In this document: positions 1-64,000 of the stretch, piece by piece
Layout of the letters: the number at the start of each line of letters is the position of its first letter
How positions within the stretch are numbered: position 1 is the first letter of the stretch
Source: Paracoccus aminovorans
Lineage (GTDB): Bacteria > Pseudomonadota > Alphaproteobacteria > Rhodobacterales > Rhodobacteraceae
Assembly: GCF_900005615.1 (NCBI RefSeq)
Contig: NZ_LN832559.1
Location: 1,208,837-1,272,836 of the forward strand
Direction: 5' to 3'
Length of the DNA: 64,000 nucleotides
Notes under the pieces: generated by a model
Seen by the model: only the letters and a program-made list of their open reading frames with translations
The model's database searches: none
What the model was told of the DNA's origin: nothing
Made by a program: the position numbers and the translations under genes

Positions 1-1
1 G

Positions 2-1348
2 CGTCGGCAGATGATCGGCGGCATGGCCGCGGTGGTCGGCATGTTCGCGGGCTTCGGCCTGGCCCCGCGCGAGCTGCGGGCCCAGACCCCGGAGCGGCTG
101 CTGCTGCTGACCAACCTGCGGTTCTTCGACGGCCAGACCCTGTCGCTGCGCGAGGGGGTCGAGATCCTGGTCGATTCGGGCCGCATCATCGGGTTGCCGG
201 GCGTGGGGCAGGGGCCGCAGGAGGCCGAGCGCATCGACTGCGGTGGGCGCACGGTGATCCCGGGCCTGATCGACTGCCACTGGCACGCGACGCTGGCGGG
301 CGTCAGCCAGGTCGTGGCGATGACGCAGGATATCGGCTTCGTGCACCTGATGTCGGGCAAGCTGGCCGGCGAGACGCTGATGCGCGGCTTTACCACCGTG
401 CGCGACGTCGGCGGGCCGGCCTTCGGGCTGAAGGCGGCCATCGACCGCGGCGTCGTCACCGGGCCGCGCATCTTCCCCTCGGGCGCGATCCTGTCGCAGA
501 CCTCGGGCCATGGCGATTTCCGCTTCCTGAACGCGCTGCCGATGATGCCCTCGGACCCGGCGGACTATGCCTCCCGCCAGGGCATGACGGCGCTGGCCGA
601 CGGCGTTCCCGAGGTGCTGCGCCGCGCGCGCGAGCAGCTGATGAAGGGCGCGAGCCAGATCAAGATTTCGGCCGCCGGCGGCGTCGCCTCGCAATACGAC
701 CCGCTGGAAGCGCTGCAATATACCCTGGACGAAATGCGGGCGGCGGTGGATGCGGCCAGCGACTGGGGCACCTATGTCTGCGCCCATGTCTATACCGCGC
801 CCGGCATCCGCCGCTGCATCGAGGCCGGGGTGAAATCCATCGAGCACGGCCAGCTGGCCGACGAGGATACCGTGCGGATGATGGCCGATCACGGCACCTG
901 GTGGTCGATCCAGCCCTTCCTGGCCGACGAGGACGCCAACCACTATACCGAGCCCAAGGCCGTCGCCGCGCAAAAGGCGGTGGCCGACGGCACGGTGCAG
1001 GCCTTCGAATGGGCCGACAAGCATCGGGTGAACTGGGCCTTCGGCACCGACATCCTGTATGGCGGCAGCGAATCGCAGGGCCGGCAGCTGGCCAAACTGG
1101 CGCGCTTCATGTCGCCGCTGGCGGCGCTGCATCGCGCCACCGGCGCCGCGGGCGAGCTGCTGGCGATGTCGGGCGCGCGCGCGCCCTATGACGGGCGGCT
1201 GGGCGTGATCGCCGAGGGCGCGCCGGCCGACCTGCTGGTCATCGACGGCGATACCGAGGCGAACCTCGACTGGCTGGCCGATACCGCCAATCTGCGGCTG
1301 ATCATGAAGAACGGCCGCCTGTTCAAGAACGAGTTGCAAGGGGGGTAA
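2..1348 (+). CDS. Tat-exported metal-dependent amidohydrolase (5' end outside window)
   Basis: Amidohydrolase-superfamily enzyme of the imidazolonepropionase/prolidase-like type, probably hydrolysing a cyclic amide or peptide; the substrate cannot be read from sequence. The metal motif DCHWH sits near residue 90, a QIKISAAGG segment probably supplies the carboxylated lysine, and later histidines (CAHVY, IEHG) and the FGTDILYGG aspartate complete the site. An internal ATG lies at 11, but the frame is open to the left edge and reads Arg-Arg-Gln immediately before it, followed by a hydrophobic stretch ending near LRAQT. That looks like a twin-arginine signal, so the true start lies upstream of the window and the enzyme is probably periplasmic. 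The next gene starts 2 bases after the stop. Confidence 0.8.
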   Translation, partial: RRQMIGGMAAVVGMFAGFGLAPRELRAQTPERLLLLTNLRFFDGQTLSLREGVEILVDSGRIIGLPGVGQGPQEAERIDCGGRTVIPGLIDCHWHATLAGVSQVVAMTQDIGFVHLMSGKLAGETLMRGFTTVRDVGGPAFGLKAAIDRGVVTGPRIFPSGAILSQTSGHGDFRFLNALPMMPSDPADYASRQGMTALADGVPEVLRRAREQLMKGASQIKISAAGGVASQYDPLEALQYTLDEMRAAVDAASDWGTYVCAHVYTAPGIRRCIEAGVKSIEHGQLADEDTVRMMADHGTWWSIQPFLADEDANHYTEPKAVAAQKAVADGTVQAFEWADKHRVNWAFGTDILYGGSESQGRQLAKLARFMSPLAALHRATGAAGELLAMSGARAPYDGRLGVIAEGAPADLLVIDGDTEANLDWLADTANLRLIMKNGRLFKNELQGG

Positions 1349-1350
1349 GG

Positions 1351-2076
1351 ATGCGCGGATTCCTGGCGGCCGCCGCGGCGGCGCTTTCCACGGGGCTTGC
1401 GCCCGCCATGGCGCAGGACTGGTCGGGCCAGATCACGCCCTATGTCTGGGGCGCGGGCCTGGGCGGCGACGTGACTCCCTTCGCCGGGGCGCCGACGCTG
1501 TCCTTCGACAAGTCGCTGTCCGAGGTGCTCGAGGATACCGACGGCGCCTTCTTCCTGTCCGGCTTCGCCCGGCGCGACCGGCTGGTGCTGATGGGGGATT
1601 TCAGCTGGTCGTCCAGCTCCAAGGCGGGCGTCCTGCCGCCGGGCGTGCCGGCCGAGGGCAAGGTCACCCAACGCTCGCTGACGCTGCTTGCCGGCTGGCG
1701 CGTGGTTTCCAACGACCGCATGACGCTGGATGCGCTGGCGGGTGCGCGGGCCTGGCGGGTCGAAAGCCGGATCAAGGTGGCCGGCGGCGCGATCCAGGCC
1801 TCGCCCGGCAAGGATTTCATCGATCCGATCCTGGCCTTGCGGGCCAATGTGGCGCTGGCGCCGCAATGGTCGGCGATCCTCTACGCCGATGTCGGCGGCT
1901 TCGGCGCGGGGTCCGAGCACACCAGCCAGTTCCTGGCCACGGTGAATTACCAGGTCACCGACCAGCTTTACGTCTCGGGCGGCTATCGGCAACTGAACGT
2001 CGATTATCGCGACGGCGGCACCAGGCTGGACGTGACCATGGCCGGGCCGATCCTGGGCGCCACCTGGCGCTTCTGA
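1351..2076 (+). CDS. Predicted outer-membrane beta-barrel protein
   Basis: A 241-residue protein with a clear Sec signal peptide (residues 1 to about 21, ending AMA-QD). The mature part has alternating polar and hydrophobic strands typical of an 8-stranded barrel, starting WSGQITPYVWG and ending with an aromatic (GATWRF), the usual outer-membrane assembly signal. No enzymatic motif is visible. It starts 2 bases after the amidohydrolase stop, so the two are probably co-transcribed. The function is unknown; a small porin-like or lipid-binding barrel is possible. Confidence 0.65.
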   Translation: MRGFLAAAAAALSTGLAPAMAQDWSGQITPYVWGAGLGGDVTPFAGAPTLSFDKSLSEVLEDTDGAFFLSGFARRDRLVLMGDFSWSSSSKAGVLPPGVPAEGKVTQRSLTLLAGWRVVSNDRMTLDALAGARAWRVESRIKVAGGAIQASPGKDFIDPILALRANVALAPQWSAILYADVGGFGAGSEHTSQFLATVNYQVTDQLYVSGGYRQLNVDYRDGGTRLDVTMAGPILGATWRF

Positions 2077-2080
2077 CGAA

Positions 2081-2104
2081 AAGGCCGGGGTCGCCCCCGG
2101 CCTT
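2081..2104. terminator. Bidirectional terminator between the barrel gene and tyrS
   Basis: Perfect 10-bp inverted repeat (2081-2090 with 2095-2104) with a 4-base TCGC loop. It is flanked by A residues on the left and by T residues within the right arm. It lies between two convergent stop codons (2076 and 2110), so it can serve both strands. Confidence 0.7.
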
Positions 2105-2109
2105 GCCGC

Positions 2110-3348
2110 CTAGCCCAGCTGCACCATGCGGTGCTTCTTCTTGCCGACAGAGACCTTCAGCCCGTCGCCGATCAGCGCCGCGTCCACCGCCAGCTGCGGG
2201 TCGCTGACGGGGTCGTTGTTCAGCCGCAGCCCGCCCTCGGCGATCAGCCGCTTGGCCTCTTTCCCCGAGGCGGCGATGCCGGTTTGCGCCAGCAGCTGCA
2301 CCACCGACAGGGGCAGCGCCTCCGCGCCGACCGTCACCACCTCGAGATCGCCGCCGGCGCCGCCCTGCTCGAACACCTCGCGCGCCGTCGCCTCGGCCGA
2401 GGCGGCGGCCTCGGCGCCGTGCAGAAGCGTCGTCACCTCGTTCGCCAGGATGATCTTGGCGGCATTGATCTCGGACCCCGACAGCGCGCCGAGGCGGTCG
2501 CATTCCGCGACCGGCAGATCGGTATAGAGCTTCAGGAACCGGCCCACGTCGGCGTCGGTGGTGTTGCGCCAGAACTGCCAGAACTCGTAGGCGCTCAGCA
2601 TCGCGCCGTTCAGCCAGACCGCGCCGCCCTGCGACTTGCCCATCTTGCGCCCGTCCGAGGTGGTCAGCAGCGGCGAGGTCAGGCCCCAGATCTCGCCGTC
2701 CAGCACGCGGCGGGTCAGGTCGATGCCGTTGACGATATTGCCCCACTGGTCGCTGCCGCCCATCTGCAGCCGGCAGTCGTAGCGGCGATACAGTTCCAGG
2801 AAGTCATAGGCCTGCAGGATCATGTAGTTGAATTCGAGGAAGCTCAGCGATTGCTCGCGATCCAGCCGCGACTTGACCGATTCGAACGACAGCATCCGGT
2901 TGACGCTGAAATGCCGGCCGATGTCGCGCAGGAAATCGAGGTAGTTCAGCCCGTCCAGCCATTCGGCATTGTTGAGCATCATCGCGCGGCCCTCGCCATA
3001 GTCGAGGTAGCGGGCAAAGACCTGCTGCATGCCGTCGATGTTCGCCTGGATCGCGTCCGGGGTCAGCAGCGGACGCTCCTCGCTGCGGAAGCTGGGGTCG
3101 CCGACCTTGGTGGTGCCGCCGCCCATCAGGGTGATCGGGCGGTTGCCGGTGCGCTGGAACCAGCGCAGCATCATGATGTTCAGCAGGTGCCCGACATGCA
3201 GGCTGGCCGCCGTCGCGTCATAACCGATATATGCCGTCACCGGGCCGTTGATCAGGGCGTCGTCCAGCGATTGCAGGTCGGTGCAGTCCGCCAGATAGCC
3301 ACGCTCGATCATCACGTTCAGGAAGTCGGATTTGGCATGGTAGGTCAT
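2110..3348 (-). CDS. tyrS: Tyrosyl-tRNA synthetase
   Basis: Class I aminoacyl-tRNA synthetase that charges tRNA-Tyr in the cytosol. The HIGH-type motif is HVGH within [11 protein letters not shown] near residue 48, and the KMSKS-type loop is KMGKS near residue 230. A C-terminal S4-like RNA-binding segment ([18 protein letters not shown]) is present. I chose the start at 3348 (MTYHAKSDF) because it has an AAGGAAAA ribosome-binding site and gives 412 residues, normal for the family; the upstream in-frame extension has no family similarity. It diverges from anmK with only 58 bases between the starts, so their promoters must be packed together. Confidence 0.96.
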
Positions 3349-3406
3349 GGGCTTTTCCTTTCGAATGGCGCGGATATACCGTTGGGGCGAAAAAAGGGAA
3401 AGCAGG

Positions 3407-4534
3407 ATGATCCGTGCGCTGGGGATGATGTCGGGCACCTCGCTGGACGGGGTGGATGCGGCGATGATCGAGACCGACGGCATCCGCATCGCCGGCTTCG
3501 GCCGCAGCGCCTATCGCGCCTATTCCGGCAATGAATCGGGGCTGCTGCATGCCGCGCTGGGGCAATGGCCGGGCGGGCCGGCCGTGGCCGAGGCGGGGGC
3601 GCTTTCCGTCGCCGCCCATGCCGCGCTGGCCGAGGGTTTCCCCGAGGCGGAACTGGTCGGCTATCACGGCCAGACGCTGGCGCATGATCCGGGCACGAAG
3701 ACGCAAAGGGGGCGGGGCACGCATCAGGCCGGCGACGGTGCTGCGCTGGCGCGCCGGCTGGGGCGGCGCGTGGTCTGGGATTTCCGCAGCGAGGACGTGC
3801 GGCGGGGCGGCGAGGGCGCGCCGCTTGCGCCCTTCTTCCACTGGGCCTGCGCGGCATGGGCGGCGGCGCAGGGCCATCTGCCGGCCGAGTCGGTGGGGTT
3901 CCTGAACCTGGGCGGCGTCGGCAACCTGACCGTGGTGGATCCCGCGGCCGGGGCGCCCGAGGCGCCGGGCGCCTGCATCGCCTTCGACACCGGCCCGGCC
4001 AATGCGCCGCTGAACGACCTGATGCGGGGGCGGCGTGGGCTGGCGCGGGACGAGGGCGGGCATCTGGCCCTGCAGGGCAGCCCCGACGAGGATGTCCTGG
4101 CCGATTTCCTGCGCCATCCGCATTTCGCCCGGCCTTTGCCGAAGTCGCTGGATCGCGACGCCTTTGCCGGAACGCTGGACGTGGCGCATCTGGGCGATGC
4201 CGATGCCGCGGCCACGCTGACCCATGCCGCGGCGGCGGCGGTGGCGGCGGGGCTTGCGCTGCTGGAGCGGGTGCCCGGTCGGGTGCTGGTTTGTGGCGGA
4301 GGCCGGCACAATGCCGCGATGATGGCGGCGCTGGCGGCGCGGCTGCCCTGCGCGGTGGCGCCGGTCGAGGCGGCGGGGCTGGACGGCGACATGCTGGAGG
4401 CGCAGGCCTTTGGCTGGCTGGCGGTGCGGGTGTTGCGCGGCCTGCCGACCTCGGGGCCGGGGACGACCGGGGCGCCGGAGCCGGTCTGCGGCGGGCGGAT
4501 CAGCCCGCCCGGCCGGAGTCTGGGGTCCGGTTGA
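3407..4534 (+). CDS. anmK: Anhydro-N-acetylmuramic acid kinase
   Basis: Converts 1,6-anhydro-MurNAc from peptidoglycan recycling to MurNAc-6-phosphate. The diagnostic N-terminal nucleotide-binding motif [12 protein letters not shown] is at residues 6-17. Further ATPase-fold motifs are [22 protein letters not shown] and VCGGGRHN. Length is 375 residues, as expected. The ATG at 3407 follows a GGGAAAGCAGG ribosome-binding region. It is divergent from tyrS, and a terminator hairpin follows at 4579. It probably acts in the cytosol with a MurQ etherase encoded elsewhere. Confidence 0.94.
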
Positions 4535-4578
4535 GGGGCATGGATTTCAGCGCCTTGCCGGTGGCGAAGTTCCGCCTT

Positions 4579-4599
4579 TGCCGCTTTCGGCGGCATTTT
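4579..4599 (+). terminator. Rho-independent terminator after anmK
   Basis: TGCCGC (4579-4584) pairs with GCGGCA (4590-4595) across a TTTCG loop and is followed by TTTT. It lies 45 bases after the anmK stop. Confidence 0.55.
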
Positions 4600-4688
4600 C
4601 CGGGAACGAAGCCGAAAAAGCCGCGTTGGGTCCGCATCTGACGGCCTCGCGCCGTCTGTGACGAAGACAACCGGAAAGGACAGCGTCC

Positions 4689-5459
4689 ATGAAACCTCTT
4701 GTCATTGCCGCGACGACCCTGGCTCTGGCGGGCGCCGCGCTGGCGCAAAGCGATCCCGCCGCCACGGCCGTTACCCCCGCCGAGCAGGCGCAGGATGCCG
4801 CCAACACCGCCGAACAGGCGGCGGACCAGGCCGCCACGGCTGCGGATCAGGCCGCCGACCAGGCCGGCGCCCCGGCCGAGCAGGCCGCAGATGACGCCGC
4901 CGCGGCGGCCGACAACGCTGCCGACGCTGCCGCCACCGCGGCAGACGATGCGGCCAATGCCGCCGCCGGGATGGGCGAGCAGGCCGCGGATGACGCGGCA
5001 GCCGCCGCCGACGATGCTGCGGCCAGCGCCGACAGCGCCGCGCAGGAAGCCGCCGACGCGGCGACCGAGGCTGCGCCGGTCACGCCGCCCGACGTGAATG
5101 CGCCCGCGATCTCGGAAGCCGAGCCCGGGGTGCTGTCGAGTTGGGTGACCAGCCGCCGCATCTGGACCACCAACCAGCCGTCCTCGACCGAATGGGTCGA
5201 TCCGCAGCTGGAAGAGCGCCCGGCCGAATGGCAGGACATCGCCAAGGTGAACGACATCGTGCTGGATGATTCGGGCCAGGTCGTGGGCTATATCGCCGAT
5301 ATCGGCGGCTTCCTGGGCATCGGCGCCAAGAAGGTGCTGCTGGGCGAGAACGCCATCCACCTGGTGACGGTGGGCAACGACACCTTCTTCGCCACCAACT
5401 ACACCAAGGCCGAGCTGGAAGCGCTGCCGGACTTCGACGAAAAGACCGTGCGGAAATAA
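4689..5459 (+). CDS. Exported Ala-rich protein with C-terminal PRC-barrel domain
   Basis: A 256-residue protein with a Sec signal peptide (residues 1-20, ending ALA-QS). Residues about 21-135 are extremely rich in Ala, Asp and Gln (repeating AADQAAD/AADDAA blocks), probably a long helix or coiled coil. Residues about 155-245 form a PRC-barrel domain (WQDIAKVNDIVLDDSGQVVG, then FLGIGAKKVLLGENAIHLV). PRC-barrel proteins of this type in Rhodobacterales are usually small periplasmic proteins of unknown role. The ATG follows GGAAAGGAC. The low-complexity half may be fast-evolving. Confidence 0.7.
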   Translation: MKPLVIAATTLALAGAALAQSDPAATAVTPAEQAQDAANTAEQAADQAATAADQAADQAGAPAEQAADDAAAAADNAADAAATAADDAANAAAGMGEQAADDAAAAADDAAASADSAAQEAADAATEAAPVTPPDVNAPAISEAEPGVLSSWVTSRRIWTTNQPSSTEWVDPQLEERPAEWQDIAKVNDIVLDDSGQVVGYIADIGGFLGIGAKKVLLGENAIHLVTVGNDTFFATNYTKAELEALPDFDEKTVRK

Positions 5460-5487
5460 GCCGGTTCGCGGCTTTGGAAGACGGCGG

Positions 5488-5517
5488 GGGGTGCTTTCGG
5501 GCGCCCCTTCGGCTTTT
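5488..5517 (+). terminator. Probable Rho-independent terminator after the PRC-barrel gene
   Basis: GGGGTGC (5488-5494) pairs with GCGCCCC (5501-5507), including one G-T wobble. The downstream sequence is TTCGGCTTTTT. Confidence 0.5.
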
Positions 5518-5532
5518 TGCGCAAGAACGGCC

Positions 5533-5561
5533 TTGACGCCATCCGCCCCCGTGCGTAAACC
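5533..5561 (+). promoter_or_regulatory. Putative sigma-70 promoter of the tRNA-Asp pair
   Basis: TTGACG at 5533-5538 and TAAACC at 5556-5561 are separated by 17 bases and lie 40 bases upstream of the first tRNA. The spacing and the strong -35 box are typical of alphaproteobacterial stable-RNA promoters. This is motif-based only. Confidence 0.45.
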
Positions 5562-5600
5562 CCCTCGCACCCCGGACGGCGATCCGGGGAAATGGTCTGC

Positions 5601-5677
5601 GCGGTTGTAGCTCAGTTGGTTAGAGTACCGGCCTGTCACGCCGGGGGTCGCGGGTTCGAGCCCCGTCAACCGCGCCA
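5601..5677 (+). tRNA. tRNA-Asp (GTC), copy 1
   Basis: Folds as a complete cloverleaf. Acceptor GCGGTTG pairs with CAACCGC, the D-arm is normal, and the anticodon stem CCGGC/GCCGG encloses loop CTGTCAC with anticodon GTC. The T-loop is TTCGAGC and the CCA is encoded. It is 77 nt long. A second copy follows after 27 bases and differs at one T-loop base. Confidence 0.95.
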
Positions 5678-5704
5678 CCATTTCCGGATATCGCCAAGAA
5701 AAGC

Positions 5705-5781
5705 GCGGTTGTAGCTCAGTTGGTTAGAGTACCGGCCTGTCACGCCGGGGGTCGCGGGTTCGAGTCCCGTCAACCGCGCCA
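5705..5781 (+). tRNA. tRNA-Asp (GTC), copy 2
   Basis: Same cloverleaf and GTC anticodon as the copy at 5601, with an encoded CCA end. The only difference is T instead of C at the last base of the T-loop, which does not disturb pairing. It is probably co-transcribed with copy 1. Confidence 0.95.
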
Positions 5782-5807
5782 TTTTCATCCGTTCCGAAAG
5801 GCTTGAA

Positions 5808-5856
5808 CGGTCGCGTTTTCGTCGCGGCCGCATGAGTATTTGAAGAACGAAGAAGG
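5808..5856 (+). repeat. 3'-end hairpin/A-rich repeat, copy 1
   Basis: Hairpin CGGTCGCG (5808-5815) with CGCGGCCG (5823-5830), then the tail GAGTATTTGAAGAACGAAGA starting at 5834. It lies 27 bases after the second tRNA-Asp and upstream of sspB. It belongs to a family recurring after 9509, 16334, 25772 (minus), 28083, 32821, 33479, 41469 and 63903. Confidence 0.6.
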
Positions 5857-5953
5857 CCGGGCCGCGCGCGGTTGCCCGGCCGGCGTCGCGGGTTTCAGGG
5901 GCTTTTCAAGCCGAGCCAATTCCCTATGCTGGCGCCAGAGAGACGGAGGGCCC

Positions 5954-6412
5954 ATGGCACGCGGAATCGATTACGGCGGGATGATGCATCGCTCGATGGT
6001 GCGGCTGATCGCCGATGTGCTGGCCCAGGTCGCGGCCGAGGGCCTGCAGGGCGAGCACCATTTCTTCATCACCTTCGATACTCGCGATTCCGGGGTCGAG
6101 ATGGCCGACTGGCTGCGCGAGCGCTATCCCGAGGAGATGACCATCGTCATCCAGCACTGGTTCGAGAATCTGGAGATTTCGGACGAGGGTTTCCGCATCA
6201 CCCTGAACTTCGGCAATTCGCCGGAGCCGCTTTACATCCCCTTCGACGCGCTGCGCACCTTCGTGGACCCTTCGGTCGAGTTCGGTCTGCGTTTCGAGAA
6301 CCACGAGGAGGAAGAGGACGAGTCCGACGAGGAGGACGAATCCGAAGCTTCGGGCGCGGATGAGCCGAATAGCGGCGCCGAGGTGGTCAGCCTGGACAAG
6401 TGGCGCAAGTGA
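5954..6412 (+). CDS. sspB: SspB family ClpXP proteolysis adaptor
   Basis: A 152-residue alphaproteobacterial SspB homologue, which binds ssrA-tagged substrates and delivers them to ClpXP. The core (residues about 5-115) has the family features HHFFITFDT, MADWLRERYPEEMTIVIQHWFENL and FNIPF-like LYIPFDALRTF-DPSVEFGL. An acidic, flexible linker (EEEEDESDEEDESE) leads to the C-terminal VSLDKWRK, probably the ClpX-tethering peptide. The ATG at 5954 follows GGAGGG, so the longer upstream frame is not needed. fumC follows, with its own promoter-like sequence. Confidence 0.9.
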   Translation: MARGIDYGGMMHRSMVRLIADVLAQVAAEGLQGEHHFFITFDTRDSGVEMADWLRERYPEEMTIVIQHWFENLEISDEGFRITLNFGNSPEPLYIPFDALRTFVDPSVEFGLRFENHEEEEDESDEEDESEASGADEPNSGAEVVSLDKWRK

Positions 6413-6448
6413 TCCGCGGCCTGCGCATGGCATGCGACGGCATACAGA

Positions 6449-6477
6449 TTGCGAATCCCCGCCGTCTTGCCTAGAAC
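6449..6477 (+). promoter_or_regulatory. Putative promoter of fumC
   Basis: TTGCGA (6449-6454) and TAGAAC (6472-6477) with an exact 17-base spacer, 28 bases before the fumC start. Motif-based only. Confidence 0.4.
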
Positions 6478-6505
6478 CCCTCGCGACACCGTGAGGGAGC
6501 ATGCG

Positions 6506-7903
6506 ATGACCAAGACCACCCGCACCGAGACCGACAGCTTCGGTCCGCTGGAAGTCCCCGGCGACAAGTATTGGGGCGCGCAGACCCAGCGCTCGATCCA
6601 GAACTTTCCCATCGGCTGGGAAAAGCAGCCGGTCGCCATCGTGCGCGCGCTGGGCGTGATCAAGCAAGCCGCGGCGCAGGTGAACATGGCGACGGGCAAT
6701 CTGGACCCGAAGCTGGGCGAGGCGATGGTGCAGGCGGCGCAGGAAGTCGTGGCCGGCAAGTTCGACGACAACTTCCCGCTGGTGGTCTGGCAGACCGGCT
6801 CGGGCACGCAGTCGAACATGAACGCGAACGAGGTGATCTCGAACCGCGCCATCGAGATCCTGGGCGGTGAGCTGGGTTCCAAGAAGCCCGTGCACCCGAA
6901 CGACCATGTGAACATGGGGCAATCCTCGAACGACACTTTCCCGACCGCGATGCATGTCGCCATCGCCATGCAGGCGCGCGACGTGCTGATCCCGGGGCTG
7001 GAAAAGCTGCACAAGGCGCTGGTCGCGAAGTCGGAAGAGTTCAAGGACATCATCAAGATCGGCCGCACCCATACCCAGGATGCGACGCCCCTGACCCTGG
7101 GCCAGGAATTCGGCGGCTATGCCCATCAGGTTGCCAAGGGCATCGAGCGGGTGAAGCTGGCGCTCGGCGACATCTATGAGCTGGCGCAGGGTGGCACCGC
7201 GGTCGGGACCGGGCTGAACACCAAGAAAGGCTGGGACACGGCCATCGCCGCCGAGATCGCCAAGATCACCGGCCTGCCCTTTGTCACCGCGCCGAACAAG
7301 TTCGAGGCGCTGGCGGCGCATGACGCGATGGTGTTCTTCTCGGGCGCGCTGAAGACGGTGGCGGGGTCGCTGTTCAAGATCGCCAACGACATGCGGCTGC
7401 TGGGTTCGGGGCCGCGCTCGGGCCTGGGCGAGCTGATCCTACCCGAGAACGAGCCGGGGTCCTCGATCATGCCGGGCAAGGTGAACCCGACCCAGGCCGA
7501 GGCGCTGACCATGGTCTGCGCCCACGTCATGGGCAATGACGCCGCCATCGGCTTTGCCGGTTCGCAGGGCCATTTCGAGCTGAACGTCTATAACCCGATG
7601 ATGTCCTACAACGTGTTGCAATCCATGCAGCTTTTGGGCGACGCGGCGGGGTCGTTCACCGACAACATGGTCGTGGGCACGCAGGCGAACATTCCGCGCA
7701 TCGACAAGCTGATGAAGGAATCGCTGATGCTGGTGACGGCGCTGGCGCCGACCATCGGCTATGACAACGCCACCAAGGTCGCCAAGACCGCGCATAAGAA
7801 CGGCACCACGCTGCGCGAGGAGGCCATCGCCCTGGGTCTGGTCGATGGCGAGACCTTCGACAAGGTGGTGCGTCCCGAGCAGATGGTCGGTCCGGAGGAC
7901 TGA
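6506..7903 (+). CDS. fumC: Class II fumarate hydratase
   Basis: Oxygen-stable fumarase of the TCA cycle that interconverts fumarate and malate. It is 465 residues long. The fumarase/aspartase superfamily signature [13 protein letters not shown] is near residue 317, with the upstream motifs [24 protein letters not shown] and [10 protein letters not shown]. The start at 6506 ([13 protein letters not shown]) follows a GAGGGAGC ribosome-binding site. It overlaps the next gene by one base (TGATG), so the VOC protein is probably translationally coupled. Homotetrameric in the cytosol. Confidence 0.97.
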
Positions 7904-8253
7904 TGCGCGCCGTTCCGCAGCTGATGTTCCAGGGTGACATGGAGGGGGCACTGGCGCTGTGGCGCCGCGCCTTTCCCGACATGGTGCTGCGTCCCGGCAA
8001 TCCGGCCGAGGTCGAGATCGCCGGCCAGAAGCTGCGGCTTTTCGACAGCCCGCCCATGCATGGTTTCGGCTTCACCCCCGCCTTTTCGCTGCTGATCGTC
8101 TGCGACGATGCCGATCAGGTCGCCCGGCTGGCCGAGGTCCTGGGCGAGGGCGGGCAGGTGCTGATGCCCTTGGGGCGCTATGATTTCTCGCCCTGCTACG
8201 CCTGGGTCGCGGACCCCTTCGGCGTCAGCTGGCAGCTGATGGTCGAGCCATGA
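7903..8253 (+). CDS. VOC (glyoxalase/PhnB-like) superfamily protein
   Basis: A 116-residue protein with the 3-demethylubiquinone-methyltransferase/PhnB-like vicinal-oxygen-chelate fold: it opens QLMFQGDMEGALALWRRAFP and ends CYAWVADPFGVSWQLMVEP. The usual glyoxalase metal ligands are not obvious, so the catalytic activity is unknown. The start codon overlaps the fumC stop and its own stop overlaps the next start (ATGA), giving a tight operon fumC-VOC-DUF4169-RHH. Confidence 0.75.
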   Translation: MRAVPQLMFQGDMEGALALWRRAFPDMVLRPGNPAEVEIAGQKLRLFDSPPMHGFGFTPAFSLLIVCDDADQVARLAEVLGEGGQVLMPLGRYDFSPCYAWVADPFGVSWQLMVEP

Positions 8254-8447
8254 GCGGCAAGGTGGTCAACCTGCGGCAGGCCCGCAAGACCGCCGCCCGC
8301 GACGCCGCCCGCAGGAAGGGCGACGAGAATGCGGCCAGGTTCGGCCGCGACAAATCCCAGAAGCTCGCCGAGAAGGACGCCGCCGTGCGTGCCGCCCGCC
8401 ATCTGGACCAGCACCAGCGCGAGGCTTCCGACCATGACGACGAATGA
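8250..8447 (+). CDS. DUF4169 family small basic protein
   Basis: 65 residues, strongly charged and Arg/Lys/Ala-rich, starting with the family hallmark VVNLRQARKTAARDAAR. It is predicted to be entirely helical. It overlaps the VOC gene by 4 bases (ATGA) and the downstream RHH gene by 14 bases, so translation is coupled. The function is unknown; pairing with an RHH protein next to fumC appears to be conserved in Rhodobacterales (from memory). Confidence 0.75.
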   Translation: MSGKVVNLRQARKTAARDAARRKGDENAARFGRDKSQKLAEKDAAVRAARHLDQHQREASDHDDE

Positions 8448-8718
8448 TTCCATCGCAGAAGCTCTGCGCCTGCCGGCCATGGCGCCGCCGGCCAAGCGCT
8501 CGGTCACCATCGGCGGGCATCGCACCTCGGTCAGTCTTGAGGATGCATTCTGGCGCGAATTGCGGGGGATCGCGCAGGACCGCGGCCGCACCGTGGCCGC
8601 GCTGATCGCCGGGATCGATGCCGCCCGGCCGCCCGCGGTGGGGCTGGCGACGGCGCTGCGGCTGTATGTTCTGGCGGAGATCCGGCAAAAGCTTGCAGCG
8701 CAGGGGCTGGCTGACTAA
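8434..8718 (+). CDS. Ribbon-helix-helix domain protein
   Basis: A 94-residue small protein. Residues about 20-75 read [20 protein letters not shown] then an [22 protein letters not shown] helix pair, matching the RHH_4 type of ribbon-helix-helix proteins. These may bind DNA, though this subfamily is poorly characterised. The start at 8434 lies inside the end of the DUF4169 gene. Its target is unknown. Confidence 0.7.
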
Positions 8719-8752
8719 AAGCCGCCTCACATATCCAGAATTGGGAAAGACC

Positions 8753-9496
8753 ATGGCAGGCCATAGCAAATGGGCCAATATCCAGCATCGCAAGGGCAAG
8801 CAGGACAAGCTGCGCTCGAAGCTGTTTTCGAAACTGGCCAAAGAGATCACCGTCGCCGCGAAGATGGGCGACCCTGACCCCGAGAAGAACCCGCGTCTGC
8901 GCCTGGCGGTGAAAGAGGCGAAATCGAACTCGATGCCCAAGGACGTGATCGACCGCGCGATCAAGAAGTCGATGGGCGGCGATGCCGAGAACTATGACGA
9001 GATCCGCTACGAGGGCTACGGCCCGAACGGCATCGCCATCATGGTCGAGGCGATGACCGACAACCGCAACCGCACCGCCTCCAACGTGCGCAGCTATTTC
9101 ACCAAATACGGCGGCGATCTGGGGCAGAGCGGCTCGGTCAGCTTCATGTTCGACCGCAAGGGCGAGATCATGTATCCGGCCAGCGCCGGCGATGCCGATA
9201 CGGTGATGATGGCGGCGATCGATGCCGGCGCCGAGGATGTCGAGAGCGACGAGGACGGGCACTGGATCTATACCGCCGACACCGATCTGGCCGAGGTCTC
9301 GAATGCGCTGGAGGCGGCTCTGGGCGAGTCGGAATCGGCCAAGCTGATCTGGAAGCCGCAGGCGCCGACCGAGATCGATCTGGAGACCGCCACGAAGCTG
9401 ATGAAGCTGATCGATGCGCTGGAAGAGGATGACGACGTGCAGAACGTCACCGGGAACTTCGACATTCCCGAGGATGTGGCGGCGCAATTGGAGTGA
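8753..9496 (+). CDS. yebC: YebC/PmpR family protein
   Basis: 247 residues, the standard length. The N-terminus [18 protein letters not shown] is diagnostic. Three-domain YebC fold: a helical N-terminal domain, the central [20 protein letters not shown] segment and the FMFDRKGEI region. Family members have been described as transcriptional regulators and more recently as translation factors that relieve ribosome stalling at proline-rich sequences. The downstream gap contains a copy of the dispersed 3'-end repeat. Confidence 0.93.
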
Positions 9497-9530
9497 CGCC
9501 TCCGGCGGGAGTATTTGGGGAACAGAGAAA
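9497..9530 (+). repeat. 3'-end hairpin/A-rich repeat, copy 2
   Basis: Short hairpin CGCC-TCC-GGCG at 9497-9507, then GAGTATTTGGGGAACAGAGA from 9509. It begins directly after the yebC stop and ends where the convergent argP gene ends (9531), so it may act as the yebC 3' end. Confidence 0.6.
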
Positions 9531-10385
9531 TCAGGGTCGCAGGTCTGCTGCGGCCCTTTTTCTGATCGCGGCGGTGAGGGGCGTAAGGGCAGGCACCATG
9601 GCGCGCTGGACGTGCCAGTAGAGCGGGACGTCCAGCGGCAGGTCGGGCAGGAGCGGGCGCAGGCGGGGCGCGGCCATGGCTTCGGGGATCATGCCCCAGC
9701 CCAGGCCCAGTTCCACCGCGCGGGCGAAGGGTTCCGAGGCCGGGATCAGGTGGCCGGGCAGGTGCAGGCGCTTGCCGGTGGCCTTTTGCACCCAGCGGGA
9801 TTGCAGCCCGTCCTTGTGGTTGAAGATCACCGCCGGGGCAGCGCGCAGGGCGGGCTCGGTCACGCCGCCGGGGAAATGCCGGGCCAGGAAATCGGGCGTC
9901 GCCAGTGCCAGATAGCGCATCGCCCCGAGCGGCAGCACGTCGCAGCCCGGCACCGGTTCGGGGTCCGAGCTGATCGCGGCCGAGACCTGGCCCTGGCGCA
10001 GCCCGTCGCGGGCGTGGTCCTGATCGTCCAGCACTAGGTCGTAGAGCACCGGCAGCGCCGCCATCGCCGGGGGGAACCAGGTCGCGAGGCTGTCGGCGTT
10101 CACCGCCAGCCGCAGCGTGGCCGGGCCGGAGGCGGGGCGCAGCGCGGCGTCGAGCGTGTCCTCCAAGAGCCGCACCTGGTCGAGGTGCTGCATCAGCCGC
10201 AGGCCGGTTGCGGTGCCGCGCGCCGGCGGGCCGCGATGGATCAGCACCTGGCCCATGCGTTCCTCGAGCCCCTTGATGCGCTGCGACACCGCCGAGGGGG
10301 TGACGTTCAGCGCTGCCGCCGCCGCCTCGAAACTGCCGCGGCGGATGATCTCGGCCAGTGCGGCGAGGGCGGGATAGTCGAGCAT
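9531..10385 (-). CDS. argP: LysR family regulator, ArgP-like
   Basis: 284 residues. N-terminal winged HTH (residues about 1-60, MLDYPALAALAEIIRRGSF with AAALNVTPSAVSQRIKGLEE), then an effector-binding domain. The N-terminus and genetic context match ArgP/LysG, which senses lysine/arginine and activates a divergent LysE/ArgO exporter. Here the exporter starts 81 bases away on the other strand, exactly that arrangement. The intergenic stretch is relatively AT-rich, suiting a LysR operator. Confidence 0.85.
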   Translation of the reverse strand: MLDYPALAALAEIIRRGSFEAAAAALNVTPSAVSQRIKGLEERMGQVLIHRGPPARGTATGLRLMQHLDQVRLLEDTLDAALRPASGPATLRLAVNADSLATWFPPAMAALPVLYDLVLDDQDHARDGLRQGQVSAAISSDPEPVPGCDVLPLGAMRYLALATPDFLARHFPGGVTEPALRAAPAVIFNHKDGLQSRWVQKATGKRLHLPGHLIPASEPFARAVELGLGWGMIPEAMAAPRLRPLLPDLPLDVPLYWHVQRAMVPALTPLTAAIRKRAAADLRP

Positions 10386-10466
10386 AAGGCAGCCTTAATC
10401 AGCGTAATCATTTTGAATTTGCCTGAATTGGGGCGCCCGGGCAAGAACGCGGCGAAGGAGACAGCC

Positions 10467-11063
10467 ATGCATGCCTATCTCGCCGGTCTCGGCACCTCGC
10501 TTTCACTGATCGTCACCATCGGGGCGCAGAATGCCTTCGTGCTGCGGCAAGGGCTGATGCGGCGCTATGTGCTGGCGACCTGCCTGTTCTGCGCCGCTTC
10601 GGACGCGCTGCTGATCGCGGCCGGGGTGCTGGGGGCGGGGGCGCTGGCCGGCCGCGCGCCCTGGGTGCTGGAGGCGATGCGCTGGGGCGGTGCGGCCTTC
10701 CTGCTGGTCTATGGCGCCCGGGCTTTTCGCGCCGCCTGGCGCGGCGGCGAAAGCCTGCGCGCCGGGCAGGGTGCCGCCGGCCTGGCCGCGACGCTGGGGG
10801 TGCTGGCGGCGCTGACCTGGCTGAACCCGCATGTCTGGCTGGATACGGTGGTGCTGATCGGCTCGATCTCGGCCGGGTGGCCGGACCGGACCGGCTTCGC
10901 CATCGGCGCGATCAGCGGATCGGTGCTGTTCTTTTTTGCGCTGGGCTATGGCGCGCGCTGGCTTTCGCCGGTGTTTGCCCGGCCGGCGGCCTGGCGGGTG
11001 CTGGATGCGCTGGTGGGGGCGATGATGTGGAGCATCGCGCTGGGATTGGTGCTGCGGGGCTGA
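10467..11063 (+). CDS. argO: LysE/ArgO family amino-acid exporter
   Basis: 198-residue inner-membrane protein with about six hydrophobic segments. The family opening SLIVTIGAQNAFVLRQGL is at residues 11-28, and LTWLNPHVWLDTVVLIG in the middle is typical of ArgO/LysE. It probably exports arginine and/or lysine. The ATG at 10467 follows GGAGACAGCC. It is divergent from the ArgP-like regulator, which likely controls it. Confidence 0.87.
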   Translation: MHAYLAGLGTSLSLIVTIGAQNAFVLRQGLMRRYVLATCLFCAASDALLIAAGVLGAGALAGRAPWVLEAMRWGGAAFLLVYGARAFRAAWRGGESLRAGQGAAGLAATLGVLAALTWLNPHVWLDTVVLIGSISAGWPDRTGFAIGAISGSVLFFFALGYGARWLSPVFARPAAWRVLDALVGAMMWSIALGLVLRG

Positions 11064-11075
11064 GACCTGCGCCTT

Positions 11076-11104
11076 GGGCGGACGGCCCGTCGCGCGGGCC
11101 GCCC
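11076..11104. terminator. Hairpin between convergent argO and choV
   Basis: GGGC...GGCCCG (11076-11089) pairs with CGGGCC-GCCC (from 11095) with a 4-base bulge. It sits in a 47-base gap between two convergent stops, so it probably serves both genes. There is no strong T-run. Confidence 0.45.
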
Positions 11105-11110
11105 CTTGGG

Positions 11111-12151
11111 TCAGTGCTCGACGGCGCCGCCGCCCTGGCGTTCGGCCGCGAGCCGCGACAGGATGCCCGTCTGGGTGATGCGGCCGCCGCCTTGCAGCGG
11201 CATGGCCTCGGCGCCGCTGGCGGCCAGGCTGCGCATCACCTCGCGCACCGGGGTTTCGCGGTCGATTGGCGTGCCGGGAGCCTCGCCGGGTTCGGCCATG
11301 TCCTCGGCGGTCAGCACGGCCAGCGGGTTCATGTGGGCGACGAAATCCTCGACATAGGCGTCGACCGGATTGGCGATGATCTCGCGCGCGGTGCCGACCT
11401 GCACGATGCGGCCGCCCTCCATCAGCGCGATGCGGTTGCCGATGCGGAAGGCCTCGTCCAGGTCGTGGCTGACGAAGACGATGGTGCGGCGCAGGCGTTT
11501 CTGCAGCTCCAGAAGCTCGTCCTGCAACCGGGTGCGGATCAGCGGGTCCAGCGCCGAGAAAGGCTCGTCCATCAGAAGGATCGGCGCCTCGGTGGCGAAG
11601 GCGCGCGCCAGGCCCACGCGCTGCTGCATCCCGCCCGAGAGGTCGCCCACCTTGCGGTCGGCCCATTCGGTCAGGTTCACCGTCGCCAGCTGCGCATCGA
11701 CGCGCTTGGCGCGCTCGGCCGCGGGCATGCCGCCCAGTTCCAGCCCCAGGCCCACGTTCTCGCGCACGGTGCGCCAGGGCAGCAGGCCGAATTGCTGGAA
11801 GACCATGGCGATGCGTTCGCGCCGCAGCCGGCGCAGCTCGGCGCCATGCGCCTTGCTGACCGAGGCCATGCCGTTGCCGTCCCAGACCCGCACCTCGCCG
11901 CGGCACACCGCGTTGAGCCCGTTGACCGCGCGCAGAAGCGTGGACTTGCCCGAGCCGGACAGGCCCATCAGCACCAGGATCTCGCCTTCCTTGACGTTCA
12001 GGCTGCAATTGTGCACGCCCAGGACCTGGCCGGTCTCGGCCTTGATCGGTCCGCGGTCCATGCCGCGGTCCATCAGCGGCAGCGCGGCCAGCGGCCGGTC
12101 GCCGAAGACGATGTTGACGTTGTCGAATTCGACGGCGTTGCGTTCAGTCAT
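11111..12151 (-). CDS. choV: Choline ABC transporter ATP-binding protein
   Basis: 346-residue ATPase of the ProV/ChoV type. Walker A is GLSGSGKSTLLRAVNG, the signature is LSGGMQQRVGLARA, and Walker B is ILLMDEPFSALDP followed by the switch histidine in VFVSHDLDEA. The C-terminal ~90 residues (VLTAEDMAEPGEAPGTPI onward) correspond to the shortened regulatory tail seen in glycine-betaine/choline importers. It overlaps choW by 8 bases and is the last gene of choX-choW-choV. Confidence 0.92.
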   Translation of the reverse strand: MTERNAVEFDNVNIVFGDRPLAALPLMDRGMDRGPIKAETGQVLGVHNCSLNVKEGEILVLMGLSGSGKSTLLRAVNGLNAVCRGEVRVWDGNGMASVSKAHGAELRRLRRERIAMVFQQFGLLPWRTVRENVGLGLELGGMPAAERAKRVDAQLATVNLTEWADRKVGDLSGGMQQRVGLARAFATEAPILLMDEPFSALDPLIRTRLQDELLELQKRLRRTIVFVSHDLDEAFRIGNRIALMEGGRIVQVGTAREIIANPVDAYVEDFVAHMNPLAVLTAEDMAEPGEAPGTPIDRETPVREVMRSLAASGAEAMPLQGGGRITQTGILSRLAAERQGGGAVEH

Positions 12152-12995
12152 TGTGTTTCCCCACGCGCAGCATCCGGTCCAGCATGATGGCGACCACGAC
12201 GATGATGAAGCCGCTCTCGAAACCCAGGGCGGTGTTCACGCTGTTCAGCGCCCGCACCACCGGCACGCCCAGGCCCGAGGCCCCGACCAGCGCCGCGATG
12301 ACGACCATCGACAAGGACAGCATGATGGTCTGGTTCAGCCCGGCCATGATCTGCGGGGCGGCGCAGGGCAGCTCGACCTTCCAGAGCAGTTGGCGCGGCG
12401 TGGCGCCGAAGGCGATGCCGGCCTCGACCAGCGCCTGCGGGGTCGAGCTGATGCCCAGGTGGGTCAGCCGGATCGGCGCCGGCAGCACGAAGATCACCGT
12501 GGCGATCAGGCCCGGCACCATGCCGATGCCGAAGAAGACGATGGCCGGGATCAGGTAGACGAAGGTCGGCAGCGTCTGCATCAGGTCCAGGACCGGCCGC
12601 ATCCAGGCGTAGAGCCGGGGCCGGTGCGCCGCGGCGATGCCGATCGGCACCCCCACCGCCATGCAGACCACGCAGGCCGACAGCACCAGGGTCAGCGATT
12701 GCATGGTCTCGTCCCAATAGCCCTGGTTCAGGATGAAGAGCAGGCTGAGCAGGACCAGCAGGCAGGTCTTCCAGCTGCGCTGCAACGCCCAGGTCAGGGC
12801 GACGGCCAACAGGGTGAACACCAGCGGATGCGGGAATTCGAGAATGTTCAGGATGCCGTTGATCAGCCCCTCGAGCAATTTCGAGATGGCATCGAAGATG
12901 ACCGAGGCATTGTCTTTCAGCCAATCGAATATGGCCTTGGCGGTCCGGCCGACAGGGATCTTGGTGTCGGTCAACAAAGCGGTGATTTTGTCCAT
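12144..12995 (-). CDS. choW: Choline ABC transporter permease
   Basis: 283-residue inner-membrane permease of the ProW/OpuAB family with multiple transmembrane helices. The EAA-type loop (VEAGIAFGATPRQLLWKVELPCAAPQI) interacts with the ATPase. The ~90-residue N-terminal part before the core (KAIFDWLKDNASVIFD) resembles that of ProW/ChoW. It pairs with ChoV, overlapping it by 8 bases. The 201-base gap to choX contains a strong hairpin. Confidence 0.92.
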   Translation of the reverse strand: MDKITALLTDTKIPVGRTAKAIFDWLKDNASVIFDAISKLLEGLINGILNILEFPHPLVFTLLAVALTWALQRSWKTCLLVLLSLLFILNQGYWDETMQSLTLVLSACVVCMAVGVPIGIAAAHRPRLYAWMRPVLDLMQTLPTFVYLIPAIVFFGIGMVPGLIATVIFVLPAPIRLTHLGISSTPQALVEAGIAFGATPRQLLWKVELPCAAPQIMAGLNQTIMLSLSMVVIAALVGASGLGVPVVRALNSVNTALGFESGFIIVVVAIMLDRMLRVGKHND

Positions 12996-13161
12996 GCGTC
13001 CTTTACTACCGTTCGGGGTCGTCCAGCGACCCGGGGTTGTTCGGAGTGGCGGAATGTTCGATTCCGGGCGCCGGGAACCGTGCGGCTCCGGCGGGGCAGG
13101 GAAAGGGAGTGAGGGCCCGAGGCGCGCGCGATGGCGGCGCGGGCACGGCAGGCGCGGGCAG

Positions 13162-13190
13162 GCGGCGGCGCCGGGTCCGGGCGCCGCCGC
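13162..13190 (-). promoter_or_regulatory. Intercistronic hairpin between choX and choW
   Basis: Perfect 11-bp GC inverted repeat (13162-13172 with 13180-13190) with a 7-base loop, beginning 7 bases after the choX stop. No T-run follows. It could protect the choX mRNA 3' end or attenuate read-through so that the binding protein exceeds the permease. Confidence 0.5.
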
Positions 13191-13196
13191 GGCCGA

Positions 13197-14150
13197 TCAT
13201 TCGCCCAGCACCTTGTCGAGCGCGGCCTGCGCGTCGCCGCCGTCGGCGGTGGTCACGCCCGCGAGCCAGGGCTTGACCGCATCGGGATTGGCCTTAAGCC
13301 ATTTCAGCGCCGCATCCTGCGGCTGCTCGCCGTCGTTCAGGATCAGCCCCATGACCTCGTTTTCCATCGGCAGGGTGAATTCGAGATTCTGCAGGAACTT
13401 GCCGACATTGGGGCATTTCTCGGCATAGCCCATGCGCACGTTGGTATCGACGCGCGCGCCGCCGAAGTCGGGACCGAAGACATCGTCCCCGCCCGCCAGG
13501 TAGGTCAGCTTGAACTGGGTGTTCATCGGATGCGGCTCCCAGCCCAGGAAGACGACCGGCTTGCCCGCGGCGTCGGCGCGGGCGACCTGCGCCAGCATCC
13601 CCTGTTCGCTGCTTTCCAGCACCTCGAAGGTGCCCAGGTCGAACTTGTTCTCGGCCACCATTTCCAGGATCAGGCGGTTGCCGTCGTTGCCCGGCTCGAT
13701 GGCGTAGATCTTGCCCTCAAGCTCGGCCTTGTGCGCGGCGATCTTGCTGAAATCGTCGATGCCCAGCTTGGCGCCGGCCTCGTTGGTGGCCAGGGTGTAT
13801 TTCGCGCCGGTCAGGTTGGTGCGCAGCACCTCGACCGTGCCGGCGTCGCGATAGGGCTTCAGGTCGTTTTCCTGGCTGGGCATCCAGTTGCCCAGGAACA
13901 CGTCAACGTCGTCCTTGGCCATGGCGGTATAGGTCACCGGCAGCGACAGGATCTTGGTCTCGGTCTGGTAGCCCAGGGCCTGCAGCACGGTCGAGGCCAG
14001 CCCGGTGGTCGAGCTGATGTCGGTCCAGCCCACGTCCGAGAAGACGACCTTGCGACATTCCATCGGCTCTTCCGCCCATGCGGCCCCGACGGGTCCGAGC
14101 GTGGCGGCGAGCCAGGCGACAGCCAATGCTGCGGTGCGGCCAAATGTCAT
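13197..14150 (-). CDS. choX: Choline-binding periplasmic protein
   Basis: 317-residue solute-binding protein with a signal peptide (residues 1-27, ending AWA-EE). The ChoX/OpuAC-type fold is seen in VVFSDVGWTDISSTTGLAST, VDVFLGNWMPSQEND and FLGWEPHPMN, which supply the tryptophans of an aromatic cage for quaternary ammonium compounds. It delivers choline to ChoWV. The start is 46 bases from the palindromic site at 14196-14215, so BetI repression of choX is plausible. Confidence 0.9.
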   Translation of the reverse strand: MTFGRTAALAVAWLAATLGPVGAAWAEEPMECRKVVFSDVGWTDISSTTGLASTVLQALGYQTETKILSLPVTYTAMAKDDVDVFLGNWMPSQENDLKPYRDAGTVEVLRTNLTGAKYTLATNEAGAKLGIDDFSKIAAHKAELEGKIYAIEPGNDGNRLILEMVAENKFDLGTFEVLESSEQGMLAQVARADAAGKPVVFLGWEPHPMNTQFKLTYLAGGDDVFGPDFGGARVDTNVRMGYAEKCPNVGKFLQNLEFTLPMENEVMGLILNDGEQPQDAALKWLKANPDAVKPWLAGVTTADGGDAQAALDKVLGE

Positions 14151-14195
14151 CTTTATCTCCCTGCTTGGTGACTCGTTGCCTGATTAATACTTTTA

Positions 14196-14215
14196 TTGAT
14201 TGACGAGTCAATCAA
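14196..14215. promoter_or_regulatory. Palindromic operator, probable BetI site
   Basis: Perfect 9-bp inverted repeat TTGATTGAC/GTCAATCAA separated by GA, in the divergent gap between choX and betI. The arrangement fits the TTGA...TCAA dyads reported for BetI-type TetR repressors. It lies 46 bases from the choX start and 77 from the betI start, so one dimer site could control both directions. Confidence 0.7.
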
Positions 14216-14291
14216 AGATCTGTCAGATACGGGTCTATCGCGCGGTTTTTCCCGGCGAAGGTTAAAGGAAACGGCAAAAGGGTGTCCTCTC

Positions 14292-14861
14292 ATGCCCAAA
14301 CTGGGTGTCGAGCCTATCCGAAAGGCAGCATTAATCAACGCTACCATCGCGACGGTGGGCCGCGCGGGGTCGCTTGACGTGACCGTGGCCCAGATCGCGC
14401 GCGAGGCGGGCATGTCCTCGGCGCTGGCCCACCACTATTTCGGCTCGAAGGAACGGATCTTCCTGGCGGCGATGCGGCACATCCTAGCCGGCTATGGCGC
14501 GGGCGCCCGCGCGCTGCTGTCCGAATCGCAGTCGCCGCGCGAGCGGTTGAACGCCGTGGTCAAGGCGAATTTCTCGTCGGCGAACTTCGGGCGCGAGACC
14601 ATCGCCGCCTGGCTGAACTTCTATGCCCTGGCGCTGGTCGAGCCCGAGGCGGCGCGGCTGCTGCGGGTCTATCACCGGCGCCTGCGCTCGAACCTGCTGG
14701 TGGCGCTGCGGCCGCTGGCGGGGGCGGGGGCCGAGCGCATCGCCCGCACCCTGGGCGCGCTGATCGACGGGCTTTACCTGCGCGCGGCGCTGTCGAACGA
14801 CGCCGATGCCGTCGCCGCCGAACGCACGACACTGGACTATCTGGAAAAGGTGCTGCCATGA
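14292..14861 (+). CDS. betI: TetR family repressor BetI
   Basis: 189 residues. HTH near residues 27-50 ([20 protein letters not shown] then FGSKE). The BetI-specific features [23 protein letters not shown] and [28 protein letters not shown] are present. It represses choline-to-betaine genes, with choline as inducer. The start at 14292 ([14 protein letters not shown]) gives the normal family N-terminus; the in-frame upstream extension runs through the operator and is unlikely to be translated. It overlaps betB by 4 bases (ATGA). Confidence 0.93.
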
Positions 14862-16303
14862 GCCGTTCTGCCCAACCCGCCGCCAGCCTCTACATCGGCG
14901 GCGCGCCTGTCGAAGGCGAAGGCGCCGCGCTGGCGGTGCATTACCCCTATACGGGCGAGGTGATCGCCACCCTGCGCGAGGCGTCCCTGCCGCAGGTCGC
15001 GCAGGCCACCGCCGCCGCCGAGGCCGCGCAACCCGCCTGGGCGGCGCTACGCCCGGTCGAGCGCGGCCGGGTGCTGCTGCGCGCCGCCCAGATCATCCGC
15101 GAGCGCGGCGAGGAGCTGGCGCGGCTGGAGACGCTGGACACCGGCAAGCCGATCCAGGAAACGCGGGTGGCCGACTGGCCCTCGGGCGCGGATGCGCTGG
15201 AGTATTTCGGCGGGCTGGCGCCGACCGTCACCGGTCAGGCGATCCCGCTGGGCGGCGATTTCGTCTATACGATCCGCGAGGCGCTGGGGGTCTGCGCCGG
15301 CATCGGCGCCTGGAACTATCCCAGCCAGATCGCCTGCTGGAAGGCGGCGCCGGCCTTGGTCATGGGCAATGCCATGGTGTTCAAGCCCAGCGAGGAAACC
15401 CCGCTGGGCGCCCTGAAGCTGGCCGAGATCCTGATCGAGGCCGGGCTGCCGGCCGGCATCTTCAACGTGGTGCAGGGGCGCGGCGCGGTCGGCGCGGCGC
15501 TGGTCACCGATCCGCGGGTGGACAAGGTGTCGCTGACCGGCTCGGTCGCCACCGGGCGAAAGGTCTATGCCGCGGCGGCCGAGGGCATGCGCCATGTCAC
15601 CATGGAACTGGGCGGCAAGTCGCCGCTGATCGTCTTCGACGACGCCGGCCTCGATGACGCGGTGGGGGCGGCGATCCTGGCGAATTTCTATTCCTCGGGG
15701 CAGATCTGCTCGAACGGGACCCGGGTCTTCGTGCAAGAGGGCGTCCTGCCGGCCTTTCTGGAGCGGCTTTCCGTCCGGCTGGCGCAGGTGAGGATCGGCG
15801 ACCCGCTGGACGAAGCGACCCAGTACGGCCCTATCGTCAGCCCGGCCCAGGCCGCGAAGATCCGCGAAGCCATCGGCAAGGGCCAGGCCGAGGGCGCGCG
15901 TCTGGTCTGCGGCGGGCCGGGCGAGGGCGCCTTCGTGCCGCCGACGGTCTTTGCCGACGCCTCGGACGAGATGGAGATCGTGCGCGAAGAGATCTTCGGT
16001 CCGGTGATGTCGGTGCTGGGATTCGCCACCGAGGACGAGGTCGTCGCCCGCGCCAATGCCACGCCCTACGGGCTGGCGGCCGGGGTCTTCACCCGCGACC
16101 TGGCGCGCGGCCACCGGATGGCGGCGGCGTTGCAGGCGGGGACGACCTGGATCAACGCCTATAACCTGACCCCGGTCGAGGCGCCCTTCGGCGGCGTCAA
16201 GCTGTCGGGGATCGGGCGCGAGAACTCGGCCGCGGCCATCGAGCATTATTCGCAGCTGAAATCGGTCTATGTCGGCATGGGGGGCGTCGATGCGCCCTAT
16301 TGA
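14858..16303 (+). CDS. betB: Betaine-aldehyde dehydrogenase
   Basis: 481-residue NAD(P)-dependent aldehyde dehydrogenase that oxidises betaine aldehyde to glycine betaine. The catalytic Glu is in [12 protein letters not shown] (near residue 250) and the catalytic Cys in [14 protein letters not shown] (near 284). The conserved [13 protein letters not shown] and [14 protein letters not shown] segments are present. It is the second gene of betIBA. An 81-base gap to betA holds a copy of the dispersed 3'-end repeat, unusual within an operon. Confidence 0.94.
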
Positions 16304-16312
16304 GCGACGTCG

Positions 16313-16355
16313 CGCCGGCGGGAAGGCCGGCATGAGTATTTGCAGAACGAAGAAG
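16313..16355 (+). repeat. 3'-end hairpin/A-rich repeat, copy 3 (inside betIBA)
   Basis: GCCGGC hairpin with a GGGAAG loop, followed by GAGTATTTGCAGAACGAAGA from 16334. It lies between the betB stop (16303) and the betA start (16385), so here the element is intercistronic. Confidence 0.6.
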
Positions 16356-16384
16356 CCCGCAAGGGCGGCGCAAGGAGGCCAAGC

Positions 16385-18037
16385 ATGATTCCCGATTATG
16401 TGATCGTCGGTGCCGGGTCGGCCGGCTGCGCGCTGGCCTATCGGCTGGTGATGGCCGGCAAGCGCGTCGATGTCATCGAATATGGCGGCTCGGACATCGG
16501 GCCTTTCATCCAGATGCCGGCGGCGCTGTCCTATCCGATGAACATGCGCCGCTACGACTGGGGCTTTTCCTCGGAGCCCGAGGAGCACCTGGGCGGGCGG
16601 CGGCTGGTCACGCCGCGCGGCAAGGTCATCGGCGGGTCCTCGTCGATCAACGGCATGGTCTTCGTGCGCGGCCATGCCTGCGACTTCGATTTCTGGGCGG
16701 AAAGCGGCGCGCATGGCTGGGCCTATGCCGACGTCCTGCCCTATTTCAAGCGCATGGAGACCTCGCATGGCGCGGTCAGCGCCTATCGCGGCACCGAGGG
16801 GCCGCTGCATGTCACGCGCGGTTCGCGCAAGAACCCGCTGTTCAACGCCTTCATCCGCGCCGGCAACGAGGCCGGCTATGCGATGACCGACGATTACAAC
16901 GGCGCCCGGCAAGAGGGTTTCGGCGCCATGGAGGCCACCATCTGGGAGGGCCGGCGCTGGTCGGCCGCCAATGCCTATCTGCGCCCGGCGCAGGAGACCG
17001 GCCTCTTGCGGCTGCGGCGCGGGCTGGCGCAGCGCGTGGTCTTCGAGGATGGCCGCGCGGTCGGCGTCGAGGTCAGGAATACCCGCGGCGTCAACGTGTT
17101 CCGGGCCAAACATGAGGTGATCATCTCGGCCAGCTCGATCAATACGCCGAAGATCCTGATGATGTCGGGGATCGGGCCGGCGGACCATCTGCGCGAGCAT
17201 GGCATCGAGGTCCGGGCGGATCGACCCGGCGTCGGGTCGAACCTGCAGGATCACCTTGAGATCTATATGCAATATACCGCGACCAAGCCGATCACGCTTT
17301 ACAAGCACTGGAACCTGTGGGGCAAGGGCTCGATCGGGGCGCAATGGATGGCGACCGGGACGGGCTTGGGTGCCTCGAACCAGTTCGAGAGCTGCGGGTT
17401 CATCCGCTCGGCCGCCGGGGTGGAATATCCGGACATCCAGTATCACTTCCTGCCGCTGGCGGTGCGTTACGACGGCAAGGCGGCGGCCGAAGGCCATGGC
17501 TTCCAGGTCCATGTCGGGCCGATGCGGTCGAAATCGCGCGGTACGGTGCGCCTGAAGTCGAGCGACCCCAAGGAGGCGCCCGCAATCCGCTTCAACTACA
17601 TGTCCCACGCCGACGACTGGGCCGAGTTCCGCGCCTGTGTGCGGCTGACGCGCGAGATCTTCGAGCAATCGGCCTTTGCCGATTACAAGGGCTACGAGAT
17701 CCAGCCGGGCGAGGGTGTCGTCACCGACGAGCAGATCGACGCCTTCATCCGTGAGCATGCCGAGTCGGCCTTCCACCCCTGCGGCACCGCCCGCATGGGC
17801 CGGGCTGACGACGACATGGCGGTGGTGGACCCCGAGCTGCGGGTGATCGGGGTCGAAGGACTGCGCGTCGCCGACAGCTCGATCTTCCCGCGCATCACCA
17901 ACGGCAACCTGAACGCGCCCTCGATCATGACCGGCGAAAAGGCCGCCGACCATATCCTGGGCCAAGGCATGCTGGCGCCGCTGAACCTGGCACCCGCCAT
18001 GGACCCGGACTGGCGGGAAAGGCAGCGTTCGGCCTAG
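16385..18037 (+). CDS. betA: Choline dehydrogenase (GMC oxidoreductase)
   Basis: 550-residue FAD enzyme that oxidises choline to betaine aldehyde at the membrane. The FAD-binding motif [16 protein letters not shown] is at residues 5-20. GMC signatures [14 protein letters not shown] (near 80) and [18 protein letters not shown] (near 250), and the active-site histidine in [10 protein letters not shown] near residue 460, are all present. The start follows CAAGGAGGCC. It ends one base before the convergent DUF177 gene. Confidence 0.95.
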
Positions 18038-18038
18038 G

Positions 18039-18566
18039 TTAGTCTGGTTTCCTCGAATCTTTCAGCAGGTCCGCGAGCCCGGCGAAAGGCTTGCGGACCT
18101 GTTCGGCTTCCTCGGGTTCGGCGGCGTCCAACGCGGCCCCCTCGGCCCGCGGATAGAGCGGCAGCGCCAGCGACAGTTCCTCGACCATGATCGCCTCGGC
18201 GTCGATGAACTGGCCCAGCGGCTCGGTCTCGTCGTCGGGCATCTCGGCCTCGTCGCCCTCGGGGGTGGCGACATGGGGGGAAAACACCCGCTGCACCTCT
18301 TCCTGCAAAGTGGTCGCGACCGGGGCCAGGGTGACCACGCAGGGCTGCACCACCTTGGCGTCCAGCTGGCCGGTCACCTCCCAGGCGTCGCTGGCCACTG
18401 CGCGGATCCGCCCCGAGAAGCGCAGCCGCGGCAGGGCCGAAAGCCCCAGCTCGTCCGCCAGCGCCTGGCGGGCGGCGGCGTCGGGCGCAAGCGAGAACGC
18501 CGTCGGCTGATGCGGATTCAGATGGGCCACCCGGAAGCGGGCCTGCGGAGTCTTGGAAGTCGTCAT
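18039..18566 (-). CDS. YceD/DUF177 family protein
   Basis: 175 residues of the DUF177 (YceD) family, linked to 23S rRNA accumulation and normally encoded directly before rpmF (ribosomal protein L32). Family features: PQARFRVAHLNP N-terminus, a QPCVVTLAPVATTLQEEVQRVF core with the conserved Cys, and LSLALPLYPRAEGA before an acidic tail. Here no rpmF or plsX follows; the stop is one base from the convergent betA stop. It diverges from bamE. Confidence 0.85.
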   Translation of the reverse strand: MTTSKTPQARFRVAHLNPHQPTAFSLAPDAAARQALADELGLSALPRLRFSGRIRAVASDAWEVTGQLDAKVVQPCVVTLAPVATTLQEEVQRVFSPHVATPEGDEAEMPDDETEPLGQFIDAEAIMVEELSLALPLYPRAEGAALDAAEPEEAEQVRKPFAGLADLLKDSRKPD

Positions 18567-18680
18567 CGGTGGCCTTTCGCGGGCGGCTTCGCCCTGGGTC
18601 TGGATATTCTTGAGCGCGGGGCATGAGTTTGCTAAGCCGGTCGCGCGGCGTCAACAGGCGCGTAGAGGGGCAGAGAGACG

Positions 18681-19139
18681 ATGAAGATTTCCCGGCGGCA
18701 GATCATGGCCTTGGCAATGGTCGCACCTCTTGCGCTTTCCGCCTGCCAGGCCACCTATCGCAACCACGGCTATGTTCCGCCCGAAGAGCAGCTGGCCCAG
18801 GTCGAGGTCGGCCGGACCGGGCAGGGCGAGCTTGAGGGGCTGATCGGCCGGCCCTCGGCGCAGGGCCTGCTGACCGGCTCGGCCTGGTATTACGTCGGCT
18901 CGCGCTGGGAATATTTCGGTGCCCGCGAGCCGCGCGAGGTCAACCGCCAGGTGGTCGCCGTCAGCTTCACCGAATCCGGCACCGTCAGCAATGTCGAGCG
19001 GTTCGGGCTGGAGCGCGGCCGCGTGGTGGTGCTGTCGCAGCGCGTCACCGACAGCGGCGTGACCAGCCTGGGGCTGATCCGGCAGCTGTTGGGCAACGTC
19101 GGCCGCGTCTCGGCCGGCCAGCTGCTGGACCAGCAATAG
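18681..19139 (+). CDS. bamE: Outer-membrane assembly lipoprotein BamE
   Basis: 152-residue SmpA/OmlA family lipoprotein of the BAM complex. The lipobox is LSAC (Cys near residue 22) after MKISRRQIMALAMVAPLA. The BamE core includes LAQVEVGRTGQGELEGLIGRPS and SAWYYVGSRWEYFGAREPREVNR. It inserts into the inner leaflet of the outer membrane and assists beta-barrel assembly. It diverges from the DUF177 gene, a layout common in Rhodobacterales. Confidence 0.87.
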   Translation: MKISRRQIMALAMVAPLALSACQATYRNHGYVPPEEQLAQVEVGRTGQGELEGLIGRPSAQGLLTGSAWYYVGSRWEYFGAREPREVNRQVVAVSFTESGTVSNVERFGLERGRVVVLSQRVTDSGVTSLGLIRQLLGNVGRVSAGQLLDQQ

Positions 19140-19144
19140 GCGGC

Positions 19145-19534
19145 TCAGGTGTCCGGCACGAAGCGCAGCGCCACGCCGTTGATGCAATAGCGCAGCCCGG
19201 TCGGCGGCGGGCCGTCCGGGAAGACATGGCCCAGATGCGCGTCGCAGCGGTGGCAGCGCACCTCGGTCCGGATCATGCCGTGGCTGATGTCGCGGTGTTC
19301 GTCGATGCCGCCGCCGGGGCGCGAGAAGCTGGGCCAGCCGCAATGGCTTTCGAACTTGGTGTCGCCGTCGAACAGCCGCGCCCCGCAGCAGACGCATTCG
19401 TAATGGCCGGGCCCGTTCGGAAACCCCGGATGCGAGAAGGGCCGTTCCGTTCCCGCCTGCCGGGTGACGCGATAGGTCTCGGGGTCCAGCGCCTGCCGCC
19501 ATTCCTCGTCGGTCTTGACTATGCGTTCTGACAT
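19145..19534 (-). CDS. msrB: Peptide-methionine (R)-S-oxide reductase
   Basis: 129 residues. It reduces methionine-R-sulfoxide in proteins. Two zinc CxxC pairs are visible (CVCC in [12 protein letters not shown] and CHRC in [17 protein letters not shown]), with the catalytic Cys in [12 protein letters not shown]. The start at 19534 ([13 protein letters not shown]) gives the family length; the longer frame adds an unlikely leader. It converges with bamE, with a 5-base gap. Confidence 0.94.
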
Positions 19535-19642
19535 CTTGCCCTTCAATCCTGCTATGCTGCTGTTACAAGATAGGTGCAGGGAAGGCGGTAACAAGTCGGA
19601 TCACGGCCGGTCGCGGCCATGCAACGGATCGGGCAGGGCGCC

Positions 19643-20395
19643 ATGATGGGATTTCGCAAGGGCCGTTACGAGGTCGGTTTCGCTGAAACCGCAGGGGAAA
19701 TCCGCGAGGCGCAGCGCCTGCGCTGGTTGTGCTTCATCGGCCGGGGCCGCCCCGCCGACGCCCCCGAGGCGCTGGACGCCGACGATTACGACGCCCGCTG
19801 CACCCATGTACTGATTCGCGAAACCGGCGGCCGGCTGGTCGCCTGCTTTCGCATGATGACGCTTTCGGGCGGGGTCGAGATCGGCGAAAGCTATTCGGCG
19901 CGCTATTACAACCTGTCACGTCTGCGCGATTTCGACGGCAAGATGGTCGAGATCGGCCGCTTCTGCATCCACCCCGAGGTGCGGGACCCCGACATCCTGC
20001 GCCTGGCCTGGGGCGCGCTGGCGCGGCATGTGGACGAGCAAGGGGTGGCGATGCTCTTCGGCTGCTCCAGCTTCATCGGCACCGACACCCAGGGCTACGA
20101 GGACACCTTCGCCATGCTGCGCGAGCGGCATCTGGCGCCGAAGCGCTGGCTGCCGCGGGTGAAGGCGCCGCAGGTGTTCCGCTTTGCCCGCGCGCTGCGC
20201 TTGCGCAAGCCCGATCCGCGCCGCGCCGTGGCGGCGATGCCGCCGCTGCTGCGCAGCTACCTGGCCATGGGCGGCTGGGTCAGCGACCACGCGGTGGTGG
20301 ACCGCCAGCTCGACACGCTGCATGTCTTCACCGGGCTCGAGATCGGCGCCATTCCCCCGGCGCGGGCGAAACTGCTGCGTGCGGCGGGGGCGTAA
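19643..20395 (+). CDS. olsB: OlsB-like L-ornithine N-alpha-acyltransferase / GNAT-fold acyltransferase
   Basis: 250 residues. Resembles OlsB (3-hydroxyacyl-ACP to ornithine transfer, first step of ornithine lipid synthesis): [51 protein letters not shown] and [25 protein letters not shown]. The second-step acyltransferase OlsA is not in this window, so the role is inferred from the protein alone. The start was placed at 19643, behind GGGCAGGG; an ATG at 19619 would add 8 residues. Confidence 0.75.
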
Positions 20396-20438
20396 GCCGG
20401 CTTTGCATCCGCCCGGCAAAGCGCCTATGTGCCGGGCC

Positions 20439-21581
20439 ATGAGCGACAGATTTTCCTTTTCCGTCCATGCCACCGACGGCCGCGCCCGAACCGGCGCGAT
20501 CCGGACCCCGCGGGGCGAGATCCGCACCCCCGCCTTCATGCCGGTGGGCACCGCCGCCACGGTCAAGGCCATGCTGCCCGAATCGGTGCGTGCCACCGGC
20601 GCCGACATCCTGCTGGGCAACACCTATCACCTGATGCTGCGCCCCGGGGCCGAGCGCATCGCCCGGCTGGGCGGGCTGCACAAGTTCATGAACTGGGAAC
20701 GCCCGATCCTGACCGATTCGGGTGGCTTCCAGGTCATGTCTCTGGCCGGGCTGCGCAAGCTGACCGAGGAAGGCGTGACCTTTTCCAGCCATATCGACGG
20801 CAGCAAGCACCATCTCTCGCCCGAAACCAGCATGGAGATCCAGCGCCTGCTGGGCTCGGACATCGTCATGGCCTTCGACGAATGCCCGGCGCTGCCGGCC
20901 TCCGAGGAGGAGGTGGCGCAATCCATGCGCATGTCGATGCGCTGGGCGCAGCGCAGCCGCGACGCCTTCGGCGACCGGCCGGGCCATGCGCTGTTCGGCA
21001 TCATGCAGGGCGGCGTCACCCGCGCGTTGCGTGAGGAATCGGCCGAGGCGCTGAAGGCGATCGGTTTCGAGGGCTATGCCATCGGCGGCCTTGCCGTGGG
21101 CGAGGGGCAAGAGGCGATGTTCGGCGTCCTCGACTACGCGCCGGGCTTCCTGCCCGCGGACAAGCCGCGCTACCTGATGGGCGTTGGCAAGCCCGACGAC
21201 ATCGTCGGCGCGGTTCTGCGCGGCGTCGACATGATGGATTGCGTGCTGCCCTCGCGCTCCGGACGCACCGGCCAGGCCTGGACCCGGCGCGGCCAGGTCA
21301 ACATCAAGAACGCCCGCCATGCCGACGACCCGCGCCCGCTGGACGAATCCTGCACCTGCCCTGCCTGCACCGGCTATTCCCGCGCCTATCTGCACCATGT
21401 CTTCCGCGCCGGCGAGATGATCTCGGGCATGCTGCTGACCTGGCACAACCTGCATTACTTCCAGGAGCTGATGGCGGGGCTGCGCGATGCGATCTCGCGC
21501 GGGGAGCTGGCCGGTTTCGTCGCCCAATTCGAGGCAATGCGAGCACAGGGCGACATAGAACCTTTGTCGAACGCCGGGTAA
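20439..21581 (+). CDS. tgt: Queuine tRNA-ribosyltransferase
   Basis: 380 residues. It exchanges guanine-34 for preQ1 in GUN-anticodon tRNAs. Active-site segments: [17 protein letters not shown] (nucleophile/acid-base Asp), [10 protein letters not shown] and [12 protein letters not shown]. The zinc site [16 protein letters not shown]...TWHN supplies the Cys3-His ligands. The ATG at 20439 gives the normal N-terminus [14 protein letters not shown]. The queuosine substrates include the tRNA-Asp species encoded earlier in this window. Confidence 0.96.
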
Positions 21582-21659
21582 TACCTTGATTTTCTGCAGA
21601 CCTTCGATAATCCCCAAAGGGAATCGCCGGCGGCGGAACCGCCCTCCTGAAAGAACCCT

Positions 21660-22868
21660 ATGTCCGCAAACGTCACGAACGACCGCAAGGCCGACATCCG
21701 CACCCTGACCGCCACCGCCGAGCTGGCCGAGTTCTGCGAACTGGCCAAGGCCCAGCCCTATGTCACGCTGGACACCGAATTCCTGCGCGAGCGCACCTAT
21801 TACTCGAAGCTCTGCCTGATCCAGGCCGCGCTGCCGCCCGCCTCGGGCAGCAAGGCGGCGGGGGGCACGGCGGTGCTGATCGACCCGCTGGCCGAGGGGC
21901 TGTCGCTCGAGCCGCTCTACGACCTGTTCCGCCACAAGGCGACGGTCAAGGTCTTTCACGCCGCCCGCCAGGACCTCGAGATCTTCTTCCACGACGCCGG
22001 CGTTTTTCCCGACCCGCTGTTCGACACCCAGATCGCCGCCATGGTCTGCGGCTTCGGCGAACAGGCGGGCTACGAGACCCTGGTCAAGAAGATCGCGCGC
22101 CAGCCGCTGGACAAGTCCTCGCGCTTCACCGACTGGTCGCACCGGCCGCTGTCCGAGGCGCAAGCGGCCTATGCGCTGGCCGACGTGACGCATCTGCGGG
22201 CGATCTACGAGTTCCTTTCGGCCCAGCTCGACAAGACCGGCCGCGCACCCTGGCTGGGCGAAGAGGTCGCGGTGCTCTTGAACCCGGAAACCTATATCAC
22301 CCGCCCGGACGAGGCCTGGACCCGGGTGCGGACCCGGTCCGGCTCGCCGCGCTTTCTGGCGGTGGTGCGCGAACTGGCCCGCTTCCGCGAGAACTTCGCG
22401 CAGGAACGCGACATCCCGCGCGCGCGGGTGTTCAAGGACGACGCCCTGATCGAGCTTGCCTCGACCAAGCCGCTGACCGAGGCCGACCTGGCCAAGTCGC
22501 GGCTGCTGCTGCGCGACGCCCGCCGGGGCGAGATCGCGAACGGCATCCTGGCCGCGGTCAAGGCCGGGCTGGAGACCAAGGACCTGCCGAAGCCCGCCCC
22601 CGAGGAACCCGGCCGCCCCGGCAATGCCGCGCTGGCCGACCTGCTGCGGGTGCTGTTGAAGGCCAAGTCGGATGCGGCGGGGGTGGCGCCGCGGCTGATC
22701 GCCTCGGCGGCGGAACTGGACGCGCTGGCCTCGGGCGCGCGCGACCTGCCGGCGCTGTCGGGCTGGCGGGCCGAGGTCTTCGGCCAGGACGCGCTGCGGC
22801 TTGCGGCGGGCGAGATCGCGCTTTCGGCGCATAACGGCGCTGTGAAAGTGGTGCCGGTCGGCGGCTAG
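21660..22868 (+). CDS. rnd: Ribonuclease D
   Basis: 402 residues. It trims 3' ends of tRNA precursors and other small RNAs. A DEDD-type exonuclease domain occupies residues about 10-200: [13 protein letters not shown] (Exo I), [15 protein letters not shown] (Exo II) and [15 protein letters not shown] (Exo III). An HRDC domain ([25 protein letters not shown]) follows near 230-310. Codon use and length are normal. Confidence 0.93.
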
Positions 22869-23322
22869 CCGCGCTGCCCCGGGGCATTTGTTTCGCGACG
22901 GCATCGCGTCGGATCGTCGAGAACGCACGCGGGGCATGGTCGCCGCGGCGATCCCGTCAGAAGGCGATGTGCAACTGTTCAGGCTTCATGCCGGCCGGCG
23001 CCGCTGCCGCCAAGCGTGGGGCGAACAATACCGGCCAAGGCAGCGCAAAGGCTTCATGCCGCAATCGGGGGCCTCGGGCAGGGCGCTGCTGCCCGCCCGA
23101 CAGGTTGCTGAAAAACGCCTTGCGACGAAAGAGTCCGGGCCGAAAGCCCGGAGATTCGCCTCAATTCGGCCGACAATGCCCAGTCTTCATGTCGATCCGC
23201 ATCCGAATCCACGGCGATTCCGCCCGGCACCCTTCGGCACCCTTTTTCGGCAGCCTGCCGAACACGGCGGGCCTGCCGGGCTGAAGGGGTCTGCGGCCGA
23301 AAAACCCCCGAGAAGGATCGCG
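22869..23322. other. Non-coding gap between rnd and hisE with a weak terminal-inverted-repeat relic
   Basis: No convincing gene in 454 bases. Inside it, CAGGTTGCTGAAAAACG (23101-23117) and, inverted, CCTTTTTCGGCAGCCTG (23241-23257) match at 14 of 17 positions. They resemble insertion-sequence ends and enclose 157 bp without a transposase. The rest shows no recognisable structure. Confidence 0.4.
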
Positions 23323-23634
23323 TTATTTTCGGGAAGCCTTTTCCTCGATCCCCGAACGCCCCTCGCGCCGGTCGAGTTCATGTTCCACCTCGGCCAGCGT
23401 CACGCCGCGCGCCGCCAGCATGACCAGCAGGTGGTAAAGCGTATCGGCGGCCTCGGCGATCAGCTTGTCGCGGTCGCCCTTGACCGCCTCGATGATCGCC
23501 TCGATGGCCTCTTCGCCGAATTTCTCGGCGCATTTCTCGGGGCCTTTCGCCAGCAGCTTGGCGGTCCAGCTCGATTCGGGATCGGCGGATTTCCGTTCCT
23601 CGACGGTCTCGGCCAAGCGCTGCAATCCGCTCAT
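23323..23634 (-). CDS. hisE: Phosphoribosyl-ATP pyrophosphatase
   Basis: 103 residues, MazG-like all-alpha fold. Second step of histidine biosynthesis (PR-ATP to PR-AMP). Conserved metal-binding motifs: [17 protein letters not shown] and [18 protein letters not shown]. It overlaps hisF by 4 bases and is the last gene of hisA-hisF-hisE. The related activity HisI is not encoded in the window. Confidence 0.94.
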
Positions 23635-24392
23635 GTCAGCCTCACGGGAATGCCGGCGGCGACCAGATGCTCCTTGGCCTCACGCACGGTGAAGGTTCCG
23701 AAATGGAAGATCGAGGCCGCCAGCACGGCGCTGGCATGGCCTTCCAGCACGCCCTCGGCCAGATGCTCCAGCGCGCCGACCCCGCCCGAAGCGATCACCG
23801 GCACGTTCACCGCATCGGCCACGGCGCGGGTCAGCGGGATGTTGAAACCCGCCTTGGTGCCGTCGCGGTCCATGCTGGTCAGCAGGATTTCGCCCGCGCC
23901 CTTGGCGGCGACGGTGCGCGCGAAATCCACCGCGTCGATGCCGGTGGGCTTGCGGCCGCCATGGGTGAAGATCTCCCACTTGCCGGGCGCCACGGTCTTG
24001 GCGTCGATGGCGCAGACGATGCACTGGCTGCCGAAGCGGTCGGCGGCCTCGGCGATCACGTCGGGGTTCGCCACGGCGGCCGAGTTGAAGCTGACCTTGT
24101 CGGCCCCGGCCAGCAGCAGGTCGCGCACGTCCTTGTGGCTGCGCACCCCGCCGCCGACGGTCAGCGGCACGAAACAGGCCTCGGCGGTGCGGGTCACCAG
24201 GTCGTACATGGTGCCGCGATTCTCATGCGTGGCATGGATGTCGAGGAAACAGATCTCGTCCGCGCCGGCGGCGTCATAGGCGCGCGCCGCCTCGACCGGG
24301 TCGCCGGCATCGACGAGATCGACGAAGTTCACGCCCTTGACCACGCGGCCATCGGCGACATCCAGACAGGGGATCACACGGGTCTTCAGCAT
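23631..24392 (-). CDS. hisF: Imidazole glycerol phosphate synthase, cyclase subunit
   Basis: 253-residue (beta-alpha)8 barrel. With HisH it converts PRFAR and ammonia to IGP and AICAR. The catalytic Asp pair is in [15 protein letters not shown] (near residue 11) and [14 protein letters not shown] (near 130). The phosphate-binding [14 protein letters not shown] and [14 protein letters not shown] loops are intact. It lies 27 bases after hisA. Its partner HisH is encoded upstream, separated by the DUF2147 gene. Confidence 0.96.
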
Positions 24393-24419
24393 GGCGCCTT
24401 GTTACCTCGCCCGGCGCCG

Positions 24420-25136
24420 TCAGGCCAGCGCCTTCAGCGCGGCGTTCAGGTCGATGGCGCCGTCATAGAGCGCCCGGCCCGAGATCGCCCCGGCGATGAC
24501 GCCGGTGTCGCGCAGCGCCAGCAGGTCCTGCATCGAGGAAACCCCGCCCGAGGCGATGATCGGAACGCTGACGGCGCGCGCCAATGCCTCGGTGGCGGCA
24601 AGGTTCGGCCCCTGCATGGCGCCGTCGCGGTCGATGTCGGTATAGATGATCGCGGCCACGCCGGCGTCCTGGAAGCGATGCGCCAGGTCGACGGCCGTCA
24701 CGTCGGTCTCCTCGGCCCAGCCGCGCGTCGCCACCCGGCCGCCGCGGGCGTCGATGCCGACGGCGATCTTGCCGGGAAAGGCCATCGCCGCCTCGCGCAC
24801 CAGGTCGGGCTGTTCGACCGCGACCGTGCCCAGGATCACCCGCGCCAGCCCGCGGTCCAGCCAGGCTTCGATGGTCGCCATGTCGCGGATGCCGCCCCCC
24901 AGCTGGGCCGGCACGTCGATGGCGGCCAGGATCGCCTCGACCGCGGCGGCGTTCACCGGCTTGCCGGCAAAGGCGCCGTTCAGGTCGACCAGATGCAGCC
25001 ACTCCGCCCCGGCGTCCTGAAAGGCGCGGGCCTGGGCGGCGGGGTCCGAACCGAAGACGGTCGCCGCCTCCATGTCGCCGCGCAGCAGGCGCACGCAATT
25101 GCCGTCCTTGAGGTCGATCGCGGGATAAAGGATCAT
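24420..25136 (-). CDS. hisA: ProFAR isomerase
   Basis: 238-residue (beta-alpha)8 barrel for the fourth step of histidine synthesis. Catalytic Asp in [20 protein letters not shown] (residue 8) and a second in [16 protein letters not shown]. The start at 25136 matches the family N-terminus; the upstream 12-residue extension does not. It heads the hisAFE group. Confidence 0.95.
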
Positions 25137-25291
25137 CGCATCTCTCCTGATAGCGTGGCGCCCCTTTGCCACAGCCGGCGCGGATCCGAAAGGCCCGAGG
25201 CCCCGGGCCGCGACCTCACGTCAGGCTTGATCGGCGGCGGCGGGCGCCCGCATCCTGCGCCGGATCACAACCCCAGGGGAGGGGAATCACC

Positions 25292-25678
25292 ATGAGAACA
25301 CTGGCTCTTGCCGCATCGCTCGTGCTCGCCGCCGCCGCCGCCCAGGCCGAAGGCATCGGCGGCATCTTCCAGACCCAGGCCAATGACGACGGCAATGTCG
25401 GCATGGTCCAGTTCTACGACTGCGGCGGCAAGTATTGCGGCAAGCTGATCAAGAGCTTCGACAGGGCGGGCAAAGAGATCGCCTCGCCCCATACCGGCAA
25501 GAACATCGTCGCCGGCATGGGCGATGACGGCGGCGGCAAGTTCTCGGGCGGCACGATCTGGGACCCGGGCGCCGACAAGACCTACAAGTCGAAGATGCAA
25601 CTCGACGGCAAGACGCTGAACGTGTCGGGCTGCATCGCGGTCTTTTGCAAGACGCAGCGCTGGATCCGGGTCAAGTAG
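25292..25678 (+). CDS. DUF2147 family periplasmic protein
   Basis: 128 residues with a Sec signal peptide (MRTLALAASLVLAAAAAQA-EG). DUF2147 features: an initial GIGGIFQTQ-type W-like strand, FYDCGGKYCGKLI, GGTIWDPGADKTYKSKMQL and KTLNVSGCIAVFCKTQRWIR. Four Cys residues could form two disulfides. The function is unknown. It is on the opposite strand to the surrounding his genes and splits hisBH from hisAFE. The ATG follows GGGGAGGGGAA. Confidence 0.8.
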   Translation: MRTLALAASLVLAAAAAQAEGIGGIFQTQANDDGNVGMVQFYDCGGKYCGKLIKSFDRAGKEIASPHTGKNIVAGMGDDGGGKFSGGTIWDPGADKTYKSKMQLDGKTLNVSGCIAVFCKTQRWIRVK

Positions 25679-25691
25679 TCCGCACCGTCGG

Positions 25692-25772
25692 CTTCTTTGC
25701 TCGAAAAATACCTCGGGGGACGCCTTTCCAGCCCCGTCGAGGGGCCGGAAAGGCGGGGGGCGGAGCCCCCGC
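25692..25772 (-). repeat. Long-form 3'-end hairpin repeat downstream of hisH
   Basis: Read on the minus strand: a GC hairpin (GCGGGGG...CCCCCGC), then a 15-bp stem with a 5-base TCGAC loop (25711-25755), then GAGG-TATTT and an A/G-rich tail. It starts 10 bases after the hisH stop, in the sense orientation. It is about 85-90% identical to the copy at 63903-63982. Confidence 0.75.
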
Positions 25773-25781
25773 CCGCGCCTC

Positions 25782-26411
25782 TCAGGGGCGCCAGCGCAGG
25801 AAATTCGCGATGATGCGCAGCCCGACCGCCTGCGACTTCTCGGGATGGAACTGGGTGCCGACGATATTGTCGCGGCCCACCACCGCCGTCACCGGACCGC
25901 CATAATCGGCACGCGCCAGCAGATGGGTCGGATCGGCGACCCGGAACTGCCAGCTGTGCACGAAATAGGCGTGATCGCCGGTGGCGATGCCATCAAGCAG
26001 CGGATGCGGGCGCAGCACCTCGAGATCGTTCCAGCCCATATGCGGCACCTTCAGTCCCGGTGCGTCGATGGCGTCGATCCGGCCCCCGATCCAGCCCAGG
26101 CCGGGGGTGTCGCGGTATTCGTGGCCCATATCGGCCAGCATCTGCATGCCGACGCAGATGCCCATGAAGGGCACGGCGCGGTCCAGGACCGCCTCGCGCA
26201 GGGCCTCGACCATGCCCGGCACCGCGTCCAGCGCCGCCCGGCAGGCCGGAAAGGCGCCGTCGCCGGGCAGGACGATGCGTTCGGCGCGCGCGACCACCGC
26301 GGGGTCCGAGGTCACCACCACCTCGACTCCAGCCTCGCGCCCCATCAGCGCGAAGGCCTTTTCCGCCGAATGCAGGTTGCCGCTGTCGTAATCGACCAGC
26401 GCGACGCGCAT
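25782..26411 (-). CDS. hisH: Imidazole glycerol phosphate synthase, glutaminase subunit
   Basis: 209-residue class I glutamine amidotransferase that supplies ammonia to HisF. Nucleophile in [12 protein letters not shown] (Cys near residue 80), with His and Glu of the triad in [10 protein letters not shown] near residue 190. The ATG at 26411 overlaps the hisB stop by one base, so translation is coupled. An in-frame GTG one codon upstream is less likely. Confidence 0.95.
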
Positions 26412-26998
26412 CACAGCGCCCCCTTGGTCGAGGGCAGCACGCCGGCCATGCGCGGGTCCGGCTCGACCGCCTCGCGCAGCGCGCGGGCCACGGCCTTGAA
26501 GGCGGCCTCGGCGATGTGATGCGAATTCAGCCCGTGGATGCGGTCCACATGCAGCGTGATCCCGCCATGGGTCGCGAGCGCCTGGAAGAATTCCCGCACC
26601 AGCTCGGTGTCGAAGCGGCCGATCTGCGCCGTCGGAAAATCGACGTTCCAGACCAGGAAGGGCCGCGCCGACAGATCCAGCGCCGCCCGCACCAGCGCAT
26701 CGTCCATCGCCAGGTGGAAGGAACCATAGCGGCGGATGCCCTTCTTGTCCCCCAGCGCCTGGACCAGCGCCTTGCCCAGCGCGATGCCGGTGTCCTCGAC
26801 CGTATGGTGGTCGTCGATATGCAGGTCGCCCTGCGCCCGAACGGTCATGTCGATCAGCGAATGCCGCGACAGTTGGTCCAGCATGTGATCGAAGAAGCCG
26901 ACGCCGGTCTGATTGTCGTAACGGCCGGTGCCGTCCAGGTCGATCTCGACCTCGATCCGCGTCTCGGCCGTGTCGCGGGTGATCTTTGCGCGGCGCAT
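26411..26998 (-). CDS. hisB: Imidazoleglycerol-phosphate dehydratase
   Basis: 195 residues; monofunctional, without a phosphatase domain. Dual metal-binding signatures: [28 protein letters not shown], and [23 protein letters not shown]. The start at 26998 ([14 protein letters not shown]) follows AGGAGAGACCCC; the long upstream frame overlaps the divergent gene and is spurious. First gene of hisBH, divergent from the coiled-coil gene upstream of zapA. Confidence 0.96.
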
Positions 26999-27165
26999 CT
27001 GGGGTCTCTCCTCATGCAGGCTCGCCGCCTTATAGGACCCGATCCGGCGGCTGAAAAGCGCGGGTTGCGGCGGGAAACCCCCGCCGTCCTTGTCATATGG
27101 CCCATGGGGTGCCAAAAAGTGACGAGCGATGCCCGAGGATAATCGACCCGGAAGGAGCCCGGCCG

Positions 27166-27696
27166 ATGAGAGACGACCTGAACGCCAGCGAGAAGCGGCT
27201 GGCCGCCGCCCTGGACCGCATCGACCGGCTGATCGACCGGGCGGTTCGGCCCGGTCCCGAGAACGGCGACGGCGAATCCGGCCTGGACGACAGCCGGGCC
27301 GAGAATCGGCGCCTGTCGCAGGAGCTGGCGGCGCTGCACGAGCGCCAATCGGCAACCCTGGCCGCCTGCGAGGCGCGGCTGGCCGAGGCGCATGAGCGCC
27401 TGGTCGCCGCCGGACAGGAGGCGGCGCGCCTGTCGGCCGCGAACGAGGACCTGGCCCGCGCCAACCGCGCCCTGATCGACGCCGCCGATCTGCCGCAGGA
27501 CGAGGCCCGACGCGCGCTGGAGGCCGAGATCGAATCGCTGCGCGCCGCCCGCGCCGCCGAGATGGCCCAGATGGGCGACATCATCGACACGCTGGACCGC
27601 ATGGCCGGTGCCGATGTCGATGCGGGCGATGCGGCGGACCGTGCATGGCCGGGCGCCGCGCCGGCGACCGAACCCGCCGAAAGCGAAAGGGGCTGA
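27166..27696 (+). CDS. Hypothetical coiled-coil protein upstream of zapA
   Basis: 176 residues, highly charged and Ala/Glu/Arg-rich, with predicted coiled coil over residues about 5-145 ([49 protein letters not shown]). There is no signal peptide or membrane segment. Its stop is 2 bases before zapA, so it is probably an operon partner and could be involved in division or the Z-ring. I do not recognise a named family. Confidence 0.6.
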
Positions 27697-27698
27697 AC

Positions 27699-28061
27699 AT
27701 GGCCGAAGTGGATTTCTCGATCGGTCACAAGGCCTATACCCTGACCTGCCAGGAGGGCGAGGAGCGGCTGCTGAAGCGCGCCGCCGCGCTGCTGGATGCC
27801 GAGGCGCAGGTGATCCTGGAACAGGCCGGCCGGATGCCCGAGCCGCGGCTGCTGTTGCTGGCGGGGCTGATGCTGGCCGACCGCACCTCGGCGCTGGAGG
27901 ATCGCGCCGCGGCCGCCGAGCGCGAACTGGCGCGGCTGAAGAGCAACCCGCAGCGGGTCGAGGTGCCGGTGGTGCCCGAAAGCCTGCTCGAGGGCATGGC
28001 CGAACTGGCCGCCCGTGCCGAGGCGCTGGCCCAGAAGGCCGAGGACCAGCTGCCAGGCTGA
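27699..28061 (+). CDS. zapA: Cell division protein ZapA
   Basis: 120 residues. ZapA promotes FtsZ protofilament bundling at the division site. The N-terminal globular part (VDFSIGHKAYTLTCQEGEERLLKRAAALLD) is diagnostic, followed by a C-terminal coiled coil. The ATG at 27699 is 2 bases after the preceding stop. A copy of the dispersed 3'-end repeat follows 22 bases after its stop. Confidence 0.88.
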   Translation: MAEVDFSIGHKAYTLTCQEGEERLLKRAAALLDAEAQVILEQAGRMPEPRLLLLAGLMLADRTSALEDRAAAAERELARLKSNPQRVEVPVVPESLLEGMAELAARAEALAQKAEDQLPG

Positions 28062-28063
28062 GC

Positions 28064-28104
28064 GCCGGTTGCGCGGCCGCTTGAGTATTTGGGGAACGAA
28101 GAAG
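28064..28104 (+). repeat. 3'-end hairpin/A-rich repeat, copy after zapA
   Basis: GC-rich imperfect hairpin, then GAGTATTTGGGGAACGAAGA starting at 28083, the best match to the family consensus. It is sense to zapA and 13 bases before the convergent DMT transporter stop. Confidence 0.6.
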
Positions 28105-28117
28105 CGCGGGTGACGGC

Positions 28118-28951
28118 CTAGCCCAGCCGCAGGACCATGGCGCCCGCGGCGATCAGGCCGGCGGCGGCGATCCGGTTCCGGCCCAGCCTTTCATGCAGGA
28201 CCAGGCCCGAGATGGCGGTGCCGAACAGGATCGAGGTCTCGCGCAGGGCCGAGACCGTCGCCACCGGCGCCAGCGTCATCGCCCAGAGCGCCAGCCCGTA
28301 GGAGGCCGAGGTGCCGATGCCTCCGATCAGCCCCGTGCGGGCGTGGCGGGCCAGATAGGCGGCGAAGTCCTGCCGCCGGCGCGCCAGCGCCCAGGCCAGG
28401 AAAGGCAGGCCGGTCAGCAGGAAGATCCAGAAGGCGTAGCCCGCCGGGGCCCCCGACAGCCGCACGCCGACGCCATCGACCAGCGTATAGCTGGCGATCA
28501 CCACCGCGTTGAGCAGCGCCAGCGGCAGGCCGCGGCTGTCGCCGCCCCGGCCCGCCGCCGCCATGCCCAGCACGCCCGCGCAGATGATGGCGATGCCCAG
28601 CACCGCTGGCGGGCTGAGGCTTTCGTGGAGCAGGATGATGCTGGCCAGCGCCACCAGCAGCGGCGCCGCGCCGCGCATCACCGGATAGGCGAGGCTCATG
28701 TCCGCGACATGGTAGATCCGCGCGACCAGCACGAAATAGCCGCACTGCAACAGCACCGAACCCAGGATATAGGGCCAGCTTGCCGGCGCCGGCTGCGCCA
28801 GGAAGGGCAGGGCCGCCGCAGCGATGGCCGAGGCGAAGACCGCGATCAGCGCCGTGGACAGTAGCTTGTCGCGACCCCCTTTGACGATGGCGTTCCAGCC
28901 GGCATGCAGCGCGGCCGCAAAAAGCACCGTGGCAAAGGCTGTCAGGCTCAT
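28118..28951 (-). CDS. EamA/DMT family membrane transporter
   Basis: 277 residues with ten predicted transmembrane helices in two EamA repeats: first AAALHAGWNAIVKGGRDKLL, second from roughly residue 145 to the end (LIGGIGTSASYGLALWAM, LHERLGRNRIAAAGLIAAGAMVL). Family members export amino acids or metabolites; the substrate is unknown. The start at 28951 (MSLTAFATVLF) removes a hydrophilic extension. It diverges from the sulfate transporter operon. Confidence 0.8.
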   Translation of the reverse strand: MSLTAFATVLFAAALHAGWNAIVKGGRDKLLSTALIAVFASAIAAAALPFLAQPAPASWPYILGSVLLQCGYFVLVARIYHVADMSLAYPVMRGAAPLLVALASIILLHESLSPPAVLGIAIICAGVLGMAAAGRGGDSRGLPLALLNAVVIASYTLVDGVGVRLSGAPAGYAFWIFLLTGLPFLAWALARRRQDFAAYLARHARTGLIGGIGTSASYGLALWAMTLAPVATVSALRETSILFGTAISGLVLHERLGRNRIAAAGLIAAGAMVLRLG

Positions 28952-29099
28952 GTCGCGCTTGGCTCCGCTGTCGCTTTCTGGCGGGGCAGGCTGGAACAAA
29001 GCCTTTGGGGTCGCAAGGGAAAGCCGGTCGCGAAGTCCTGATTCCGGTGGCGCGGATCGTCGCGGCAGAGGTGGAGAGCGGTGCGATGCTGCGAAATTA

Positions 29100-29124
29100 C
29101 TATATAAGTGTCTGATATATATAG
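29100..29124. promoter_or_regulatory. AT-rich palindrome upstream of the sulfate operon
   Basis: CTATATA (29100-29106) and TATATAG (29118-29124) form an inverted repeat with an 11-base spacer inside a roughly 100-base AT-rich block, unlike the surrounding DNA. The geometry would suit a LysR-type regulator such as CysB. A weak TTGAAA (29159) -35-like box follows. Confidence 0.35.
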
Positions 29125-29194
29125 ATATTAAAAACGATAGGGAAACGCGTCTTTTTTCTTGAAATAAACGATAAACCCTGTCGTAATTAAGGAC

Positions 29195-29239
29195 ATGAAG
29201 AAGCCCGTGACAGGGCGTCGAAGAAGGAAGGCAACATGA
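29195..29239 (+). CDS. Candidate 14-residue leader peptide before the sulfate-binding protein
   Basis: ATG at 29195 opens [14 protein letters not shown] and ends with a TGA that overlaps the next ATG (ATGA at 29236). The overlap would couple its translation to the sulfate-binding gene. Four consecutive Arg codons could slow ribosomes. Against it, the AAGGA upstream is only one base from the ATG, so initiation may be weak, and such a short frame could arise by chance. Confidence 0.3.
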
Positions 29240-30372
29240 TCCGCACCATTCGCGTGACCGACAGCCAGCTGGCCCATGGCCGCGTGATTCGCCGTTATCT
29301 GGACGGCCGGCTGACGGTCGATGACGGAACCAAGCGCATGACCGGCTATCCGCTGAGGGCCGGTTTCTGGGATCGTTGCTTCGGCTTGCGGCGTGCGATG
29401 GGCGTCGCGGTGACGGTCGCAGGACTTGGCCTGGCCGGGCAGGTCCATGCCGACAACAGTCTGCTCAACGTCAGCTACGACCCGACGCGCGAGCTTTACC
29501 GCGACGTGAATGCCGCCTTTGCCGCGAAATGGCAGGCCGACGGCCATCCGGCGCCGCAGATCGAGACCTCGCATGGCGGTTCCGGCGCGCAGGCGCGGGC
29601 GGTCATCGACGGGCTCAAGGCGCAGGTGGTGACGCTGGCGCTGGCCTCGGACATCGACAAGATCGCCGAAAAGGGGCTTCTGCCCGAGGACTGGCAGTCG
29701 CGCCTGCCGCACAACAGCTCGCCCTATACCTCGACCATCGTCTTCCTGGTGCGCGAGGGCAATCCGAAGAGCATCAAGGACTGGGGCGACCTGGTCAAGG
29801 AAGGCGTCGAGGTCATCACCCCGAACCCCAAGACCTCGGGCGGGGCGCGCTGGAACTATCTTGCCGCCTGGGCCTGGGCGCAGAAGAACGGCAAGGATCC
29901 CAAGGAATTCGTGCATGATCTCTTCGCCCATGTGCCGGTGCTGGACAGCGGCGCGCGCGGCTCGACCACGACCTTCACCCAGCGCGAGATCGGCGACGTG
30001 CTGCTGGCCTGGGAGAACGAGGCCTATCTGGCGCTGAACGAGCTGGGCGAGGATCAGTTCGACATCGTGGTGCCTTCGGTCTCGATCCTGGCCGAGCCGC
30101 CGGTCGCGGTGGTGGACAAGAACATCGCCGATGACGAGCAGAAGGCGCTGGCCGACGGCTATCTGGACTTCCTCTATTCGCCCGAGGGGCAGGCGCTGGC
30201 CTTCAAGCACTATTACCGCGCCTGGGACACCAGCGCCGCCAATCCGGACGACGTGGCCCGTTTCCCCAAGCTCGACCTGGTGACCATCGCCGATTTCGGC
30301 GGCTGGAAGCAGGCCCAGCCCGAGCATTTCGGCGACGGCGGCACCTTCGACCAGATCTATTCCGGGAAGTAG
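29236..30372 (+). CDS. cysP: Sulfate/thiosulfate-binding periplasmic protein
   Basis: 378 residues. The mature part follows the Sbp/CysP pattern: [58 protein letters not shown], and [21 protein letters not shown] signal peptide hydrophobic core ends LAGQVHA-DN near residue 72, so about 52 unusual residues precede it ([20 protein letters not shown]...). The start at 29236 has a good GAAGGAAGG site; M35 (29338) or M55 would give more ordinary signals. First gene of the operon. Confidence 0.9.
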
Positions 30373-30375
30373 GCG

Positions 30376-31212
30376 ATGCAGGCTTTGCGCATCCAGAAAT
30401 CTCCCATGCCCGGCTTTGCGCTGGGTATGGGCATTACGCTGACCATGCTGTCGCTGATCGTGATCCTGCCGGTCGGCGCACTGCTGGCCCAGGGGGCGAG
30501 CTACGGCATCGAGGGCGTCTGGCAGACGGTGAACACGCCGCGGGTCTGGGCGGCGCTTTATCTGTCGTTCCGGCTGGCGTTTTTCGCGGCGTTGTTCAAC
30601 CTGGTCTTCGGCACGCTGCTGGCCTGGGTGCTGGCGCGCTATGAATTTCCCGGCCGGCGGCTGGTCGATGCGATGGTGGACCTGCCTTTCGCCCTGCCGA
30701 CGGCGGTGGCGGGCATCGCGCTGACCGCGCTTTATGCGCCGAACGGCGTCTTCGGCAGCGTCGCCAAGGCGCTGGGCGTCAAGATCGCCTATACGCAATG
30801 GGGCATTCTGATCGCGCTTATCTTCGTCGGCCTGCCCTTCGTCACCCGCACCGTGCAGCCGGTGATCGCCGAGATCGAGCGCGAGGTTGAGGAGGCCAGC
30901 GCCACCCTGGGCGCCAGCCGGTTCTACACGCTGTATCGGGTGATCCTGCCGATGCTGATGCCGGCCGCGCTGACCGGCTTCGCGCTGTCGCTGGCGCGGG
31001 CTGTCGGCGAATACGGCTCGGTCATCTTCATCGCCGGCAACCTGCCGCTGAAGACCGAGATCGCGCCCCTGCTGATCGTCATCAAGCTGGAGGAATTCGA
31101 CTATGACGGTGCGGCGGCCATCGGCATCGCCATGCTGCTGATCTCGTTCACCATGCTTCTGGCCATCAACCTGATCCAGATCTGGAGCCGCCGGAGGATT
31201 GGCCATGTCTGA
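30376..31212 (+). CDS. cysT: Sulfate ABC transporter permease CysT
   Basis: 278-residue inner-membrane permease with six predicted helices. The EAA loop is EVEEASATLGASRFYTLYRVILPMLMPA near residue 170. Family features include PVGALLAQGASYGIEGVWQ and FALPTAVAGIALTALYAPNG. It starts 3 bases after cysP and overlaps cysW by 8 bases. It forms the channel with CysW. Confidence 0.93.
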   Translation: MQALRIQKSPMPGFALGMGITLTMLSLIVILPVGALLAQGASYGIEGVWQTVNTPRVWAALYLSFRLAFFAALFNLVFGTLLAWVLARYEFPGRRLVDAMVDLPFALPTAVAGIALTALYAPNGVFGSVAKALGVKIAYTQWGILIALIFVGLPFVTRTVQPVIAEIEREVEEASATLGASRFYTLYRVILPMLMPAALTGFALSLARAVGEYGSVIFIAGNLPLKTEIAPLLIVIKLEEFDYDGAAAIGIAMLLISFTMLLAINLIQIWSRRRIGHV

Positions 31213-32071
31213 TACGCAAGCCCCCGCCAAGTGGCGCCCGGTGACCGAGGAAAGCCGCCCGGCCCGCATTGCGCTGATCGCCGTAGCCCTGGTCGGGCTT
31301 GGCATCCTGGTGCTGGCGCCGCTGGCCGTGGTCTTTGCCGAGGCCCTGGCCAAGGGCGCGGGCGCCGCCATCGCCTCGCTGGGGAACCGCGACGCGCAAT
31401 CGGCGATCCGGCTGACGCTGCTGGTCGCGGCCATCGCCGTGCCGCTGAACGCGGTCTTCGGCATCGCCGCCGCCTGGACCATCACCAAGTTCGACTTTCG
31501 GGGCAAGGCGTTCCTGATCACGCTGATCGACCTGCCGTTCTCGGTCTCGCCGGTCGTCGCCGGGCTGGCGCTGGTGCTGCTGTTCGGCACCAACAGCCTG
31601 ATCGGCGGCTGGCTGGTCGCGCAGGGCTTTCCGATCATCTTTGCGCTGCCGGGGATCGTGCTGGCCTCGGTCTTCGTCACCTTCCCCTTCGTCGCGCGCG
31701 AGCTGATCCCGGTGATGATAGAGCAGGGCCGGGCCGAGGAGGAGGCGGCGCTGACGCTGGGCGCCTCGGGCTGGCGGGTGTTCCGCACCGTGACGCTGCC
31801 GAACATCAAATGGGCGCTGCTGTACGGGGTGCTGCTGTGCAACGCCCGCGCCATGGGCGAGTTCGGTGCCGTGGCCGTGGTCTCGGGCAAGATCCGCGGC
31901 GTCACCGCCACCATGCCGATCACCATCGAGATGATGTATAACGAGTATCTTTCGGTGGCGGCCTTTTCGCTGGCTGCCGTGCTGGCGGCCCTGGGCCTGC
32001 TGACGCTGGCGCTGAAGACCGTGCTGGAATGGCGCCACGCCGACCAGCTTGCCGCAACCCGCAGACATTGA
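31205..32071 (+). CDS. cysW: Sulfate ABC transporter permease CysW
   Basis: 288-residue permease. EAA loop: [48 protein letters not shown] and [20 protein letters not shown] are typical of CysW. The ATG at 31205 follows CGGAGGA; an earlier TTG at 31199 is less likely. Operon position between cysT and cysA matches its CysTW heterodimer role. Confidence 0.93.
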
Positions 32072-32079
32072 GGTGTCCG

Positions 32080-32799
32080 ATGCATATCGAGATCGACGAG
32101 ATCGCCAAGGAATTCGGCGCCACCACGGCGCTGAAGCCGGTCAGCCTGGCCATCCCCTCGGGGGCGCTGGTGGCGCTGCTCGGACCCTCGGGTTCGGGCA
32201 AGACCACGCTTCTGCGCATCCTGGGCGGGCTGGAGTTTCCGAGTTCCGGCCGGGTGCTGTTCGACGGCCAGGACGCGACCGGCATGACTGTGCAAGAGCG
32301 GCGCGCGGGCTTCGTGTTCCAGAGCTATGCGCTGTTCAAGCACATGACGGTGTTCGAGAACATCGCCTATGGGCTGCGCGCCCGGCCGCGCGCCTCGCGC
32401 CCGCCCGCGGCCGAGATCCAGCGCCGGGTGTCGAAGCTCTTGGACCTGATCCAGCTGCCGCAGATCGCCAGGCGCTTCCCGAGCCAGCTGTCGGGCGGCC
32501 AGCGCCAGCGCGTCGCCCTGGCGCGCGCCTTGGCCATCGAGCCGCGCATGCTGCTGCTCGACGAGCCCTTCGGTGCGCTTGACGCCCGCGTGCGCAAGGA
32601 GCTGCGCCAGGGCCTGCGCGAGATCCACGACACCACCGGCCTGACCACGGTCTTCGTCACCCATGACCAGGACGAGGCCATGGAGCTTGCCGACCTTGTG
32701 GTGGTGATGTCCATGGGCCGGATCGAGCAGATCGGCCGGCCGCAGGACATCCGCGCCCGCCCGGCGACGCCCTTCGTGCGCGAATTCATCGAGGCCTGA
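32080..32799 (+). CDS. cysA: Sulfate ABC transporter ATPase CysA (short form)
   Basis: 239 residues. Walker [17 protein letters not shown] near residue 34, Q-loop [14 protein letters not shown], signature [14 protein letters not shown], Walker [16 protein letters not shown] and switch His in [14 protein letters not shown]. It ends right after the nucleotide-binding domain and lacks the ~100-residue C-terminal TOBE-like regulatory domain of enterobacterial CysA. Energises CysTW. A strong terminator-like hairpin follows. Confidence 0.92.
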
Positions 32800-32820
32800 G
32801 CCGCGTTCCTGCCCTTGCCG

Positions 32821-32842
32821 GGGTATTGGGAAAACAGAGAAA
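32821..32842 (+). repeat. 3'-end A-rich repeat, copy after cysA
   Basis: GGGTATTGGGAAAACAGAGA from 32821, a diverged member of the dispersed family, 21 bases after the cysA stop. Unlike other copies it is followed at once by a canonical terminator hairpin. Confidence 0.5.
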
Positions 32843-32879
32843 GCCCCCGTTTGCGCCCGGCCGGCGCACGGGGGCTTTT
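32841..32879 (+). terminator. Rho-independent terminator of the sulfate operon
   Basis: AAGCCCCCGT (32841-32850) pairs with ACGGGGGCTT (32868-32877). A further inner stem TGCGC/GCGCA lies within the loop, and T residues follow. It ends the cysPTWA operon. Confidence 0.75.
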
Positions 32880-32930
32880 CGCCGCGCTGCGGCGTGACTA
32901 GATCGGCTGCGACGCATAACGAGGGACGAC

Positions 32931-33452
32931 ATGGAACACCTGATCGAACGCAGCCTTTTCGCCAGCCGCTGGCTGATGGCGCCGATGTATGTCGGCTTGT
33001 CGCTGTCGCTTCTGTTGCTGCTCTGGGTCTTTGGCCTGGAGTTCTGGCATCTGCTGCAGATCCTGCCGGTGATGAAGGTGAACGACGCGGTGCTGGGGGT
33101 GCTGGCGCTGATCGACCTGAGCCTGGCGGCGAATCTGCTGCTGATCGTGATCTTTTCCGGCTACGAGAATTTCGTCAGCCGCATGAACCTGAGCGAACAC
33201 GAGGACCGGCCGGAATGGCAGGGCGAGGTCGATTTCTCGGGGCTGAAGCTGAAGCTGGTGGCCTCGATCGTGGCGATCTCGGGCATCCACCTGCTGAAGG
33301 TGTTCATGGATGTCGGCAAATATGCCCCCGACCAGATCCGCTGGATGGTGGTGATCCACCTGGTCTTCGTCGTCTCGGGTGTGCTGCTGGCGGCGATGGA
33401 CTGGATCTCGAACCACGGCAAGGGGTTAAAGAAGCGCGCGCCCAAGGCGTGA
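32931..33452 (+). CDS. yqhA: UPF0114/YqhA family membrane protein
   Basis: 173 residues with about four hydrophobic helices: WLMAPMYVGLSLSLLLLLWVF, VLGVLALIDLSLAANLLLIVIF, VASIVAISGIHLL, VVIHLVFVVSGVLLAAMDW. It starts with the family hallmark ERSLFASRWLMAP. The function is unknown. It has its own gap after the cysA terminator, so is probably monocistronic. Confidence 0.82.
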   Translation: MEHLIERSLFASRWLMAPMYVGLSLSLLLLLWVFGLEFWHLLQILPVMKVNDAVLGVLALIDLSLAANLLLIVIFSGYENFVSRMNLSEHEDRPEWQGEVDFSGLKLKLVASIVAISGIHLLKVFMDVGKYAPDQIRWMVVIHLVFVVSGVLLAAMDWISNHGKGLKKRAPKA

Positions 33453-33455
33453 TCG

Positions 33456-33500
33456 CGCCGCCTGTGGCGCGGATGCATGGGTATTTGGAAAACGGAAAGG
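33456..33500 (+). repeat. 3'-end hairpin/A-rich repeat, copy after yqhA
   Basis: CGCGCC/GGCGCG stem with a 6-base loop, then GGGTATTTGGAAAACGGAAA from 33479. Sense to the upstream gene; its hairpin begins 3 bases after the yqhA stop. Confidence 0.6.
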
Positions 33501-33627
33501 GGCGGTGGCGTCGCCTGATGGGCGGCGCCCGGCTTTTTTCCCGGGGGCGCGGCGCGGACCCTTGCGCCTTGGCCTGCCACGGCTATAACCCCGGACGATT
33601 TATCAGCCGCCAGCCCGAGGGACCGTC

Positions 33628-36960
<3,333 letters not shown>

Positions 36961-37263
36961 TCGGTTGATTGAAAAGGTGGCCGGATGGCGACCGGTTCGC
37001 CCGGCCGCCAAGGCACGCAACGAATTGTCCGCGGCCAGCGCGCGAGGCATTCGTCAGACCTGAACATTTTGCACTGAAACAGCCTTGTCGGCTATTTCGT
37101 CCCGACCTCGGGCACCGACGCCGTCACGGTTCCTGTTCGCTCTGGAAGCGCGAGTCCGACTATCACTTCCGAAGTCGGAGGCAAGGACCCGGCAGGATCC
37201 GCTCGAACCAGGGGCCGCAATTTCTGGCCGTGCGTCGAAATGCTGCGCGAGGGTGAGTTGAAG

Positions 37264-37500
37264 ATGGTAGAGAATCTGTCCACCTTCCCGAATCCGATGT
37301 CCTCGGTGCCGGTCTTCGAGGCCCTGCGTCAGCAGCAGATGGTCCTCCAGCTGCGGGCTGGGGCACGGCCAGCAGCATTGGACCCATTCCGGATGAGGAA
37401 GAGCCGCATTGCGGCAAGAAGGCCGAATCTAAGGACATGGCCGAGATCCACCGGCAACTAGCCGAATTGCAGAGGCGGATTTCCCAAGCTGCGTCATCTG
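37264..37500 (+). pseudogene. Possible phasin-like gene remnant
   Basis: Two fragments in different frames: one with MSSVPVFEALRQQQMVLQL, the other with DMAEIHRQLAELQRRISQ. The spacing and helical, Gln-rich character are reminiscent of poly-hydroxyalkanoate granule proteins. The intervening middle is missing or scrambled and no intact frame exists, so this is only suggestive. Confidence 0.25.
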
Positions 37501-37804
37501 CGGCTTGCGCACGCCGCCGCTTTCGATTTCAAGGCTCTCGGGGAACGCATCGCGCTACCCGAGCCATCAAGCGGCCGAAGTCGCTCATCAACCGCTTCAA
37601 TGCGCCCGGTTCCGCCGCATGGTCTGCAACCAATGGCAAGCGGGCCAATCGCTCGGCCATCGCCTTGACAATGCCCTCTGCAGGCCATTTCTCGCACTTC
37701 CGCCCTCGGCTGCCCAGCATTGTGCCGCAGGATTAACCGATACTGAACGCGACGTGCAGCTCTGGCGCAGGTTCGGCATCCGTGCAGCACATCAGCCCGG
37801 AACG

Positions 37805-37833
37805 CGAAAGGCGCGGCCCTTTCGGACCGCGCC
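37805..37833 (-). terminator. Terminator of the RTX gene
   Basis: On the minus strand GGCGCGG and CCGCGCC (37810-37816 with 37827-37833) form a 7-bp stem followed by TTTCG. It lies 37 bases after the RTX stop. Confidence 0.55.
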
Positions 37834-37869
37834 CGTCTTCTTCTGGGCCGGGGGGAAGGGAAACCGGCC

Positions 37870-40077
37870 TCAGAGAATGAAGTCAGCCGCGGAATACTGC
37901 CCCGCGAGCGTTGCGCCGTCGTTGATGCGGATCCGCATCTCGGCCGCGGCATCGCCGTCGACATTGACCTGCAGCCAGGTCTCGGTGCCGCTGTTGACGA
38001 CCCATGCGGTGCCGGCGCCGCCGGCCGTCGTGCCATGGAAGACAAAGGCCTGGTTGCCTGCGATCAGCGCATTGGCGTCGATGGCCGACAGGTCGAAGCG
38101 GTCGCCGGGCGCGGCACCCGGGCCGTCGAAGCCGTTGATCAGGTCGACCCCCGCACCGACGGCCGAGTCGGACAGCGCCACGAACCGGAACACATCCGCC
38201 CCCGCGTTGCCGGCCAGCGTATCCGCGCCGCCTCCGCCGACCAGCGTGTCATTGCCGGCACCGCCCTGGATAAGATCGACGCCCAGACCGCCGGACAACA
38301 GGTCGTTGCCGGCCGCCCCCTGCAAGGTGTCGTTGCCGCCAAGGCCATAGATCCGGTCGTTTCCTGCCCCGGCATTCATCAGATTGGCGCCGGCCGTGCC
38401 GGTCAGCGTGTCATGGCCGGCGGCCGTCAGGACATTCTCGAAGTTCACGAAGCTCTCGCCGGTGAAATTCGTCGCCCCGGTCTGCAGGTTGATGGCATAG
38501 GCGCCGGCATAGCTGCGGGCGTCCAGCATGTCGGTGCTGGCGCCGCCGTTCAGGGTCTCGCTGGTGCCGAGGCCGGCCAGGATGGTGTCGTTGCCGTCCT
38601 CGCCCAGGTAGAGGCCGGAGCCGCTGGAAACCAGGCGGTCATGGCCCAGACCGCCGCGCAGGGTATCCTGGCCCGAGACCGCCAGCAGGGTGTCGTTCCC
38701 GGCCCCGCCCAGCAACAGGTCGTTGCCGTTGCCGCCGTTCAGCAGATCGTCGCCGGCGCCGCCTTCCAGGCGGTCGTCGCCATCCAGCCCGTCGATCACG
38801 TCGTTGCCCAGATTGCCGCGGATCGTATTCGCCCCGGCGGTGCCGAACAGCGTGTCATTGCCCGAGCCGGAATGCAGATTCTCGAAATTGACGAAGCTCT
38901 CGCCGCTGAAATTGGTGGCCCCGGACGTCAGGTTGACGGAATAGGCGCCCGACCAGGACGCGGTATTCAGCCAGTCGGTTCCGGCGCCGCCATCCAGGGT
39001 TTCGCCGCCGCCCGATCCGGCATAGACGTAATCGTCGCCGTCGCCGGCATAGTATTGGCCATACCCGCTGGAGACCAGCGTGTCATTGTCCGCCGCGCCG
39101 TACAGCGTGTCTGTGCCGGTGCCGGCGTGCAAATAGTCGGCGCCGTTGCCGCCATAGAGATAGTCGTTGCCGCCGTAGCCATAGACGTAATCGGCACCGT
39201 CGTTTCCATACATGGTGTTGGCGGCGTCGGTGCCGTAGAGCGTGTCGTTGCCCGAGCCGGAATAGACGTTCTCGAAGTTGACGAAGCTCTCGCCGGCGAA
39301 ATTCGTGGCGCCGGTGGCCAGGTTGACCAGATAGGCGCCGGTGAAGGTCGTGGTGTTCAGCCAGTCGGTATCCGCGCCGCCGTCCAGCGTTTCGGAGACG
39401 CCGAGACCGGAATAGACGTAGTCGTTGCCGGATTCGCCATAATAGCGGCCGCCGCCGCTGGAGACGATGGTGTCCTGATCGGTGCCGCCATAGATCGTGT
39501 CGCTGCCGGTGCCGGCATGCAGGTAGTCGTTCCCGGCACCGCCGGAAATATAGTCGTTGCCGCCGTAGCCATAGATGTAGTCGTTGCCGTTATTGCCATA
39601 CATGGTGTTGGCGGCGTCGGTGCCGTAGAGCGTGTCGTTGCCCGAGCCGGAATAGATGTTCTCGAAGTTGACGAAGCTTTCGCCGGCGAAATTCGTGGCG
39701 CCGGTGGCCAGGTTGACCAGATAGGCGCCGGTGAAGGTCGTGGTGTTCAGCCAGTCCGTGCCGGTGCCGCCGTCCAGCGTCTCGAGGACGCCGAGGCCGG
39801 AATAGATGTAGTCGTTGCCGGCATCGCCGAAATACTGGCCGGCACCGCTGGAAACGATGGTGTCGTTGTCGTTCCAGCCATGCACCGTGTCGGTGCCCGA
39901 GCCGGCGCTGATATAGTCGTTGCCGTCGCCGCCCGACAGATAATCGTTGCCGGAGCCGCCATAGATCGTGTCGTTGCCGCCCAGGCCCAGGACGTAGTCG
40001 TTCCCGGCAAGGGCGTCGAAGACTTCGCTGGCAGACGTACCGATGAGGGTGTCGTTGCCGTTTGTTCCCGTAGGCAT
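37870..40077 (-). CDS. RTX calcium-binding protein (type I secretion substrate)
   Basis: 735 residues, almost entirely hemolysin-type nonapeptides (GGxGxDxxx) that form calcium-binding beta-rolls. A unit of 130 residues is repeated about four times, each with ETLDGG-x-x-TDWLNTT, FTGAYLVNLATGATNFAGESFVNFEN and GNDTLYGTDAANTMYGN. The C-terminal ~115 residues (ADVFRFVALSDSAVGAG to AADFIL) resemble the serralysin M10 C-terminal domain and carry the T1SS signal. There is no N-terminal signal peptide and no catalytic domain. Secretion genes are not nearby. It may be a surface or biofilm protein. Confidence 0.88.
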   Translation of the reverse strand: MPTGTNGNDTLIGTSASEVFDALAGNDYVLGLGGNDTIYGGSGNDYLSGGDGNDYISAGSGTDTVHGWNDNDTIVSSGAGQYFGDAGNDYIYSGLGVLETLDGGTGTDWLNTTTFTGAYLVNLATGATNFAGESFVNFENIYSGSGNDTLYGTDAANTMYGNNGNDYIYGYGGNDYISGGAGNDYLHAGTGSDTIYGGTDQDTIVSSGGGRYYGESGNDYVYSGLGVSETLDGGADTDWLNTTTFTGAYLVNLATGATNFAGESFVNFENVYSGSGNDTLYGTDAANTMYGNDGADYVYGYGGNDYLYGGNGADYLHAGTGTDTLYGAADNDTLVSSGYGQYYAGDGDDYVYAGSGGGETLDGGAGTDWLNTASWSGAYSVNLTSGATNFSGESFVNFENLHSGSGNDTLFGTAGANTIRGNLGNDVIDGLDGDDRLEGGAGDDLLNGGNGNDLLLGGAGNDTLLAVSGQDTLRGGLGHDRLVSSGSGLYLGEDGNDTILAGLGTSETLNGGASTDMLDARSYAGAYAINLQTGATNFTGESFVNFENVLTAAGHDTLTGTAGANLMNAGAGNDRIYGLGGNDTLQGAAGNDLLSGGLGVDLIQGGAGNDTLVGGGGADTLAGNAGADVFRFVALSDSAVGAGVDLINGFDGPGAAPGDRFDLSAIDANALIAGNQAFVFHGTTAGGAGTAWVVNSGTETWLQVNVDGDAAAEMRIRINDGATLAGQYSAADFIL
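38870..39870 (-). repeat. Tandem 390-bp DNA repeats within the RTX gene
   Basis: Near-identical stretches starting at 39301 and 39691 are exactly 390 bases (130 codons) apart, with a more diverged unit near 38911. DNA-level similarity this high suggests recent duplication or gene conversion and makes copy number unstable. Confidence 0.75.
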
Positions 40078-40307
40078 GTTCTCCTCCTGTCGTCCGGATG
40101 GGCGCGGAGCGTGTCCATCCTTGTGGAAAGAGAGTGCGCCCGGGGTCGTGAAGGCGGCGTGAAATATGTTCTGGCCCCTGAAAGGAAAGCGGAATCGTTG
40201 CCGCGCCCGTGGGCGCCCCGGCTTCGCCCAGCCGAAGCTTCGGCGGCCGGGGGATTGCCCCTTGCGGCCCTCGCGGCTATCGCAGGCAAAAAGGGGGTCC
40301 GGGAACC

Positions 40308-41408
40308 ATGAGCGTCAATACATTCGGCCGCGTCTTCACCTTCACCACCTGGGGCGAAAGCCACGGCCCGGCGCTTGGCGCCACCGTGGACGGTTGCCCT
40401 CCCGGCGTCGCGCTGGACGAGGCCTGGATCCAGCAGTTCCTGGACCGCCGCCGGCCCGGCACGTCCAAATTCACCACCCAGCGGCAGGAGCCGGACCAGG
40501 TCCGCATCCTGTCGGGCGTGTTCGAGGGCAAGACGACCGGCACGCCGATCCAGCTGATGATCGAGAACACCGACCAGCGCAGCAAGGATTACGGCGACAT
40601 CGCCCAGGCCTTTCGCCCCGGCCATGCCGACATCGCCTATCACCTGAAATACGGCATCCGCGACTATCGCGGCGGCGGGCGCTCCAGTGCGCGCGAGACG
40701 GCGGCGCGCGTCGCGGCGGGGGGCGTCGCCCAGGCGGTGCTGCGCGACCTGGTGCCGGGGCTGAAGATCACCGGCTACATGGTGCAGATGGGCGCGCTGC
40801 ACCTGGACCGCGCGCATTTCGATGCGGCCGAGATCGGCAACAACCCGTTCTTCCTGCCCGACGCCTCGGCCGTGCCGGCCTGGGAGGATTACCTGAACGG
40901 CATCCGCAAGGCCCAGGACAGCGTCGGTGCCGCGCTCGAGGTGCTGATCCAGGGCTGCCCGCCGGGCCTGGGCGCGCCGGTCTATGCCAAGCTCGACACC
41001 GACCTCGCCGCGGCGATGATGTCGGTCAATGCGGTGAAAGGCGTCGAGATCGGCGAGGGCATGGCGGCGGCGGCCCTGACCGGTACCGAGAACGCCGACG
41101 AGATCCGCATGGGCAACGACGGGCCGAGCTACCTGTCGAATCATGCGGGCGGCATCCTGGGCGGGATCTCGACCGGGCAGGACATCGTGGTGCGCTTCGC
41201 GGTGAAGCCGACCAGTTCGATCCTGACCCCGCGCCGGACCATCAACCGCAAGGGCGAGAAGATCGAGCTGGTCACCAAGGGCCGCCACGACCCCTGCGTC
41301 GGCATCCGCGCCGTGCCGATCGGCGAGGCGATGGCAGCCTGCGTGATCCTGGACCACCTGCTGCTGGACCGGGCCCAGACCGGCGGCCAGCGCGGACGAA
41401 TCGGCTGA
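40308..41408 (+). CDS. aroC: Chorismate synthase
   Basis: 366 residues. Final step of the shikimate pathway, FMN-dependent. Family signatures [18 protein letters not shown] at residues 16-33, [21 protein letters not shown] near 125-145, and the C-terminal [17 protein letters not shown]. The start at 40308 ([13 protein letters not shown]) follows GGGAACC. It diverges from the RTX gene across about 230 bases. Confidence 0.97.
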
Positions 41409-41468
41409 GGCGCGGGCAGGGGAACGCTGTTCCCCTCTTGCCCCGCTTTGCGGGTCAATTCACCCCAT

Positions 41469-41536
41469 GGGGTATTTCCGAAACGGAAAAAGCCGGGGCG
41501 CGGCGGCAGCCGCTCTTTCCGTTTTCCAAATACCCC
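41469..41536. repeat. Inverted pair of 3'-end repeats between aroC and pstS
   Basis: GGGGTATTTCCGAAACGGAA at 41469-41488 (plus strand) faces an inverted copy at 41515-41536, which on the minus strand reads GGGGTATTTGGAAAACGGAA. They form a long hairpin of about 22 bp with a GC-rich 20-base loop. It is sense to aroC and lies just upstream of the pstS Pho boxes. It could act as a terminator or as insulation. Confidence 0.65.
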
Positions 41537-41550
41537 TGCGACAGCGCCGA

Positions 41551-41606
41551 TTGTCGCAAGTCTGTCACATTCATTTCGCATAACCGTCGCATCGCCGGCC
41601 TAGACA
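41551..41606 (+). promoter_or_regulatory. PhoB box array and -10 of the pst operon
   Basis: Heptads at 11-bp spacing: TTGTCGC (41551), CTGTCAC (41562), ATTTCGC (41573) and CCGTCGC (41584). The first pair closely matches the Pho-box consensus of two direct CTGTCAT-type heptads. The -10-like TAGACA (41601-41606) is 10 bases after the last heptad, as in PhoB-activated promoters, where the Pho box replaces the -35. Confidence 0.75.
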
Positions 41607-41649
41607 GCGCGCAGGCCAAGACGGCCCAGTGAAATTCAGGAGTGATCCG

Positions 41650-42681
41650 ATGAAACCCGCCCAACTCACCGTTTCGGCCCTGGCCGTGATCGCCGCCACC
41701 GCCTCGGTCGCCTCGGCCCGCGACCAGATCCAAGTCGCCGGCTCGTCCACGGTGCTGCCCTATTCGACCATCGTCGCCGAAGCCTTTGGCGAGAACACCG
41801 ACTTCCCGACGCCGGTGGTGGAATCGGGCGGGTCCTCGGCGGGTCTGAAGAAGTTCTGCGAGGGCGTGGGCCAGAACACCATCGACATCGCCAACGCATC
41901 GCGTCCGATCAAGGACAGCGAGAAGGCCGCCTGCAAGGCCGCCGGCGTGACCGAGATCATGGAGGTCCGCATCGGCTATGACGGCATCGTCTTCGCCAGC
42001 GAGATCGCGGGCAACGATTTCCAGTTCACCGCCGCCGACTGGTTCAACGCGCTCGCCGCCGAGGTGGTCAAGGACGGCAAGGTGGTCAAGAACCCCTATA
42101 CCAAATGGAGCGAGATCCGCGCCGACCTGCCCGAGCAGGACATCCTGGCCTTCGTGCCCGGCACCAAGCACGGCACCCGCGAGGTCTTCGAGGAGAAGGT
42201 GATCGCGGCCGGCTGCAAGGAATCCGGCGCCGAGGAGATCTTTGCCAAGGAGAAGGGCGACGAGGACAAGGCCAAGGAAGCCTGCATGGCGCTGCGCACC
42301 GACGGCAAGTCGGTGGACATCGACGGCGACTATACCGAGACCCTGGCCCGCATCCAGTCGGCCAAGAACGGCATCGGCGTCTTCGGCCTGTCCTTCTATG
42401 AAAACAACACCGACAAGCTGAAGGTGGCGACAATCGGCGGCGTGACGCCCTCGACCGAGACCATCGCCTCGGGCGAATACCCGGTGTCGCGCCCGCTGTT
42501 CTTCTATGTCAAGAAACAGCACATCGGCGAGATCCAGGGCCTGAAGGAATTCGCCGAATTCTTCGTCTCGGACGAGATCGCCGGCCCCGAGGGCCCGCTG
42601 GCTGCCTATGGCCTGGTCGCCGACCCGGAACTGGCCGCCACGCAGCAGGCGGTCGCCGATGAAGTGACCATCGCCGAGTGA
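41650..42681 (+). CDS. pstS: Phosphate-binding periplasmic protein
   Basis: 343 residues with a signal peptide (ending VASA-RD). The PstS phosphate pocket residues are in IQVAGSSTVLPYS near residue 26 and ESGGSSAGLKKFCEG. It delivers phosphate to PstCA. First gene of pstSCAB-phoU-phoB behind a Pho-box array. An intercistronic hairpin precedes pstC. Confidence 0.95.
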   Translation: MKPAQLTVSALAVIAATASVASARDQIQVAGSSTVLPYSTIVAEAFGENTDFPTPVVESGGSSAGLKKFCEGVGQNTIDIANASRPIKDSEKAACKAAGVTEIMEVRIGYDGIVFASEIAGNDFQFTAADWFNALAAEVVKDGKVVKNPYTKWSEIRADLPEQDILAFVPGTKHGTREVFEEKVIAAGCKESGAEEIFAKEKGDEDKAKEACMALRTDGKSVDIDGDYTETLARIQSAKNGIGVFGLSFYENNTDKLKVATIGGVTPSTETIASGEYPVSRPLFFYVKKQHIGEIQGLKEFAEFFVSDEIAGPEGPLAAYGLVADPELAATQQAVADEVTIAE

Positions 42682-42686
42682 GGTTT

Positions 42687-42714
42687 CGGGCGCGGGGCAG
42701 GGGTCCCGCGCCCG
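42687..42714 (+). promoter_or_regulatory. Intercistronic hairpin between pstS and pstC
   Basis: Perfect 10-bp stem (42687-42696 with 42705-42714) with an 8-base loop, followed by TTCCGTTT, 6 bases after the pstS stop. It probably stabilises pstS mRNA or partially terminates, boosting the binding protein relative to the permease. Confidence 0.5.
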
Positions 42715-42753
42715 TTCCGTTTCCCAGTCAATTCCCCCAGTCACGAGGGCCTC

Positions 42754-43944
42754 ATGCCTGTCTCCTGGACCCTGCTGATCGTGCTTGCGCTGGCACTGGC
42801 GGGCTATCTTGCCACCCGCGCGCGCGCCGTCGCGCTGACCGGCGGCGATACCCGCAAGCTGCATTCGCGGCCCAGCTATTACGGCTGGAATGCGGCGCTG
42901 CTGACCGCGCTGCCCGCCCTGTTCCTGATCGCCATCTGGCGCTTCGTCCAGCCTGCCGCGAACACCACCCTGATCGCGGTGGCCGGGCTGGCGCTGGCCG
43001 CCCTGGGGCTGGCCTTTGCGCTGACCCGGACCCAGCCCGAGTTCCGCGCCCGCAATGCCGTCGAAAGCATGGTCAAGGGCCTGTTGATCCTGTGTTCCAG
43101 CATCGCGATCCTGACCACCGCCGGCATCGTCTTCTCGATGCTGTTCGAGACCGGGAACTTCTTCCAGCAATATCCCTGGCAGGATTTTTTCTTCGGCACC
43201 ACCTGGTCGCCGAAATTCGGCGGCGGCTCGCAGCTGGGGATCCTGCCGCTGGTCTGGGGCACGATGTATATCTCGCTGATCGCGCTGGCGGTGTCGGTGC
43301 CGATCGGGCTGTTCGCGGCGATCTATATGTCGGAATACGCCTCGCCCCGGCTGCGCAGCATCGCCAAGCCCGCGATCGAGGTGCTGGCCGGCATTCCGAC
43401 CATCGTCTACGGGCTGTTCGCGCTGATCACCGTCGGGCCGCTGCTGCGCGACTATTTCGCCCAGCCGCTGGGGCTGGGGGCCTCGGGGTCGTCGGTGATG
43501 ACAGCGGGGCTGGTCATGGGTATCATGCTGATCCCCTTCGTCAGCTCGCTGTCGGACGACATCATCAACGCCGTGCCGCAGAGCCTGCGCGACGGCGCGC
43601 TGGGGCTGGGCTCGACCCATTCCGAGACCATCAAGAAGGTGGTGCTGCCCGCCGCCCTGCCGGGCATCGTGGGCGCCATCCTGCTGGCCGCGTCCCGCGC
43701 CATCGGCGAGACCATGATCGTCGTCATGGGTGCCGGCGCCGCCGCGCAGATGAGCGTGAACCCCTTCGAGGCCATGACCACGATCACCGTCAAGATCGTC
43801 AGCCAGTTGACCGGCGACACCGATTTCGCCGCACCCGAGACGCTGGTCGCCTTTGCCCTGGGCCTGACGCTGTTCGTCGTCACGCTGATCCTGAACATCA
43901 TCGCCCTTTACGTCGTGCGCAAATACCGGGAGCAGTACGAATGA
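42754..43944 (+). CDS. pstC: Phosphate ABC transporter permease PstC
   Basis: 396-residue permease. The N-terminal ~150 residues form an extra membrane region typical of alphaproteobacterial PstC. The core includes [32 protein letters not shown], and the EAA-like loop is [27 protein letters not shown]. It overlaps pstA by 4 bases (ATGA). Confidence 0.94.
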
Positions 43945-45281
43945 GCGACGCCACCTTTTCCGGCGGGCAGAAGGCCTCGCTGCTGGTCGCCGACCCGCAT
44001 ACCCGCAAGCGCAATGCCGCCGAATCCCGCTTTCGCGGCTATGGGCTGGCGGCGATCATCGTCTCGATGGTCATGCTGGTGGTGCTTCTGTTCACCATCC
44101 TGACCGGCGGCCTCGGCGCCTTTCGCCAGACCTATCTGGAGATCCCGGTGACGCTGGACGCGGCGCAGCTCGACAAGTCCGGCACCCGCGATCCCGAAGC
44201 GATCAAGAAGGTGCTGACCCTGACCTATGGCAAGATCCTGCAGCAGGCGCTGGACAGGGCCATCGCCGACAAGGGCATCCAGGTCGTCGACCTGTCCGAC
44301 AAGGACCGCGCGAACCTGATCTCGAAAGAGGCCTCGGCCCAGCTGCGCAACCGTGTGCTGGCCGACCCCGAGCTGATCGGCCAGACCGTCGAGACCCGCG
44401 TGCTGGTGAACGGCCGCGTCGACGGCTATTACAAGGGCCGCGTCAGCATGGAGAGCGCCGCGCGCGACGGCAATACCTCGCCGGCGCAGCTGCAACTGGC
44501 GGATGCGCTGAAAGCGCAGGGGATGCTGGCGACCGAGTGGAACTGGTCCTTCCTGACCATGCCCGACAGTTCGGACCAGCGTCCGGAATCGGCCGGTGTC
44601 GGCATCGCCATCCTCGGCTCGCTCTACATGATGCTGGTGGTGCTGTTGCTGTCGGTGCCGATCGGGGTCGCGGCCTCGATCTATCTGGAAGAGTTCGCAC
44701 TCAAGAACCGCTGGACCGACATCATCGAGGTCAATATCTCGAACCTGGCCGCGGTGCCGTCCATCGTCTTCGGCATCCTGGGCCTGGCCGCCTTCATCAA
44801 CTTCGCCGGCCTGCCGCAATCGGCGCCCATCGTCGGCGGGTTGGTGCTGACGCTGATGACGTTGCCCACCATCATCATCGCCACCCGCGCGGCGCTGAAG
44901 GCGGTGCCGCCCTCGATCCGCGACGCGGCGCTGGGGGTGGGGGCGTCCCGGATGCAGTCGGTGTTCCACCACGTCCTGCCGCTGGCGATGCCGGGCATCC
45001 TGACCGGCACCATCATCGGCTTGGCCCAGGCCCTGGGCGAGACCGCGCCGCTGCTGCTGATCGGCATGGTGGCCTTCGTCAAGAACTTCCCCGCCGCGCC
45101 GCCGGAAGGGCTGTTCGATCCCGCCTCGGCCCTGCCGGTGCAGGTCTACAACTGGACCCAGCGCGCCGACCCCGCCTTCATGGAACGCGCCTCGGGGGCG
45201 ATCATCGTCCTGTTGGTGTTCCTGCTTTGCATGAACCTTCTCGCCATCTTCCTGCGCCGCAAGTTCGAGCGTCGGTGGTAA
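43941..45281 (+). CDS. pstA: Phosphate ABC transporter permease PstA
   Basis: 446-residue permease with a periplasmic DUF3333 insertion (residues about 50-190) between TM1 and the core, as in other alphaproteobacteria. The EAA loop is [27 protein letters not shown]. It starts within the pstC stop (ATGA) and forms the channel with PstC. Confidence 0.94.
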
Positions 45282-45301
45282 ACCCGGGACGGAGAACCGA
45301 T

Positions 45302-46099
45302 ATGAACGACATGAGTATTCTGGAGCGTGCCGTGGAGCAGACGGAAAACAAGATCTCGGCGAGGGATGTGCAGGTCTATTACGGCGACAAGCATGCCATC
45401 AAGGACGTGAACGTCGACATTCTCGACAAGACCGTGACCGCCTTCATCGGTCCCTCGGGTTGCGGCAAGTCCACTTTCCTGCGCTGCATCAACCGCATGA
45501 ACGACACCATCGACGTCTGCCGGGTCCAGGGCAAGATCGCGCTGGACGGCGAGGACATCTACGACCGCCGCGTCGATCCGGTGCAACTGCGCGCCCGCGT
45601 CGGCATGGTGTTCCAGAAGCCGAACCCGTTTCCGAAGTCGATCTACGACAATGTGGCTTACGGCCCCCGCATCCACGGCCTGGCGCGCAACCGCGCCGAG
45701 CTGGACGAGATCGTCGAGAAATCCCTGCGCGGCGCCGCGCTGTGGAACGAGGTCAAGGACCGGCTGCAGGACCCCGGCACCGGGCTTTCCGGCGGCCAGC
45801 AGCAGCGGCTGTGCATCGCCCGCGCCGTCGCGACCCAGCCCGAGGTTCTGCTGATGGACGAGCCCTGCTCGGCGCTGGACCCCATCGCCACCGGCCAGGT
45901 CGAGGAGCTGATCGACCAGCTGCGGTCCGCGTTCTCGGTGGTGATCGTGACCCATTCGATGCAGCAGGCGGCGCGGGTCAGCCAGAAGACCGCCTTCTTC
46001 CACCTCGGCAACCTGGTGGAATACGGCAGCACCGACGACATCTTCACCAATCCGCGCGACCCGCGCACGGAAAGCTATATCTCGGGCCGCATCGGCTGA
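45302..46099 (+). CDS. pstB: Phosphate ABC transporter ATPase PstB
   Basis: 265 residues. Walker [17 protein letters not shown] near residue 48, signature [14 protein letters not shown], Walker [14 protein letters not shown], switch [10 protein letters not shown]. The Pst-specific [27 protein letters not shown] is present. The start at 45302 follows GGGACGGAG. 17 bases before phoU. Confidence 0.97.
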
Positions 46100-46116
46100 G
46101 CCGGAAAGGACAAGAC

Positions 46117-46827
46117 ATGAACAGCGAACGCCACATCCTGTCCGCCTTCGACCGCGACCTGGAAACCGTGCAGGCCTTGGTCGTCAAGATGGGCGGCATG
46201 GTCGAAAGCGCCATCCACGACGCGGCCATCGCGCTGGAAACCCGCGACGACGAGCTGGCCGAAGAGGTGCGCCGCCGCGACAAGGCCATCGACGCGCTGG
46301 AGATGCAGATCAACGAAGAGGCCGCGCGGCTGATCGCCCTGCGCGCGCCCCGCGCCACCGACCTGCGCATGGTGCTGTCGGTGATCAAGATCTCGCATAT
46401 CCTGGAACGCGTCGGCGACTATGCCAAGAACATCGCCAAGCGCAGCCACGTCCTGGCCGAGATGCCCGCCATCGAGGGCGCCGGCATGGCGCTTCGCCGC
46501 ATGTCGGCCACGGTCGAGGCGATGATGAAGGATGCCCTGGACAGCTATATCCAGCGCGACGCCGCCCTGGCCGAGGACGTGCGCAAGCGCGACCTGGAAG
46601 TCGACCAGATGTACAACGCGCTGTTCCGCGAGTTCCTGACCTATATGATGGAGGATCCGCGCAACATCACCGCCTGCATGCACCTGCATTTCATCGCCAA
46701 GAACATTGAGCGCATGGGCGACCATGCCACCGGCATCGCCGAGCAGGTCATCTACATCGCCACGGGCGAGCTGCCCGACGACCCGCGGCCCAAGGGCGAA
46801 AGCGTGCCGCGCATGGAAGGTGCCTGA
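46117..46827 (+). CDS. phoU: Phosphate regulatory protein PhoU
   Basis: 236 residues, two homologous three-helix bundles (RHILSAFDRDLETVQALVVKMGGMVE and MSATVEAMMKDALDSYIQRD). Metal-binding E/DxxxD motifs are visible, including IERMGDHATGIAEQVIYI. PhoU passes the Pst transport state to the PhoR kinase. It is one base apart from phoB. Confidence 0.95.
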   Translation: MNSERHILSAFDRDLETVQALVVKMGGMVESAIHDAAIALETRDDELAEEVRRRDKAIDALEMQINEEAARLIALRAPRATDLRMVLSVIKISHILERVGDYAKNIAKRSHVLAEMPAIEGAGMALRRMSATVEAMMKDALDSYIQRDAALAEDVRKRDLEVDQMYNALFREFLTYMMEDPRNITACMHLHFIAKNIERMGDHATGIAEQVIYIATGELPDDPRPKGESVPRMEGA

Positions 46828-46828
46828 G

Positions 46829-47518
46829 ATGGCACAGTCCCAACCCTGCGTCCTGGTGGTCGAGGATGAGGGCGCGCAGCGCGAGGTGCTGAAATACAAC
46901 CTGGAGGCCGAGGGCTTCCAGGTGGTCATGGCCGAGAATGGCGACGAGGCCATGCTGCTGGTGGCCGAGGAACAGCCCGACCTGATCGTGCTGGACTGGA
47001 TGCTGCCCAATGTCTCGGGCATCGAGGTCTGCCGGCGGGTCAAGGCCGATCCCTCGACGCGGCAGATCCCGATCATCATGCTCTCGGCCCGCTCCGAAGA
47101 GGTGGACCGGGTGCGCGGCCTGGAAACCGGCGCCGATGATTACGTGGTCAAACCCTATTCGGTGGTCGAGCTGATGGCGCGGCTGCGCACCCAGCTGCGC
47201 CGCACCCGCCCGGCGGCCATGGGCGAGCGGCTGAGCTTTTCGGACATCATCCTCGATGCCTCCGAGCACCGCGTGTTCCGCGGCGGCCAGCCTTTGCATC
47301 TGGGTCCGACCGAGTTCCGCCTGCTCTCGACGCTGATGGAAAAGCCGGGTCGGGTCTGGACGCGCGAGCAGTTGCTGGACCGGGTCTGGGGTCGCGACAT
47401 CTATGTCGACACCCGCACCATCGACGTGCATGTCGGCCGGCTGCGCAAGGCGCTGATGGCCCATGGCGGCGACAACCCGGTGCGCACGGTGCGCGGCGCC
47501 GGCTATTCGCTGGGCTGA
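46829..47518 (+). CDS. phoB: Phosphate regulon response regulator PhoB
   Basis: 229 residues. Receiver domain with acidic pocket VEDE (residues 11-14), phospho-acceptor Asp56 in LIVLDWMLP and Lys108 in VVKPYS. C-terminal winged-HTH (GPTEFRLLSTLMEKPGRVWTREQLLDRVWG...RTIDVHVGRLRKAL). It would bind the Pho boxes at 41551. No phoR kinase is present beside it. Confidence 0.96.
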   Translation: MAQSQPCVLVVEDEGAQREVLKYNLEAEGFQVVMAENGDEAMLLVAEEQPDLIVLDWMLPNVSGIEVCRRVKADPSTRQIPIIMLSARSEEVDRVRGLETGADDYVVKPYSVVELMARLRTQLRRTRPAAMGERLSFSDIILDASEHRVFRGGQPLHLGPTEFRLLSTLMEKPGRVWTREQLLDRVWGRDIYVDTRTIDVHVGRLRKALMAHGGDNPVRTVRGAGYSLG

Positions 47519-48230
47519 CCGTCAGCGGGTCTGGGCCCGGCCGGACGGTGGCGAACCTCTCGGAAGCTGCCAATAGAGGATCCTTAAAGGGCACTGTGGC
47601 GGGGTCATCCCAAGTCCGGCCGAGGCTGTGTGAAAACTCTAATTCCGAAAATTTACGAAGAACAGTTTCCTTGGAAATGCGGCCGGCTTGAGAACCAAGT
47701 CTCTCCGCAATGCCCGCGGGCGAACATCCTTCCGCGTCCGACCATGCTCGACTGAGTTTCCACACAGCCTCGGCCCAAACCGACCAGAAAATGGGCAATC
47801 CCGGCCGATACGAATCGGATTTCCCGTTTCCGGCCGCGAATGCCCTGATCGCGGACTTCCCAGCAGCCTGCTAGGCCGGACGCCGCGCATTGCCGCAGAA
47901 AGCGTCTTAACCCGACAGGTCTCGAAACATCGCGCGTCAACGGCGGTCATGGCCTTTGTCCGAGGATCGCTGGTGCGAGTAAATCCAGGCACACGAAACA
48001 TGCTCAGATGCGACGCAAGGGACACGCTGAGCTCTGCGGCGGAAATCCGGGGACCATCTGCTGCTTCTGATCGCACCGGCCGATGATGGAGCTCTATGCC
48101 TTGAAACCGAAAGTTCGGCCCGCTTGCCCGCGCAACGCGCCGACGGCGACAGGCATGTCCTGCATCGCAAGGGCCGGGCGCAATCCGCGCCCGGCCCAAT
48201 CGATCTATAGTGCGGCGGCTTGCCGCCTGT
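47519..48230. other. Non-coding gap with an IS-derived relic between phoB and the OmpA gene
   Basis: 712 bases with no convincing gene. It contains the 158-bp inverted-repeat element at 47618-47775 and, at about 47851-47868, CCCAGCAGCCTGCTAGGC, which resembles the end of another IS. The remainder up to the OmpA gene is unassigned. Confidence 0.5.
47618..47775. mobile_element. MITE-like non-autonomous element with 22-bp terminal inverted repeats
   Basis: GGCCGAGGCTGTGTGAAAAC begins at 47618; the inverted partner ends at 47775, with 21 of 22 positions matching. The ends resemble those of IS5/IS1182-type elements. The outer GGCC could be a 4-bp target duplication rather than part of the repeat; being palindromic, it cannot be told apart. 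There is no transposase, so it would depend on a related element elsewhere. Confidence 0.6.
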
Positions 48231-50453
48231 TCAGTTCTGCGCTAGCTCCAGCAGGTCGGTGATGCGGCGGACGGCGACGCGGCGGTTGTCGCGTTCGGGG
48301 CCGTCGCTCGGCACCAGCAGGAACTGTTCGCCATAGCCCTGCACGACCATGTTCTCGGGCGGGACCTGGAAATATTCCGTCAGCGCCAGGGCCACCGATT
48401 CCGCGCGGCGATCCGACAGCGCCAGGTTCGCGGCATCCGAACCCACGGCGTCGGTATAGCCCTCGATCATGTAGACCTCGCGCGGATCCTGGTCGATGCT
48501 GTCGCGGATTACCTTGCCCAGCGTCGCAAGTTGTTGCGCCTGGTCGGGCGTGATCGCGGCCGAGCCGGTGTCGAAGGTGATCTCCGGCACGTTCACCGGG
48601 GCCACCAGCGCGCGCACCTCGGGAATGTCGCGGATCTGGCCCAGGCTGAAACGCCGGTCCACCGCGGCCTCGCGGCGCAGGGCCTCGCGCAGCGCCGTCT
48701 CATCCAGCGGGCGGCGGCTGATCTCGACCGGCGGCGGGGCCGGCAGGGTCGAGATCCGCACCGGCTCGGCCGCGGTGTCGTCGATCAGCCGCGTCTCGCT
48801 GCCATCGGCGCGCACCAGCGTGCGGCGCAGGATGTTCATGTCGGCATCGCGGATGGTGACCACCCGACTGCCGTCCTCGCGCAGCACCGTGGTGCGGGTC
48901 GAGCCGTCGTCGAACCGTTCGGTGCGCACGTCCGAGCCGGGCTGGTAGAGCAGGGCGTTGTCGTCCCGGATCACCTGCTGGCTGCCGTCGGGTAGGGTGA
49001 CCACCACCCGGTCGCCGGTGTTCAAAGCCACCTGGCGGTCGTTCGACAGCATCTTGCCGACGGCCATGCCCGCGGCCCCGGCCAGCAGCATCTTGCCGAT
49101 ATCCTTCAGGGTGTCATCGTCCTTGTCCCGCTTGGTCTCGCGCTGCGGCTCGCCTTGCAGGCCCTTGATGATCGAGGTCTCGAAATCCTGGTCCGAGCGG
49201 CGGGCGTTGTCGCGGGTGATGCGCACCTCGTCGAGTTCGCCCTGCTCCTGCTGCTGGCCGGCAGCGGCGAGCGCCGTTGCTGCCGCAGGCGGCAGGCTCT
49301 CGGCCGCGCGGCGGGCGACGTCATTGGGCCGCACCCGCGCCTCGGGGGCCTCGATCTCGCCGGGCTGGGCTTCGCCGGGACGGCCTTTCTGGTTGTCCTG
49401 GGCCTGACGGTCCTGCTGCTGCTCCTGCTGCAGGCGCCGGCCGAGTTCGGCCGCATCCGGAGCCTCGGGTTGGTCTCCGGCCGCGCGCGGGGCGGGTTGA
49501 GGCGGCTTGCCAGGCGCGCGCTGGCCGGGCTGCTGCTCATCGGCTTGCTGCTGGCCGCGCTGGTTTTGTTTGCGCTGTTGCTGGTCCTCTTGACGCCGGT
49601 CGGCGCCAGCCGCGTCGCGCGCTCCCTTTTCCTGCTCTTTCCGCGGCAGCGCCGAGTCCGCTTCGCCCGGCTGCATCTGGCCAGGTTTGGGGTGCGCCTC
49701 GCCGCCGTTCCGGGCTTCGAGTGCCTTTTTCAGCTGGTCCGCGTCGGGAGTGTCGCCCTTTTCGGCGGCGGGCTGGGGCGCCTGCGCCGCTGGCTTCTCC
49801 CGCCGGGGCCGCTCTTGCTGCGGTCGCTCACCGGGAGCGGGATCCGAGGTTGTCACCGCCTTGGCGCTGTCGGGCTTCGGCGCGGGCTGTTTCCGGGCCT
49901 CTTCCTGCATCTGCTCGGCCCGGCGCGCCGCGTTTTCTGCGTCGGCGGGCTTGGTGCGGGGTGTCTCGGCTTCGACGACCGGCGGCTTCTCGCGCGGCTC
50001 GTCGGCCTGGGTCACCGGCGGCTTGCGGCGGGGCGCGTCGGCCTCGGCATCGCCTTGCGACTTCTGCATGCGTTCGCGCAGTTTTTCCGGCTGGCGCTGC
50101 GGCGCGGCCTCGCGCTGCTCGGGCTGCTGCTGCGCCTCGCCCTGCGGTTCGGCTTGCCGGCGCGGCTTTCGCTGCTGTCCGGCCTCGGCCTCGGCCGGAG
50201 CTTCCTGCCGGGCCTGCGGTTTTTCCGCCTGCCGGCGCTGAGGTTCCGGTTGCTCGGCCTGCTGCTCCTGCTGCTGCTCGGCCTTGCGTTTCTTGGCCTT
50301 CTCGGCCCGGGTCTCCTCGGGTTTTTTCTGATTGGGCAGGATGACCTGTTGGTCGCCGGTCTGCTCTTGTTGGGCCTGCGCCACCGCAAGCTGCGGGGCG
50401 ATCATCGACAGGCAAGCCACCATTGCGGTGGTGGTCTTGTAGATGCGACGCAT
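48231..50453 (-). CDS. OmpA-family protein with long Gln/Arg-rich region
   Basis: 740 residues. Signal peptide MRRIYKTTTAMVACLSMIAPQLAVAQ. Residues about 27-390 are low-complexity and Q/E/R/P/A-rich (KKPEETRAEKAKKRKAEQQQ...). A middle region near 420-480 has a short hydrophobic patch (KDIGKMLLAGAAGMAVGKML). The C-terminal ~110 residues are an OmpA-like peptidoglycan-binding domain (FDTGSAAITPDQAQQLATLG, EGYTDAVGSDAANLALSDRRAESV). It probably links the outer membrane and the wall. The start at 50453 follows AGAGGACC. Confidence 0.8.
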   Translation of the reverse strand: MRRIYKTTTAMVACLSMIAPQLAVAQAQQEQTGDQQVILPNQKKPEETRAEKAKKRKAEQQQEQQAEQPEPQRRQAEKPQARQEAPAEAEAGQQRKPRRQAEPQGEAQQQPEQREAAPQRQPEKLRERMQKSQGDAEADAPRRKPPVTQADEPREKPPVVEAETPRTKPADAENAARRAEQMQEEARKQPAPKPDSAKAVTTSDPAPGERPQQERPRREKPAAQAPQPAAEKGDTPDADQLKKALEARNGGEAHPKPGQMQPGEADSALPRKEQEKGARDAAGADRRQEDQQQRKQNQRGQQQADEQQPGQRAPGKPPQPAPRAAGDQPEAPDAAELGRRLQQEQQQDRQAQDNQKGRPGEAQPGEIEAPEARVRPNDVARRAAESLPPAAATALAAAGQQQEQGELDEVRITRDNARRSDQDFETSIIKGLQGEPQRETKRDKDDDTLKDIGKMLLAGAAGMAVGKMLSNDRQVALNTGDRVVVTLPDGSQQVIRDDNALLYQPGSDVRTERFDDGSTRTTVLREDGSRVVTIRDADMNILRRTLVRADGSETRLIDDTAAEPVRISTLPAPPPVEISRRPLDETALREALRREAAVDRRFSLGQIRDIPEVRALVAPVNVPEITFDTGSAAITPDQAQQLATLGKVIRDSIDQDPREVYMIEGYTDAVGSDAANLALSDRRAESVALALTEYFQVPPENMVVQGYGEQFLLVPSDGPERDNRRVAVRRITDLLELAQN

Positions 50454-50598
50454 GACGGTCCTCTTTCCGATGGTCATGGAATGCCAGAAAACCCGAGGCC
50501 GCATGGCAAGGTTCCCCAACAACCGCGTGAGGGCACCGTTATCCGCATCCGACGGCGGATTGCCGCCTGCGCGAAGTTTCTGAAGGTCGTGCGGCCTG

Positions 50599-51855
50599 TC
50601 AGCTGCCGGTCAGGGCCAGCCTGCCGCCGGTGATGCGCTGGACCCGGCCCGACAGCTCCAGCGCCAGCAGCGCCGGGGCGATGACCGCGGCGGGCAGGCC
50701 CAGGTCGCGGATCAGCAGGTTTTCCTCGGTCGGGCTTGGTCCCAGCCGGTCCAGGATCCGAGCCTCCAGATTGACCGGTCCGCCCTGCGCGGGCAGGGTA
50801 TGCGTCTCGGGCCGGTGACGCAGGCCGTGGCCCAAATCGGCCAGGCGGCGGGCGACGGCGGCGGGTTGCCAGACGCGGGCGATACTGACAGGGGCAGGGG
50901 CGGCAGCCGGCGCGGCCATGGGCAGCGGCTCGGCGGCTTCGCGGCTTTCCGGGGCGCCGTTCGATTGCAGGGCGGTCAGCACGTCGACCGAATTGCGCAC
51001 CAGCGTCGCGCCGTCGCGGATCAGGGCGTTGCAGCCGCTGGCCCGCGCATCCATCGGATGTCCGGGCACGGCCATGACCTCGCGCCCCTGGTCCAGCGCG
51101 CAGCGCGCGGTGATCAGGCTGCCCGAGCGATGGGCCGCCTCGACCACCACCACGGCGCGCGACAGGCCCGAGATGATGCGGTTGCGGGCCGGGAAATGCC
51201 GTGCCACAGGCTCGACCCCCGGCGGCTGTTCGGTCATCAGCAGCCCGGTGTCGCAGATCGATTCCGCCAGGGCGGCATTCTCGGCCGGATAGATCATGTC
51301 GATGCCGCCGGCCATCACCGCGACGGTGCCGGCCTGCAGCGCGGCTTCATGCGCCACGGTGTCGATGCCCCGCGCCAGCCCGGCGATCACCGCCGCGCCG
51401 GATTGCGCCAGCCCGGCCGCCATGCCCCGCGCCATGCGCAGCCCCAGCGACGAGGCGTTGCGCGCCCCGATCACCGCCACCGGCAGCCGGTCCAGCACCG
51501 CAAGGTCGCCGCGCAGCCACAGCGCCGCCGGCGCCTCGGCCACGTTGCGCAGCAGGGCGGGATAGTCGGGATCGTCCCAGGTCAGCAGCCGGGCGCCGGC
51601 GCGGCGGCCGGCCTCGATCTCGGCATGGACTACGGCAGGCGGGCAGGGGGCGTAATCCTCGATCCCCGCGGCGCGGGCGATTTCGGGCAGGGCGGCCAGT
51701 GCCGCCTCGGCGCTGCCATGTTCGGCCAGCAGCCGGTGAAAGGTCGCCGGCCCGACCTTGCGAGAGCGGATGAGGCGCAGTGTGGCGATCCCGTCCCCCT
51801 TCGGGGTGAGTGTGGTGTGGTGGGGTTCAAAAGGAAGCGGTCTTGCCATCGTCAT
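50599..51855 (-). CDS. dprA: DNA-processing protein DprA
   Basis: 418 residues. DprA/Smf loads RecA on single-stranded DNA during uptake. Rossmann-like core: VAVIGARNASSLGLRMARGMA, AGLARGIDTVAHEAAL, FPARNRIISGLSRAVVVVEAAHRSGSLITARCALDQGREVMAVPG. An N-terminal SAM-like region and a C-terminal winged-helix (LDRLGPSPTEENLLIRDLGLP) are present. The start is one of several close ATGs; 51855 has the best upstream GGCAAGG. Confidence 0.92.
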   Translation of the reverse strand: MTMARPLPFEPHHTTLTPKGDGIATLRLIRSRKVGPATFHRLLAEHGSAEAALAALPEIARAAGIEDYAPCPPAVVHAEIEAGRRAGARLLTWDDPDYPALLRNVAEAPAALWLRGDLAVLDRLPVAVIGARNASSLGLRMARGMAAGLAQSGAAVIAGLARGIDTVAHEAALQAGTVAVMAGGIDMIYPAENAALAESICDTGLLMTEQPPGVEPVARHFPARNRIISGLSRAVVVVEAAHRSGSLITARCALDQGREVMAVPGHPMDARASGCNALIRDGATLVRNSVDVLTALQSNGAPESREAAEPLPMAAPAAAPAPVSIARVWQPAAVARRLADLGHGLRHRPETHTLPAQGGPVNLEARILDRLGPSPTEENLLIRDLGLPAAVIAPALLALELSGRVQRITGGRLALTGS

Positions 51856-51953
51856 TCGCCTTGCCTCATCCGCAAGACGAGTCATCGCATGGCAATGGTT
51901 AAGAATGCGTTAGCCGCCCAAAGATTCTTGCAAAAGACTGTTATCGCAATGAA

Positions 51954-53375
51954 TTAAGCGGCCGATCCGCCGATGGTCAGCCCGCCGATGCGCAGCGTGG
52001 GCAGGCCGACGCCGACCGGCACCCATTGCCCCTGCTTGCCGCAATTGCCGATTCCCGGATCCAGCGACAGGTCATTCCCGATGGCGCGGATCTGTTGCAG
52101 CGCCGTCGCGCCGTCGCCGATCAGCGTCGCGCCCCGGATCGGATCGCCGACCTGGCCGTTCCTGACCCGATAGGCCTCGGTGCAGGAGAAGACGAACTTG
52201 CCGTTGGTGATGTCCACCTGGCCGCCGCCGAAGCCGACCGCATAGATGCCGTCCTCGAGTCCCGACAGGATCGAGGCCGGGTCTTCGGAACCCGCCAGCA
52301 TGAAGGTATTGGTCATCCGCGGCATCGGCGCATGGGCATAGCTCTGCCGGCGGCCGTTGCCGGTCGGCTCGACCCCCATCAGCCGGGCATTCTGACGGTC
52401 CTGCATATAGCCGACCAGCACCCCATCCTCGATCAGCACGTTGCGGCCCGGCGCCGTGCCCTCGTCGTCGACCGAGATCGAACCGCGCCGGTCCGGGATG
52501 GTGCCGTCGTCCACCACGGTGACGCCCGGGGCCGCCACGCGCTGGCCGCGCAGCCCGGCGAAGGCGGAATGGCCCTTGCGGTTGAAATCGCCCTCCAGCC
52601 CGTGGCCCACCGCCTCGTGCAGCAGGATCCCCGGCCAGCCCGGTCCCAGCACCACGTCCATCACCCCGGCAGGGGCGGGGACCGAGCGCAGGTTGACCAG
52701 CGCGATGCGCAGCGCCTCGCGCACCTGGGCCTGCCAGTGCTCGGGCGCGATCAGCCCGTCCAGCGCCACCCGGCCGCCGCCGCCGGCATTGCCCGATTCA
52801 CGGCGGCTGTTCGATTCCACGATCACCGAGACGTTGATGCGCGCCATCGGCCGGACGTCGGTCGCAAGCCCGCCTTCGGGGCGCAGGATCGCCACCTCTT
52901 GCACCGAGGTCGCGATACTGGCCGAAACCTGGACCACGCGCGGGTCCAGGTCGCGCGCATAGGCATCGATCTCGCGCAGCAGGGCCACGCGGGCGGCGAA
53001 GGGCACGGTTTCGGCAGGATCGATGGCGGCATACAGCGGCCGGGTCTCGGCCGCCGGGGGCAGGGCCAGCGTGCCGCCGCCGTCGCCCACGGCCAGGCGC
53101 ACCGTCTCGGCGGCCTTCCTGAGCGAGGTTTCGTCGATCTCGGTCGAATGGGCATAGCCGGTCACGTCGCCGCGCACCGCGCGCAGGCCGAAACCCTGTT
53201 CGGCGTCGTAGCTTGCCGTGCGCAGCCGGCCGTCGTCGAAGACCAGCGCCTCGGATCGCGAGCGTTCCAGATACAGCTCGCCGTCATCCGCCCCCGCAAG
53301 CGCCGATCGCAGGACCTGCAACGCGCGGTCGCGGTCGAGATGCGATTCAAAGGGCGAAAACGATGCGTCCGTCAT
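51954..53375 (-). CDS. tldD: Metalloprotease TldD
   Basis: 473 residues, PmbA/TldD family. The zinc motif HExxxH is in LLHEAVGHGLEGD near residue 255, and LYLERSRSEALVFDDGRL near 36 is a family motif. With TldE (PmbA) it processes modified peptides and degrades toxin antidotes; tldE is not in this window. The start at 53375 (MTDASFSPFES) gives normal length. It diverges from ctaC. Confidence 0.93.
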   Translation of the reverse strand: MTDASFSPFESHLDRDRALQVLRSALAGADDGELYLERSRSEALVFDDGRLRTASYDAEQGFGLRAVRGDVTGYAHSTEIDETSLRKAAETVRLAVGDGGGTLALPPAAETRPLYAAIDPAETVPFAARVALLREIDAYARDLDPRVVQVSASIATSVQEVAILRPEGGLATDVRPMARINVSVIVESNSRRESGNAGGGGRVALDGLIAPEHWQAQVREALRIALVNLRSVPAPAGVMDVVLGPGWPGILLHEAVGHGLEGDFNRKGHSAFAGLRGQRVAAPGVTVVDDGTIPDRRGSISVDDEGTAPGRNVLIEDGVLVGYMQDRQNARLMGVEPTGNGRRQSYAHAPMPRMTNTFMLAGSEDPASILSGLEDGIYAVGFGGGQVDITNGKFVFSCTEAYRVRNGQVGDPIRGATLIGDGATALQQIRAIGNDLSLDPGIGNCGKQGQWVPVGVGLPTLRIGGLTIGGSAA

Positions 53376-53434
53376 GTAAGCGCTCCTGGCCTGGAAGCCC
53401 CGACTAGGGGTTTTTTGGTCGCAAGTCGATAGCT

Positions 53435-53463
53435 TTGGCTTGCCCGCAGGGGCAAGATATGGT
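53435..53463 (+). promoter_or_regulatory. Putative promoter of the cta operon
   Basis: TTGGCT (53435-53440) and TATGGT (53458-53463) with 17 bases between. The spacer holds an inverted repeat CTTGCCC-gcag-GGGCAAG. Motif-based only; 76 bases before the ctaC start. Confidence 0.35.
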
Positions 53464-53539
53464 TCTGGTTCAAGACCGAATGCCGGCAGCACGAGGAGTC
53501 GCGGCCTGCCGGTGGCATGATAGGCAACGGGATGGGAAG

Positions 53540-54433
53540 ATGGCAATTGCGACGATGCGCCGCGGAGTTGCGGCGGTAACTGGGCTTGGGCTTGCGATGG
53601 CGGCGGCCGCTCCGGCGATGGCGCAGGACGTGCTGGGCGATCTGCCCGTGATCGGCAAGCCGGTGAACGGCGCGATGGGCTTTCAGCCGGCGTCCAGCCC
53701 GCTGGCGCATGACCAGCAATGGCTGGACCATTTCGTGCTCTACATCATCGCGGCCGTGACGATCTTCGTCTGCCTGCTGCTGCTGATCTGCATCGTTCGC
53801 TACAACCGGCGCGTGAACCCCGTTCCGGCGCGCTTTACCCACAACACCCCGGTCGAGGTGGTCTGGACCCTGGTCCCGGTGCTGATCCTGGTGTCGATCG
53901 GCGCCTTCTCGCTGCCGATCCTGTTCCGCAGCCAGGAAATGCCCAACGACCCGGACCTGGTGATCAAGGCCATCGGCCACCAGTGGTACTGGTCCTATGA
54001 ATATCCCAACGACGCCATCGCCTTCGATGCGCTGATGCTGGAAAAGGACGCCCTGGCCGACGCCGGCTATACCGATGACGAATACCTGCTGGCCGCCGAC
54101 AACCCGGTGGTGGTGCCGGTGGGCAAGAAGGTGCTGGTGCAGGTCACCGCGACCGACGTGATCCACAGCTGGACCGTGCCTGCCTTCGCCGTGAAACAGG
54201 ATGCCGTTCCGGGCCGCATCGCGCAGCTGTGGTTCGAAGTGGACAAGGAAGGCGTCTATTTCGGCCAGTGTTCGGAACTCTGCGGCATCAACCACGCCTA
54301 TATGCCCATCGTGATCAAGGCCGTCAGCCAAGAGAAATACGACGCCTGGCTGGCCGGCGCGAAGGAAGAATTCGCCGCCGACGCCTCGGACTACCTGCCT
54401 GCCGCGCCGGTCAAGCTGGCTTCGGCGGAGTAA
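53540..54433 (+). CDS. ctaC: Cytochrome c oxidase subunit II
   Basis: 297 residues. Signal peptide ends AMA-QD, then two transmembrane helices ([40 protein letters not shown]) and a periplasmic CuA domain. CuA ligands: His in DVIHSWTVP and the CxxxC-x3-H-x2-M set in [12 protein letters not shown]. The conserved aromatic region QWYWSYEYP passes electrons. It reads as a close relative of P. denitrificans CtaC. The start at 53540 (MAIATMRRG) follows GGGAAG. Confidence 0.97.
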
Positions 54434-54442
54434 GGTCGGGCC

Positions 54443-55360
54443 GTGGCCGATATCAACGCATATGAGGGGCCTGTCGAGGCGGGCTTCGGCGATTACGTCG
54501 CGCTTCTGAAGCCGCGGGTGATGTCGCTGGTGGTGTTCACCGCCTTCGTCGGGCTGTGGATCGCGCCGCAGCCGGTGAACCCCTTCGTCGGTTTTTGCGC
54601 GGTGCTGTTCATCGCCCTGGGCGGCGGCGCTTCCGGCGCGCTGAACATGTGGTACGACGCCGACATCGACGCGGTGATGAAGCGCACCTCGGGCCGTCCG
54701 GTGCCCGCGGGCCGCGTCGCCCCGGGCGAGGCGCTGGGCCTGGGCATCGCGCTTTCGGGCCTGTCGGTGATGATGCTGGGGCTGGCGGCGAACTGGTTCG
54801 CGGCGGGCTTCCTGGCCTTCACTATCTTCTTCTATGCCGTGGTCTACACGATCTGGCTGAAGCGCTCGACGCCGCAGAACATCGTCATCGGCGGTGCGGC
54901 CGGGGCCTTTCCGCCGATGATCGGCTGGGCCTGCGCCACCGGCGGCATCGGCATCGAGTCGCTCTTGATGTTCGCGCTGATCTTCTTCTGGACGCCGCCG
55001 CATTTCTGGGCGCTGGCGCTGTTCATGAAGGACGACTATTCCAAGGCCGGCGTTCCGATGCTGACCGTCACCCACGGCCGCAAGGTCACCCGCCGGCACA
55101 TCTTCCTCTATACGCTGGTGCTGGCGCCCTTCGCGATCTGGCTGGGCTTCACCTCGGTCGGCGGGCCGATCTATCTGGGCGTCTCCGCGGTTCTGAACCT
55201 GCTCTTCATCGCCGGCGGCTGGCGCATCCTGCACCGGACCGAGGAACAGGCCCAGGCCGATGCCTATCGGGTCGAGAAACGCTATTTCCGCCTGTCGCTC
55301 TATTACCTGTTCCTGCATTTCCTGGCGCTGCTGGTGCAGCATTCGGTCGGAGGATGGTGA
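54443..55360 (+). CDS. ctaB: Protoheme IX farnesyltransferase (heme O synthase)
   Basis: 305-residue polytopic UbiA-family enzyme that farnesylates heme b, needed for heme a. Diagnostic segments: [17 protein letters not shown], the Asp-rich [19 protein letters not shown] (residues about 70-90), and [16 protein letters not shown]. It starts with GTG at 54443, 9 bases after ctaC, and overlaps the next gene by one base. Confidence 0.95.
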
Positions 55361-55610
55361 TGGCGCTGCATGTCGAGCATGAACTGCACAGGCGCCGCCG
55401 CGGCCGCAACATCGGCCTGGGCCTGGTGCTGGCGGGCTTCGTCGCCTTGGTCTTCGGCCTGTCGGTGGTCAAGATCACCCAGGGCGACATGATGCAGGGT
55501 TACGACCACCGGCCGCGCGCCTCGATGCTGCCCAAGGACCCGAATCCGCCGACGCGCACCGCACCCGTCGCCGCGCCCGGCACGCCGGCCGCGCAGCAGG
55601 AGGCAGAGCA

Positions 55611-55614
<4 letters not shown>
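55360..55614 (+). CDS. Small single-TM protein of the cta operon
   Basis: 84 residues: basic N-terminus ([12 protein letters not shown]), one transmembrane helix ([22 protein letters not shown]) and a Pro/Ala-rich periplasmic tail. A small protein between ctaB and ctaG is typical of Paracoccus and Rhodobacter clusters and is thought to assist oxidase assembly. ATG overlaps the ctaB stop, and its own stop overlaps ctaG. Confidence 0.75.
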
Positions 55615-57033
<1,419 letters not shown>

Positions 57034-57053
57034 CCCAGACCCGAAATTCCGGC

Positions 57054-57076
57054 GGCGCGGGGCCTGGTCCCGCGCC
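57054..57076 (+). promoter_or_regulatory. Hairpin between ctaE and surf1
   Basis: Perfect 8-bp stem GGCGCGGG/CCCGCGCC (57054-57061 with 57069-57076), 7-base loop, followed by GTTCGCTTT. It may be a terminator or attenuator after the structural subunits, lowering expression of the assembly factor. Confidence 0.45.
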
Positions 57077-57097
57077 GTTCGCTTTGGAGAATCCCGG

Positions 57098-57769
57098 ATG
57101 CGCCGCTATCTCTTTCCGCTGATCGTCGGGGTGCTGGGCTGCGCCATCCTGATCTCGCTGGGCCTGTGGCAGTTGCGGCGGCTGGAGTGGAAAGAGGACA
57201 TGATCGCCCGCATCCAGAACGGGATCGAGGCCGCCCCCGTGCCCTTGCCGCCCGCCGTGGACCCGACGATGAAATACCTGCCGGTGACGGTGTCCGGCAC
57301 CACCACCGGGGACGAGATCGACGTGCTGTCCGGCACCCGCGAATCCGGCGGCGGCTATCAGGTGGTCTCGGGCTTCGTGACCGACGACGGACGCAGGATC
57401 CTGCTGGATCGCGGCTTCGTCGACCAGGACCACAAGCGCGACCCGCGCCCGTCCGTCCGGCTGGAGGTGGCGGGCAACCTGCACTGGCCGCAGGAAAAGG
57501 GCAGCGCCACGCCCGCGCCGAACCTGTCCGAGAACATCTGGTTCGCCCGCGACGTGCCGGCCATGGCCGAAACGCTGGGGACCCAGCCGATCCTCGTGGT
57601 CGCCGCCGAGGTGCGCGGCGATGCGCAGGGCGTCGCGCCGATCCCGCTCGCGGTCGAGGGCATCCCGAACAACCACCTGGGCTATGCCGTGCAATGGTTC
57701 ATGTTCGCGGCGGTCTGGGCAGGGATGACAGTCGCCCTGATCTGGCGTATCAGGCAGCGGAAATTCTAG
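57098..57769 (+). CDS. surf1: SURF1 family oxidase assembly protein
   Basis: 223 residues. Two membrane helices at the ends (LFPLIVGVLGCAILISLGLWQL and HLGYAVQWFMFAAVWAGMTVALIW) flank a periplasmic domain, as in SURF1. The family motifs LGLWQLRRLEWKE and PNNHLGYAVQWF are present. It delivers or inserts heme a into subunit I. Followed after 9 bases by thrC. Confidence 0.92.
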   Translation: MRRYLFPLIVGVLGCAILISLGLWQLRRLEWKEDMIARIQNGIEAAPVPLPPAVDPTMKYLPVTVSGTTTGDEIDVLSGTRESGGGYQVVSGFVTDDGRRILLDRGFVDQDHKRDPRPSVRLEVAGNLHWPQEKGSATPAPNLSENIWFARDVPAMAETLGTQPILVVAAEVRGDAQGVAPIPLAVEGIPNNHLGYAVQWFMFAAVWAGMTVALIWRIRQRKF

Positions 57770-57778
57770 GGGGACGCG

Positions 57779-59167
57779 ATGCGTTACGTTTCGACCCGGG
57801 GACGGGCTCCGGTCTTGGACTTCCAACAGGCGATGATGACCGGGCTCGCGCGCGACGGCGGGCTGTATCTGCCCGAGGCCATCCCGATGTTCTCGGGTGA
57901 CGAGATCGCCGCGCTCGAGGGCCTGCCCTATGAGGAGGTCGCGCTGCGCGTCGTCGCCCCCTTCGTCGGCGACAGCTTCACCACCGAGGAACTGAAGGGC
58001 GCCATCGCCCGCGCCTATGCCGGTTTCGACCATGTCGCCCGCGCGCCACTCGTCCAGCTTGCCCCCGGCCATCACCTGCTGGAGCTGTTCCATGGGCCGA
58101 CGCTGGCCTTCAAGGACTTCGCCATGCAGCTGATCGGCCAGTTGTTCCAGCTGGCGCTGCGGCGCTCCGGCCAGCGGGTGACGATCCTGGGCGCGACCTC
58201 GGGCGATACCGGTTCGGCCGCGATCGAGGCGTTCCGGGGTCTCGACAACGTGGACGTGTTCATCATGTATCCGCATGGCCGCGTCAGCGAGGTGCAGCGC
58301 CGGCAGATGTCCACCCCCGCCGATGCCAATGTCCATGCGCTGGCGGTGGACGGCACTTTCGACGACTGCCAGGCGCGGCTGAAGGACCTGTTCAACGACC
58401 ACGCTTTCCGCGATGCGGTCGGGCTGGCCGGCGTGAACTCGATCAACTGGGCGCGGGTGCTGGCGCAGATCGTCTATTACTTCACCGCCGCCGTTTCCCT
58501 GGGCGCACCGGGCCGCGAGGTGGATTTCACCGTCCCGACCGGCAATTTCGGCGACATCTTCGCCGGCTCCATCGCCCGGGCCATGGGCCTGCCCACCGGC
58601 CGGCTGGTGGTGGCGACCAACCAGAACGACATCCTGCACCGGGCGCTGACCACGGGCGAATATCGCGTGGGCGAGGCGCAGCCCTCGATCAGCCCGTCGA
58701 TGGACATTCAGGTCAGCTCGAACTTCGAGCGCGCGCTGTGGCTGGCCTATGGCCGCGACGGCGCCGCCGTGGCGCAGCTGATGGACGAGCTGAAATCCGG
58801 CGGCTTCACCATCAGCCAGGGCGCCTTGCAGCACCTGCGCGAGACCTATGTCTCGGGCCGTGCCTCCGAGGCCGAGACCACGGCGATGATCGCCACCATC
58901 CGCGCGGAAACCGGCGAGGTGATCTGCCCGCATACCGCCGTCGCCGTAAAGGTCGCGCGCGAACACCTGCGCCCCGGTGTGCCGATGATCTCGCTTTCGA
59001 CGGCGCATCCGGCGAAATTCCCCGACGCCGTGCAGGACGCCATCGGCATCCGCCCCGGCCTGCCGCCGCATATGGCGGATCTTTTCGAGCGCGAGGAGCG
59101 CATCACCCGGATCGGCAACGACCCCGAGGCGCTCAAGTCGCTGATCCTTGAACGGAGGTCTGCTTGA
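57779..59167 (+). CDS. thrC: Threonine synthase
   Basis: 462-residue PLP enzyme that converts O-phosphohomoserine to threonine. The PLP lysine is in FHGPTLAFKDFAMQ near residue 112. Conserved ATSGDTGSAAIEAF and VPTGNFGDIFAGSIA bind PLP phosphate and substrate. Its stop overlaps the start of the M16 gene by 4 bases. Confidence 0.96.
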   Translation: MRYVSTRGRAPVLDFQQAMMTGLARDGGLYLPEAIPMFSGDEIAALEGLPYEEVALRVVAPFVGDSFTTEELKGAIARAYAGFDHVARAPLVQLAPGHHLLELFHGPTLAFKDFAMQLIGQLFQLALRRSGQRVTILGATSGDTGSAAIEAFRGLDNVDVFIMYPHGRVSEVQRRQMSTPADANVHALAVDGTFDDCQARLKDLFNDHAFRDAVGLAGVNSINWARVLAQIVYYFTAAVSLGAPGREVDFTVPTGNFGDIFAGSIARAMGLPTGRLVVATNQNDILHRALTTGEYRVGEAQPSISPSMDIQVSSNFERALWLAYGRDGAAVAQLMDELKSGGFTISQGALQHLRETYVSGRASEAETTAMIATIRAETGEVICPHTAVAVKVAREHLRPGVPMISLSTAHPAKFPDAVQDAIGIRPGLPPHMADLFEREERITRIGNDPEALKSLILERRSA

Positions 59168-60429
59168 CCCAGCCGAACATCAGCGCGCTGCCGAACGGGC
59201 TGCGCGTCGTCACCCGGGCCATGCCCGGCCTGCATTCCGCCGCCATCGGCATCTGGGTCAACGCGGGTTGCCGCGACGAACGCGCCGAGCAGAACGGCAT
59301 CGCGCATTTCCTGGAACACATGGCTTTCAAGGGCACGGCCACGCGCTCGGCCCTGGAAATCGTCGAGACCATCGAAAATGTCGGCGGCTATATCAACGCC
59401 TATACCTCGCGCGACGTGACCAGCTATTACGTCCGGGTGCTGGCGGGCGACGTGGCGCTGGCGCTGGACGTGATCGCCGACATCGTGCTGAACCCGGTGT
59501 TCGAGCCGCGCGAGATCGAGGTCGAGCGCGGCGTGATCCTGCAAGAGATCGGCCAGTCGCTGGATACGCCCGACGACGTGATCTTCGACTGGCTGCAAGA
59601 GGCCGCCTATCCCGACCAGCCCATGGGCCGCACCATCCTGGGCCCGGCCGAGCGCGTCAGCCATTTCACCCGCGACGACCTGTCGCGCTTCATCGGCGAG
59701 CATTACGGCCCCGAGCGCATGATCGTCGCCGCCGCCGGCGCGGTGGACCATGACCGCATCCTGCGCCAGGTCGAGGCGATCTTCGGCGGGCTGGCGGCGC
59801 GTCCCGTCACCACTCGCGAGCCCGCCCGCTGGCAGGGCGCCGAGGCGCGGCGCGTGAAGAAGCTGGAACAGGCCCATTTCGCCCTGGCCTTCGAGGGGCC
59901 GGGCTACCAGGATCCCGATTTCTATGCGGCGCAGATCTGGACCGCGGCGCTTGGCGGCGGCATGTCCTCGCGCCTGTTCCAGAAGATCCGCGAGGAAAAG
60001 GGGCTCTGCTATTCGATCTTCGCGCAGTCGGGCTTTCACGACGATACCGGCATGGTGACGATCTATGCCGGCACCTCGGGCGATCAGGTCGCCGACCTGG
60101 CCATGCTGACCGTGGACGAGCTGAAACGCTCGGCCGAGGACATGACCGAGGTCGAGGTGGCCCGCGCGCGGGCCCAGCTCAAGGCCGGGCTACTGATGGG
60201 GCTGGAAAGCCCGACCGGCCAGGCCGAGCGCATGGCGCGGTCGCTGGCGATCTGGGGCCGGGTGCCCGACCCGGCCGAGGTGGCCGAGCGCATCGATGCC
60301 GTGACCGCGGCGCAGGTCCGCGACCATGCCCAGCGGCTGATCGGTCACGCCCGCCCGGCGCTGGCGCTTTACGGCCCGGTCAGGGCCGCCCCCACGCGCG
60401 AGGAACTGGCCGAAAGGATCGCCGCCTGA
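59164..60429 (+). CDS. M16 family zinc peptidase
   Basis: 421 residues. The inverted zinc motif HxxEH is at residues 48-52 (HFLEHMAFKGT), with a downstream Glu in VERGVILQEI. A second half (GGGMSSRLFQKIREEKGLCYSIFAQ) holds the substrate-binding R/Y region. It resembles mitochondrial processing peptidase beta and bacterial M16 proteases. The TTG start at 59164 overlaps the thrC stop; it overlaps the next gene by one base. Confidence 0.9.
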   Translation: MTQPNISALPNGLRVVTRAMPGLHSAAIGIWVNAGCRDERAEQNGIAHFLEHMAFKGTATRSALEIVETIENVGGYINAYTSRDVTSYYVRVLAGDVALALDVIADIVLNPVFEPREIEVERGVILQEIGQSLDTPDDVIFDWLQEAAYPDQPMGRTILGPAERVSHFTRDDLSRFIGEHYGPERMIVAAAGAVDHDRILRQVEAIFGGLAARPVTTREPARWQGAEARRVKKLEQAHFALAFEGPGYQDPDFYAAQIWTAALGGGMSSRLFQKIREEKGLCYSIFAQSGFHDDTGMVTIYAGTSGDQVADLAMLTVDELKRSAEDMTEVEVARARAQLKAGLLMGLESPTGQAERMARSLAIWGRVPDPAEVAERIDAVTAAQVRDHAQRLIGHARPALALYGPVRAAPTREELAERIAA

Positions 60430-61010
60430 TGTTCGGCCGCCGCCGTCCGATTCGCCTTGAAACCGAGCGGATGGTGCTGCGCCTGCCGGAGCATCAGGAT
60501 TTCATGCCCTGGGTGGCGCTGCGGGTCGAAAGCCGCGCCTTCCTGACCCCGTGGGAGCCGGTCTGGGCCACCGACCACCTGTCCAAGCGCAGTTTCACCA
60601 ACCGGGTCTATTGGGCGCAGCGCGCCAGCCGCAACGGCACCGCGCTGGCGCTGTTCCTGATCCGCCGCGACGGCCTGCTGCTGGGGGCGATCACGCTGGA
60701 CAACATCCGGCGCGGCCCGGCGCAATCGGCGACCATCGGCTACTGGATCGGCCAGCCCCACGTCCGGCAGGGCTATATGCGCGAGGCCATCGGCCGGCTG
60801 GTGCAGCACGCCTTCGGCGAGATGGACCTCAGCCGGATCGAGGCCGCCTGCCTGCCCGAGAACACGCCCTCGCGCGGGGTGCTGGAACGCTCGGGCTTCA
60901 AATACGAGGGCGTGGCGCAAAGCTATCTGCAGATCAACGGCCGCTGGCGCAACCATGTGCTTTACGCGAACCTGCGCCACGACCGCCGCGGCAAGACCGA
61001 GGTGCGGTGA
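60429..61010 (+). CDS. RimJ/RimL-type GNAT acetyltransferase
   Basis: 193 residues. GNAT motifs: RLETERMVLRLPEHQDF, GYWIGQPHVRQGYMREAIGRLV (acetyl-CoA binding Q/RxxGxG/A-like) and NTPSRGVLERSGFKYEG. It resembles RimJ, which acetylates ribosomal protein S5, but the substrate is not certain. Coupled by one-base overlaps to both neighbours. Confidence 0.82.
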   Translation: MFGRRRPIRLETERMVLRLPEHQDFMPWVALRVESRAFLTPWEPVWATDHLSKRSFTNRVYWAQRASRNGTALALFLIRRDGLLLGAITLDNIRRGPAQSATIGYWIGQPHVRQGYMREAIGRLVQHAFGEMDLSRIEAACLPENTPSRGVLERSGFKYEGVAQSYLQINGRWRNHVLYANLRHDRRGKTEVR

Positions 61011-62410
61011 TGCTGAATCCGGCCGATGACGCCCTGGCCGCGCGCCTGCCCGCGGGCGTGCTGCGCGAGGTGGCGCCGGCCTATCTGGAGGAGCCGCGCG
61101 GCCGCTGGCACGGCCGGGCCGGGCTGATCGCCGCGCCGCGCACCACCGCCGAGGTCGCCGCCGTGGTCCGCGCCTGCGCCGAGGCCCGCGTCGGCATCGT
61201 GCCGCGCGGCGGCGGCACCGGCCTGGTCTCGGGCCAGGTCATGCCCGAAGGGCCGGCGCCGCTGATCCTGTCGCTGGAACGCATGATCGCGCTGCGCGGC
61301 ATCTGGCCCGAGGAGAACGTGCTGGTGGCCGAGGCCGGCATGACGTTGCAAGCCGTGCGCGACGCAGCCGAGGCGGTGGGGCGGCTGTTTCCGCTGTCGC
61401 TGGCCAGCCAGGGCACGGCGGCCATCGGCGGCTGCCTGTCGACCAATGCCGGCGGCGTCACCGCGCTGCGCTACGGCACCGCCCGCGCGCTGTGCCTGGG
61501 GATCGAGGCGGTGTTGCCCGACGGCTCGGTCGTCCACGACCTGAAGCGGCTGCGCAAGGACAATACCGGCTACGACATCCGCGACCTGCTGATCGGGGCC
61601 GAGGGCAGCCTGGGCATCATCACCGCCGCCAGCCTGAAGCTGGTGGTGCCGCCGCCGGGGATCGGCACCGCCATGCTGCAGGTGCCTTCGCCCGAGGCGG
61701 CGCTGACGCTGCTGTCGCTGGCCGAAGGGCGCATGGCCGGCGGCGTCACCGCCTTCGAGCTGATCGGCGGCCAGGGGCTGGCCTTCCTCGCCGAGGTGCT
61801 GCCCGAGATCCGCCAGCCCTTGCCCGGCGCCGCATGGTCGGTGCTGATCGAGGTCGGCCTGCCCGCCGGCCTGCCCCCCGAGGGCGCGCTTGAGGCGCTG
61901 CTCGAGGACGCGATGGAACGCGGGCTGGTTCTGGACGGGGCGATCGCCCAGTCCGGCCAGCAGGCGGCCGCGTTCTGGCATCTGCGCGAACATATCCCCG
62001 AGGCGAACCGCCGCATCGGCGCCGTCGCCAGCCACGACATCAGCCTGCCGCTGTCGGAAGTGGCGGGGTTCATCCGCGATGCCGGTGCGGCGCTGGCGGG
62101 CGAGGGGCTGCGGATCAACTGCTTCGGTCATCTGGGCGACGGCAACCTGCATTACAACCTGTTCCCGGCGCCCGGCCGCAGTCGCGCCGATTACGACGAC
62201 CGGCGCCGGGCGCTGTCGCATCTTGTGCATCAGATGGTGGTGGATCGCGGCGGCTCGTTCTCGGCCGAGCACGGCGTCGGCCGGCTGAAGGTGGGCGACC
62301 TGGAACGCTGGGCCGACCCGGCGCGGCTGGCCGTCATGCGGGCGATCAAGGCCACGCTCGACCCGCTGGGGATCATGAACCCGGGGGCGGTGCTTTCAAC
62401 AGCGGGCTGA
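61010..62410 (+). CDS. FAD-linked oxidoreductase (D-2-hydroxyacid dehydrogenase type)
   Basis: 466 residues, GlcD/VAO family. The FAD-binding PCMH domain holds VGIVPRGGGTGLVSGQ (near 62-77) and ASQGTAAIGGCLSTNAGG. The C-terminal catalytic domain holds INCFGHLGDGNLHYN and the FSAEHGVGRLK motif with metal-binding histidines. It is probably D-lactate, glycolate or D-2-hydroxyglutarate dehydrogenase. Its last 38 bases overlap the convergent LysR gene. Confidence 0.86.
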   Translation: MLNPADDALAARLPAGVLREVAPAYLEEPRGRWHGRAGLIAAPRTTAEVAAVVRACAEARVGIVPRGGGTGLVSGQVMPEGPAPLILSLERMIALRGIWPEENVLVAEAGMTLQAVRDAAEAVGRLFPLSLASQGTAAIGGCLSTNAGGVTALRYGTARALCLGIEAVLPDGSVVHDLKRLRKDNTGYDIRDLLIGAEGSLGIITAASLKLVVPPPGIGTAMLQVPSPEAALTLLSLAEGRMAGGVTAFELIGGQGLAFLAEVLPEIRQPLPGAAWSVLIEVGLPAGLPPEGALEALLEDAMERGLVLDGAIAQSGQQAAAFWHLREHIPEANRRIGAVASHDISLPLSEVAGFIRDAGAALAGEGLRINCFGHLGDGNLHYNLFPAPGRSRADYDDRRRALSHLVHQMVVDRGGSFSAEHGVGRLKVGDLERWADPARLAVMRAIKATLDPLGIMNPGAVLSTAG

Positions 62411-63284
62411 GCCGCGCCCGCAGATGGTCGAGATAGGCCGATAGCCGCGGCGGGACGAAGGGCTGCGGCAGCGAGACCGCCTGGATGTCCAGCTGCGGCC
62501 GGGCGAAATCCGGCAGCAGACGCTGCAGCCGGCCCTCGGCCACGTCGCGCGCCACCACGAAGCTGGGGATCAGCGCCACGCCCTCGCCCTCCAGCACCAG
62601 CTGCCGCACCGCCTGGGCGCTGTTGACGGTGATCCGGCCGGGCAGCGGCACGCTGACCGCCTTGCCCTCGATCAGGAAGCTGGCCCGTCCCGGGGTCTGG
62701 GCATTGCTGTCGCGGATGCACAGATGGTCGCGCAGCGCCTCGGGATGCGCGGGGCGGGGGTGGCTGGCCAGATAGGCCGGGCTGGCGACGGCCCAGGCCT
62801 CGGTCTGGCCGATGCGGCGGGCGATCAGGCTGGAATCCGGCAATTGCCCGATCCGCAGCGCCAAGTCGAACCCCTCGGCCGCCAGATCGACATAGCGGTC
62901 GGTCAGGTGCAGGTCGAGCGAGAGCGCCGGGTGGCGGCGGGTGAAGTCGCGGGTCAGCACCGCGACGAACATCTCGCCGAAGGTCACCGGCGCGGTCACC
63001 CGCAGCCGGCCGGTCAGGGCGCCCTCCTCGGCGCTGGCCTGGCCGTCGAGCTCTTCGACCGCCGCCAGCACCCGGCGCGCCGCGGCCAGGTAACGCTCGC
63101 CCGAGGGCGTCAGCGACAGCGCCCGGGTGGTGCGGTTCAGCAGCGTGACGCCCTGCTGCCCTTCCAGTGCCGCGACATATTTGCTGACCAGCTTGTTCGA
63201 AATCCTCAGCCGATCGCCCGCCCGCGTGAACGAGCCGGCATCGACCACGGCGACAAAGGCGCGAATGCCGTCGATCCTGTCCAT
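62373..63284 (-). CDS. LysR family transcriptional regulator
   Basis: 303 residues. N-terminal HTH (MDRIDGIRAFVAVVDAGSF, AGDRLRISNKLVSKYVAALE), then LysR effector domain. The start at 63284 gives family length. It diverges from the DoxX gene across 106 bases and presumably regulates it. The 3' end overlaps the FAD-oxidoreductase gene by 38 bases. Confidence 0.88.
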   Translation of the reverse strand: MDRIDGIRAFVAVVDAGSFTRAGDRLRISNKLVSKYVAALEGQQGVTLLNRTTRALSLTPSGERYLAAARRVLAAVEELDGQASAEEGALTGRLRVTAPVTFGEMFVAVLTRDFTRRHPALSLDLHLTDRYVDLAAEGFDLALRIGQLPDSSLIARRIGQTEAWAVASPAYLASHPRPAHPEALRDHLCIRDSNAQTPGRASFLIEGKAVSVPLPGRITVNSAQAVRQLVLEGEGVALIPSFVVARDVAEGRLQRLLPDFARPQLDIQAVSLPQPFVPPRLSAYLDHLRARLSPLLKAPPPGS

Positions 63285-63390
63285 GGTATTCCTCATTCCG
63301 GGGACAATGTTTCCATGAATATGCCCATTTTTGCGACAATCGCCAAGCACTACCTTTGGCGGCAGTGAACAGGATCCAAGGAAACATCCC

Positions 63391-63816
63391 ATGACCTCTG
63401 CTGAGCATCGCGGCGCGGCCGCAAACGGGCGCAATACCGACCTGGCTGCCCTCCTCTTGCGCGCCGTGACCGGCGCCTGGTTTCTGACCCACGGGCTGAC
63501 CAAGCTGCTGGTCTTCACGCCCGCCGGCACGGCGGGCTATTTCCGCTCCATCGGTCTGCCCGGCGCGCTTGGTCCTTTGACCATGGTGCTGGAGATCGCG
63601 GGCGGGCTGGCGCTGATCGCGGGGCTTTTCACCCGCCAGGTGGCGCTGGTTCTGGCCGCGGTGCTGCTGGGTGCGGCCTGGTTCGGCCATGGCGGCAACG
63701 GCTTTGCTTTCGGCAATCCCGGCGGCGGCTGGGAATATCCGGTGCTTTGGGCCGTCGTCATGCTGGCGCTGTCGGCGCTGGGTGATGGGGCCTGGTCGCT
63801 GGGCCGTCGTCGCTGA
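63391..63816 (+). CDS. DoxX family membrane protein
   Basis: 141 residues with four transmembrane helices. Typical DoxX features: LLLRAVTGAWFLTHGLTKLLVF, GLPGALGPLTMVLEIAGGLALIAGLFTR, GWEYPVLWAVVMLALSALGDGAWSL. The start follows AAGGAAACATCCC. Possibly induced under control of the divergent LysR regulator; the role in this organism is unknown. Confidence 0.82.
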   Translation: MTSAEHRGAAANGRNTDLAALLLRAVTGAWFLTHGLTKLLVFTPAGTAGYFRSIGLPGALGPLTMVLEIAGGLALIAGLFTRQVALVLAAVLLGAAWFGHGGNGFAFGNPGGGWEYPVLWAVVMLALSALGDGAWSLGRRR

Positions 63817-63902
63817 CGGTCTTGCGGCGCGGCGCGCTTGCCGCTTGCGTGGGCAAAGGCGCGTCTCGCGAAACCTGCGGGGTGCGTTTCTGCGTGGCCG
63901 CA

Positions 63903-63982
63903 GCGGGGGCTCCGCCCCCCGCCTTTCAGGCCCCTCGACGGGGCTTGAAAGGCGTCCCCCGGAGTATTTGGAGAACGAAGAG
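63903..63982 (+). repeat. Long-form 3'-end hairpin repeat downstream of doxX
   Basis: GC hairpin (63903-63922), then a 15-bp stem CGCCTTTCAGGCCCC with a TCGAC loop (63920-63954), then GGAGTATTTGGAGAACGAAG. Sense to doxX. Compared with the copy at 25692-25772 (minus), the stem differs by one compensatory base-pair change. Confidence 0.75.
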
Positions 63983-64000
63983 GATCACCAGGCCGGGATG

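Follow-up and report, generated by a model that had tools for sequence, protein, structure and literature searches.

The question raised by the 64,000-nt stretch of Paracoccus aminovorans DNA analysed here, which we call the window, is whether two highly structured copies of a repeat, each about 80 bp long, are RNA elements selected at mRNA 3′ ends or belong to a repeat that acts at the level of DNA. The initial annotation proposed the former and set aside the latter. The two copies, at 63903-63982 on the plus strand and 25692-25772 on the minus strand, fold as it had described: in each, a GGGGGC-UCC-GCCCCC hairpin is joined by a 15-bp stem that is closed by a TCGAC loop, and the tail reads C5-NNNN-TATTT. 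To these our analysis adds a predicted loop-tail pseudoknot, a mirrored second C-run, a pairing between the bases ahead of the G-run and the linker in short copies elsewhere, and a third copy with a probable, decayed partner tail. The parts of the three copies are:

63903..63982, plus strand: copy 1, whole element (covariance model 91.3 bits), with a DoxX-family gene upstream
63905..63919, plus strand: copy 1 stem S1, GGGGG (63905-63909) paired with CCCCC (63915-63919)
63910-63914, plus strand: copy 1 loop L, CTCCG
63920..63954, plus strand: copy 1 stem 2, arms 63920-63934 and 63940-63954, loop TCGAC
63956-63960, plus strand: copy 1 second C-run
63961-63964, plus strand: copy 1 L′, GGAG
C63912-G63961, plus strand: copy 1 predicted pseudoknot pair, by a pair rule taken from 208 copies
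63965..63982, plus strand: copy 1 TATTT (63965-63969), then a purine-rich tail
25692..25772, minus strand: copy 2, whole element (covariance model 89.3 bits)
25756..25770, minus strand: copy 2 stem S1, with loop L, CTCCG (25765-25761)
25721..25755, minus strand: copy 2 stem 2, arms 25755-25741 and 25735-25721, loop TCGAC
25711..25719, minus strand: copy 2 second C-run (25719-25715) and L′, GAGG (25714-25711)
C25763-G25714 and T25764-A25713, minus strand: copy 2 predicted pseudoknot pairs, by the same pair rule
25692..25710, minus strand: copy 2 TATTT (25710-25706), then tail
41419..41492, plus strand: copy 3, a divergent member, GGGGAACGCTGTTCCCC - stem 2 - CCCC ATGGGG TATTT - tail
41513..41536, minus strand: probable decayed partner of copy 3, an inverted tail CTCTTTCCGTTTTCCAAATACCCC, 50 nt from TATTT

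According to a home-made gene caller, copies 1 and 2 both lie between convergent genes. The next gene call after copy 1 is located past the window end, and copy 2 lies between hisH (25782-26414, minus strand) and a convergent DUF2147 gene (end 25678, plus strand). The name hisH was assigned from the gene's own sequence (Pfam GATase), and the HisH encoded in the window shares 90% identity with its counterpart in P. aminovorans HPD-2 and 89% with the one in P. kondratievae. The distance from the upstream stop codon to the element is 87 nt for copy 1 and 10 nt for copy 2. Of 200 dinucleotide shuffles of each copy, 198 fold less well than copy 1 (z −3.4) and 194 less well than copy 2 (z −1.8). Copy 3 is 10 nt past the stop of the chorismate synthase gene (gene end 41408) and ahead of a PstS-like gene; the inverted tail that follows has the spacing seen in the usual doublets of this repeat, with no head beyond it, and is probably its decayed partner. 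When Rfam 15 was run against the window, the copies had no match at the gathering score, and a lax search of seven loci gave seven weak matches, one of which overlaps a copy (gyrA RNA, scoring 24 bits where the cut-off is 45). The Rfam 15 library is without any family that describes the repeat. The only gathering-score matches within the window are tRNA genes at 5601-5674 and 5705-5778.

The case for selection in the initial annotation drew on one compensatory change in stem 2, and this change is real, with the single differing pair being A-T in copy 1 (63928/63945) and C-G in copy 2 (25747/25729). One covarying pair between two copies is thin evidence; the genome, however, contains 62 matches to a covariance model of the element. 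The model was built from nine seed copies, after a tenth (L004) was removed because it was misaligned. A DNA similarity search of the whole window genome gave 13 matches, whereas the model gave 89 at E ≤ 1 (150 of 1423 first-look candidates were scored), some of them being stem 2 only, on the reverse strand; the 62 are the matches at E ≤ 0.01 with stricter filters. As a short palindromic repeat found across many intergenic regions, the element resembles a REP. In the nine seed copies, double-sided changes occur at 9 of the 15 pairs of stem 2 (reached by 2 of 500 shuffles), 98.9% of cells are paired (as many in none of 500 shuffles), and the covariation score is 0.488 (equalled by none of 500). 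The same model has matches in all 25 of the Paracoccus genomes searched, the window's included, with 3 to 79 in each. From the stem-2 covariation, together with the loop-tail pairing described below, we conclude that the repeat is real, strongly structured and, as far as sequence can tell, selected for pairing, and this part of the initial annotation stands.

The order of parts in the element is G-run, loop L, C-run 1, a linker or second hairpin, C-run 2, L′ (mostly 4-6 nt), RTATTT and tail, and we see a long form, a short form, and a form without stem 2. An earlier parser failed on 11 of the 71 matches of the window genome. The pattern used across genomes requires runs of 4-7 G or C and so excludes broken copies; the G-run and the two C-runs are equally long in 159 of 212 distinct copies (5/5/5 in 103, 6/6/6 in 46 and 4/4/4 in 10). 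When we searched 1.14 Mb chosen around copies with the arms left free, we obtained 101 hits with arms of 5-6 nt, compared with 3 hits in reversed sequence and 4 with an altered anchor, and the arms were C-runs in the overwhelming majority. In 74 short copies, the two bases directly ahead of the G-run (positions −2 and −1) pair with the two that follow C-run 1; 143 of 148 positions are paired, compared with 105 after shuffling, and the observed value was reached in none of 5000 shuffles.

Loop L is complementary to the start of L′, and 208 of the 212 distinct copies were usable in a pairing test with a fixed register. Pair 1 is Watson-Crick in 194 of the 208 (permuted mean 167) and pair 2 in 122 (permuted mean 79), while among 82 distinct combinations the values are 69 for pair 1 (permuted 57.5) and 57 for pair 2 (permuted 30.3); in each case none of 5000 permutations reached the observed value, with independence being overstated in permutation tests of this kind because the copies share descent. 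An earlier permutation test with a free register was weaker, and for loops of at least 6 nt (19 distinct combinations) 74 of 5000 permutations reached the observed value. Pair 2 of the 7-nt loops is T-A in 43 copies, A-T in 25, C-G in 14, G-C in 10 and something else in 4 (n = 96), so that all four Watson-Crick types occur, in 92 of 96 copies. In loops of 4 or 5 nt, pair 1 is C-G in 89 copies and T-A in 15 (n = 110), while pair 2 is frequently T.G or G.G and its register is ambiguous, and we therefore claim only pair 1 for these loops.

From these pairings, we conclude that the tail-containing strand can fold, by prediction, as an H-type pseudoknot that has been retained through compensatory changes. 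In this predicted fold, S1 is formed by the G-run and C-run 1 and is two bases longer in the short form, and S2 consists of one to three Watson-Crick pairs between the hairpin loop and bases past the second C-run. The linker that would join S1 to S2 ends in C-run 2, which is as long as the G-run in most copies, and a hairpin is optionally inserted in it. The matching length and the position of the second C-run suggest that it may lie along stem 1 as a third strand. The predicted fold is specific to one strand, which suggests that the molecule being recognised may be a folded single strand, either ssDNA or RNA. The preQ1-I and luteoviral-type structures are H-type pseudoknots with a short, groove-bound linker that crosses stem 1, and the repeat resembles them in its stem order and its short linker crossing stem 1. 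Unlike them, the repeat is dispersed and has a C-run linker as long as its G-run, and we know of no ligand or gene associated with it.

A rival explanation is that the repeat is a sense-acting element of mRNA 3′ ends, whose pseudoknot and RUAUUU would end, process or protect transcripts, for example as a pseudoknot-bearing terminator or as an RNase E site behind an exonuclease barrier. Wobble pairs at the loop-tail positions agree with this, since over the three positions counted there are 65 T.G on the tail strand (G-U if that strand is RNA) against 22 C.A or A.C, 16 of which are at one position, pair 3 of short loops. The RTATTT also matches the AU-rich preference of RNase E reported for R. 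sphaeroides (PMC6238624). Stem 2 speaks against it. Copies 1 and 2 do share a G-U pair there if the tail strand is the transcript, as the initial annotation pointed out in arguing for RNA, but this argument does not generalise: in 98 distinct second stems the tail strand has 15 G-U and 12 A-C positions and is the better-folding strand in 39, and we reject a G-U strand bias in stem 2. Nor do the copies listed have the U-run of an intrinsic terminator, having only (A/G)TATTT after the hairpin. According to PMC7866481, no recurring motif was found at the 3′ ends affected by PNPase in R. sphaeroides, which counts, if only slightly, against an mRNA-end element. Separately, we noted that the stem-2 loops of the 98 distinct copies look strand-specific, being mostly T...C on the tail strand, which is UNCG-like as RNA, or G...A on the opposite strand.

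The placement of copies relative to genes bears directly on the same question. We counted gene context for 88 copies from seven genomes (five genera) plus the window, using gene calls from a simple codon-usage caller made for this analysis rather than a validated gene finder. The 88 copies comprise 24 in tandem sense, 26 in tandem antisense, 34 in convergent and 2 in divergent positions, and 2 within a called gene; in the background, intergenic regions of at least 30 bp are tandem in 427 cases, divergent in 156 and convergent in 103. This preference for tandem and convergent over divergent regions (50 tandem, 34 convergent and 2 divergent, n = 88) is REP-like. Of the 58 copies that have a sense gene upstream, 41 begin their G-run no more than 25 nt past its stop codon, which agrees with the placement downstream of genes given in the initial annotation. 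Antisense-tandem copies behave similarly at their other end, with TATTT ending within 34 nt of the other gene's stop in 16 of 26. On these gene calls, then, copies lie between tandem or convergent genes near stops in either orientation and are rare in divergent regions.

The initial annotation named a lack of strand bias relative to the upstream gene as a result that would count against it. In the seven other genomes this is the result, since tandem single copies, with doublets removed, are 18 sense and 21 antisense (p = 0.75). In the window genome there is a mild sense excess. Among the 59 copies scoring at least 25 bits, 20 are tandem sense, 10 tandem antisense, 21 convergent and 8 divergent; with no bit cut, the 71 copies comprise 23 sense, 13 antisense, 23 convergent, 8 divergent, 3 in genes and 1 unplaced. 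The position shortly past stop codons and the excess of 20 over 10 are what an mRNA 3′-end element would give, while the 18 and 21 single copies of the seven genomes are not, and a sense-only mRNA element is rejected as the full story on these orientation counts. Sense copies inside seemingly co-transcribed gene pairs, in the nrdE-nrdF gap of the annotated P. ferrooxidans and in the fabD-fabG gap of the window genome, also argue against it; two other copies in P. ferrooxidans are antisense past a stop codon. A conserved link to hisH is likewise rejected. The junction carries the element at only 4 of 59 loci examined, once reversed (80 loci were returned, and 21 were excluded, mostly as other orders by their titles). 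In some species (L246, L250, L268 and L270) ordinary-looking terminator hairpins, as judged by eye, take its place, a replacement in line with a transcript-end role. We also considered an antisense terminator formed with an A-rich flank and rejected it, as copies of the antisense class show no A-rich sequence 5′ of the G-run.

Some copies of the repeat are found in pairs. Among 115 copies there are 14 tail-to-tail neighbours, no same-direction neighbours and one head-to-head neighbour, which is an overlapping, spurious parse, and the TATTT-AAATA distance is 45-51 in 12 of the 14 tail-to-tail pairs. By eye, the tails of most of the 14 pairs are mutually inverted repeats while the heads differ. 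Pairing in the sequences compared is thus tail to tail, with a spacing that hardly varies. A partner at 43-52 nt was detected for 27 of 98 elements in the seven genomes, 4 of 60 in the window genome and none of 14 in Paracoccus chromids; elements with a detectable partner are a minority, and so single copies need another origin.

In one relative, G137, the tail-to-tail pair is itself dispersed as a unit. This unit measures about 155 bp, its ends are sharp, and the sequences that flank it are unrelated. When 1.5 kb around one G137 doublet was used as the query, the 43 rows obtained correspond to 39 further places in G137, since four rows are opposite-strand repeats of places already counted. 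The matches begin at 674-684 in 37 of the 39, that is, no more than 10 nt before the unit start at 684, and they end at 840-843 in 19 (unit end 840), inside the unit in 18 and beyond it in 2. A second G137 doublet used as the query gave 47 rows. Doublets in unrelated flanks are 97.5% and 92.5% identical, with identity stopping a few nucleotides from the unit ends. From these alignments, we conclude that in this one genome the pair has spread as one distinct unit of that size, which is the behaviour of a DNA-level repeat and counts against an mRNA 3′-end element. The selected structure proposed in the initial annotation is supported, whereas its exclusion of a DNA-level repeat is not, given the G137 units and the orientation counts. 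As a side observation, the G137 doublets L322-L370 are 151-157 bp long, mostly with A at the left flank and T at the right, and are mostly heterodimers of a CTGTCTG-loop half opposite a CGCTG, CTCTG, CTTTG or CTTTCCG half.

Individual sites were compared among Paracoccus species. On four Paracoccus chromids with flanks 87-100% identical, the element is retained at all three shared sites, and at two of the three the element itself differs wholesale between species. In 300 kb each of P. pantotrophus, P. versutus and P. denitrificans we found no empty site, with the element present in six of six comparisons at three sites (eight further comparisons had no flank match), and 100 kb of P. ferrooxidans agrees with the site retention in the other three species. 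Retention of sites in four species despite sequence change is what an mRNA 3′-end element would predict. The wholesale replacement in place points to conversion, or to a functional constraint at the site, more than to simple jumping. Taking both sides together, we regard a sense-acting mRNA 3′-end element, including its terminator and RNase E variants, as unlikely, if still worth serious attention.

Placement and pairing suggest a comparison with known dispersed repeats. REPs, as described in the main text of PMC3733652, are short palindromic intergenic repeats with tens to hundreds of copies per genome in tandem and convergent gaps; they often form inverted dimers, including heterodimers, and CGTC REPs have no known transposase. 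The repeat shares with the GTAG and CGTC super-families of that text its intergenic placement, its copy numbers and its inverted dimers. Unlike REPs, it lacks the GTAG or CGTC tag, is restricted to one family, and has a predicted loop-tail pseudoknot, a mirrored second C-run, a conserved TATTT and a genome-specific tail. REPINs, according to PMC3116915, are inverted element pairs with fixed spacing and spacers capable of pairing that are dispersed as a unit and tied to RAYTs. An inverted doublet of fixed spacing, dispersed as one unit, is also what we find in G137; unlike those RAYT-tied elements, the G137 doublets occur in a genome without any Y1_Tnp, and most of the doublets listed are heterodimers.

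Could the repeat simply be ordinary GTAG-type REPs mobilised in trans by RAYTs? Its REP-like placement and dimers would agree with this, as would the Y1_Tnp (RAYT-type) genes that 2 of the 18 element-rich genomes carry. Such genes were also seen in 6 of 31 relatives. In the other 16 of the 18 element-rich genomes, including the window genome and G137, the search gave no Y1_Tnp match, with E. coli and Caulobacter positive as controls, and G137 accordingly has no REPIN-linked RAYT gene. The 4 nt before the G-run in 171 copies contain no GTAG, no GGAG and one CGTC, while 12-nt anti-tail windows contain 5 CGTC, 1 GTAG, 8 TGTC and 7 CCTC. We consider such an origin highly improbable and reject mobilisation by a RAYT on the 16 of 18 genomes; no mobilising enzyme was found for the repeat. 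It is not classed here as a GTAG or CGTC REP, though it behaves like one, because the tag and the transposase were both looked for and not found.

The repeat is widespread within its order. A loose pattern matches 167 of the 196 genomes of the order, in 80 of 87 genera, with a maximum of 176 matches per genome (overlapping parses counted), compared with 7 hits in total for a reversed-pattern control over the same 196 genomes; the remaining 29 are without a match. When the pattern was tightened to require AA at one set position in the tail, it matched only 21 of 61 genomes of the genus, with no hits in controls. Class-wide, outside the family, there are matches in 3 of 237 genomes, which are unlike the element, and control hits also occur in 3. 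The covariance model gives a single weak match in 1 of 16 genomes of other families, and the plasmid records matched by one copy are all Paracoccus (15 of 15). Named loci that carry copies include Paracoccus, Pararhodobacter, Roseicyclus and Flavimaricola, and from these names the repeat appears to be restricted to the Rhodobacteraceae. In the main text of PMC3733652, figures and additional files aside, the words Rhodobacter, Paracoccus, Roseo and Ruegeria do not occur. A literature search with the motif letters gave, among the matches listed, no title on bacterial repeats, and we found no description of the repeat in the literature searched, from which subscription papers, figures and supplements were outside the scope.

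High copy number (up to those 176 matches with overlapping parses), paired tails at nearly fixed spacing, and placement at gene 3′ ends in either orientation with few copies in divergent regions could also be explained by a structural element that acts as DNA and serves the chromosome, for example as a binding site for gyrase or a nucleoid protein at the ends of genes. Such a function is hard to reconcile with the 29 of 196 genomes of the order that have no pattern match, with tails that vary between genera, and with the strand-specific stem-2 loops and loop-tail covariation, which indicate a folded single strand. We find this explanation improbable. Orientation along the replication strand was also considered and rejected as an explanation, as the leading-strand excess of copies on the window chromosome, judged by eye from binned counts and skew, is only mild.

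In its placement without regard to orientation, its dispersal in discrete units and its inverted pairs, the repeat shows the habits of REPs and REPINs as described in PMC3733652 and PMC3116915. Our preferred explanation, which we hold to be probable though well short of certain, is that the copies in the window belong to a family-wide, REP/REPIN-like repeat of the Rhodobacteraceae that is pseudoknotted and moved by an enzyme other than RAYT. The predicted fold, as ssDNA or RNA, would be the substrate for an enzyme that copies or converts the element, and the tail would be the genome-specific recognition sequence of this putative enzyme. The location past stop codons would then be what selection against insertions in genes and promoters has left. 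Where a copy is transcribed in sense, the pseudoknot could, as a side effect, act on mRNA as REPs do (decay barrier, processing, partial termination), and we regard such RNA effects as possible. More tentatively, and with less than even confidence, we propose that the repeat represents a new class of non-autonomous mobile elements in which the pseudoknot is the mobility signal, C-run 2 possibly serves as a third strand, and a putative RAYT-independent enzyme recognises the folded single strand together with the genome-specific tail.

As a RAYT-free, REPIN-like, pseudoknotted repeat, the element is more interesting than as an mRNA 3′-end element. It is conspicuous in most of the sampled genera of a large and well-studied bacterial family and apparently undescribed, and we did not find a covarying pseudoknot with a mirrored C-run reported for REPs in the literature searched. 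It makes testable how REP-like repeats spread where RAYT is absent and how pseudoknots at gene ends affect the fate of mRNA in Rhodobacteraceae, and it accounts for the "structured 3′ ends" that a reading of such genomes from sequence alone encounters. Two minor observations concern copies and tails. In eight genome groups the tails, compared by eye, are genome-specific; two or more types often occur in one genome, and the tail type tracks the base (A or G) that precedes TATTT. Finally, two copies (L030 and L031, at G000 C1:289803 and C2:153916) are identical, with identical near flanks, on two replicons, and this pair is a recent segmental duplication.
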